Assembly (NCBI GenBank): GCA_015066845.1
Contig: SVNO01000018.1
Location: forward strand, 1 to 35,640
Direction of reading: 5' to 3'
Length of the DNA stretch: 35,640 nt
From: Ruminococcus sp.
GTDB lineage: Bacteria > Bacillota > Clostridia > Oscillospirales > Ruminococcaceae
Position 1 is the stretch's first letter. Every line of letters starts with the position of its first letter. The notes below the pieces were generated by a model. The model did no database searches. It had not been told where the DNA came from and saw only the letters and a list, made by a program, of their open reading frames with translations. Made by a program: the position numbers and the translations under genes. Below, one piece after another: positions 1 to 35,640 of the stretch.

Positions 1-165
1 AATGTCATCAACTTAAGCGGGGGTAAGGGGCGGCAGCCCCAAAAAACCGCCGCAGGCGGAAGCGGGGATCGGGGGCGCAGCCCCCGATTTAATCCCCCCC
101 TCCCTCTGGGAGGGGGGCAGGGGGGTGGGCGATTTTTGCACAACTTTCCTAAAGTTGATGACATT
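1..165 (-). mobile_element. Repeat A, left copy (MITE-like, clipped at window edge)
   Basis: Non-coding element bounded by inverted ends: AATGTCATCAACTT at 1-14 and its exact complement at 152-165. A second copy in the opposite orientation lies at 33295-33472. About 45 bp next to the 165 end, including the small TTTAGGAAAG hairpin, are shared by the two copies, while the G+C-rich middle is a different mosaic of short hairpins. The size, inverted ends and lack of a transposase suggest a miniature element mobilised in trans. The full end probably includes a further GC, present after position 165 but outside the window before position 1. Confidence 0.7.
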
Positions 166-166
166 G

Positions 167-307
167 CCCCGTTGAGGGAGGGGTTGGGTGCCTGAGCCTG
201 AGTCAGGATGCTGCTTGAGAGCGACGGTATGCGCAATAGGATTTAACTGCGGCTGTGGGGGCAGCCTTGGGGTGCTAACCCCAGAAAAAGACTTTTTCTG
301 CAAGCTG
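167..307 (-). repeat. Repeat B, left copy
   Basis: About 140 bp that matches the reverse complement of 33552-33697 with roughly 90% identity by eye. It carries a 17-base palindrome (AGAAAAAGACTTTTTCT at 283-299) near one end and a C/G-rich arm at the other. Read on the minus strand it runs straight into repeat A at 165, the same B-then-A order as on the plus strand at 33240-33472. No believable ORF is present. The 308-383 stretch to the rplU promoter holds nothing recognisable except a short string at 311-325 resembling the end of repeat D. Confidence 0.75.
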
Positions 308-383
308 TCCCTAAGGCAATACCCGCTTCCCTATCATGCATCGAAGTTTTTTCGCAGAAATTGGAAAAAATCAAAATTTCCTC

Positions 384-412
384 TTGACAAGGCACGTCTT
401 TTGTGATAAAAT
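384..412 (+). promoter_or_regulatory. rplU promoter
   Basis: A TTGACA -35 box at 384-389 and a TAAAAT -10 box at 407-412 are separated by exactly 17 bases. Transcription would start about 419 and leave an 80-base leader before rplU. Confidence 0.85.
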
Positions 413-418
413 AATATT

Positions 419-501
419 GCCGCATGTGCTCGGCAGGTAAAAAGTGCGGATTTTCCGCCGCCAAGGACAGCGAGTTTTAAGAAAAGGCAGGTGCCAGATC
501 A
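419..501 (+). promoter_or_regulatory. Candidate L21 leader (rplU 5' UTR)
   Basis: The leader contains a GCGGA/TCCGC hairpin around 447-461 and G+C-rich flanks. Firmicutes rplU-prp-rpmA operons commonly carry an L21 leader bound by a ribosomal protein, and position and size fit. The assignment rests on context and a simple hairpin, not on a covariance match. Confidence 0.5.
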
Positions 502-813
502 ATGTACGCAGTAATCGAAACAGGCGGTAAGCAGTATCAGGTTCGTGAGGGAGATGAAATCTTCATCGAGAAGCTGAACGTAGAAGCTGATGAAACCGTT
601 ACCTTTGACAAGGTTGTTGTTGTAGGTTCCGATAACGGAATCAACGTAGGTACTCCCTATGTAGCAGGTGCAACCGTTTCCGCAAAGGTGCTCAAGAACG
701 GCAAGGGCAAGAAGATTACCGTCTTCACTTACAAGCCGAAGAAGGGCGAAAAGCGCAAGATGGGTCACAGACAGCCCTACACAAAGGTTCAGATCGAAGC
801 TATCAACGCGTAA
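502..813 (+). CDS. rplU: 50S ribosomal protein L21
   Basis: A 103-residue protein, the usual bacterial L21 length, opening [14 protein letters not shown], the family's hallmark start. The C-terminal region has the basic [17 protein letters not shown] stretch that contacts 23S rRNA. L21 is an early-assembling large-subunit protein. It is the first gene of a transcription unit with a clear promoter at 384-412 and is followed 10 bases after its stop by prp and then by rpmA (L27), the classic Firmicutes order. Nothing is unusual about the coding sequence. Confidence 0.98.
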
Positions 814-823
814 GCCCTGAATC

Positions 824-1135
824 ATGACAAAAGCTGTTTTCACCAGAAAAAACGGCAGGCTTTGCAGATGTTCCATCAAGGGACATGCAGGCTACGCAGA
901 ACATGGACAGGATATCGTCTGCGCGGCTGTTTCTTCCGCAGTGCAGCTAACCGCAAATCTCCTGACGGAAACGTTCGGGGAAAATGTGCAGGTGTCTGCA
1001 AAGGGAGATACTATTAACATCCGCACGGACGGCAGTGATATTTCAGTGAAGCTTCTTGAAGCGTTATCCGTTCATCTGCAATGTATTTCGGAAGAATTTC
1101 CGAAGCAAATCAAACTTGAATTTACGGAGGTGTAA
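824..1135 (+). CDS. prp: Ribosomal-processing cysteine protease Prp
   Basis: A 103-residue protein of the Prp (YsxB) family, located between rplU and rpmA as in other Firmicutes. The catalytic pair sits in GHAGYAEHGQDIVCAA: His21 and Cys33 correspond to the His22/Cys34 dyad described for the Staphylococcus aureus enzyme. Prp removes the N-terminal extension of L27 before assembly of functional ribosomes. The adjacent rpmA does encode such an extension, so enzyme and substrate are coded together, with only three bases between the prp stop and the rpmA start. Start ATG at 824 follows the rplU stop closely. Confidence 0.95.
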   Translation: MTKAVFTRKNGRLCRCSIKGHAGYAEHGQDIVCAAVSSAVQLTANLLTETFGENVQVSAKGDTINIRTDGSDISVKLLEALSVHLQCISEEFPKQIKLEFTEV

Positions 1136-1138
1136 ATA

Positions 1139-1417
1139 ATGCTTAGAATTAGTATGCAGTTTTTTGCACATAAGAAAGGTATGGGTTCCACAAAGAACGG
1201 CCGTGACTCTGAGTCCAAGCGACTGGGCGTAAAGAGAGCTGATGGTCAGTTCGTAACTGCAGGCAACATCATCGTTCGTCAGCGTGGTACTCACATTCAT
1301 CCGGGCACAGGCGTAGGCAAGGGTTCTGATGATACTCTGTTCGCAATGGTTGATGGCAGAGTAAAGTTCGAACGCTGGGGACGTGACCGTAAGCGTGTTT
1401 GCGTTTACGCTGACTAA
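1139..1417 (+). CDS. rpmA: 50S ribosomal protein L27 with Prp-cleaved N-terminal extension
   Basis: A 92-residue L27, a large-subunit protein whose N-terminus reaches the peptidyl-transferase centre. It begins MLRISMQFF followed by AHKKG. The nine-residue prefix ending in QFF matches the Firmicutes pattern cut by Prp, so mature L27 should begin at Ala10. The remainder ([19 protein letters not shown], then the [10 protein letters not shown] and HPG stretches) is standard L27. The gene is preceded by GGAGG (1126-1130) at suitable spacing and is followed by a terminator-like hairpin near 1447. Confidence 0.97.
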
Positions 1418-1446
1418 TTGCGCCTGAACAAGCAAAAGCATGAAAT

Positions 1447-1484
1447 GAAATCCCTTGCTCAAAAAAGCTTGGGATTTTATTTTA
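1447..1484 (+). terminator. Terminator after rpmA
   Basis: AAATCCC (1448-1454) pairs with GGGATTT (1471-1477), with a short inner GCT/AGC pairing, and is followed by a T-rich run to 1484. The stem is imperfect, so some read-through into obgE is plausible. Confidence 0.6.
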
Positions 1485-1512
1485 GGCTGACTCCCTAAAG
1501 GAGGTAGTAGAC

Positions 1513-2790
1513 ATGTTTGTCGATAAGGCACGAATCAAAATCAAAGCCGGCGACGGCGGAGATGGCGCGGTTTCCTTTCACAGGGAAAAATATGTCGCAG
1601 CCGGCGGCCCCGATGGCGGTGACGGCGGCAGCGGCGGTAATGTGGTATTTCAGGTGGATGACAATTTCTCCACGCTGATTGATTTCCGCTACAAGAGAAA
1701 ATATATCGCACAGAACGGCGAAAACGGCGGCGCAAAGCGATGCACCGGCAAGAGCGCACCCGATTTGGTGATCAAAGTACCGCGCGGCACGGTCATTCGT
1801 GAGGCAGATACCGGCAGAATTATGGCGGATATGTCCGATGATGAGCCGAAAATCCTCGCCAGAGGCGGTCGCGGCGGCAAGGGCAATTCCAATTTTGCCA
1901 CCTCTACAAGACAAATCCCCCGTTTTGCAAAGCCCGGCTTTCCGGGTGAAGCCTTTGAAGTGACGCTGGAGCTGAAGCTCCTGGCAGATGTGGGATTGGT
2001 AGGTTTTCCGAATGTGGGCAAATCCACGCTGATTTCCGTAGTCAGTGCCGCTAAACCGAAGATTGCCAACTACCATTTCACTACCCTGACACCGGTACTG
2101 GGCGTGGTACGTCTGGATGAGGAACGTTCCTTTGTCATGGCAGATATTCCCGGTCTGATTGAAGGTGCAAGCGAGGGCGTTGGTCTGGGACATGAGTTCC
2201 TGCGCCATGTGGAACGCTGCCGTCTGATTCTGCATGTGCTGGATGTTTCCGGCATTGAGGGACGCGACCCGATTGACGATTTTGAGAAAATCAACCGTGA
2301 GCTTGCAAATTTCAGCGAAGCTCTGGCAGAATGTCCGCAGATTGTCGTTGCAAACAAATCCGATATGGCAACCGAGGAGCAGATCGCTGCACTGCGCGGC
2401 TATATCGAGGAACAGGGACTTGCATTCTTCCCCATTTCCGCGGCAACCACACAGGGCACGGGTGCACTGATGGACGCAGTCGGACACAAGCTTTCCGAAC
2501 TGCCGCCGGTGAAGGTATTCGAGGCACAGCCGCTTTCACCCGAAGAATGGGAGAGCCGTTTCTCCTCCAAGCAGGAATTTGAAATTGAGGTGGAGGATGG
2601 AATCTACTATGTTTCCGCACTCTGGCTTGAACCCGTCCTGCGTACAGTCAACATGGAGGACTATTCTTCCCTGCAATATTTCCAGCGTGTGCTGCGTTCC
2701 AGCGGCATTATTGACAAGCTGGAGGAAATGGGCATTGAGGAAGGCGATACGGTCAATATCTTCGGATTTGAATTTGATTATATCAGGTAA
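1513..2790 (+). CDS. obgE: GTPase Obg/CgtA
   Basis: A 425-residue Obg GTPase, a 50S-subunit assembly and stress-response factor. Residues 1-160 form the glycine-rich Obg fold (many GDGG/GGSGG repeats). The G domain follows, with G1 GFPNVGKST at 164-172, a DIPGLIEGAS G3 motif and an NKSD G4 motif. The last ~75 residues are the OCT domain, ending FGFEFDYIR, which is a typical Gram-positive length and tail. AAAGGAGG immediately upstream supports the ATG at 1513. Its position after rplU-prp-rpmA is widely conserved. The mrnC start lies five bases beyond its stop. Confidence 0.98.
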   Translation: MFVDKARIKIKAGDGGDGAVSFHREKYVAAGGPDGGDGGSGGNVVFQVDDNFSTLIDFRYKRKYIAQNGENGGAKRCTGKSAPDLVIKVPRGTVIREADTGRIMADMSDDEPKILARGGRGGKGNSNFATSTRQIPRFAKPGFPGEAFEVTLELKLLADVGLVGFPNVGKSTLISVVSAAKPKIANYHFTTLTPVLGVVRLDEERSFVMADIPGLIEGASEGVGLGHEFLRHVERCRLILHVLDVSGIEGRDPIDDFEKINRELANFSEALAECPQIVVANKSDMATEEQIAALRGYIEEQGLAFFPISAATTQGTGALMDAVGHKLSELPPVKVFEAQPLSPEEWESRFSSKQEFEIEVEDGIYYVSALWLEPVLRTVNMEDYSSLQYFQRVLRSSGIIDKLEEMGIEEGDTVNIFGFEFDYIR

Positions 2791-2795
2791 AAAAC

Positions 2796-3221
2796 ATGAA
2801 TTTTCAATTGACAGAAAAAGAAGCGCGGCAGTACAGTCCTCTGACTATGGCGTTTCTTGGAGATTGCGTTTACGAGCTGCTGGTGCGCTCTGCCATTGTT
2901 GAGGCAGGCAGTACGCCGGTGGGTAATCTGCATTCCGCAAAAATCCGCTTTGTCTGTGCAGGCTTTCAGGCAAAGGCAGCGGATGCATTACTCGATAGCA
3001 TGACGGAGGAGGAACGCAGTGTGTTCCAGCGCGGCAGAAATGCCACGGGAAACACCGTTCCGCGCAACGCGTCCGCGTCCGATTACCGCAAGGCAACCGG
3101 ACTGGAGGCAGTATTCGGCTATTTGCAGCTTTCGGGCAATACACAACGGCTGGAAACTCTCTTCACAGCCATCTGGGACATGCGGGAGGAACTGCTCCTG
3201 CAAATGAATCATAAGGAGTGA
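2796..3221 (+). CDS. mrnC: Mini-ribonuclease III
   Basis: A 141-residue protein with only the RNase III catalytic domain and no double-stranded-RNA-binding domain, as expected for Mini-III (MrnC). In Bacillus this enzyme matures the ends of 23S rRNA precursor. The signature GDCVYE places the catalytic Asp at residue 23, and a second acidic cluster lies in ATGLEAVFGYL near residue 103. The RNARGNT-like stretch (RGRNATGNTVPRNAS) is also characteristic. It lies five bases after obgE and seven before yebC, in what looks like one transcript. Confidence 0.93.
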   Translation: MNFQLTEKEARQYSPLTMAFLGDCVYELLVRSAIVEAGSTPVGNLHSAKIRFVCAGFQAKAADALLDSMTEEERSVFQRGRNATGNTVPRNASASDYRKATGLEAVFGYLQLSGNTQRLETLFTAIWDMREELLLQMNHKE

Positions 3222-3227
3222 TACAAG

Positions 3228-3965
3228 ATGTCAGGACATTCCAAATGGAATAATATCAAGAGAAAAAAGGAAGCAACTGACGCGGTTAAGGCGAAAATCT
3301 TCACCAAAATCGGCAGAGAAATCATTGTCTGCGTCAAGGAAGGCGGCCCCGACCCGAACAATAACGCAAAGCTGCGCGACCTGATTGCAAAGGCAAAGTC
3401 CAACAATGTACCCAATGACAACATTGACCGTGTGATTAAAAAGGCATCCGGTGAGGGCAGCAAGAACAATTACGAATCCATGGTATATGAGGGCTACGGC
3501 CCGAACGGTGTGGCAGTCATCGTTGAATGCCTGACCGACAACAAGAACCGTACCGCTGCGGATGTGCGCCATTATTTTGACAAGTACGGCGGCAACCTTG
3601 GTACAATCGGCTGCGTATCCTTCATGTTCTCCACAAAGGGCATTGTCGTTGTGGAAAACAATGGCGTGGACGAGGATACTGCAATGGAGGACTGCTTCGA
3701 CTGCGGCGGTGACGACCTGACAGTGGAGGACGAAACCATTGTAATGGAATGCGACCCGACAGCTGTTTCTGCAATGCGTGAGGCATTGACAGAAAAGGGC
3801 TATACGGTACTGTCTGCGGAGGCTGAAAAGGTTCCGGCAAACTACACTCAGCTCACGGATGAGGATTCCATCAAGAAAATGCAGCTTCTTCTGGATCATC
3901 TGGAGGAAAATGACGATGTACAGAATGTATATCATAACTGGGAAATGCCGGACGACGCTGAATAA
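3228..3965 (+). CDS. yebC: YebC/PmpR family translation/transcription factor
   Basis: A 245-residue protein, the normal length for the family, opening MSGHSKWNNIKRKKEATDAVKAK, which is its signature. Members were long annotated as transcriptional regulators. Several YebC-type proteins are now linked to translation at polyproline-like stalls, so the exact role here is left open. The acidic C-terminal domain (EENDDVQNVYHNWE) is intact. It follows mrnC at seven bases and precedes the AbrB-type gene, with a good Shine-Dalgarno sequence (AAGGAG at 3213). Confidence 0.93.
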   Translation: MSGHSKWNNIKRKKEATDAVKAKIFTKIGREIIVCVKEGGPDPNNNAKLRDLIAKAKSNNVPNDNIDRVIKKASGEGSKNNYESMVYEGYGPNGVAVIVECLTDNKNRTAADVRHYFDKYGGNLGTIGCVSFMFSTKGIVVVENNGVDEDTAMEDCFDCGGDDLTVEDETIVMECDPTAVSAMREALTEKGYTVLSAEAEKVPANYTQLTDEDSIKKMQLLLDHLEENDDVQNVYHNWEMPDDAE

Positions 3966-3995
3966 TCAGATTTGACATTGAAGGAGGACATCATT

Positions 3996-4238
3996 ATGCA
4001 GGACACAGGAATTTTCAGACGCGTTGACGCACTCGGCAGATTTGTTCTGCCCAAGGAACTGCGCAGACGCATGGATATCAATGAGAACGACTACATTCAG
4101 ATTTTCACCAAGGGTGACACCATCATTCTCCGCAAGGGAAAGCTGCACTGCACATTCTGCGGCGCAGGCGAACAGCTGGAGGAGTTCTACGACAAGAAAA
4201 TCTGTACCAAGTGCATCCGCGAACTTTCCGAACGATAA
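3996..4238 (+). CDS. AbrB-family DNA-binding regulator with C-terminal zinc ribbon
   Basis: An 80-residue protein. Residues 1-48 are a SpoVT/AbrB swapped-hairpin DNA-binding domain (GIFRRVDALGRFVLPKELRR, with the IFTKGDTIILRK strand after it). The tail carries two Cys-x2-Cys pairs (CTFC and CTKC) that should bind a metal. The start at 3996 is chosen because AAGGAGG lies eight bases upstream; a TTG start at 3972 in the same frame has no such site. AbrB-type proteins control transition-state and sporulation genes in Bacillus, but the target here is unknown. A strong terminator follows. Confidence 0.85.
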   Translation: MQDTGIFRRVDALGRFVLPKELRRRMDINENDYIQIFTKGDTIILRKGKLHCTFCGAGEQLEEFYDKKICTKCIRELSER

Positions 4239-4270
4239 ACAGCCTCCCGACCTTGAATCAGCAAACCAAA

Positions 4271-4305
4271 ATCCGCCAGAGCAATGCTCCGGCGGATGTT
4301 TTTTT
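4271..4305 (+). terminator. Terminator of the rplU-abrB block
   Basis: ATCCGCC (4271-4277) pairs with GGCGGAT (4291-4297) with additional inner pairing, followed by GTTTTTTT. It is a strong intrinsic terminator facing the convergent glgP gene. Confidence 0.88.
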
Positions 4306-4319
4306 CTGTATGAAGGGGT

Positions 4320-6572
4320 TTACAGATTCCAGATGTCGTTGTTGTATTCTGCAATTGTGCGGTCGGAGGAGAAATAGCCTGCCATAGCAATGTTCATCAT
4401 CATCTTTTCTGCCCATTCCATGCGCTTTTCGTAATCCGCATACGCCTTTTCACGCGTTGCTGTATATGCGTCAAAATCGGGGAAGGTCATGAACCAGTCC
4501 TTGCCGATCAGCTCTCTGGACAGGCGCGTCAGACGCTCCTCATCACCGATGGCAAGAAGTTCCCTGCCGGTGATGAAATTCACAGCCCGTGCAATTTTCT
4601 TGTTCTTCTTGTAATAGTCCTTGGCGCAGTAGCTGCCCTCCGCATAACGCTGGACAACCGTGTCACTGCTTTCGCCGAAAATATAGATGTTCTCATCCCC
4701 TACCAGCTCGTGAATTTCCACATTCGCGCCGTCCTCCGTGCCAAGCGTTACTGCACCGTTGAGCATGAACTTCATGTTGCCCGTACCGCTTGCTTCCTTG
4801 GAGGCAAGGGAAATCTGCTCCGAAATGTCACATGCCGGAATGAGCTTTTCCGCTAAGGTGACATTGTAGTTTTCCACCATCACCACATGGAGATAGGGGC
4901 TGACCTCCGGATCATTGGCAATCAATTCCTGCAAACAGAGAATCAGGTGGATAATGTCCTGTGCGATGATATAGGCAGGTGCAGCTTTTGCGCCGAAAAT
5001 CGCGGTAATTGGTGTTTTCGGCTTCTTGCCGGATTTGATTTCAAGGTATTTGTGAATCAGGTAGAGCGCGTTGAGCTGCTGCCGCTTGTATTCGTGCAGA
5101 CGCTTGATCTGGATGTCGAAAATGGAATTTTCGTTCAGGCAGATACCCTGTGTTTTCTGGAGGAATGCTTTCAGCTCTGCCTTTTTGCCTTCCTTGATGG
5201 CGAGGAGTTTGCGCAAAACGACAGGGTTTTTCGCAAATTTCGCAAGTCTCTGCAATTCTGTGGCATCCTGCTTGAAGCCGTCCCCGATGAGGGAAGTGAG
5301 CAGCTGTGTCAGCTCCGGATTGCTGTGCAGCAGCCAGCGGCGGAAGGTGATGCCGTTTGTTTTGTTGTTGAATTTCTCCGGATAGACGCGGTAGAAATTG
5401 TGCAGCTCATTTTCCTTGAGAATGTCCGTATGCAGGGAGGCAACGCCGTTGACGCTGTAGCAGTAGTGAATGTCGAGATGCGCCATGTGCACACGTTCGT
5501 CCTTGTCGATGATATAGAGCGTGGAATCGTCAAATTTCCGGCGGATGCGGTTGTCGAGCACCTCGATGATGGGCACGAGCTGGGGCACTGCCTGTTCAAG
5601 GTATGCCATCGGCCATTTTTCAAGTGCCTCGGCAAGGATGGTATGGTTGGTATAGGCGCAGCAGCCATTCACGGCAGCAATTGCCTCGTGCATGGTCAGT
5701 CCACGCGCCATGAGCAGACGAATCAGTTCGGGAATGACCATGGTCGGGTGGGTGTCGTTAATCTGAATGACGGCATAATCACGCAGGTCGTGGAGCGTAC
5801 AGCCCTTTGCAACGGCTTCGTCAAGAATGAGCTGTGCTGCGCACGATACCATGAAATACTGCTGGTAGATTCGCAGCAGTCTGCCGGCATCATCACTGTC
5901 ATCGGGATAGAGGAAGAGCGTGAGATTCTTTGCAATATCGGACTTATCGAAGTCAATGCCATCCTTGACGATGGATTCGTCCACGCTTTCGATATCGAAC
6001 AGATGGAGCTTGTTTGTGGTATTGCCGTAGCCAGTGACGTGAATGTCATACATCCGCGCGGTGACTTCCAGACCACGGTACACAACGGGGTAAGTCACCT
6101 CGGTACGCGTCAGCCAGCTGCACTCGGACAGCCACGGGTCGGGCTTTGCAGTCTGCGCGTTTTGTGCAAAGACCTGCCGGAAGAGTCCGAAATGGTAATT
6201 CAGACCAACACCATCACCGGGCAGACCGAGGGTGGCAATGGAGTCGAGGAAGCAGGCAGCGAGTCTGCCCAGACCGCCGTTTCCGAGAGAGGGTTCGGGT
6301 TCGATTTCTTCAATTTCGCTGATGGATCTTCCAGCCTGTGCAAGCTGTACTTTCACATCCTCGTAGACACCGAGGTTGATCAGGTTATTGGACAAGAGCT
6401 TGCCGATGAGGAATTCTGCCGAAATATAGTATAATTTCTTCTTTGCAGGTGCAGCCTGTTTCTTGGCAGCCATTGCATTGACCTCGCGCAGCAAAGCGCA
6501 GTAGATTTCGGAATTAGTGCAGTCGGACAATGTCTTCCCATAAGCCGCCTGCATGATTTCAGTAAGATTCAT
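4320..6572 (-). CDS. glgP: Glycogen/starch phosphorylase (GT35)
   Basis: A 750-residue alpha-glucan phosphorylase, releasing glucose-1-phosphate from glycogen or maltodextrin in the cytoplasm. The signatures are clear: [15 protein letters not shown] near the N-terminus, [18 protein letters not shown], and the pyridoxal-phosphate site [10 protein letters not shown] with Lys601 as the Schiff-base lysine. The length fits the shorter bacterial members. An Ala/Lys-rich stretch ([12 protein letters not shown], residues 34-45) is unusual near the N-terminus and may be a flexible insert. It is transcribed alone, with an extended -10 promoter at 6611-6619, and no other glycogen gene is adjacent. Confidence 0.96.
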
Positions 6573-6610
6573 ATTGAAAACTCCTTTATGTGGTGTTGTG
6601 TTCTGTTTGT

Positions 6611-6619
6611 ATTATACCA
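6611..6619 (-). promoter_or_regulatory. glgP promoter (extended -10)
   Basis: On the minus strand TGGTATAAT forms an extended -10 (TATAAT plus TGn). No good -35 is seen at 17 bases, which is common with an extended -10. The leader to the glgP ATG is about 33 bases and includes AAAGGAG. Confidence 0.65.
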
Positions 6620-6698
6620 CGTTTTGCATGGAATAATCTTGCAGTATCCTGTTCTTTTTTTGCACAAATGGATTATTTTGGGTAACGACCTGAGATAT

Positions 6699-6728
6699 AA
6701 AAAAACCTGCCGACAAAATTGCCGGCAG
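6699..6728 (-). terminator. Terminator of the LysR gene
   Basis: On the minus strand CTGCCG (from 6728) pairs with CGGCAG (to 6707), followed by a run of seven U (plus-strand A at 6699-6705). It lies just beyond the stop of the LysR gene and upstream of glgP. Confidence 0.85.
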
Positions 6729-6739
6729 ATTCATTCTTT

Positions 6740-7654
6740 TTACTTACCCTTACGCGCAGCGGCATCCTCCAGCCAGAGCTGTTTGAACTCCTTAAAGAAG
6801 GACTTGCAGCGTTCGAGGTTGATGTTTTCCTTCAGATACAGGAACACCAGCTCGCGCTCCTCATTGAAATCCGTCAGGTGCAGACGCGCTACTCTGCCGG
6901 ATACCATTGCATCCTCCATCGTTACATCAAATGCAAACGTAATACCGGCATTTTCTGCTGTCAATGTTGTCAGGGAATCCTGTGCATTGCAGACAACCTG
7001 TGCATAGAAATCATCCAGCTCGCACTTGCGCTTGTCCAGAATATCCTCCAGAATCACACGGCTGCTTGCGCCCTCCTCGCGTACCAGAAGCTTTTCACGG
7101 AACATCTTGCGGAATGTCACGTTCTTCAGCTCTTCACAATGACGCGGATTTGCCCAACCGCTGTAACGCTCGGTGGCAACGACTGCCTTGCCGAATTTGC
7201 CATTGTCAAATACGGAATCCACCAGCGCAAAATCTACCTGCCCGCTTTCGAGCATGTCGATGAGCATTGTGGAATTCTCCACGATCATTGTTACTTCCAG
7301 TTCCTCGTCACGGTCGAGCATCTTGCCAACTACACGCGACACAATATTACCGCCCAGATCCTTTGTGCAGCCGAGACGCAGGGGGTCGTGACGTTCGCTC
7401 ATGCGTCTGATGTCCTGCAATACCTTTGTGCTCTGCTGGGACATATTCTGTGCCATACGGCGCAGATATTCACCCTCAGGTGTCAGAGAAAGCGTCTTGC
7501 CCTCATACTTGAACAACTGGCAGTTGTAACGCTTTTGCAGGTACTTGATGTGCTGTGTTACGGACGGCTGTGTCATCTTCAGGATTTTTGCTGTGTTGGT
7601 GTAGCTTTTGGTTTCACACAGTTTCAGAAAGGTTGTAATTCTAAAATCTAACAT
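6740..7654 (-). CDS. LysR-family transcriptional regulator
   Basis: A 304-residue LysR regulator. Residues 1-60 are the winged helix-turn-helix (FRITTFLKLCETKSYTNTAKILKMTQPSVTQHIKYLQ). The rest is a periplasmic-binding-protein-like effector domain with the usual two lobes. CAAAGGAG precedes the ATG. It is divergent from asnB across a 364-base gap, and LysR proteins often act on the divergent gene, so asnB is a candidate target. No coinducer can be read from the sequence. The C-terminus is rich in Lys and Arg (SFFKEFKQLWLEDAAARKGK). Confidence 0.9.
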   Translation of the reverse strand: MLDFRITTFLKLCETKSYTNTAKILKMTQPSVTQHIKYLQKRYNCQLFKYEGKTLSLTPEGEYLRRMAQNMSQQSTKVLQDIRRMSERHDPLRLGCTKDLGGNIVSRVVGKMLDRDEELEVTMIVENSTMLIDMLESGQVDFALVDSVFDNGKFGKAVVATERYSGWANPRHCEELKNVTFRKMFREKLLVREEGASSRVILEDILDKRKCELDDFYAQVVCNAQDSLTTLTAENAGITFAFDVTMEDAMVSGRVARLHLTDFNEERELVFLYLKENINLERCKSFFKEFKQLWLEDAAARKGK

Positions 7655-8018
7655 ACTTGACTCCTTTGTTTTTTATAATATAGATGTTAGCTCCCCTGAA
7701 AACCTTATTATGGACAGCCGTATGCACAGCCCCCCATAAAAGAAATGCTGTTTTCATCCGGTAACAGATACACATCACTATGATACAGCAACACCTCCAT
7801 CAAAAGCACTGGAAATGACGCACTGCAGCATGAAATATGCAATTGCTCCCAAATGAATCACAGCATCTATCACTATATTAACATTATACACAATTTCACC
7901 GTTATTGTCAAGTCTTTTTTCATAATTTTATTCTTTTTTTACAATAATGCACAAATCTCCATTTCGCTGCATATGCTAAGATATATCGACAGGCAGAAAT
8001 TGGAAAGGATTGATGCAT
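7655..8018 (+). other. 364-base divergent intergenic region, LysR gene / asnB
   Basis: No gene is seen. The half nearest asnB (7860-7985) is strongly A+T-rich and probably holds its promoter, but no -35/-10 pair at good spacing stands out. An inverted hexamer TTATGG...CCATAA (7708-7713 and 7734-7739) could be a regulator site. A T-box leader was looked for, because Asn synthetase genes can have one, and the conserved T-box core was not found. Confidence 0.4.
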
Positions 8019-9857
8019 ATGTGTGGCATTGCAGGTATGGTTTCATTTACGCAGACACTCTATGAGGAGGGAGAATCCCTCGCACGGATGCAGGCGGCAA
8101 TTGCACGGCGCGGCCCAGACCAGAAAGGCATCCTGCTGACGGAACATGCCGGACTTGTGCACACACGGCTCTCGGTCATTGACCCGGCAGGCGGCAGGCA
8201 GCCGATGCAGTACACGGACGGAACGCAGACATATACCATCGTTTACAACGGGGAGTTATACAATACATCGGAGCTGCGGCAGACGTTACGCGGGCATGGC
8301 TGCACCTTCGACACGCACACGGATACGGAAGTGCTGCTCAAAGCCTATGCCGTTTTCGGTGCGGAATGCGTTTCGCTGTGCAATGGCATTTTCGCCTTTG
8401 CCGTCTGGGAGCATGAACGGGAACGGCTGTTTCTTGCGCGTGACCGGATGGGTGTCAAGCCCCTGTTCTACCATCTCACACCGGAACGGCTGATTTTTGG
8501 CTCGGAGCTGAAAGCCATTCTTGCGCATCCGTCCGTACCGCATGAAATCGGGATAGAGGGCATCAGCCAACTGCTGCTGTTCGGGCCGGGCAGAACGCCG
8601 GGATGCGGTGTATTCCGCGGCATGGCAGAGCTGCCGGCGGCGCATTGCGCGTACTATACAGCGCAGGACGGCTTGCAGATGCAGTGCTACTGGGAATTGC
8701 AGGCGCAGGAGCATCGGGAAAACTTCACACAAACGGCGGAGCATGTGCGCGAGCTGCTGACCGATGCCATCCGCAGGCAGCTTGTTTCGGATGTGCCGCT
8801 TGGAACATTCCTTTCAGGCGGTCTGGATTCAAGTATCATTTCCTCGGTGGCGGCAAGGGAATTTTCCGCGCAGGGACGGGAACTCCACACATTTTCAGTG
8901 GATTATCGGGATAACGACAAGTATTTTCAGAAAAGTAAATTCCAGCCGAACAGTGACCCGGCATATATCCGCAAAATGCAGGAATACCTGCATGTGACGC
9001 ATCACTGGACAGTACTGGACACTGCCGCGCTTGCTGACGCGCTGTTTGCAGCGGTGGAAGCGCGTGACCTGCCGGGCATGGCGGATGTGGACGCTTCGCT
9101 CCTGCTGTTCTGCGGCGACATCCGGCAGACGGTGACGGTTGCCCTGTCCGGTGAATGTGCTGATGAGCTGTTCGGGGGGTATCCATGGTACAGGGATCCG
9201 GAAATCCGCGCGGCATACGGCTTTCCGTGGTCGCAGAGTACGGCTTACCGCATGAGCTTTGCAAAGCCGGAGCTTGCCAAGCTGCTGGAAGAACGCGGTG
9301 ATGTGGACAATGCATACCGTGCAACGCTTGCACGAACGGCACTGCGCACGGGTGAATCCCCCACGGAACAGCGGATGCGCGAAATGATGCGGCTGAATCT
9401 GGACTGGTTCATGCAGACGCTTCTTGACCGCAAGGACCGCATGAGCATGTACAATGCACTGGAAGTGCGTGTGCCGTTCTGTGATTATCGGATCGCACAA
9501 TACCTGTACAATGTACCGTGGGAATTCAAAGAGCACGGCGGTTATGAAAAGGGTTTACTGCGTGAGGCAATGCGCGGCTATCTGCCGGATGAGGTGCTCT
9601 GGCGAAAGAAAAGCCCCTACCCGAAAACGCACAATCCTAACTACCTGACTGCGGTGACGGCATTGCTGGAGGAACGCCTTGCGCGTCCGGACGCGCCCAT
9701 TTTGCAGCTGGTAGAGCGCGAGGCACTTGAACGGCTGCTGTACGGGGAGGAATCCGTGCAGTGGTATGGGCAGCTGATGACAAAGCCCCAGACCATTGCC
9801 TATTTCGTGCAGATGGATTACTGGATGGAGCACTATGGGGTGAAAATCCGGCTGTAG
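8019..9857 (+). CDS. asnB: Asparagine synthetase (glutamine-hydrolysing)
   Basis: A 612-residue AsnB. The start is ATG 8019, because it places Cys as residue 2 (MCGIAGMVSF), the nucleophile of the class II glutaminase domain once Met is removed. In-frame TTG 8010 and ATG 8013 are rejected for this reason. Glutaminase residues NGELYN and the DTHTDTEVLL stretch are present. The synthetase domain has the pyrophosphate loop SGGLDSS at 266-272. The enzyme makes asparagine from aspartate, glutamine and ATP. It appears to be monocistronic. GGAAAGG lies ten bases upstream. The C-terminal part, including the KSPYPKTHNP stretch, is intact. Confidence 0.95.
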   Translation: MCGIAGMVSFTQTLYEEGESLARMQAAIARRGPDQKGILLTEHAGLVHTRLSVIDPAGGRQPMQYTDGTQTYTIVYNGELYNTSELRQTLRGHGCTFDTHTDTEVLLKAYAVFGAECVSLCNGIFAFAVWEHERERLFLARDRMGVKPLFYHLTPERLIFGSELKAILAHPSVPHEIGIEGISQLLLFGPGRTPGCGVFRGMAELPAAHCAYYTAQDGLQMQCYWELQAQEHRENFTQTAEHVRELLTDAIRRQLVSDVPLGTFLSGGLDSSIISSVAAREFSAQGRELHTFSVDYRDNDKYFQKSKFQPNSDPAYIRKMQEYLHVTHHWTVLDTAALADALFAAVEARDLPGMADVDASLLLFCGDIRQTVTVALSGECADELFGGYPWYRDPEIRAAYGFPWSQSTAYRMSFAKPELAKLLEERGDVDNAYRATLARTALRTGESPTEQRMREMMRLNLDWFMQTLLDRKDRMSMYNALEVRVPFCDYRIAQYLYNVPWEFKEHGGYEKGLLREAMRGYLPDEVLWRKKSPYPKTHNPNYLTAVTALLEERLARPDAPILQLVEREALERLLYGEESVQWYGQLMTKPQTIAYFVQMDYWMEHYGVKIRL

Positions 9858-9907
9858 TATAAAACGGAATCTGCAATCTTTTGGCAGGAATCTGCAACAT
9901 CGGAATC

Positions 9908-10087
9908 TTAAGGCAACACCGCACAAAGACCGCCTGACGGCTTTGCACGCATCTTGCTTGCATCTTTTCCGTCATCTTGCCCAAAAATCCCTTGACATAC
10001 GACAGTATGCCTGCGGAATTTTTGTTCAACCTGACGAAAAATCTGACTGCGCAATCTACGCACAATCTTTGTGCGGTATTGCCCTAA
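9908..10087. mobile_element. Repeat D: 180-bp hairpin MITE-like element
   Basis: The left end TTAAGGCAACACCGCACAAA is matched, inverted and with three or four mismatches, by the right end around 10066-10087 (CTTTGTGCGGTATTGCCCTA). Pairing continues inward: TTTTCCGTCA against TGACGAAAA, AAAAAT against ATTTTT, and a tip CATAC-GACA-GTATG at 9996-10009, almost exactly the centre. The whole unit can fold as one long imperfect hairpin. It has no ORF. It sits in the asnB-esterase gap, where no separate asnB terminator is seen. Confidence 0.75.
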
Positions 10088-10104
10088 AAATATTCACATT
10101 TTTG

Positions 10105-10113
10105 TGTTATAAT
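10105..10113 (+). promoter_or_regulatory. Extended -10 promoter of the esterase gene
   Basis: TGTTATAAT gives TGn plus a perfect TATAAT at 10108-10113. No -35 at 17 bases is convincing. The box lies 18 bases outside the right end of repeat D. Confidence 0.6.
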
Positions 10114-10144
10114 GGAACTACCAAAGAGAAAGGAAGTGCATACC

Positions 10145-11239
10145 ATGAACATCCGGAAAACTCTTGCCGTATTGGGCGCGGTCTTGTTCTGTCTGGGGAA
10201 TTTTTCCACACTCCCCTCCCCCAAGGCACAGGAGCCTTACCGCATTCTCTGCGTAGGTGATTCCATCACGCACGGCTATATCAACGCGGACAACGGCTAC
10301 CGCAAGTACCTGTGCTATTATCTTCAGCAGAATGGAATCGCCTATGATATGGTCGGGCCTGAAAACAACTGGACGGAAGAAGCCACCTACAACTGGAACG
10401 GCACGACCATCACCTACGACCCGCAGCACTGCGGCTACAGCGGCTATTCGACCATGAGCTATTCCGGCAGAATCGGCATTTATGAAACCTTATTCGGCAG
10501 CGGCAACCTGCTGGAAACCTACCAGCCGGACATTGTACTGCTGCAAATTGGCACAAACGACCTGCTTGACGCAAGTCTGGACATCCGCGCAGGCATCGGC
10601 GACATCCGCGAAACAACCACGGCTCTGGAACGACTGGAAAGGGTGGTGGATGAGATTCTGGCAAACCTTGATGGCTCGGATGTGCTTTTTGTGACGACCA
10701 TTCCCGATATTGATGCAGTTTCCTGCGCAAGCTGGGTGGCATCTTATGAGTGGACGATGAATATTCCGGCTGCGCAAGTGCCTGCAAAGGTGCAGGAATG
10801 CGTGGATCTGTACAATGCCGGCATCAAGGCACTGGTTGCTGAAAAGCAGGCAGAGGGAAAATCGGTGCAGCTTGGGGATGTCAACAGTATCATTGACTAT
10901 ACAGCCGGAGATTTAGAGGACGGCTGCCATCCGAGTGAACAGGGCTATGCGAAAATGGGTGTGCATTGGGCAGAGAAAATCACGGCATATCTGAACAATG
11001 CAGAGCTGCCGACACAGCCGCCCACGCAGGATGACGCGCCCTTGTCCGGTGATGTGCATGAGGATGGAACAGTGGATGTGATGGACATTATACAGCTCCA
11101 GAAATACCTGCTTGCGACTGCACCTCTGAATGCACGACAGCTGACTGCTGCAGATATGAACGCGGACGGAAAGGTCAACGGTTTTGATCTGGCGATACTC
11201 AAACGCTATGTGCTGATGAATACGCCGATGCCCTTGTAA
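10145..11239 (+). CDS. Secreted SGNH/GDSL esterase with type I dockerin
   Basis: A 364-residue exported protein. The start ATG 10145 has AGGAAG eight bases upstream; the upstream ATG at 10112 overlaps the -10 box and is rejected. Residues 1-28 form a signal peptide (basic start, hydrophobic core). The SGNH core has GDSITHG with nucleophile Ser40, GTNDLLD with Asn138, and the Asp259/His262 pair in DGCHPS. A Pro/Thr linker leads to a dockerin (about 301-360) with two calcium loops, DVHEDGTVDVMD and DMNADGKVNGFD. It resembles CE3-type acetylxylan esterases, which deacetylate hemicellulose. In the first loop His305 replaces the usual Asp/Asn. The dockerin should anchor it to a cohesin scaffold coded elsewhere. 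Confidence 0.9.
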   Translation: MNIRKTLAVLGAVLFCLGNFSTLPSPKAQEPYRILCVGDSITHGYINADNGYRKYLCYYLQQNGIAYDMVGPENNWTEEATYNWNGTTITYDPQHCGYSGYSTMSYSGRIGIYETLFGSGNLLETYQPDIVLLQIGTNDLLDASLDIRAGIGDIRETTTALERLERVVDEILANLDGSDVLFVTTIPDIDAVSCASWVASYEWTMNIPAAQVPAKVQECVDLYNAGIKALVAEKQAEGKSVQLGDVNSIIDYTAGDLEDGCHPSEQGYAKMGVHWAEKITAYLNNAELPTQPPTQDDAPLSGDVHEDGTVDVMDIIQLQKYLLATAPLNARQLTAADMNADGKVNGFDLAILKRYVLMNTPMPL

Positions 11240-11241
11240 TG

Positions 11242-11274
11242 AAAAAGCCCCCGATTTCACGAAGAAATCGGGGG
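11242..11274. terminator. Bidirectional terminator between esterase and DUF2716 genes
   Basis: A ten-base perfect stem CCCCCGATTT (11248-11257) / AAATCGGGGG (11265-11274). On the minus strand it is followed by five U, so it best serves the reverse DUF2716 gene, though it can also stop the forward esterase transcript. Confidence 0.8.
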
Positions 11275-11280
11275 ATTAAA

Positions 11281-11790
11281 TTATGTATTCCTGTGAATTT
11301 CCTTCCATCCAAGCTTCTGAAAAATCTCCTCAAATACCTGTATCATTGCATCTCCGAAAAGCCAGACCTCCTCACGCCATGGATGTCCCAGATAACCGAA
11401 TCGGAACGCTTCATCAATAAAGAAATAATAATCTCCATCCGGATAAAAATCCGGAAAATAGGCTGAATAGCCATCCTCCGTTTTCATGCTTTTCATTTCA
11501 TCGGGGTTTCGGGGATCGAAGAGAAATGCACTGTGCTGCCAGTCAAGCGCATACATCCGCTCTCCGGCTTTTACCGCCTGCACAAACGCATTATGGACAA
11601 GTTCCTGCATCCTGTCGCAGTGTACATTCTCCATATGCGAAATATCATATACCACATAGGGCTTGTTCATCCGGAATGGCACATAGCAGTCAAACGAATG
11701 ACTGCGGTGTCTGCAATCGGGACGAAATCCCAGTTCCGTATCCACCCGATGCCATACAGCCAGATACTCCGCACGATCTGTAATTAACAT
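11281..11790 (-). CDS. DUF2716-like protein
   Basis: A 169-residue soluble protein of unknown function. The start is the ATG at 11790, with AAGGAGGG five bases upstream; a TTG further out adds only six residues that include this ribosome-binding site. Features remembered from DUF2716 proteins are present: MYALDWQHSAFLF, then FYPDGDYYFFIDEAFRFGYLGHPW and a C-terminal VWLFGDAMI stretch. No catalytic motif is evident. It lies directly downstream of the aspS terminator without an obvious promoter, so it may be expressed by read-through. Family assignment is from memory and moderately sure. Confidence 0.65.
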   Translation of the reverse strand: MLITDRAEYLAVWHRVDTELGFRPDCRHRSHSFDCYVPFRMNKPYVVYDISHMENVHCDRMQELVHNAFVQAVKAGERMYALDWQHSAFLFDPRNPDEMKSMKTEDGYSAYFPDFYPDGDYYFFIDEAFRFGYLGHPWREEVWLFGDAMIQVFEEIFQKLGWKEIHRNT

Positions 11791-11806
11791 AATTCCCTCC
11801 TTATCC

Positions 11807-11843
11807 AAAAATCACTTCCCACGCAACCGCAGGAAGTGATTTT
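11807..11843. terminator. aspS terminator
   Basis: A 12-base perfect stem AAAATCACTTCC (11807-11818) / GGAAGTGATTTT (11832-11843), with T-rich sequence on both strands. It lies eight bases past the aspS stop and ends the hisS-aspS transcript. Confidence 0.85.
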
Positions 11844-11850
11844 TTTGTAT

Positions 11851-13638
11851 TTATTCAGACTTTTCTTCCTTTTCGATCACTGCAATACCAAGTACATCGA
11901 GATTTTCCTTCTCGACAACGGAGGGACATGCACTCATAATCTCGGATGCGTCCTTCACCTTCGGGAATGCTACCACGTCACGCAGGCTCTCCGCCTTGCA
12001 CAGAACCATTGCCAGTCTGTCAAGACCAATGCCCAGACCACCGTGGGGCGGTGCACCGTAGTGATATGCCTCTACAAGGAAGCCGAATTTCGCTTCGATC
12101 TCCTCGTCCGTCAAGCCCAGTGCACGGAACATCTTCTGCTGCAGCTCGAAGTCTGTGATTCTCATAGAACCGGAGCAAAGCTCTACGCCATTGAGTACGA
12201 GGTCGTATGCCTTGGCAGTTACCCTGGCGGGGTCGGATTCAAGGTAGGGCAGGCAATCGTCTTCCGGCATGGTAAACGGATGGTGCATTGCAAGCCATGT
12301 CTGAGAATCCTCATCCCATTCAAAGAACGGGAACTGTGTGATCCACAGGAAATTGAGCTTGTCCTCAGGAATGATGTCCAGCTTCTTTGCCACATGCAGA
12401 CGCAGTGCACCCAGAACGGGAAGTGTTACGCTGTTCTTGTCAGCGATGAACAGGGCAACGTCACCCTTTTCACAGCCGATGGTGGAGAGAATGTTCTGCA
12501 TTTCTTCCTCGGAGAAGAATTTGGAGAATGCGCAGGTCGGTGCTTCGTCCGCCCAGCGGATGAACGCAAGCCCCTTTGCGCCGATGCCGCGCACCATTTC
12601 GGTAAGCTTGTCAATTTCCTTACGCGTGAGTACCTTTGCTGCGTCCTTTGCCACGATGCAGCGAACGCTGCCGCCGGACTGTACCGCACCTGAGAATACG
12701 CCGAAACCGCAATCCTTGACAAGCTCGGAAATATCGCAGATTTCCATGCCAAAGCGTGTATCGGGCTTGTCAGAACCATAGCGGTTCATTGCTTCCGCAT
12801 AGGACAGGCGGGGCAGGGGCAGTTCAATTCCCTGACCGAGCACATCGGAGAGGAGCTTTGCAATGAAGCCCTCTGTCATATCGAGGATGTCCTCAACATC
12901 CACATAGGACATTTCAAGGTCAATCTGTGTGAATTCCGGCTGGCGGTCTGCACGGAGGTCCTCGTCACGGAAGCATCGTGCAATCTGGATATAACGCTCC
13001 ATGCCGGCAACCATCAGAAGCTGCTTGTAAATCTGGGGGGACTGGGGCAGAGCGTAGAATTTGCCGTTGTGCACACGGGAGGGAATGAGGTAATCTCTTG
13101 CGCCCTCAGGTGTGGATTTCATCATCATGGGTGTTTCAATTTCGATGAAATCGTTAGCATAGTAGTATTCTCTTGCGCACTTTGCAATCTTGTGGCGCAT
13201 GATGAGATTCTGCTGGAGAGGTGTTCTTCTCAGGTCGAGATAACGGTATTGCAGGCGCAGCTCCTCATTGACATTCGTTTCATCGCTGATGACGAACGGC
13301 AGGGGTTCTGCCTTGGAGAGGATACGCAAATCCTCGGCAACGATTTCAATCATGCCGGTTTTCATGTTCGGGTTGATGTCCTGACGCTGTACGGCAGTAC
13401 CCTTGACCATGAGAACATACTCATTCTTGACGGACGCTGCCTTTTCAAAGATCGCGCGGTCGGTTTCATCATTGAACACCAGCTGTACTTCACCGCTTCT
13501 GTCACGCAGAACGATAAAAATTACCTTGTTTTTGTTGCGCATATACTGCACAAAGCCGCCGACAGTGACCTGCATTCCCGGCTCTGTGACCTCGCCGCAG
13601 CCATGTGTACGGCGCAGATTTCCCATAGATTCAGCCAT
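11851..13638 (-). CDS. aspS: Aspartyl-tRNA synthetase
   Basis: A 595-residue bacterial-type AspRS, which charges tRNA-Asp. It has an N-terminal OB-fold anticodon-binding domain (about 1-105; VGGFVQYMRNKNKVIFIVLRDRSG). The class II catalytic core follows, with motif 2 FRDEDLRADRQPEFTQ, a bacterial GAD insertion in the middle, and motif 3 near the end (GLGIGLDRLAMV). The length is normal. It follows hisS by 17 bases on the same strand, the usual Firmicutes hisS-aspS pair, and is closed by the stem at 11807-11843. Confidence 0.97.
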   Translation of the reverse strand: MAESMGNLRRTHGCGEVTEPGMQVTVGGFVQYMRNKNKVIFIVLRDRSGEVQLVFNDETDRAIFEKAASVKNEYVLMVKGTAVQRQDINPNMKTGMIEIVAEDLRILSKAEPLPFVISDETNVNEELRLQYRYLDLRRTPLQQNLIMRHKIAKCAREYYYANDFIEIETPMMMKSTPEGARDYLIPSRVHNGKFYALPQSPQIYKQLLMVAGMERYIQIARCFRDEDLRADRQPEFTQIDLEMSYVDVEDILDMTEGFIAKLLSDVLGQGIELPLPRLSYAEAMNRYGSDKPDTRFGMEICDISELVKDCGFGVFSGAVQSGGSVRCIVAKDAAKVLTRKEIDKLTEMVRGIGAKGLAFIRWADEAPTCAFSKFFSEEEMQNILSTIGCEKGDVALFIADKNSVTLPVLGALRLHVAKKLDIIPEDKLNFLWITQFPFFEWDEDSQTWLAMHHPFTMPEDDCLPYLESDPARVTAKAYDLVLNGVELCSGSMRITDFELQQKMFRALGLTDEEIEAKFGFLVEAYHYGAPPHGGLGIGLDRLAMVLCKAESLRDVVAFPKVKDASEIMSACPSVVEKENLDVLGIAVIEKEEKSE

Positions 13639-13655
13639 ATTGTTCTCCTTCCCTC

Positions 13656-14960
13656 TTAAAACAATTCATCCATGCTGTCACCTGCAAAGAGTGAATCCAG
13701 CAGGAGCGTGGAGAAATTCTCTGCAAATGTGTCCGTCAGGGCGATTCTTGTTTTTTCGCCGGTTTTCATGTTCTTGACATCTGCAAGACCATCTGCAATT
13801 TCATTATCACCGATGACAATGGTGAATTTTGCGTTGATTTTGTCAGCATACTTCATCTGCGCGCGCAGACTTCTGCCCATTACGTCCGTCTGTGCAGAGA
13901 TACCCTCCTGCCGCAGTGCACTTGTCAGAGCAAATGCCTTTTCTGCTGCGGCTTCTCCCATGGGGACAAGGTAGATATCACAGGACTCCTCCTCGGAGAG
14001 AATCACACCTTGATTACGCAGCGTCAGCAGGAGTCGTTCCAGACCCATGCCAAAGCCCAGTGCAGGTGTTTCCGGTCCGCCGAGCTGACCGATCAGACCG
14101 TCATAGCGGCCACCGCCGCAGACAGTACCCTGTGCGCCGATGTCGGTGGTGACAAATTCAAATACCGTCTTGGTATAATAATCCAGACCACGGACAATCT
14201 TGGGGTTGACCTGATAGTCAATGCCGAGCATGGTCAGATTCTTCTTGAGCTGCTCAAAATGCGTACTGCAATCCTCACACAGGTAGTCAAGAATTACCGG
14301 TGCATCCTTTGCAATTTCGCTGCAAACAGGGCTCTTGCAGTCCAGAATACGCATGGGATTCTTCTCCAGTCGGGACAGACAGGTTTCGCAGAGCTGGTCC
14401 TTGGAGGATGCAAAATATTCCTGCAATGCCTTGTGGTATTCCTTGCGGCAGTGCGGACAGCCAATGGAATTGATATACAGCGCAATGCCCTTGATACCGA
14501 CCATATCAATGATCTGCTTTGCAAGGCTGATGACCTCCGCATCTGCAAATGCACTTGCAGAGCCTGCCATTTCCACACCGAACTGGTGGAATTCACGCAG
14601 TCTGCCAGCCTGCGGACGCTCATGACGGAAGCAGGAGAGGATATAGAACACGCGCTGGGGCAGTGCCTCGTTGAGCAGTCCGTTCTGGAGCATTGCACGA
14701 ATCGTGCCGGCTGTGCCCTCCGGACGCAGTGTGAAGGTGGATTCCTTCGCAGTGACAGTGTACATTTCCTTCTGCACCACATCGGTGGTTTCACCCACGC
14801 TGCGGCAGAACAAATCGGTCTGTTCAAAGGTGGGGACGCGGATTTCGCGGAAGCCGTATACATCCGCAATTTCACGCAGCATCCGTTCGAGATTCTGCCA
14901 GTCACGGCTGACGGACGGCAGAATGTCCTCTGTTCCGTTCGGTCGTTTGATATTTGCCAT
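13656..14960 (-). CDS. hisS: Histidyl-tRNA synthetase
   Basis: A 434-residue class II HisRS. The start is ATG 14960 (MANIKRPNGTEDILP), preceded by GGAGGT; an in-frame extension to 15011 lies inside the leader hairpin region and is rejected. Motif 2 FRHERPQAGRLREFHQFG and the histidine-specific RGLDYYTKTVFEF stretch are present, as is motif 3 GFGMGLERLLL and a C-terminal anticodon-binding domain. It also carries a Cys-rich insertion (GCPHCRKEYH; CETCLSRLEKNPMRILDCKSPVC), common in clostridial HisRS. It is upstream of aspS and may be attenuated by the hairpin at 14971-15045. Confidence 0.97.
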   Translation of the reverse strand: MANIKRPNGTEDILPSVSRDWQNLERMLREIADVYGFREIRVPTFEQTDLFCRSVGETTDVVQKEMYTVTAKESTFTLRPEGTAGTIRAMLQNGLLNEALPQRVFYILSCFRHERPQAGRLREFHQFGVEMAGSASAFADAEVISLAKQIIDMVGIKGIALYINSIGCPHCRKEYHKALQEYFASSKDQLCETCLSRLEKNPMRILDCKSPVCSEIAKDAPVILDYLCEDCSTHFEQLKKNLTMLGIDYQVNPKIVRGLDYYTKTVFEFVTTDIGAQGTVCGGGRYDGLIGQLGGPETPALGFGMGLERLLLTLRNQGVILSEEESCDIYLVPMGEAAAEKAFALTSALRQEGISAQTDVMGRSLRAQMKYADKINAKFTIVIGDNEIADGLADVKNMKTGEKTRIALTDTFAENFSTLLLDSLFAGDSMDELF

Positions 14961-14970
14961 AGATACCTCC

Positions 14971-15045
14971 AAAAATAAAAGTCTGCTGCAAGTTCTTCCC
15001 TGCTCCCCCATCGGACAGCAAACCGAAGCGCATTAACAGCAGACT
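14971..15045 (-). promoter_or_regulatory. Terminator-like hairpin in the hisS leader
   Basis: On the minus strand AGTCTGCTG (from 15045) pairs perfectly with CAGCAGACT (to 14980), closing a ~48-base loop with its own weak pairing, and is followed by UUUAUUUUU and then the hisS ribosome-binding site. It could terminate mgsA transcripts or attenuate hisS. The T-box consensus is not present. Confidence 0.6.
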
Positions 15046-15061
15046 GAGAATTTGCAAACTT

Positions 15062-15466
15062 TTAGATGGTCGGATTTCCAATTTCGCGCCAGTCAAGGTC
15101 GCCGCGCTCCAACGCCATAATCAATGCCTCGCCCGTTGCAATGTTCGTTGCAACCGGTACGTTGTGGACATCGCATCTGCGCAGCAAATCCATATCCGCA
15201 TTTTCGGAATCCTTTGCTGTAATCGGGTCACGGAAGAACAGCAGCACATCAATTTCATTGCAGGAAATTTTCGCGCCGATTTGCTGCCCGCCGCCCTGTG
15301 AACCACTCATATACTTCTGAATTGTCAATCCTGTTGCTTCGCTGACAAGTTTTCCGGTCGTGCCAGTCGCACAAAGATTGTATCTGGATAAAATTCCGCA
15401 GTATGCAATGCAGAATTGCACCATCAGTTCTTTCTTAGCGTCATGAGCGATCAAAGCTATTGTCAT
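15062..15466 (-). CDS. mgsA: Methylglyoxal synthase homologue with altered active site
   Basis: A 134-residue protein of the methylglyoxal synthase family, which normally converts dihydroxyacetone phosphate to methylglyoxal. IALIAHDAKK, CATGTTGKLV, DVLLFFRDP and VPVATNIAT match the family. The motif that reads SGPxGGDQQ in E. coli, with catalytic Asp71, reads SGSQGGGQQ here: the Asp is Gly (codon GGG at 15287-15289, residue 60). The start at 15466 is chosen because GAAAGGG lies nine bases upstream; an ATG at 15475 would sit on that site. It is downstream of minD, the place mgsA occupies in clostridial cell-shape clusters. Whether it is an active enzyme is doubtful. Confidence 0.85.
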   Translation of the reverse strand: MTIALIAHDAKKELMVQFCIAYCGILSRYNLCATGTTGKLVSEATGLTIQKYMSGSQGGGQQIGAKISCNEIDVLLFFRDPITAKDSENADMDLLRRCDVHNVPVATNIATGEALIMALERGDLDWREIGNPTI

Positions 15467-15482
15467 GTTTCTCATCCCTTTC

Positions 15483-15497
15483 TGCCGCGCCGCGGCA
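15483..15497 (-). promoter_or_regulatory. Inverted repeat abutting the mgsA ribosome-binding site
   Basis: TGCCGC-GCC-GCGGCA forms a six-base G+C stem directly next to the GAAAGGG site at 15476-15482. It could modulate mgsA translation or simply be a chance G+C palindrome. Confidence 0.35.
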
Positions 15498-15553
15498 TTC
15501 AGTCAACACCGCGCCGGAGTATTCCGTCATATGTACGATGCTGCCGATAAATT

Positions 15554-16297
15554 TTATTTGATTGCAAGCGGCATCTGTTCACCGTTCAACCGCTTGGAAA
15601 TCGCATCAAATGCAAAGAGTGAAGGCGCATTTGTCGGAATGGGCGTACCCTTACCGGTTGCCTCCATCAGCGCAAAGTCCTCCGGAATGACACCGAGGAG
15701 CTGAATGCCGACTGTATCAATGATTTCATCAAGATTCTGAATCAGTTTGCTGGAAATGTTCTTCTTTGTCATCTTGTTGACGATCAGACGCTGACGCTTG
15801 TTGCCGCGTCTGTAGAATTCATCGGACATCATCGTTGCATCACGGATACAAATCGGGTCGGGTGTTGTTACTACGAGGATGAGGTTCGCCTGCTCTACAA
15901 TGTCAAATACATGGGAGCTGATACCTGCACCGGTGTCGATGATGATGAAGTCGAAATACTTTCTGATACGGCGGCAGATGTCTACTACCTCATCCGCTGT
16001 TACCTTCATGAACGGGTCCTTCGGTGCGCAGAGGATGTTCAGATTGCTTGCTGTCGGCACATGTGTAACAGCATCAAGAATTTCCTTCCTGCCGCTGAGT
16101 ACATCGCCAAGGTCATACTGTACACTGCCGGACATGCCGAACATGATGTCCAGACAACGCAGACCAAAGTCAAGCTCAATAATCAGGGTTCGGTGTCCCT
16201 GCTTTGCAAGCGTGTAGCCAAGACCATAACAAATGGTCGATTTTCCTGTACCGCCCTTACCGGAGGTTACTGCAATCAGTTTTGGATTCTTTGCCAT
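15554..16297 (-). CDS. minD: MinD/FlhG-type P-loop ATPase
   Basis: A 247-residue ParA/MinD superfamily ATPase. The deviant Walker A is GKGGTGKST at 13-21, the switch I-like segment reads ELDFGLRCLDIMFG, and the Walker B region FIIIDTGAGIS is closer to FlhG than to classical MinD. MinD positions division or polar structures with MinC and MinE; neither gene is nearby. The C-terminus ends KRLNGEQMPLAIK, without the clear amphipathic membrane-targeting helix of MinD. It lies in the mre/PBP2 cluster, where clostridia often place minCDE, but has its own promoter at 16405-16432. The name minD is positional; FlhG-like is the alternative. Confidence 0.8.
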   Translation of the reverse strand: MAKNPKLIAVTSGKGGTGKSTICYGLGYTLAKQGHRTLIIELDFGLRCLDIMFGMSGSVQYDLGDVLSGRKEILDAVTHVPTASNLNILCAPKDPFMKVTADEVVDICRRIRKYFDFIIIDTGAGISSHVFDIVEQANLILVVTTPDPICIRDATMMSDEFYRRGNKRQRLIVNKMTKKNISSKLIQNLDEIIDTVGIQLLGVIPEDFALMEATGKGTPIPTNAPSLFAFDAISKRLNGEQMPLAIK

Positions 16298-16404
16298 GAA
16301 TCATTCTCCTTTCCGGAATTCAACAGAACTCCACCCACCTGCCGCTGCGTCTTGATTTGCGGCAGTGCAATCACTTCTAAATTTGTACAACATGCCTACT
16401 TATT

Positions 16405-16432
16405 ATTATATCACAAATACGGATTTTGTCAA
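16405..16432 (-). promoter_or_regulatory. minD promoter
   Basis: On the minus strand a perfect TTGACA (16427-16432) and a perfect TATAAT (16405-16410) are 16 bases apart. The ~100-base leader carries a CTGCCGC/GCGGCAG stem. This shows minD-mgsA to be transcribed independently of mreB-mrdA. Confidence 0.85.
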
Positions 16433-16541
16433 TTTGTTAGTGAACGAAAAATTCAAAATTGTGAAAAGTACTGCAATTTAACGCATGAATATTATTCATT
16501 TTAACGAAAAAAATGCCGTGTTTTACAAGCGTTCTTCGTCC

Positions 16542-18533
16542 TTACTCCATGCCGATGACTTCCTCGTAGAGCTTGAGGATGTCACGAATCATATATTTGG
16601 AGTATTCGCCGCCCTCGATGATGCCTGCAAAGGCGATCTGCGGATCGTCGGCAGGTGCATAGCCGATGAATACGGAGTCCTGTTCACGGCTGTCCTGCTG
16701 GGGCGTACCGGTCTTGATGGCAACACTGTAGCCAAGGTTGCCAAGGGAATATTTGGCGGGCATACCGCTTGTGGAAGCGGCAATCATACCCTGCTCGATA
16801 TAGTCATACACATAGCTGTAATTCAGTTCAATGCGCTCTGCAACCTTCGGCTCGGTCTTGGAAATACATTCCTCCATGCTATAGTCCCAGATGCTGTCTA
16901 CCAGATACGGTTCATATCTCACGCCCTCGTTGGCAATGGTATTTGCCACGCAGGCAAGCTGCAGCGGTGTTGCGGCAATTTCATTGTTGCCGATACCAGC
17001 CTGCAATACCTGACCGACCGTCCACTGCATTCCCATTTCATGGTACTTTTCAGGCGTTGCCATATAGCCGGCAGAATCCTTGGTTTCAATGCCGGTATTC
17101 TGTCCGATGCCGTAATAGGTGGCATATTCCGCGATACGGTCAATGGTCAGCGCACGGGAAAGGTCATAGAAAAACGCGTTGCAGGACACTTTCAGTGCGG
17201 GGGCAACGGAAATATAGTTATGATGTCCGGTGCACTTGTATTTGGTGTCGATATAGAAATACTCACGTTCACAGAGGTATGCCGTACCGCCGTTGATCAC
17301 ACCCTCATTGAGTCCGGCAGTTGCCGTGATGGTCTTGAAGGTCGAACCCGGACGGTAAAGTCCCTGTGTTGCGCGGTTGAACAGCGGATTGCCCTCCGCT
17401 GCAACCAGTTCATCATACAGCTCGGAATAATCCAGCAGATTGTAGGTCGGGCAGGTCGCTTCTCCCAGAATCGCGCCAGTTTTCGCGTCAAGCACAACGA
17501 TCGCGCCGTTTTTCACCTTGCTGCTGTCAATTTCCGGCTTTTTATTGATGGAGGCGAAATTGGCAATGAAATTCTCCAGAATTTCCTGCAAGCCGCGCTG
17601 AAATTCCGCATTGACCGTCAGCATGACGGTATTTCCGGCAACCATTTCTTCCGTCACCACGTCGGACACCGCATTGCCGTCCTCAAAGGTGATGGTTCTC
17701 ACACCATCCTTGCCCTGCAAGGAGGATTCCATTGCTTTTTCAATGCCGCTGATGCCGACCGTTGCATTCAGGTCATAGCCCTGTTCAAGGTATTCCGCTG
17801 CATTTTCGGCAAAAATCGGGCCTACTGTGCCGATTTCATGGGGGATGACATCGCCGACCTCGACCACGCGTTCTGCCTGCTGCACAACGGTGATACCATG
17901 CAGGCGCATGGACAATTCCGAAAGACGGGACACCAGATCCATCGGCAGGCTTGCGGCAACTTCAAAGCGATTGCTCATGGAGAAATCGCGGTCAAGCATG
18001 GAATAGCGGATGCCGGCAATCATGCGCTGCTGCTGTGTGGTGTATTCACCGGAGATTTCGTAGTCGGAAATGAGGATGTCGATGCAGTTTTCTGCCGTAG
18101 CATAGGCATTGACACCGATGCTTTTCTTCATGGCAGAAATCTCGAATTCCGTGCTGTCGGGCTTGAATTCATACGGCTCGGCTGTGGTGATGGGGAGGGA
18201 ATCCTTCCACTCCACACCGGCTTCCATGAGAATTTCCAGCAGCTCCAGAATCACGGCATTGCCCTTGCGGTAATCGGAGGGGAAATCTTTTTCATCAATC
18301 GCAACGGCATAGCTGACATGGTTGCTGATGATGGTCAAACCGGAGGCATCCACGATCTCGCCGCGTGTGGACGGGATTTTCTGCGTATACTCCGTCACCA
18401 CGACCTCGTGGTGGTTGTAGGATTCGGATTCCACGACCTGCACTTTCAGCAGGCGCATGGAACAATAAATGGAAAAAGTCAGCACCAGCAGTACTGCCAG
18501 TGACATTTTGACATAATCGGACACTCTTCTCAT
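16542..18533 (-). CDS. mrdA: Penicillin-binding protein 2 (elongation transpeptidase)
   Basis: A 663-residue class B PBP with one N-terminal membrane segment (about residues 10-28), a dimerisation/pedestal domain, and a C-terminal transpeptidase. The catalytic motifs are STFK with Ser397, SCN, and KTGTPQ near residue 616. It cross-links peptidoglycan during elongation with MreB, MreC, MreD and RodA. It sits 51 bases after mreD on the same strand, and a Shine-Dalgarno-like TAGGAG lies upstream of the start. No rodA is adjacent, although clostridial clusters often carry it. Called mrdA on context; a sporulation-specific SpoVD-like identity is less likely because no PASTA domain is seen. Confidence 0.93.
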   Translation of the reverse strand: MRRVSDYVKMSLAVLLVLTFSIYCSMRLLKVQVVESESYNHHEVVVTEYTQKIPSTRGEIVDASGLTIISNHVSYAVAIDEKDFPSDYRKGNAVILELLEILMEAGVEWKDSLPITTAEPYEFKPDSTEFEISAMKKSIGVNAYATAENCIDILISDYEISGEYTTQQQRMIAGIRYSMLDRDFSMSNRFEVAASLPMDLVSRLSELSMRLHGITVVQQAERVVEVGDVIPHEIGTVGPIFAENAAEYLEQGYDLNATVGISGIEKAMESSLQGKDGVRTITFEDGNAVSDVVTEEMVAGNTVMLTVNAEFQRGLQEILENFIANFASINKKPEIDSSKVKNGAIVVLDAKTGAILGEATCPTYNLLDYSELYDELVAAEGNPLFNRATQGLYRPGSTFKTITATAGLNEGVINGGTAYLCEREYFYIDTKYKCTGHHNYISVAPALKVSCNAFFYDLSRALTIDRIAEYATYYGIGQNTGIETKDSAGYMATPEKYHEMGMQWTVGQVLQAGIGNNEIAATPLQLACVANTIANEGVRYEPYLVDSIWDYSMEECISKTEPKVAERIELNYSYVYDYIEQGMIAASTSGMPAKYSLGNLGYSVAIKTGTPQQDSREQDSVFIGYAPADDPQIAFAGIIEGGEYSKYMIRDILKLYEEVIGME

Positions 18534-18546
18534 TGAATCACGCTCC

Positions 18547-18564
18547 TATGGCAGCACCGCACAA
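18547..18564. repeat. Repeat D end-like relic
   Basis: TATGGCAGCACCGCACAA matches 16 of 18 bases of the left end of repeat D (9909-9926). It lies in the short mreD-mrdA gap and is part of a small local hairpin. It may be a solo end or a chance match. Confidence 0.35.
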
Positions 18565-18584
18565 TAATTGCACAGCTGCTTTAT

Positions 18585-19157
18585 TTAGTAGTCATAATAG
18601 GCTGACATTCTGGTTTCTTCCAGCTCCTTTTCGCGCCGGCTGCCGCATTTGTCTGCGATCCATTTGACCGGATAATACAGACAGAATGTGGAAAGCAGCG
18701 TCAGGACGCTGACGGGAAGCATAATTTTGGTGTAAATCAGCCCCACATCTTCATGTCCCCAGATTGCATAGTAAAAGAGATAATCCAGATAACCCTGCGC
18801 AAGCACCGCAATTGCGGTGAGAATGACGATATTCAGCAATTTCTGCCGCAGGACGTAATTGTAGAGCAGTGAAACGCCCACACAGCACACCACAAAGAAT
18901 ACGGCATTGTAGCCCAGAAGCTTGCCGCAGGCGATGTCCGTCAGAAAGCCGCAGAAAACGCCGACCGCTGTTGCCTGTACCTCTCCGGTATGGGAGGAGA
19001 TGCACAGGGCAAGCGAAAGCAGAATGAGGGGTTTAAGGTGATTGCCGGCTGTGGAGATGATGAAGCCGGCGAAAATTAACAGTGCATAAGCAGTCCACTG
19101 AATTGTCTGGAGCAGCATGTACTTGCGCCGTTCCTGCTTAATGCTGCTCTGTACCAT
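18585..19157 (-). CDS. mreD: Rod shape-determining protein MreD
   Basis: About 190 residues, strongly hydrophobic, with five or six membrane segments (AYALLIFAGFIIS, LILLSLALCIS, AVFFVVCCVGVSLLY, VLTLLSTFCLYYPV and others). MreD is a membrane partner of MreC and PBP2 in the elongasome. It overlaps the mreC end. The ATG at 19157, with GAAAGGG upstream, is the likely start; a later ATG at 19118 (MLLQTIQW) is the alternative. The C-terminus is hydrophilic and rich in Arg, Glu and Tyr. Identification rests on both hydropathy and position between mreC and mrdA. Confidence 0.9.
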   Translation of the reverse strand: MVQSSIKQERRKYMLLQTIQWTAYALLIFAGFIISTAGNHLKPLILLSLALCISSHTGEVQATAVGVFCGFLTDIACGKLLGYNAVFFVVCCVGVSLLYNYVLRQKLLNIVILTAIAVLAQGYLDYLFYYAIWGHEDVGLIYTKIMLPVSVLTLLSTFCLYYPVKWIADKCGSRREKELEETRMSAYYDY

Positions 19158-20004
19158 CTTGCTCACCCTTTCCGCTGTAATCCGTGATAACCACTACTTT
19201 TGTCAGGTTCTTCAAATCTGCCGCCGGCTTGATTTTTGCATAAGCACTCAGACCAGTGGCTTCCGTTCCCGTATCCACCACAAAGCCGACAACGCAGCCC
19301 TTGGGGAAAAAGCTGTTCTCACCGCTTGTAAGGATGACATAATCCTCCTTGAGCCGTGTTTCCTTATCCAGATAGCTCATCTTGCAGTTTCCCTCCGAAA
19401 GCAGGGAGATGCTGCCGGTGATGATGCCCTTTTCGCGAGTACGGCTGCTGATTGCGCCGATGTGAATATCGGGGGAAAGAATGGTGGTGACAGTTGCCGT
19501 TTCCTCACCGATTTCCGTAATTGTGCCGACAAGTCCCTGCACCGTCATCACTGGGTCATAGAGGGAAAGTCCATCGTCCGTGCCGCCGTCAATAAAGAAA
19601 GAGCAGTAGGGATCATTTGTGACATAGCCCACCACATCAAAGGGGGAGGTCAGCGTAAAATCGGGATTTGCCTCCTTGATGCCCATGAATTCCTGAAGCT
19701 CGGCAAGCTCCTCCTTGGTTGCCTCATAATCGGCAAGCTCGGCATGGAGGTCGGATACCTCCCGTTTCAGCTCCAGATTTTCCTCATAGTATGCCTGCGC
19801 ATTGCTGTAAATGTCCAGCACATGCTCCACCTTTTCGGAAATGGCATTGGACGCGCGCTGGAATGGTGCAGCGATGGCATTGAAAGCCCCAATGCTGCTG
19901 ATGGTATAACCGCCCTGTGACACGGCATAAATCATGATGCCGATGAGCAGAGCGAGGATGAAGAGAATTGCCTTGCATTTGCTGCTTTTGAAAAAGTTCC
20001 CCAT
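19138..20004 (-). CDS. mreC: Rod shape-determining protein MreC
   Basis: A 288-residue bitopic protein. Start ATG 20004 (MGNFFKSSKCKA) has AAGGAGG upstream, which excludes a longer reading frame to 20052. There is one membrane helix at about residues 11-29, then a coiled coil (about 60-100, rich in Glu and Leu). The beta-rich MreC domain follows, with DVVGYVTNDPYCSFFIDGGTDDGLSLYDPVM and VVDTGTEATGLSAYAKI stretches. MreC links cytoplasmic MreB to PBP2. It lies 97 bases after mreB and overlaps mreD by 20 bases. Confidence 0.95.
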   Translation of the reverse strand: MGNFFKSSKCKAILFILALLIGIMIYAVSQGGYTISSIGAFNAIAAPFQRASNAISEKVEHVLDIYSNAQAYYEENLELKREVSDLHAELADYEATKEELAELQEFMGIKEANPDFTLTSPFDVVGYVTNDPYCSFFIDGGTDDGLSLYDPVMTVQGLVGTITEIGEETATVTTILSPDIHIGAISSRTREKGIITGSISLLSEGNCKMSYLDKETRLKEDYVILTSGENSFFPKGCVVGFVVDTGTEATGLSAYAKIKPAADLKNLTKVVVITDYSGKGEQDGTEQH

Positions 20005-20101
20005 CTTCCGCCTCCTTCCGACGTGGGGCAAAAAACAGAGCCGGACAGCCAAGATTTCCCATCAGATTGCAGGAAATTGCTCAAATGTCCGCGCTTCTGT
20101 G

Positions 20102-21124
20102 TCATTTTTCGTAGTACTTCATATATTCAATCAGGGTATCCTGATATTTGTCCATGTTTTCGAGTACCTTTCCGGCACCCTCCGCTACGCAGTCAAGCGG
20201 GAATTCTGCGATATACACGGGAATGCCCGTTTCACGGTTGATGAGCTTGTCCAGTCCGCGCAGCAGTGCACCGCCGCCGGCAAGGGTAATGCCCTGGTCA
20301 ATGATGTCCGCTGCAAGTTCCGGCGGTGTTTCCTCCAGTGTGGACTTGATTGCATCAATGATGCGTGAAAGCGGTTCTACCATGGCATCACGGATTTCCT
20401 GCGATGTAACCGTTACATTCTCCGGCAGACCATTGAGGAGGTTTCTGCCCTTGATTTCCATTGTTTCCTCATTCTCGCTTGGAAAGGCAGAGCCGATGGT
20501 CAGCTTGACATTTTCCGCGGTGCGTTCACCGATGAGAAGGTTGTATTTTTTCTTGATATAGCCAATAATTGCCGCGTCGATCGCATCGCCCGCACAACGC
20601 ACGGAACGGGATGCGACAATGCCGCCGAGGGAAATGACAGCGACCTCGCTTGTACCGCCGCCGACATCGACAATCATGCTGCCGGTCGGTTCCGTGGTCG
20701 GCAGACCTGCGCCGATTGCGGATGCCATGGGTTCTTCAATGACGAACACATGACGTGCACCAGCCTTTTCGGTTGCCTCTTTTACTGCACGGCGTTCTAC
20801 GGCAGTAACACCGGAGGGAATGCAGATAATGACTCTCGCCTTTGTGAGAATCGTTCCTTTCAGTGCCTTATGAATAAATTCCTGAAGCATGGTGATGGTC
20901 AGGTCGAAATCGGCAATAACACCTTCCTTCAGTGGACGCACAGCCACGATAGAACCGGGGGTTCTGCCGATAACCTGCTTGGCATCCTTGCCAACATAGT
21001 GCGCTTTTTCCGTTCTTGTATTGACTGCCACAACGGACGGTTCACGCATTACAATTCCTTTTCCGCGCACATACACCAGCGTATTTGCGGTTCCAAGGTC
21101 AATACCAATATCCTTTGTAAACAT
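20102..21124 (-). CDS. mreB: Rod shape-determining protein MreB
   Basis: A 340-residue actin homologue forming membrane-associated filaments that guide wall synthesis. The phosphate 1 motif is [19 protein letters not shown]; phosphate 2 is [18 protein letters not shown]; the adenosine motif [14 protein letters not shown] is near the C-terminus. The N-terminus [12 protein letters not shown] is standard, with a Shine-Dalgarno AAAGGAGAA. It has its own promoter at 21175-21203, so it opens the mreBCD-mrdA transcript. No Maf or RadC gene is next to it, unlike many clostridia; the preceding gene is DUF4321. Confidence 0.97.
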
Positions 21125-21174
21125 GCATGTTCTCCTTTACATTCTGCGCTGCCGGATACAGCGATATCCTATCC

Positions 21175-21203
21175 ATTATACCATGATTTCCGGTCAGAAA
21201 CAA
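21175..21203 (-). promoter_or_regulatory. mreB promoter
   Basis: On the minus strand TTGTTT (21198-21203), 17 bases, then TATAAT (21175-21180) preceded by TGG (extended -10). A small GGATA/TATCC stem lies in the leader. Confidence 0.8.
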
Positions 21204-21253
21204 GGGGTTTTTCATTTTTTCTGCATTATTTTCACAAAATGTACAAACCGCCA

Positions 21254-21514
21254 TCAAGAAAAGTAAGAATTGCTGACACGCGGATATGCAAGAACTGCGG
21301 CTGTAATCATAATCACCTGTGCCGCGCTGAACTTCAGCTGAAAACCGAGTGTAAGAATCAGGATTTTCAGGTCAAGCTGAAAGGTCGGTACACCGAACTG
21401 GTAAGTTTTGCCCAGCCATGCAAGACTGCTGTGTCCTGCCGCAAGATCGCCAAGAAGATTGCCAATAAATACTGCAATAATCATCATACCCAGAAACAAT
21501 GCGGTTTTTTTCAT
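21254..21514 (-). CDS. DUF4321 small membrane protein
   Basis: An 86-residue membrane protein with two hydrophobic segments (FLGMMIIAVFIGNLLGDLA and QVIMITAAVLAYPRV). A middle part, TFQLDLKILILTLGFQLKFS, resembles the DUF4321 family as I remember it: short clostridial proteins coded near mreB. AAAAAGGAG precedes the ATG. It sits between dut and the mreB promoter and may be the last gene of the murC-dut transcript. Function is unknown; the location next to cell-shape genes is suggestive only. Confidence 0.75.
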   Translation of the reverse strand: MKKTALFLGMMIIAVFIGNLLGDLAAGHSSLAWLGKTYQFGVPTFQLDLKILILTLGFQLKFSAAQVIMITAAVLAYPRVSNSYFS

Positions 21515-21534
21515 AATTCAGACTCCTTTTTGTA

Positions 21535-21972
21535 TCATATTCCACTGGAACCAAAGCCGCCGCTGCCGCGGAGGGTTTCATCCAGTTGTTGCTGCTCCTC
21601 AAATTCCGGAAAAAGAACCGGTGTTACCACAAGCTGTGCAATGCGCATCCCGTGTTCTACGATAAATGGCTGCGTTCCGAGGTTATGCAGCGCAACCATC
21701 AGCTCGCCGCGGTAATCGCTGTCTACCACCCCCACGGCATTGGCAAGGGTGATGCCATACTTTGTGGAAAGTCCCGAACGCGGAAAAATCAGCAGTGCCG
21801 TGTTCAGTTCCGAGGGCTGCATGGCAAGTCCGGTCGGAATCAGAGCTGTACCGCCTGCCGGAAGTTCCACAGGCGCGTCCAGACAGGCGCATAAATCCGC
21901 ACCCGCGCTGCTGGGTGTTGCGCGTTTGGGAAGTATCGCTGTTTCGCGCAGTTTTTTTACATATAACGTCAT
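21535..21972 (-). CDS. dut: dUTP diphosphatase
   Basis: A 145-residue trimeric-type dUTPase, hydrolysing dUTP to dUMP and pyrophosphate. All five motifs are visible: SAGADLCAC (1), PRSGLSTKYG (2), GVVDSDYRGEL (3), GMRIAQLVV (4) and GSGGFGSSG (5). Its start overlaps the stop of the U32 protease gene by four bases (ATGA), indicating translational coupling. Length and motifs are normal. Confidence 0.96.
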   Translation of the reverse strand: MTLYVKKLRETAILPKRATPSSAGADLCACLDAPVELPAGGTALIPTGLAMQPSELNTALLIFPRSGLSTKYGITLANAVGVVDSDYRGELMVALHNLGTQPFIVEHGMRIAQLVVTPVLFPEFEEQQQLDETLRGSGGFGSSGI

Positions 21973-24005
21973 ACCAGACCTCCCTTGAAGTACAGACCAT
22001 TGGTGCGGTCATGCGGAACGCTGTCGCTGCCGTTTTCATAATCGGCAAGGACGGCTTTCAGCTGTGCAGGTGTTTCCTGCGTGAAATAGAAGTCCCAGTA
22101 ATCCAGATACCGCAGCTGACGCTGCTTGTCAGCAAGCCAGAGCAGCTTTGCATTGCAAAGCTCGGTGTACTCGCCGCTGCATATCAAGGGGAACTTCTGA
22201 CCGGTGCGGTCGGTCAGGTAACAGTCCTTTTTGCGGCATCCCTCCTGCGCCCGAATCGGGCAAAGCCGCAGGAGCATCATTGGCAGCCTGCCGTAGACAA
22301 ATGCACCGCACGGGAGCACCTGACTGAGTGCTGTAAGCTGCTGCAAACGCAGTTCATACGAACCTGTCACATCCTGCAAGCCCTGTTCACGCAGGCTTTG
22401 CGCGGTCAGACGGTTGGCACAATTCAGCCCATAGCCGCCGTGGAGCGTGTAACCAAGTGCGCTGCCAATGCGCACATCGGCGATATTATGGCAGAGCAGG
22501 TGGGAAAATCCATCGTTATGAAGCTGGCGCAGCGTTTCGGTATATGCCGTTTCATCGGCAATAATGCGCGGTGCTTCGAGCCAAATCGACAGCGAGGGAG
22601 TACAGTGCTTTGCAAGGGATGGCGGAATGCAGACAATGGCATCCGTATCCAGTGCAGCTTTCAGCTGCGCGGCATTGCGCACATGCAGGCGGCTCACCGG
22701 CAGCTTTTCTCCGCAGCGAAATTCACCAAATAACTGCGGCATTTCGCCGATGGTATAGGCTGGCTCATTGTGCGCAGCTCTTGCGCCATACAGCGCGATG
22801 ACTGCTTCACGGCGCATGGCATTGCACTGTGCCGCGGAAAGCGTCAGATTTGCGGGATTCTCCAGTGTAACCGTACCGCTGCGGAAAATCGTGTCGCCGA
22901 GCTTCTGCATATGCTTTTGCAGAAGCGGTAAGTTCAGCGGCGTTTTCTGCGCAGGTACGGGGTTTTCTCCGGTGACTGTCACGGTGTTGCCGGCATTGTC
23001 CGAGGCTGTCAGATGTGCCGGATGGTCGGGAAGAAGCTGCATGGAAAATGCGATTTCTTCGCATTTACGCGGTTTCTTATAGGTGTTCTGCAAATCCTGC
23101 AACACGCGCTGTGCTGCCGTCACATCCTCCTTGCGCCGGAATCCAAACATATCCCTGCGCTTGCCGGTGAAATAGCCGTCCGTAAAACCGCTTCTGGCAA
23201 ATACTGCCTGCAAGGTTGCAAGGTCGGGACGTTCACCCTCAAGTGCTGTACGCAGTGCGGATACTGCCGCTGCAACATACTCCGGACGCTTCATGCGTCC
23301 CTCAATCTTAAAGGAAGTGACACCCATTTCACGCAATTCCTGTACATGCTGCACTAAAGACAGATCCTTGAGCGACAATGCTGCCGGATTGCTGCCGTCC
23401 GGTGTGCGCCATGGCAATCGACATGCCTGTGCACATCTGCCGCGGTTGGCACTTCTGCCGCCGACAAGGGCAGAAAAGCTGCACTGACCGGATACGGACA
23501 TACACAACGCGCCGTGCACGAATACTTCCACCTCAATGGGGTGTCTGCAAAGCTCTGCGAGTGCATCCGCGGACATCTCACGCGCTGCCACCACACGGCA
23601 GCAGCCAAGTGCTTTTGCCTGCATTGCGCCCTCCGGTGAATGAATGCTCATCTGCGTGGAGGCATGGAGGGGCATGTCCGGCACCATCTGCCGGATGACC
23701 TGCAATGCGCCGAGGTCCTGTACAATACAGGCATCCACGCCGCAATGCACAGCGTCCTGCAAAAAGCCGCAGAAACCCTCAAATTCGCGGTCGGTCAGCA
23801 ATGTGTTGACTGCAAGGTAGAGCTTGGTGCCGTAAATATGGCAGAGTTTTGCTGCTTTTGCAAGCTGTGGCAAGTCGAAATTGGCTGCGCTGCTTCTGGC
23901 AGAATATGCCATACCGCCGACATACACCGCATCCGCACCACACCGGAGCGCGGCGATGAGCGATTCCATATTGCCGGCAGGGGCAAGGATTTCAGGCTGC
24001 TTCAT
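21969..24005 (-). CDS. U32 family peptidase (RNA-hydroxylation type)
   Basis: A 678-residue protein. The N-terminal ~290 residues are the U32 domain (PEILAPAGNMESLIAALRCGADAVYVGG; ASTQMSIHSPEGA; FVHGALCMSVSGQCSFS; SFKIEGRMKRPEYVA). The C-terminal half resembles the DUF3656 region found in clostridial members. Cysteines in GQCSFS, GRCAQACR and, later, CRKKDC may hold an iron-sulfur cluster. Several U32 proteins (RlhA, TrhP) act in hydroxylation of rRNA or tRNA, not as proteases, so the peptidase label is historical. It is coupled to dut and lies eight bases downstream of zapA. Confidence 0.88.
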   Translation of the reverse strand: MKQPEILAPAGNMESLIAALRCGADAVYVGGMAYSARSSAANFDLPQLAKAAKLCHIYGTKLYLAVNTLLTDREFEGFCGFLQDAVHCGVDACIVQDLGALQVIRQMVPDMPLHASTQMSIHSPEGAMQAKALGCCRVVAAREMSADALAELCRHPIEVEVFVHGALCMSVSGQCSFSALVGGRSANRGRCAQACRLPWRTPDGSNPAALSLKDLSLVQHVQELREMGVTSFKIEGRMKRPEYVAAAVSALRTALEGERPDLATLQAVFARSGFTDGYFTGKRRDMFGFRRKEDVTAAQRVLQDLQNTYKKPRKCEEIAFSMQLLPDHPAHLTASDNAGNTVTVTGENPVPAQKTPLNLPLLQKHMQKLGDTIFRSGTVTLENPANLTLSAAQCNAMRREAVIALYGARAAHNEPAYTIGEMPQLFGEFRCGEKLPVSRLHVRNAAQLKAALDTDAIVCIPPSLAKHCTPSLSIWLEAPRIIADETAYTETLRQLHNDGFSHLLCHNIADVRIGSALGYTLHGGYGLNCANRLTAQSLREQGLQDVTGSYELRLQQLTALSQVLPCGAFVYGRLPMMLLRLCPIRAQEGCRKKDCYLTDRTGQKFPLICSGEYTELCNAKLLWLADKQRQLRYLDYWDFYFTQETPAQLKAVLADYENGSDSVPHDRTNGLYFKGGLV

Positions 24006-24013
24006 GGCGTATC

Positions 24014-24376
24014 TCAGAGGGTATCCTTGAGCTTTTTGAGCTTCAGGGAATTTTCGAGCTGTGCCACCTTGGAGCGCAGCACTTCGATTTCCTTGAGGGC
24101 AGCATCGCGTTCAATTCTTGCTTTGCCTGCATCATCGACATATTCCTTACCCTGATCGCAAATCGCGTCAAGACGTGCATTTGCCTTGTTCAGGTCATCC
24201 AGTGTGGACAGTGCCGTCATGATGGCTGCCTGATACTGGGAAACGCCCAGTGTATTGGTCATATCGTTGATGCGGCCCTCCAGTGTTCTTGCGAGATTGT
24301 ACACATAATTGGGTGCTTCTGCGGTCTGCATCACATAATCCTTACCGCAAATTACTACTTTTACTTTGTTCAGCAT
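24014..24376 (-). CDS. zapA: Cell division protein ZapA
   Basis: A 120-residue ZapA, an FtsZ-bundling protein. The N-terminal domain (KVKVVICGKDYVMQTAEAPNYVYNLARTLEGRIN) is typical, and the C-terminal ~50 residues form a coiled coil rich in Lys, Glu and Leu. ATG 24376 is preferred because AAAGGA lies eight bases upstream; ATG 24382 is too close to it. It follows lexA by 48 bases that include a CTCCGGA/TCCGGAG hairpin without a U run. Confidence 0.9.
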   Translation of the reverse strand: MLNKVKVVICGKDYVMQTAEAPNYVYNLARTLEGRINDMTNTLGVSQYQAAIMTALSTLDDLNKANARLDAICDQGKEYVDDAGKARIERDAALKEIEVLRSKVAQLENSLKLKKLKDTL

Positions 24377-24424
24377 ATTCATTGTCCTTTCTTATGTACT
24401 CTCCGGATACTTCCGGAGTCGAAA

Positions 24425-25018
24425 TTAAAAATAGCGAATCAAAGACACGACTTTGCCGAGGATTTCTACCTCCTGCACGATAATCGGGTCCATGAAATCA
24501 TTTTCCGGCTGGAGGCGGTAATGTCCGTTCTCCTTGTAGAAGGTCTTGACAGTGGCTTCACTGTGGTCAACCATTGCTACTACAATGTCGCCGTTTTCGG
24601 CATAGTTGGTCTGCTCGACAACAACGATGTCACCGTCAAAAATTCCTGCATTTATCATACTTTCGCCGCGTACACGCAAAGCGAACAGCTGGTTTTCATA
24701 ATGCTTAAGCGGTTCAAAGGCGATATAATCCGTGACATTTTCAATCGCGGTAATCGGCACACCTGCCGCAACCGTACCGACCAGCGGAATGCCCTCGCCC
24801 TCCTGTATTGTATCATCAGTCACCACAATGGCGCGGTTCTTGCCGTCCGCCATGTGGATCCTGCCGTCCTCCTCCAGCTTGTGCAGATAACGATGCACTG
24901 TGGAGGTCGAGCGAATACCCACTCCCTCGCAGATTTCCCGCACGGAGGGTGCCATATTCTCACAGCGGATATAGTCCTTGATGAATTCGAGAATCTCATC
25001 TGCTCTCTGTGTGCCCAT
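24425..25018 (-). CDS. lexA: LexA SOS repressor
   Basis: A 197-residue LexA. Residues 1-65 form the winged helix (RADEILEFIKDYIRCENMAPSVREICEGVGIRSTSTVHRYL). The self-cleavage site is Ala85-Gly86 in GTVAAGVP, with the Ser120 (GESM)/Lys158 (TVKTF) dyad. RecA filaments trigger cleavage and derepression of SOS genes. The start at 25018 is chosen by GAAGAGGAG upstream, which is itself the end of murC. Only four bases separate it from murC. No LexA box was seen near it, so its promoter would be that of murC unless an internal one exists. Confidence 0.93.
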   Translation of the reverse strand: MGTQRADEILEFIKDYIRCENMAPSVREICEGVGIRSTSTVHRYLHKLEEDGRIHMADGKNRAIVVTDDTIQEGEGIPLVGTVAAGVPITAIENVTDYIAFEPLKHYENQLFALRVRGESMINAGIFDGDIVVVEQTNYAENGDIVVAMVDHSEATVKTFYKENGHYRLQPENDFMDPIIVQEVEILGKVVSLIRYF

Positions 25019-25022
25019 AGAC

Positions 25023-26441
25023 TTACTCCTCTTCATGCAGCTGCTTGAGTATCATCTTCGCGACCTTGTATACGTCACCGCAGCCCATTGTCAGCACCAA
25101 GTCGCCCTCCTGCACATGCTCGCAGACATAATTGCAGACATTCTCGAAATTGCTGTACTTGCGCTCATCCGTGTATTCTGCCTCCTCGTCCTGCGGGAAC
25201 CAGACACAATTGTCCATTTTCTCCGCAAGATGGCGCGTGAAGATATGGTAGGTGTTCTTCTCGCGTGAGCCCATGATGTCGGTGAGAACCGGAATATCAG
25301 CAATATTCAGGGATTCTGCAAATTCATCGAGATGCTGCGCTGTTCTGGAGAATGTGAACGGCTGGAATACTGCCCACACGCGCTTGTAGGGCATATTCTT
25401 TGCCGCTTTGAGCGTTGCAGTCAGCTCCGTGGGATGGTGGGCATAGTCATCGGCAATGGTCACGCCGCGCACCTGTCCGAGAACCTCGAACCGTCTGCCG
25501 GCACCACGGAATTCTGCAAGTCCCTGTGTGATCGCCGCAAAGGAAATGCCGAGGCTGTCACATGCTGCAACGGCTGCCAGAGAATTGAGCACATTGTGCT
25601 CACCCGGCACTTGCAGTGTGATTCTCCCCAGTACTTCGCCATTTTTCACAGCTGTATATGCCATGGAAGAACCGCTGAGAATTTCCACATCCACTGCACG
25701 GTAGGCATTGCCCTCGCCATAACCGAAGGAAATCAGCTCCTTGCCGGTAATGCCCTCGACCGCCTTGCAGGTATTGGCGCAGTCGCCGTTGAAAATGATG
25801 CGCTTGGTGGTCAGCTCACAGAATTTATGGAACGAACGGATGATGTTGTCCACGGTCTTGAAATAATCCAGATGGTCTGCGTCAATGTTCAGGATCACCG
25901 CAGTATCGGGATAGAGCTTGAGGAATGTGTCCACAAATTCACATGCCTCGCATACAAAAATATCACTTGAACCGGAGCATCCGCTGCCGCCGATGCAGGG
26001 GAGCTTGCCGCCGATGAATGCGGAAAGGTCAACCTTTGCCGTGTAGAGGATCTGCGCAAGCATGGAAGTGGTTGTGGTCTTGCCGTGCGTACCGGATACG
26101 CATACAGCATCGCCGTACCAACTGCTGACAATGCCCAGCAATTCGCTGCGTTCGAGCACCGGAACGCCGGAAGCTCTCGCTGCAATCAGCTCCGGATTGT
26201 CTGCCATAATTGCGGCAGTATGCACAATGAGGTCCGCGCCCTCAATGTTCTCCGCGCACTGTCCGAGCATCACCGGAATGCCCATATTACGCACTGCCTG
26301 CAGGGTGTCCGTTTCATTGTTGTCAGAACCGGTCAGATAAAATCCCTTGGCATGGAGAATCTGTGCAAGCGGATACATACCGCTGCCGCCGATGCCAATG
26401 AAGTGAATGTGTTGTTTTCCGTCAAGAATTGATTTATTCAT
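25023..26441 (-). CDS. murC: UDP-N-acetylmuramate--L-alanine ligase
   Basis: A 472-residue MurC, adding L-Ala to UDP-MurNAc. It has the N-terminal Rossmann domain (HIHFIGIGGSGMYPLAQIL), the ATP loop GTHGKTTTTS at 117-126, the central ligase motif LNIDADHLDYF, and the C-terminal domain opening with DDYAHHPTE. Start ATG 26441 has AGGTGG upstream; a GTG at 26450 adds three residues and is less likely. It is the first gene of the transcript murC-lexA-zapA-U32-dut-DUF4321 and is divergent from spoVG. Confidence 0.96.
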   Translation of the reverse strand: MNKSILDGKQHIHFIGIGGSGMYPLAQILHAKGFYLTGSDNNETDTLQAVRNMGIPVMLGQCAENIEGADLIVHTAAIMADNPELIAARASGVPVLERSELLGIVSSWYGDAVCVSGTHGKTTTTSMLAQILYTAKVDLSAFIGGKLPCIGGSGCSGSSDIFVCEACEFVDTFLKLYPDTAVILNIDADHLDYFKTVDNIIRSFHKFCELTTKRIIFNGDCANTCKAVEGITGKELISFGYGEGNAYRAVDVEILSGSSMAYTAVKNGEVLGRITLQVPGEHNVLNSLAAVAACDSLGISFAAITQGLAEFRGAGRRFEVLGQVRGVTIADDYAHHPTELTATLKAAKNMPYKRVWAVFQPFTFSRTAQHLDEFAESLNIADIPVLTDIMGSREKNTYHIFTRHLAEKMDNCVWFPQDEEAEYTDERKYSNFENVCNYVCEHVQEGDLVLTMGCGDVYKVAKMILKQLHEEE

Positions 26442-26461
26442 AAAATCCACCTAATTTCTTC

Positions 26462-26513
26462 TTATTGATTACATATCTAAGCATTATACTAAGTATATGC
26501 TGTGAATGCGCAA
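26462..26513. promoter_or_regulatory. Overlapping divergent promoters of murC and spoVG
   Basis: A minus-strand TATAAT (26483-26488) with a weak TTGCGC -35 at 19 bases would serve murC. A plus-strand TATACT (26485-26490), with weak TTATTG upstream at 17 bases, could serve spoVG. The two -10 boxes overlap and share the palindrome ATACTAAGTAT (26486-26496). The spoVG side is the less certain. Confidence 0.45.
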
Positions 26514-26519
26514 TTTACA

Positions 26520-26566
26520 CTTCTGCATAAAGTCTGGAATTTCGCACCATACTATTCATGCAGAAG
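26520..26566 (+). promoter_or_regulatory. Inverted repeat in the spoVG leader
   Basis: Nine-base perfect arms CTTCTGCAT (26520-26528) and ATGCAGAAG (26558-26566) enclose 29 bases. The structure ends about 28 bases before the spoVG ribosome-binding site. It could be a leader hairpin or a two-site operator. Confidence 0.45.
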
Positions 26567-26608
26567 CCGTGCTGCAGATTACGCAGAACATCACAAGGAG
26601 GTCATACC

Positions 26609-27022
26609 ATGGAAATCACAGACATTAAAATCCGCAGAATCGTTGCCGAAGGCAGACTCCGTGCTGTTGTATCCATCACACTGGATCACATGTTTGCCGT
26701 GCACGACATCAAAATTGTTCAGGGAAATGAACGCATTTTTCTTGCCATGCCCAGCCGCAAGGATGAGAACGGCACATTCCGCGATGTGTTCCATCCCATT
26801 CATCCGGAAGCAAGAAAGCTTCTCGAAGAACGAATTCTGACAGCTTATCAGCAGTATCTTGTACTCCTGCAGGAACGCGAAGCTGCAGAACAGAACGCGC
26901 AGGCAGCTGCACAGGACAATGCAGAACCGGTACAGGACAATGCAGAGCCGGTGCAGGACAATGCAGAACCGGTACAGGACAATGCAGAGCCGGCACAGGA
27001 AACAGAAACGACTGAAGCGTAA
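26609..27022 (+). CDS. spoVG: Septation regulator SpoVG with repetitive acidic tail
   Basis: A 137-residue SpoVG. Residues 1-85 are the conserved nucleic-acid-binding domain (MEITDIKIRRI; RAVVSITLDHMFAVHDIKIV; FLAMPSRKDENGTFRDVFHPI). Start ATG 26609 has AAGGAGG upstream; the in-frame extension to 26558 is rejected. SpoVG proteins bind DNA or RNA and affect septation, sporulation and virulence genes in Firmicutes. The tail is unusual: after a Glu/Gln/Ala stretch come four copies of a seven-residue unit QDNAEPV (last copy ending PA), giving an acidic disordered end. A strong terminator follows. Confidence 0.94.
   Translation: MEITDIKIRRIVAEGRLRAVVSITLDHMFAVHDIKIVQGNERIFLAMPSRKDENGTFRDVFHPIHPEARKLLEERILTAYQQYLVLLQEREAAEQNAQAAAQDNAEPVQDNAEPVQDNAEPVQDNAEPAQETETTEA
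26912..26995 (+). repeat. In-frame 21-bp tandem repeat in spoVG
   Basis: Four 21-base units start at 26912, 26933, 26954 and 26975, each coding QDNAEPV or QDNAEPA. Units 1 and 3 share GAA/GTA codons and units 2 and 4 share GAG, so the array looks like a duplicated 42-base pair. Confidence 0.9.
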
Positions 27023-27037
27023 TTACATGGTTTGCAG

Positions 27038-27065
27038 GAACGGCATAATGCCGTTCTTTTTTTTT
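27038..27065 (+). terminator. spoVG terminator
   Basis: GAACGGCA-TAA-TGCCGTTC, an eight-base perfect stem, followed by nine T. Confidence 0.92.
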
Positions 27066-27066
27066 G

Positions 27067-27086
27067 CAGGCGGTCTTTGTGCGGTG
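27067..27086. repeat. Repeat D end relic
   Basis: CAGGCGGTCTTTGTGCGGTG is identical over 20 bases to the complement of 9917-9936, the left end of repeat D. It lies between the spoVG terminator and the Nudix stop codon. The other end of D is not found nearby, so this is a fragment. Confidence 0.55.
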
Positions 27087-27092
27087 CCGGCT

Positions 27093-27629
27093 TTATTTCT
27101 GCAAAGCAAGGTAGCGGAGAATGGCAACCTGCGTTTTTGCGTCCGGAATTTCATTGGCAAGCACCATGCGCACTGCCTCCTGCAGGGAAACGCGCTCAAC
27201 ATCGAGGAATTCTCCCTCATCTAAATGCTGCGCTGCAAACTGCAGATCCTTGGCAAGATAGATGTGAATGACCTCGGTATTGTATGCCGGTGTGGGGTAG
27301 AGCTTTCCCAGATAGGCGAACGATGCAGCAGTACAGCCGCATTCCTCCAGCAGCTCACGTCTGCCGCAGGTTTCGGGATCCTCACCGTATTCCAGCTTGC
27401 CGGCAGGAATTTCCATCGTTATGGTTTCGTAGGGATAGCGGTACTGACGGACAAAGAACACCTCCTCATTTTCCGTCAATGCAAGTACACAAACACCGCC
27501 GGGATGCCGTACCACCTCACGGATCGCCTGTGTACCGTCCTCAAGCAGGACGGTATCTTTTTCCACGCGGATGATCCTGCCATCATAGACAACCGTGCTC
27601 TCAAGCTGTGTTTCCATCAGATGTGCCAT
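27093..27629 (-). CDS. Nudix hydrolase, ADP-ribose pyrophosphatase type
   Basis: A 178-residue Nudix protein. The box GKLEYGEDPETCGRRELLEE fits G-x5-E-x7-REUxEExGU. The stretch FFVRQYRYPYETITMEIPAGKLE is typical of ADP-ribose pyrophosphatases (NudF type), which recycle ADP-ribose. The start at 27629 is favoured by AAGGAAG six bases upstream; ATG 27617 is possible. It overlaps the end of the yfhO-like gene by 29 bases, so the two are probably translationally coupled, although their functions have no obvious link. Confidence 0.9.
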   Translation of the reverse strand: MAHLMETQLESTVVYDGRIIRVEKDTVLLEDGTQAIREVVRHPGGVCVLALTENEEVFFVRQYRYPYETITMEIPAGKLEYGEDPETCGRRELLEECGCTAASFAYLGKLYPTPAYNTEVIHIYLAKDLQFAAQHLDEGEFLDVERVSLQEAVRMVLANEIPDAKTQVAILRYLALQK

Positions 27630-30096
27630 CTGCATCTTCCTTTCTTTCTTCTGTATGCTGCATTCCCTGAATCAGGCTTTGCGTGTAGGCATTTGCTGCA
27701 CGAACGCCGCTGACAGGGCTGTAGTCATAGCTGTGAATATGTCTGCGGTGTCTGGACGCGAACAGGGATTTGCCCAGTGCCAGATAAACTGCCAGAAGCA
27801 GCACACCGCCGAGCGTCAGGAAACAGCCGGCTTTCAGACCGGGTGTGCGGTAGGTGAACACAATATCGTTCTCCCCTGCTTCACAGCGCACTGCCATGAA
27901 GCCGCCGCTGACGCGCTCCACTTTCACCGGCTCGCCGTTGACCTGCGCACTCCAGCCCTTGTCATAGGGAACACTGAAGAACACAAGCTTGGGCTGTGCA
28001 AGGGAAATCGTGCCGGAAAAATGGTCTGCGTCATATGCAAAATTCTTGCAGGATTCCTCCGCATGTGCCCTGCAATAATCAAGGTAGGCATCCTGACTCG
28101 GCGTATAGGACGCGGCATCTGCGGGGGTGATGATGTCTTTGTAGGTTTCTGCCTGCTCAGGCGTGAGAATGAGCGAATGAATGAGCAGACGTTCACGGGT
28201 ACTGTCAATTCTGCCCTCCAGCATTTCCTCGGTTACATAGGTGTCATAGGAAAAGCCCATGGGGATGAAGTACTCGTTTTCGTAGATATTGAAGCCATTC
28301 TCCGTTTTCAGATAGGTGAAACCGGGGATGGACAACGGCTTTTCAGGGTCGGCATCCTCCTCGCGCTCGAAATAATACTTCACCGAGAACAAGCCGCGCA
28401 GCGTATAGTGCTTCGGCTCTGCACGGGAGGCAACGTCACGGGTGATACCGATGCTGTCATAGAAATCCATGATGGATACGCTGACAGTGCTGTGGAAGGT
28501 TCGCATACTGGACAATCCCCAGAACATCGGGTAATTGTCGTAATTCTCAGAAATGTCCACGCGGAAATAGTCCGCCTCATCATTTTCGTAGGAAATGGAA
28601 AGGTGCTCCTCGCCGCGGATGCCGGTTTCGATGTATTTGTCCGCGTCCGTGCCGATGCATTTCCCGAAATACACCATAGTGCCGGTGCAGACGGTACATG
28701 CCGCCGCTGTGAGAATCACAGCTTTCTGGAAGAACGGACGCTTTTCATGGCGCAGGCGAATCACCCAGATGCAGCCTGCCAGACAGAGAACGCAGGCAAG
28801 CATGACAATCCAGAAATATGCCGGAATATTGGCAAAAGCGAAAAATTCCGTCACCTTTTCCTCATTGTCGCGCGAGGGCAGGAAGAAGATGATGCCGTAA
28901 ATGGTAAGCATCAGTGCACACACGGAAATACCGCGTTTCCAGTGGATGTCGCGATTGTCGAGCGCGTGTGCGGTCATCATTGCCATGATGAGAAGGGGCA
29001 TGTAGTACCATCTGGCATAGTACGCGCCGTTGAGCATGTAGAACATGGCGTTGAGAATCGGGATGAATGCGCAGATGATGCACAGCCATGTCAGCTTGCT
29101 TGCCCAGTGCTTTTTCTGCTGTCCCATGAAAGCAATGACACCTGCCATGGAGAACAGGGGGAAGTAACCGCCGATGGATGCCCATTTTCCGCTTTCTGTG
29201 GAGAACAGATTCGGTCTTGCGGGCGCATCGGGAATCATGAAAAAGCTCTGGATAATACGCGCAATGCGCGTTTTATCGCTGTAGAACAGGATGTCCTGTC
29301 CAAACAGGCTGGAGGATACACGGGAATTTTCCATCACGGCAAGCGCGGACGGAAGCAGGACAATGCAGGCAATGAGAACGCCGAGAACAGCTTCAATGCC
29401 AAGGGCAAGGAATTTTTTCATATTCACATGGAAGTCGCGGCATCCCGAACGCATGAAGAAGTAAATCACGAGGAATACGACCTGTCCGGTGAAGAAGAAA
29501 TAATTGTTCATTGCCATGACAGCCACAATCACTGCAAACCAACCGCGGCGGTTGTTGTTGACAAGTTCCTCCATGGCAATGAGCATGAGGGGGAACAGCG
29601 CAGTCACATCCTGAAAATGGTTGAAAAAGAGATTGAACATCTGGAAACCGGAGAATGCGTAGAGCAATCCGCCAATGACTGCGGCGTTTTTATTCTGCAC
29701 AAACCGCCGGATATAGGCATAGGCTGTCAGGGAGGCAACACCATGCTTGAGGCAGAGCAGCCATGGGATGGAGTAGAGTACAAAGCTCTTGGGGAGCAGG
29801 ACGGACAGCCAGAAAAAGGGGCTGCCGAACAGGTAGAATGCATAGGAGCCGATGAAGCTGCCGCCAAGGTCGGTGTACCAGTTCCAGCCGAATTGTCCGG
29901 CGCGTACTGCGTCATTGGCAAGTTCATAGAACGGGAGCTGCTGGGATACAAAGTCACCGTAGTAGATGAAATACCCCTGATTCATCAGCATCAGCGGCAG
30001 GAGCACTATGAGCAGGGAAAGAAAGCCCAGCCCGAATGCCAGCGCGTATTTTTCATTTGTAGAATTACCCAAACGCTTGGGAAATGCAATTTGCAT
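27601..30096 (-). CDS. YfhO-family membrane protein
   Basis: An 831-residue multispanning membrane protein. Start ATG 30096 has GGAGGT upstream. About a dozen hydrophobic segments fill residues 15-480. The family's conserved loop early in the chain is visible (QGYFIYYGDFVSQQLPFY and WNWYTDLGGSFIGSYAFYLFGSPFFWLS). An extracellular region follows at about 490-780, and one more helix lies near the end (AGCFLTLGGVLLLAVYLAL). YfhO proteins are GT-C-like and associated with decoration of teichoic acids or polymers in Bacillus and Listeria. The exact substrate here is unknown. The gene follows yfcE at 66 bases. Confidence 0.88.
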   Translation of the reverse strand: MQIAFPKRLGNSTNEKYALAFGLGFLSLLIVLLPLMLMNQGYFIYYGDFVSQQLPFYELANDAVRAGQFGWNWYTDLGGSFIGSYAFYLFGSPFFWLSVLLPKSFVLYSIPWLLCLKHGVASLTAYAYIRRFVQNKNAAVIGGLLYAFSGFQMFNLFFNHFQDVTALFPLMLIAMEELVNNNRRGWFAVIVAVMAMNNYFFFTGQVVFLVIYFFMRSGCRDFHVNMKKFLALGIEAVLGVLIACIVLLPSALAVMENSRVSSSLFGQDILFYSDKTRIARIIQSFFMIPDAPARPNLFSTESGKWASIGGYFPLFSMAGVIAFMGQQKKHWASKLTWLCIICAFIPILNAMFYMLNGAYYARWYYMPLLIMAMMTAHALDNRDIHWKRGISVCALMLTIYGIIFFLPSRDNEEKVTEFFAFANIPAYFWIVMLACVLCLAGCIWVIRLRHEKRPFFQKAVILTAAACTVCTGTMVYFGKCIGTDADKYIETGIRGEEHLSISYENDEADYFRVDISENYDNYPMFWGLSSMRTFHSTVSVSIMDFYDSIGITRDVASRAEPKHYTLRGLFSVKYYFEREEDADPEKPLSIPGFTYLKTENGFNIYENEYFIPMGFSYDTYVTEEMLEGRIDSTRERLLIHSLILTPEQAETYKDIITPADAASYTPSQDAYLDYCRAHAEESCKNFAYDADHFSGTISLAQPKLVFFSVPYDKGWSAQVNGEPVKVERVSGGFMAVRCEAGENDIVFTYRTPGLKAGCFLTLGGVLLLAVYLALGKSLFASRHRRHIHSYDYSPVSGVRAANAYTQSLIQGMQHTEERKEDADGTSDGNTA

Positions 30097-30162
30097 GGGA
30101 TGTATACCTCCAGACCGGCAACTTTTCCGAGGATGCCGCATATAGTGATAGTGAACGGTGGC

Positions 30163-30672
30163 TTACAGCATTCCTGCTGCAAACTCCACAAGATTCACCA
30201 GAACACCGCTTTCACGGACATCAATCACCGCGAAGCCCGGTCGCTTTCCATCACGCGGCGCACCAAGGCTGCCGGGGTTGACGATGTAAAGCCCGTCATC
30301 GTAAACGTTTTGGCGCATATGCGTATGGCCAAAGAGGATGATGTCCGCACCGACGCTTTTTGCCTCGTAGCGAATGCGGTTGCTGCCAAATTTCACCTGA
30401 TAGCGGTCGCCGTGTGCTGCAAAAATTTTGTGTCCAAACGGCAGTGCCATGACAAACTCGTCATGGGTTGGCTGAACCAGAAAACCGCTGTCGCAGTTGC
30501 CTTTCAAATAGTGGAATTTTTCCCGATAGGCAGGATTCGCCATCAGAAAGGCATGGACTTCTCGCTCACCGTCACCAAGATGCAGGTACATGTCCGCATC
30601 GGGCTGCATCTGCATGACCTTTTCCAACGAACGGCGCATACCGTGCGTATCGGAGATTACGATAATTTTCAT
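30163..30672 (-). CDS. YfcE/MJ0936-type metallophosphodiesterase
   Basis: A 169-residue calcineurin-like phosphoesterase. All the metal-binding motifs are present: DTHG (8-11 region), GDGE, GNCD, HGD and GHTH, plus the closing NPGSLGAPR. The start at 30672 (MKIIVISDTHG) is supported by AGGAGG upstream; the longer frame to 30870 covers the promoter. YfcE-type enzymes hydrolyse phosphodiesters in vitro with manganese; the natural substrate is unknown. It is the first gene of a transcript with the YfhO and Nudix genes. Confidence 0.9.
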   Translation of the reverse strand: MKIIVISDTHGMRRSLEKVMQMQPDADMYLHLGDGEREVHAFLMANPAYREKFHYLKGNCDSGFLVQPTHDEFVMALPFGHKIFAAHGDRYQVKFGSNRIRYEAKSVGADIILFGHTHMRQNVYDDGLYIVNPGSLGAPRDGKRPGFAVIDVRESGVLVNLVEFAAGML

Positions 30673-30703
30673 ATTCCATCCTCCTGTAACGTTACTCCTT
30701 ATT

Positions 30704-30733
30704 ATTATAACACAGTTTGAAAAAAAATACAAT
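30704..30733. promoter_or_regulatory. Back-to-back promoters, yfcE and small-protein operon
   Basis: On the minus strand TTGTAT (30727-30732) and a perfect TATAAT (30704-30709) are 17 bases apart and serve the YfcE gene. On the plus strand TACAAT (30728-30733) lies over the same bases as the minus -35 and is a candidate -10 for the gene at 30764, with a weak TTATAA -35. The forward promoter is less certain. Confidence 0.55.
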
Positions 30734-30763
30734 ACAGTTTTGAAGAAAGAAAGGTGTTTTTTT

Positions 30764-31015
30764 ATGAACGAACTGAAATCCGGACAGGATTTGAACGGTT
30801 TGCTTGCTGTTGTGAGCAAAAAACTGGGTGTTCCGCCGGAGCAATTGCGCAAAGAACTGGAATCTGGCAAGTTTGACAGCGCGCTGCGTAACCTCAGCAG
30901 TGCGGATGCACAGAAATTTCAGCAAGCCATCCGCAATCCGAAGCTTGTGGAAAAGCTCATGAGTGCACCGCAGGCAAAGGCATTGTATGAAAAGCTGACG
31001 GGTGGGACACAGTAA
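30764..31015 (+). CDS. Small helical protein, first gene of BofA-like operon
   Basis: An 83-residue basic, soluble, helix-rich protein (MNELKSGQDLNGLLAVVSKKLG; SADAQKFQQAIRNPKLVEKLMSAPQAKALYEKLTGG). GAAAGGTG lies upstream of ATG 30764. No signal peptide, membrane segment or catalytic motif is visible, and I do not recognise a named family. Its stop overlaps the next start (TAATG at 31013-31017), so the two are translationally coupled. The context with a BofA-like gene suggests a sporulation or membrane role, as an inference only. Confidence 0.8.
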   Translation: MNELKSGQDLNGLLAVVSKKLGVPPEQLRKELESGKFDSALRNLSSADAQKFQQAIRNPKLVEKLMSAPQAKALYEKLTGGTQ

Positions 31016-31365
31016 TGGAGGATATGTTCAGCAAAATGCAGGAACTTCTGGCAGATCCTGAAAGCATGAAGCAGCTTTCGGAGCTTGCCGAGATGCTGCG
31101 CAGTGAAACGGATGCCGTGCCCTCCTCGGAGGATGCGGCAGAACCGGTGCAGGGCGGTGGATTTGACCCGATGCTCCTCATGAAACTCGGAGAGGTCTGG
31201 CAGAACAGCCAGCAGCAGGACGATAACACCGCCCTGTTGCTCGCACTGCGCCCCCATCTTCGGGCACAGCGGCGCGAAAAGGTGGACAGGGCAGTCCGGC
31301 TGCTGCGGTTGGTGACGGTATGGAAAGCACTGAAGGAAAGCGGAATGCTGCAAAATTTCTTGTAA
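31015..31365 (+). CDS. Conserved clostridial small protein of unknown function
   Basis: A 116-residue protein with an acidic N-terminal half (MEDMFSKMQELLADPESMKQLSELAEML) and a basic C-terminal helix region (LLLALRPHLRAQRREKVDRAVRLLRLVTVWKALK). I recall similar clostridial proteins with a LLxALRPxLxxxRRxKxDRAxxI core and no named function, often in spore formers. It overlaps the previous stop codon and is followed 13 bases later by the next gene. No membrane segment is present. Confidence 0.8.
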   Translation: MEDMFSKMQELLADPESMKQLSELAEMLRSETDAVPSSEDAAEPVQGGGFDPMLLMKLGEVWQNSQQQDDNTALLLALRPHLRAQRREKVDRAVRLLRLVTVWKALKESGMLQNFL

Positions 31366-31378
31366 AGGCGGTGAAAGC

Positions 31379-31657
31379 ATGGGACAATTTCCCCAGCAAA
31401 ATTTCAATGCAATGCGGCAGGATGCAATCCGGCGTTCGAGAGAAATGCAGCGGCGCGCCGGCATACCACAGCCGGCAGAGCAAAAAAAGCCCGAAATTCC
31501 GGACAATCCACCGCAGCCACAGCTACCCTCGGAGCTGGAGGGGCTATTGCATGGCTGGGATGCGGAACGTCTTGCATTGCTGGGGCTTTTGTACATATTG
31601 TATAAGGACGGTGCAGACCTTGGTCTGATACTGGCAATTGCCTATATATTGTTATAA
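31379..31657 (+). CDS. Small tail-anchored-like protein
   Basis: A 92-residue protein with a Gln/Arg/Pro-rich N-terminus (MGQFPQQNFNAMRQDAIRRSREM; PQPAEQKKPEIPDNPPQPQLP) and a hydrophobic C-terminus of about 27 residues (LALLGLLYILYKDGADLGLI, then LAIAYILL) broken by a charged KDGAD. The pattern is a cytoplasmic tail plus a C-terminal membrane hairpin or helix. GGCGG before ATG 31379 is a modest ribosome-binding site. Similar short proteins are seen in clostridia; none has a function I can name. Confidence 0.8.
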   Translation: MGQFPQQNFNAMRQDAIRRSREMQRRAGIPQPAEQKKPEIPDNPPQPQLPSELEGLLHGWDAERLALLGLLYILYKDGADLGLILAIAYILL

Positions 31658-31673
31658 AACGGGAGGAAAGCAT

Positions 31674-31940
31674 ATGGAATGGATGCAGGAAAACAGTCAG
31701 TACTTGTATTATGTCGGCGCGTTGGTATTACTCATTGTATTTTACATTCGCAGGCGCAGGCGCATCCGGACATTTCTGTTAGGCGGCATCAGTGGACTTG
31801 CCTGTCTGATTCTGCTGCATTGTTACGGTGGAGTGATAGGGTTTACGCCAACACTGTGTTGGTTTAATCTGTGCATTTCCACATTTCTGGGGATTCCGGG
31901 GGTGGTGCTGTTGTATCTGGCGGAGTTGTTTTTGACGTAA
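31674..31940 (+). CDS. bofA: BofA-like membrane protein
   Basis: An 88-residue membrane protein with GGGAGGAAAG before ATG 31674. Two helices (residues 11-24, and 36-51) are followed by a region that aligns well with B. subtilis BofA: GGVIGFTPTLCWFNLCISTFLGIPGVVLLYL against GG-LG-P-N--T--I-G-LGIPG. BofA holds the SpoIVFB intramembrane protease inactive until pro-sigma-K is to be cut in the mother cell. No SpoIVFA or SpoIVFB gene is in the window. The usual recR-yaaL-bofA order is absent; it ends a four-gene operon of small proteins instead. Confidence 0.8.
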   Translation: MEWMQENSQYLYYVGALVLLIVFYIRRRRRIRTFLLGGISGLACLILLHCYGGVIGFTPTLCWFNLCISTFLGIPGVVLLYLAELFLT

Positions 31941-31949
31941 ATAAAGAAA

Positions 31950-31974
31950 AGGCGGAGAGCAAAGCTCTCCGCCT
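31950..31974. terminator. Bidirectional terminator between bofA and rplL
   Basis: An 11-base perfect stem AGGCGGAGAGC-AAA-GCTCTCCGCCT. On the minus strand it is followed by UUUUCUUUAUUU, fitting rplL termination. Confidence 0.88.
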
Positions 31975-31993
31975 CCTACTGTAAGTATTAAAC

Positions 31994-32365
31994 TTACTTC
32001 AGCTCGATTGTTGCGCCAGCTTCTTCCAGCTTAGCCTTCAGCTCTTCAGCCTCAGCCTTGGAAACGCCTTCCTTCAGAGTCTTCGGAACGCCTTCTACAG
32101 CTTCCTTAGCTTCCTTCAGGCCCAGACCCAGAACGTCCTTAACAGCCTTGATAACGCCCATCTTCTTATCACCGAAGGATGTCATTACTACGTCGAACTC
32201 AGTCTTTTCCTCAGCTGCTGCTGCTGCGCCGCCTGCTGCCGGTGCTGCTGCTACTGCTGCAGTTACGCCGAATTCTTCCTGAATAGCCTCAACCAGTTCA
32301 GCCAGTTCCAGAACTGTGAGAGCCTTGATATCTTCAATAAACTTCATTGTCTTCTCAGATGCCAT
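31994..32365 (-). CDS. rplL: 50S ribosomal protein L7/L12
   Basis: A 123-residue L7/L12, the stalk protein that recruits translational GTPases. The N-terminal dimerisation helices ([28 protein letters not shown]), an Ala/Gly-rich hinge and the C-terminal domain ([36 protein letters not shown]) are all present. A 106-base gap with two small hairpins separates it from rplJ. A terminator follows directly, so neither rpoB nor rpoC is cotranscribed. Confidence 0.98.
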
Positions 32366-32471
32366 GATAATTAACTCCTTTAAATTAAATTTTTGTCATG
32401 CGTAACGCCCATGCATCGCGGGCAGAACATACTGCCATTGCATCATTTGGGATTGCATTATGCTGCAATAC

Positions 32472-32975
32472 TTATGCAGCCTCGCCATCCTTGTCCACAA
32501 CTGCCTGCAGCAGAGCAGCCAGCTTCTGAATCGGACCCTGCAGGGAACCAACGAGCTGTGCCAGCAGAACATCTCTGGACGGAATCTTGGACAGAGCCTT
32601 GATCTTCTCAGAATCAAAGTACTCACCCTCAACGCAGCCTGCCTTCAGAACGAAGTTTTCATGCTTTTCAGCGAATTCGCCCAGAATTCTTGCAGGTGCT
32701 GTCTGGTCATCGTTGGAAATTGCGATTGCTGTTGTACCGTTGAGTACATCATCAAAGCACTCCATACCGATGTTGTGGAACGCAAACTTCAGCATAGAGT
32801 TCTTCTCAACGAAGTAGCTAACATTTGCTTCACGCAGCTCACGACGCAGCTTTGTATCGTCTGCAACTGTGATACCCTTGTAGTCAACGAGAACGCAGGA
32901 TACGCTGTTCTTCAGCAGTTCGGTCAGTTCTTCTACTCTTGCCTTCTTGGATTCCAGAACCTTTGCACTCGGCAT
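32472..32975 (-). CDS. rplJ: 50S ribosomal protein L10
   Basis: A 167-residue L10, the base of the L7/L12 stalk. The N-terminal rRNA-binding domain (SSVSCVLVDYKGITVADDTKLRRELREANVSYFVEKN pattern) and the C-terminal L7/L12-binding helix (LAALLQAVVDKDGEAA) are complete. GGAGGTGAA precedes the start. The gene is led by an attenuated leader and a strong promoter of its own. Confidence 0.97.
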   Translation of the reverse strand: MPSAKVLESKKARVEELTELLKNSVSCVLVDYKGITVADDTKLRRELREANVSYFVEKNSMLKFAFHNIGMECFDDVLNGTTAIAISNDDQTAPARILGEFAEKHENFVLKAGCVEGEYFDSEKIKALSKIPSRDVLLAQLVGSLQGPIQKLAALLQAVVDKDGEAA

Positions 32976-33142
32976 TTACATTCACCTCCGATTGAAATAT
33001 CAGCTTTCGCTGTACATCGTATCGGGAATACAAAAAACTCCCTTCGCGTACCAAAGCACACAAAGAGAGGGGGTAAATCTTACCACTTGCACTCCTCGGT
33101 TGGGTTTACGGCTTGCGCCACCAACTGTCTTTAGAATACGAC
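32976..33142 (-). ncRNA. L10 leader with attenuator
   Basis: The 5' UTR of rplJ contains the pattern typical of Firmicutes L10 leaders: AGACAGTTGGTGGCG ... AACCCAACCGAGGAG, bound by the L10-L12 complex. Downstream, ACACAAAGAGAG and CTCCCTTCGCGT (plus coordinates 33058-33069 and 33038-33049) form a 12-pair stem, with G-U pairs, followed by UUUUUU at 33037-33032. This is a terminator that would shut rplJL off when L10 is in excess. Confidence 0.8.
33032..33069 (-). terminator. Attenuator terminator in the rplJ leader
   Basis: A 12-pair stem with loop at 33050-33057 and a six-U tail, lying about 55 bases before the rplJ start. Pairing includes several G-U pairs. Confidence 0.75.
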
Positions 33143-33148
33143 TTTATT

Positions 33149-33177
33149 AGTATAGCACATTATCTTTGGTTTGTCAA
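33149..33177 (-). promoter_or_regulatory. rplJL promoter
   Basis: On the minus strand a perfect TTGACA (33172-33177), 17 bases, then TATACT (33149-33154). It is a textbook housekeeping promoter. Bases 33178-33239 upstream are A+T-rich and otherwise featureless. Confidence 0.88.
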
Positions 33178-33239
33178 GGGTTTTTTTCAGATTTTCTGAA
33201 ATTTCTTTTTTTATGCGGTAGGTTGGTGGATTTTGCATG

Positions 33240-33294
33240 TAGAAAATGCTGTTTTCTGGGGGTAGTGCTCTTGAAATTGCCCCTCCCCCAATGA
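33240..33294 (+). repeat. Repeat B', internally deleted B
   Basis: The start aligns with the start of repeat B (AGAAAATGCTGTTTTCT palindrome, then TGGGGGTAGTGCTC...AATTGCCCC), and the end aligns with B's end (CCCCTCCCCCAA). About 80 middle bases of B are missing. Repeat A follows directly. Confidence 0.6.
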
Positions 33295-33472
33295 GCAATG
33301 TCATCAACTTTAGGAAAGTTGTGCAAAGATTGTCCCACCCCCTTCCCCCTCCCAAAGGGAGGGGGATTATGGGAGGCGGCTGCGCCGCCTCCACCGCCCA
33401 AGGGGCTGCGCCCCTTGGAACCCCGCTTGGGGGCTATCGCTCCCTTGCCCCCGCTTAAGTTGATGACATTGC
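33295..33472 (+). mobile_element. Repeat A, right copy, with target duplication
   Basis: A 178-bp element with 16-base exact inverted ends GCAATGTCATCAACTT / AAGTTGATGACATTGC. It is flanked on both sides by CCCAATGA (33287-33294 and 33473-33480), the expected scar of transposition. The middle is made of G+C-rich hairpins (GGAGGCGGCTGCGCCGCCTCC type and CAAGGGGCTGCGCCCCTTG). There is no ORF of a transposase. The family of the mobilising transposase is not assigned. Confidence 0.8.
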
Positions 33473-33488
33473 CCCAATGAGGGAGGGA

Positions 33489-33549
33489 CTATCGCTCCGC
33501 GTTTGATGCAGGGCTTTTGACAAACTGAATCCCCCTTACAAAAGGGGGA
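33489..33549 (+). repeat. Repeat C, copy 1
   Basis: A 61-base unit matching 33742-33803 in direct orientation. It begins CTATCGCTCCGCGTTTGAT and ends with the hairpin CCCCCTTACAAAAGGGGG. It is the other half of the unit interrupted by repeat A. Confidence 0.75.
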
Positions 33550-33551
33550 AT

Positions 33552-33697
33552 CAGCTTGTAGAAAAAGTCTTTTTCTGGGGTTAGCACCCCTGTAACTGCC
33601 CCCACAGCCGCAGTTAAATCCTATTGCGGCATACCGTCGCCCTCAAGCAGCATCCTGCCTCAGGCTCAGGCACCCAACCCCTCCCCCAACGGGGGAG
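33552..33697 (+). repeat. Repeat B, right full copy
   Basis: A full copy, inverted relative to 167-307, with the palindrome AGAAAAAGTCTTTTTCT at 33560-33576 and a terminal CCCTCCCCCAACGGGGGAGGG hairpin. It is followed by a small hairpin TCGGGGACTTCGTCCCCGA at 33708-33726 and then repeat C copy 2. Confidence 0.75.
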
Positions 33698-33741
33698 GGG
33701 CTATTTTTCGGGGACTTCGTCCCCGAACCCCTTGTGCGGAG

Positions 33742-33803
33742 CTATCGCTACGCATTTGATTTTAGGTTTTTCGACAGACTGAATCCCCCTTACAAAAGGG
33801 GGA
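33742..33803 (+). repeat. Repeat C, copy 2
   Basis: A 62-base direct repeat of 33489-33549, again ending in CCCCCTTACAAAAGGGGG. Its hairpin ends seven bases from the tyrA stop codon. It has no U run on the tyrA strand, so it is at most a weak terminator but could protect the mRNA 3' end. Confidence 0.75.
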
Positions 33804-33809
33804 TTTGCA

Positions 33810-34682
33810 CTATGATTCCATCATCTCAATCACGGATGGGGCATTTCTCCGGCGTTGGAGGTTGTCCTCCTTGCGCTGTCTGCCGTCAGCAATCAGCCCG
33901 TACAGGGCTTCACGGTCGCCGTTGGCAAGAACTTCCCGATATTGGTTGAGATTTTCAAGCAGAATATCAAGCTCCATCAGCAGGCTTTCACGGTTCTGCA
34001 TAAAAAGCATCGTCCACATATCCTCGTTCATGGTCGCAATGCGCGTCATATCGTGGAAGCTGCCGCCGGAAAAACCGCTTTCCAGCGCAATGACAGGGCT
34101 TTTGACATACGCACTCGACACCACATGCGCAAGCTGTGAGGTGTAGGCGATCATCCGGTCATGCAGCTGGGGCGTGGTAATGACAAACCGCCGGAATCCT
34201 ATCTGGTGCGCGAAATTCTTCACCTGCGCCGTCACTGCCTTCGGTGTGTCCGGCAGGGGCGTGAGGATGAAATTCGCGCCCTGAAACAGATTCTCGTCAG
34301 ACGCTTCATAACCGAATCGCTCCTTGCCTGCCATCGGATGAGCCGCAAGGTAATGCACATCATGCGCGGCGCAGAGTTTTCCCATCGTTTCGGGAATATC
34401 CCCCTTAACACCGGCGACATCCGTCACAATCGTGCCGGCAGTCATGGACGATACATGCGCGGCAACCCACTGGGGAATTGCCTCCGGATAGAGGGATACT
34501 ACAATCAGGTCAAAGCCGCTGCAATCTTCCTCCACAATGCCGTCAATCACATGTTCCTGCATTGCTTTTTCCAGAATTTCGGCATTTTTATCACATCCAT
34601 AAACACTGTGCTCTGTAAAGGTATGCAGTGCCTTGCAGACAGAACCGCCAATCAGTCCAAGTCCGACAACAAGAATTCTCAT
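33810..34682 (-). CDS. tyrA: Prephenate dehydrogenase
   Basis: A 290-residue NAD-dependent TyrA, oxidising prephenate to 4-hydroxyphenylpyruvate for tyrosine synthesis. It opens MRILVVGLGLIGGSV, the dinucleotide-binding loop. HPMAGKERFGYEAS and TTPQLHDRMIAYTSQLAHVVSSA are the conserved substrate-site stretches. Start ATG 34682 is supported by GGAGGAG upstream; ATG 34694 lacks a site. No ACT domain is fused. No other aromatic gene is adjacent. The gene ends against repeat C. Confidence 0.93.
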   Translation of the reverse strand: MRILVVGLGLIGGSVCKALHTFTEHSVYGCDKNAEILEKAMQEHVIDGIVEEDCSGFDLIVVSLYPEAIPQWVAAHVSSMTAGTIVTDVAGVKGDIPETMGKLCAAHDVHYLAAHPMAGKERFGYEASDENLFQGANFILTPLPDTPKAVTAQVKNFAHQIGFRRFVITTPQLHDRMIAYTSQLAHVVSSAYVKSPVIALESGFSGGSFHDMTRIATMNEDMWTMLFMQNRESLLMELDILLENLNQYREVLANGDREALYGLIADGRQRKEDNLQRRRNAPSVIEMMES

Positions 34683-34718
34683 ACTCTCCTCCAAATGACG
34701 GCGAATGCCGTGCCATAC

Positions 34719-35640
34719 TTACAAACCGCTTGACTGCTTGGAGATGTTGCGGATTTGCACAATCCGGTAGTCCTCCCCTACCTGCTCCACGGTGATTTCC
34801 ATTGTTTTTTCAGCAATTGCGTCAAAATTCTTTGAATGCTGCTGCCATTGTGCCGTATCGCTGCAGTAGTTGACAGTAACGGTGTACACATCTTCCGCGC
34901 GGCGGATTTCGGAAATATCCGGCGCGTAGGAGAAAATCACGGGGGATGCCGGCACATTATAGCAGCCGGTAGTTTCGTCATAATAGAACATCTCACCAGC
35001 AGAATACAGCGTCACATAGGCATTTTCCGGCTTAACACCAAACATGCTCTCCACGCGCGCCGCAACATCCGCTGCCGGAATCGTGAACATATCAAAGCTC
35101 TTGGGATATGCCGACAAATCGCTGTACATCAACAAATCAACCATCGCCGCGGACATCAGCGTTTCGGGCGCGGCATCCGAGGGCTGCTCAAATTCGGGCA
35201 AATCCACTACAGCAACCGGATACAGCACGTCCTCCAGCTTTTGCTTGAGGGAAGAACTGCTGGTAAAGCTGCGGACGAGATGGACAGCCTGCATCACGCA
35301 GACGGCAATGCCCACAAGTGCGAACGCAGAACAGATGATGCCAGCCATGAAGTAGGTGCGGCGGCGGAAATACTTGGATTCTCCCAGAGCTACGTCAATT
35401 TCACTCTTTTCCGGCACTGGCTCTGCCTTTTCATCCGCAAGCGTCTGCACATTTTCGTCCAGTGCCGCGCGGATCGCTCCGGCAAATCTGGATTTGTGCT
35501 TTTCCTGCGGCAGTGCAATATGTATGGATGCTTCCTCTGCCTTTTTCTCAGCAACCGGAATTTCCGACGTAATTACGGGCTTTTCCAGTTTCTGCGCAGG
35601 TACGGGCTTTTCCGGCTTCGGCGCAGGCACGGGCTTTTCC
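34719..35640 (-). CDS. Single-pass membrane protein with EKPV repeats (partial)
   Basis: At least 306 residues; the frame is still open at the window edge, so the N-terminus is missing and the GTG at 35630 is internal. The visible start has three EKPV units (EKPVPAPKPEKPVPAQKLEKPV), a Lys/Pro/Ala-rich cytoplasmic arm. One membrane helix follows (YFMAGIICSAFALVGIAVCVMQAVHLV). The outer ~190 residues (YPVAVVDLPEFEQ onward) have no motif I recognise. It lies 36 bases upstream of tyrA on the same strand. Function unknown. Confidence 0.75.
   Translation of the reverse strand, partial: EKPVPAPKPEKPVPAQKLEKPVITSEIPVAEKKAEEASIHIALPQEKHKSRFAGAIRAALDENVQTLADEKAEPVPEKSEIDVALGESKYFRRRTYFMAGIICSAFALVGIAVCVMQAVHLVRSFTSSSSLKQKLEDVLYPVAVVDLPEFEQPSDAAPETLMSAAMVDLLMYSDLSAYPKSFDMFTIPAADVAARVESMFGVKPENAYVTLYSAGEMFYYDETTGCYNVPASPVIFSYAPDISEIRRAEDVYTVTVNYCSDTAQWQQHSKNFDAIAEKTMEITVEQVGEDYRIVQIRNISKQSSGL

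Follow-up and report, generated by a model that had tools for sequence, protein, structure and literature searches.

Introduction

DDE transposases join the 3′ ends of their element to two target phosphates, one on each strand, and the stagger between these positions gives rise to the target duplication, the length of which is normally a near-fixed property of the transposase. That IS1182-family elements target hairpins is already known. Palindromic targets in this family are treated in a review cited by PMC4923244, and the same paper, in the parts consulted, describes IS1272/TnSha1 as inserting with partial deletion of hairpins, several of which are confirmed terminators. In the pathway proposed for IS1272, the hairpin is lost through joining at its 3′ feet and no duplication is formed, and duplication of the whole hairpin by 5′-foot joining is drawn as a hypothetical route (pathway b of Fig. 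13, PMC5678879); the parts of PMC5678879 examined contain no example of pathway b. The IS4 subgroup is listed with the end signature -AATR--------WTW and direct repeats of 10–13 bp (PMC2266710, Table 1).

Here we analyse a window of 35,640 nucleotides, contig C78 of a Ruminococcus sp. draft genome (G000; 2.2 Mb in 106 contigs). We consider it probable that the window holds two nested mobile elements: B-C, which duplicates whole hairpins upon insertion, and A, which has entered a hairpin inside B-C.

Results

Architecture of the nested elements

The right-hand part of the window contains two B-C units, the first of which is interrupted by A, and a second, truncated copy of A lies at the contig start:

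1..166, minus strand: left copy of A, cut by the contig start
167..307, minus strand: B-C sequence adjoining the left copy of A
~33236..33527, plus strand: B-C unit 1, host of A, a putative non-autonomous IS1182-type element; right end TTTTGACAAACTG present
33281..33287, plus strand: 5′ arm (CCCTCCC) of the B-C internal hairpin interrupted by A
33286..33295, plus strand: left 10-bp target duplication of A, CCCCAATGAG, from comparison of copies
33296..33471, unstranded: element A, 176 bp, a putative non-autonomous IS4-type element (MITE) with ends CAATGTCATCAACTT / AAGTTGATGACATTG
33472..33481, plus strand: right 10-bp target duplication of A, CCCCAATGAG, from comparison of copies
33481..33487, plus strand: 3′ arm (GGGAGGG) of the B-C internal hairpin interrupted by A
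33528..33551, plus strand: left copy of the duplicated hairpin, AATCCCCCTTACAAAAGGGGGAAT
33552..33781, plus strand: B-C unit 2, 230 bp, CAGCTTGTAGAAAAA ... TTTTTCGACAGACTG, flanked by both hairpin copies
33679..33699, plus strand: unbroken CCCTCCC CCAACGG GGGAGGG hairpin of unit 2, a paralogous empty site for A
33782..33805, plus strand: right copy of the duplicated hairpin, AATCCCCCTTACAAAAGGGGGATT, directly 3′ of the prephenate dehydrogenase gene
33810-34694, minus strand: prephenate dehydrogenase gene (PDH_N, 87 bits), its 3′ end adjoining the right hairpin copy

A preliminary description of this DNA had placed A at 33295-33472 with an 8-bp duplication. The exact inverted ends and the identical flanking duplicates are as described; comparison of copies moves the boundaries to 33296-33471, and the duplication is 10 bp long. 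The apparent 8 bp arose because the target starts with C and ends with G, so that at either end one target base reads as part of the inverted repeat; the boundary was set by copies with other outer target bases, e.g. L006 (TTAGTATAAG). The reconstructed pre-insertion site reads CTTGAAATTGCCCCTCCCCCAATGAG followed by GGAGGGACTATCGCT. It contains the CCCTCCC/GGGAGGG hairpin, like unit 2 at 33679-33699, but, contrary to what had been suggested, its layout differs from that of the intact join at 33680-33750: in unit 2 some 41 extra bases, including a second hairpin, separate the GGGAGGG arm from CTATCGCT.

The nesting itself is real, with A lying inside the loop of a CCCTCCC/GGGAGGG hairpin within a B-C unit, and the proposed order – B-C first, A later – is supported by a comparison of copies: among the 30 B-C loci shown, the hairpin is unbroken in 24 (17 with a CCAAYGG loop and seven with another loop), holds A in two, and is not reached by the remaining four, which end before it. 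The left copy of A likewise adjoins a B repeat within the same hairpin, as had been noticed, its left flank being off the contig.

The two hairpin copies around unit 2 are 24 bp long and differ at one position, and the right side of unit 1 adjoins the left copy. The left end of unit 1 is degenerate, its start approximate, and no hairpin is seen outside it. This layout fits the order of a terminator, then unit 1, then unit 2 entering the hairpin copy, with A entering unit 1 and the insertions of A and unit 2 left unordered relative to each other. The region 3′ of the prephenate dehydrogenase gene held no recognisable orthologous empty site in any of 29 relatives; L371 carries its own B-C-type end at this place, and in several relatives a terminator-like hairpin stands there with no element. 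On its other side, the B-C array is bordered by a ribosomal protein L10 leader (RF00557, 50.4 bits; 33022-33152, minus strand) upstream of rplJ (32472-32975), and thus sits between this leader and the prephenate dehydrogenase gene.

B-C is flanked by copies of a whole hairpin

What the preliminary description overlooked is that B-C is itself a mobile element, and one with the more unusual target behaviour. Searching its own genome with unit 2 yielded at least 64 matches (40 of 194 first-look candidates scored), and many sites show the same element with one hairpin repeated on both sides, the sequence of the hairpin varying from site to site. The B-C end, CAGYYTGTCRAAAAA, is present at both ends of the element as terminal inverted repeats; at up to one mismatch it has 222 matches in the genome, 111 on each strand, and the reversed control has none. 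Exact B-C ends occur in 33 of 38 genomes of the genus, where genomes with one to three ends may owe them to chance (the reversed control gives one match in each of nine genomes) and only the ten with at least ten exact ends were used; the richest are G000 (149 exact ends), G008 (99) and G003 (37). Some copies of A and B-C in G000 lie within 200 bases of contig ends. As repeats at contig ends, A and B-C appear to break the assembly, and the copy numbers given for this genome are therefore probably lower bounds.

Pairing of B-C ends was confined to fetched loci, many of them chosen by likeness to unit 2, and the following statistics describe 53 pairs, a subset of the copies. Adjacent direct repeats flank 39 of the 53 pairs, 22 of the 33 from the genome of the window and 17 of the 20 from other genomes of the genus, as compared to means of 0.00 of 33 and 0.00 of 20 with shuffled flanks. 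The repeats are 20–36 bp long, and 25 of the 39 are exact. Stem-loop replacement of the IS1272 type is not what these sites show: 37 of the 39 repeats from the 53 pairs are hairpins, in which the median number of bases left unpaired outside the stem is 0 or 1, while random windows score as hairpins in 16 of 220 and 8 of 170 cases. The exceptions are 11 own-genome pairs and three pairs elsewhere that lack an adjacent repeat, and two repeats that are not hairpins by the score used.

The length of the repeat follows that of the hairpin. Measured in the right flank alone, where a hairpin was found for 38 of the 39 repeats, hairpin length correlates with repeat length (Spearman 0.90) and agrees with it within 3 nt in 35 of 38 cases; in 34 of the 38 the gap between element and hairpin is 0 or 1 nt. 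Outer-edge tracts accompany the repeats – T at the right copy in 33 of 39, A at the left copy in 32, and at least one of the two in all 39 – on a T-tract test that 9.6% of background 10-mers pass, and by their sequence the target hairpins of B-C seem to resemble intrinsic terminators. Counting ends rather than repeats, and leaving out two pairs with short flanks, a hairpin abuts the left end in 42 and the right end in 44 of 51 pairs; both ends are abutted in 36 pairs, at least one in 50, and neither in L016 only. Among random points, 195 of 5347 abut a hairpin. A matching repeat is missing from three of the 36 pairs with hairpins at both ends: the hairpins of L045 are alike but for one base in length, and those of L247 and L256 are different.

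Two other origins of the paired hairpins have to be weighed. The element could insert beside terminators by a fixed short stagger, with gene conversion or recombination supplying the second hairpin afterwards. That ends can indeed be reshuffled is shown by a few elements whose two hairpins differ (L247 and L256, and L358 and L411 among the plasmid elements below); we nevertheless regard such an origin as very unlikely, given how many repeats are exact, how closely the hairpins abut the element, and that the repeats end near the foot of the stem, whereas with a fixed stagger the repeats would not lengthen with the hairpin. Still less credible, to the point of being nearly negligible, is that the hairpins are terminal modules of B-C itself that are carried along, so that the two copies are simply the ends of the element. 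The presence of a hairpin at one end or more of 50 of the 51 pairs is what such modules would give; against them, hairpin sequence varies by site while the element ends are constant, and the ISEfa7 empty site described below has a single copy of the hairpin that flanks the filled site.

B-C units also differ in length. Compared with the short form, five long units (L218, L219, L226, L231 and L235) are extended by about 61 or 73 bases, which are placed at the tip of its GGGGACTTCGTCCCC hairpin and hold a further hairpin (CTCCCCACCCCGTGGGGAG), a gain or loss of hairpin modules.

Several IS1182-type relatives with a transposase duplicate whole hairpins

Two elements in other genomes of the genus carry both a transposase gene and hairpin repeats. 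L312 (G021) is 1473 bp long, has B-C-type ends (left end CAGCCTGTCAAAAAA) and a perfect 33-bp hairpin repeat, and encodes a transposase that matches NF033551 (IS1182) with 357 bits at a cut-off of 270, with Pfam domains DUF772 and DDE_Tnp_1. L344 (G011; 1532 bp), the transposase gene of which is split across two frames, is flanked by a perfect 31-bp hairpin repeat. With a hairpin target, shared terminal inverted repeats and a transposase-bearing element with the same ends (L312) all found, B-C is probably a non-autonomous relative of IS1182-family insertion sequences. An IS1182 transposase match is present in eight of the 38 genus genomes and none was found in G000, the window's own, which is why we infer, rather than observe, the source of B-C movement. 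A 1540-bp span on C47 that might have been an autonomous copy turned out to be a 162-bp copy plus an unrelated end, and no IS1182 relative was present in the viral contigs searched.

Plasmids provide a broader sample, with 1775 records containing an IS1182 relative. We took 18 in a first round (ten from the list of best matches and eight from a spread list, environmental hosts preferred) and then three more. Exact whole-hairpin repeats of 19–35 bp flank eight of the first 18 elements, seven of the eight having no unpaired base outside the stem, as compared to 0 of 306 in a cross-pair control. The other ten are L358, L362, L363 and seven proteobacterial elements, in which no such repeat was seen and the ends of which are undefined in this comparison. 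In a tree of 23 transposases, the ten repeat-bearing rows (eight from plasmids and two from the genus) fall within one group of 16 with support of 100/99, next to which one long branch, L400, joins. One record of the group is labelled Arthrobacter (L362) and the rest belong to Firmicutes or Fusobacteriota by label or genus.

Every row of this group of 16 has a hairpin abutting one end or both. Six of them (L358, L362, L363, L409, L410 and L411) lack the repeat, each with a hairpin at one recognisable end or more; L363 and L410 have the left end CAGCCTGTCGAAAAA, and in L358 and L411 the hairpin at one end differs from that at the other, L411 having a short left stem (6). Such unlike ends would be expected if copies had recombined with one another. 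Possession of the repeat as the mark of a single clade was considered and rejected: it requires six changes on the tree, since the repeat-less rows are interspersed among the repeat-bearing ones.

An empty site is available for one of these elements. The left flank of L364, a copy of ISEfa7, was found in 89 plasmid records, four of which were read. Two, L405 and L406, hold AAAAAAGGATTGAACATTATGTTCAATCCTTTTTT once and match the predicted pre-insertion sequence at 129 of 129 bases; the other two are uninformative for the prediction, L407 being a diverged, insertion-free form of the site with one hairpin, and L408 having a different insertion at the site, annotated with an ISL3-family transposase. 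Flank searches for L396 and L365 returned no other record with most of the query. In L408, an E. faecium plasmid, the ISL3-annotated element thus occupies the very terminator-like hairpin that ISEfa7 uses in another plasmid.

Element A: family and spread

The 16-bp end of A has 62 matches in its own genome at up to two mismatches and none for the reversed control, far beyond chance. A tighter pattern (up to one mismatch) gives 59 matches there and also occurs in two of 40 further genomes from the set of relatives, and an exact match is present in six of 394 sampled genomes of the order, own genome included. In named genome contigs we found at least 114 stretches with A-type ends, mostly labelled Clostridia or Ruminococcus, and none in the viral contigs searched. 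A-type ends were also seen in contigs labelled Methanoflexus, Methanovirga, Dependentiae, Parachlamydiaceae and Fibrobacter (L115, L129, L135, L173 and L203), which may reflect wide transfer, chance or binning error.

Pairs of A ends with both flanks mostly have a duplication (up to one mismatch) in the own genome, 14 of 18, in line with the preliminary description, and 18 of 34 have one elsewhere, where the 16 pairs without a duplication may include false pairs; shuffled flanks give 0.8%. Of the 32 sites with a duplication, 28 have one of 10 bp, seven of these with one mismatch.

A transposase gene with the ends of A, which the preliminary description had proposed to look for, was found in other genomes. 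L149, from Acidaminobacter sp. JC074, is about 1.89 kb long, with the same ends, a 12-bp duplication and a 449-aa DDE transposase that matches NF033592 (IS4) with 170 bits at a cut-off of 115; L200, from [Ruminococcus] torques, is about 1.5 kb long, encodes a 435-aa DDE transposase, has one end with two mismatches and shows no clear duplication. By eye, the Y(2)R(3)E(6)K motif is present in the transposase translations of elements with A-type ends, and the right end of A, C AATG TCATCAAC TTA, fits the signature of the IS4 subgroup. On these sequence features A is best described as a putative transposase-less relative of the IS4 family, IS4 subgroup; both A and B-C are short, with inverted ends and many copies, and may be MITEs moved in trans. 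We infer the source of A, since a profile search detected no DDE_Tnp_1 match in the window's genome. When searched against the 394 genomes of the order, the L200 transposase had weak matches in three only. ISAs1 was considered as a source and rejected: although eight of the 38 genomes of the genus have ISAs1-type genes, A-type ends (up to three mismatches) were absent from all 16 loci fetched.

A also inserts into A, as one end in L010 (~1596; G000:C34:12867) is flanked by the interior of another copy, its CCCCCTCCCTTTGG hairpin. In a related species, four A-type ends (AATGTCAACAACTTTAG) in one orientation and 147–148 bp apart form a tandem array (G003:C7:10142-10601).

A favours symmetric targets

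Among 57 distinct flanks of A ends (fetched loci of the own genome, leaving out three artefact rows at contig starts), 20 match B-C. In 33 reconstructed empty sites dyad symmetry is highest at the centre of the duplication, and ten sites have seven or more of ten positions complementary, as compared to 3.4% of 15,982 random positions (Mann-Whitney p 7e-5) and 4.4% of 10,375 positions matched for their outer C and G (p 1e-3). A strict stem test, passed by six of 32 sites, gives a weaker result. Column counts of 28 sites with 10-bp duplications read CCCY, four free bases, GGGG.

These data suggest that A favours symmetric sequence of the kind supplied by hairpins such as those in B-C. Since the sites share a CCCY-N4-GGGG consensus, the symmetry may be one of sequence rather than of structure. 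An earlier suggestion that A prefers hairpin tips is partly supported and is too strong as a general statement, because 23 of the 33 sites are not strong hairpins. Were A instead to read hairpin structure at the loop and not sequence, with duplication of the loop (pathway c of Fig. 13, PMC5678879), the excess of strong dyad symmetry over random positions and the 20 flanks in B-C would be accounted for; the common motif at sites that are mostly not strongly palindromic, and duplications of 10 bp at 28 of 32 sites regardless of the loop, make us doubt this account. We hence prefer a symmetric sequence target for A.

Discussion

The reading of the window as two nested elements is supported directly by the ends, the duplications, the identity of duplication and hairpin, the autonomous relatives and one ISEfa7 empty site. 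To explain them we propose that an IS1182-type DDE transposase, acting in trans, would move B-C and would recognise a hairpin, usually one bordered by A and T tracts and presumably acting as a terminator. Both B-C ends would be joined at the 5′ foot of the hairpin, one per strand, such that the stagger equals the hairpin; repair would then copy the entire stem-loop, leaving a complete hairpin on each side, and hairpin length would set duplication length. Were the hairpin extruded as a cruciform, its two 5′ feet would meet at the four-way junction regardless of stem length. Because the feet would face each other for any stem, the duplication could be variable and yet defined by structure, with one active-site geometry producing duplications of any length. 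A, as a non-autonomous member of the IS4 subgroup, would insert with a 10-bp duplication at symmetric CCCY-N4-GGGG targets; B-C internal hairpins supply such targets, and hence the nesting of A.

Our view of the step that sets B-C apart is more guarded. We lean, somewhat better than evenly, towards the IS1182 clade reading DNA shape: the transposase would dock on the extruded cruciform and use both 5′ feet at the four-way junction as the points of joining, so that whichever hairpin was present would be duplicated. It is possible, if less probable, that the transposase acts on the hairpin in single-stranded DNA, on the lagging strand or in a transcription bubble, and not on a double-stranded cruciform. 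The end product would be identical, and intrinsic terminators are sites of strand separation, which suits such a route; joining both element ends to opposite strands is, on the other hand, simplest on a cruciform.

In the behaviour described here, the length of the duplication tracks the secondary structure of the target, which makes recognition of cruciform DNA by a DDE transposase in cells directly testable, using stems of chosen length. If our interpretation is true, B-C is a natural case of the 5′-foot pathway that has only been drawn for IS1272, and a mobile element can land on terminators and yet leave a complete terminator stem on each side. A complete hairpin with an outer A or T tract left on either side suggests how copies could build up at gene ends, and hairpin duplication explains an abundant class of repeats in this genus. 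Two main insertion-sequence reviews reportedly list variable repeats and palindromic targets for IS1182, and whole-hairpin duplication may be known in part from these. In our search, outside which lay subscription papers, the main insertion-sequence reviews and ISfinder, we found no published report of whole-hairpin duplication by IS1182, nor one of its being the regular outcome of a clade, together with the large non-autonomous families in this genus.

Close to B-C in target behaviour are ISEfa7 and the IS1182 elements of Firmicutes and Fusobacteriota plasmids, which have ends near CAGNNTGTNGACAAA, duplicate whole hairpins and group with L312 and L344; they differ in carrying a transposase gene, which B-C lacks. 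For A, a comparable target preference is that of IS231A (IS4 family) for symmetric GGG-N5-CCC: the target is symmetric in both, while the subgroup and the motif are different. With the IS4 subgroup, as presented in the part of PMC2266710 consulted, A shares the end signature and the 10–13 bp range of repeats, and L149 and L200 carry the transposase; A differs in its 176 bp, the lack of a transposase and the symmetric CCCY-N4-GGGG target. Insertion sequences of REP palindromes are likewise mobile elements that enter extragenic palindromes, those described in the part of PMC1525189 consulted using one repeat family, whereas the hairpins used by B-C are unrelated in sequence. Finally, IS1272/TnSha1, the relative studied in most depth, shares with B-C the family name of the transposase and a target that is a hairpin and not a primary sequence, but, as far as described in the parts of PMC5678879 and PMC4923244 consulted, it replaces or partly deletes the hairpin without a duplication, whereas B-C duplicates the hairpin whole.
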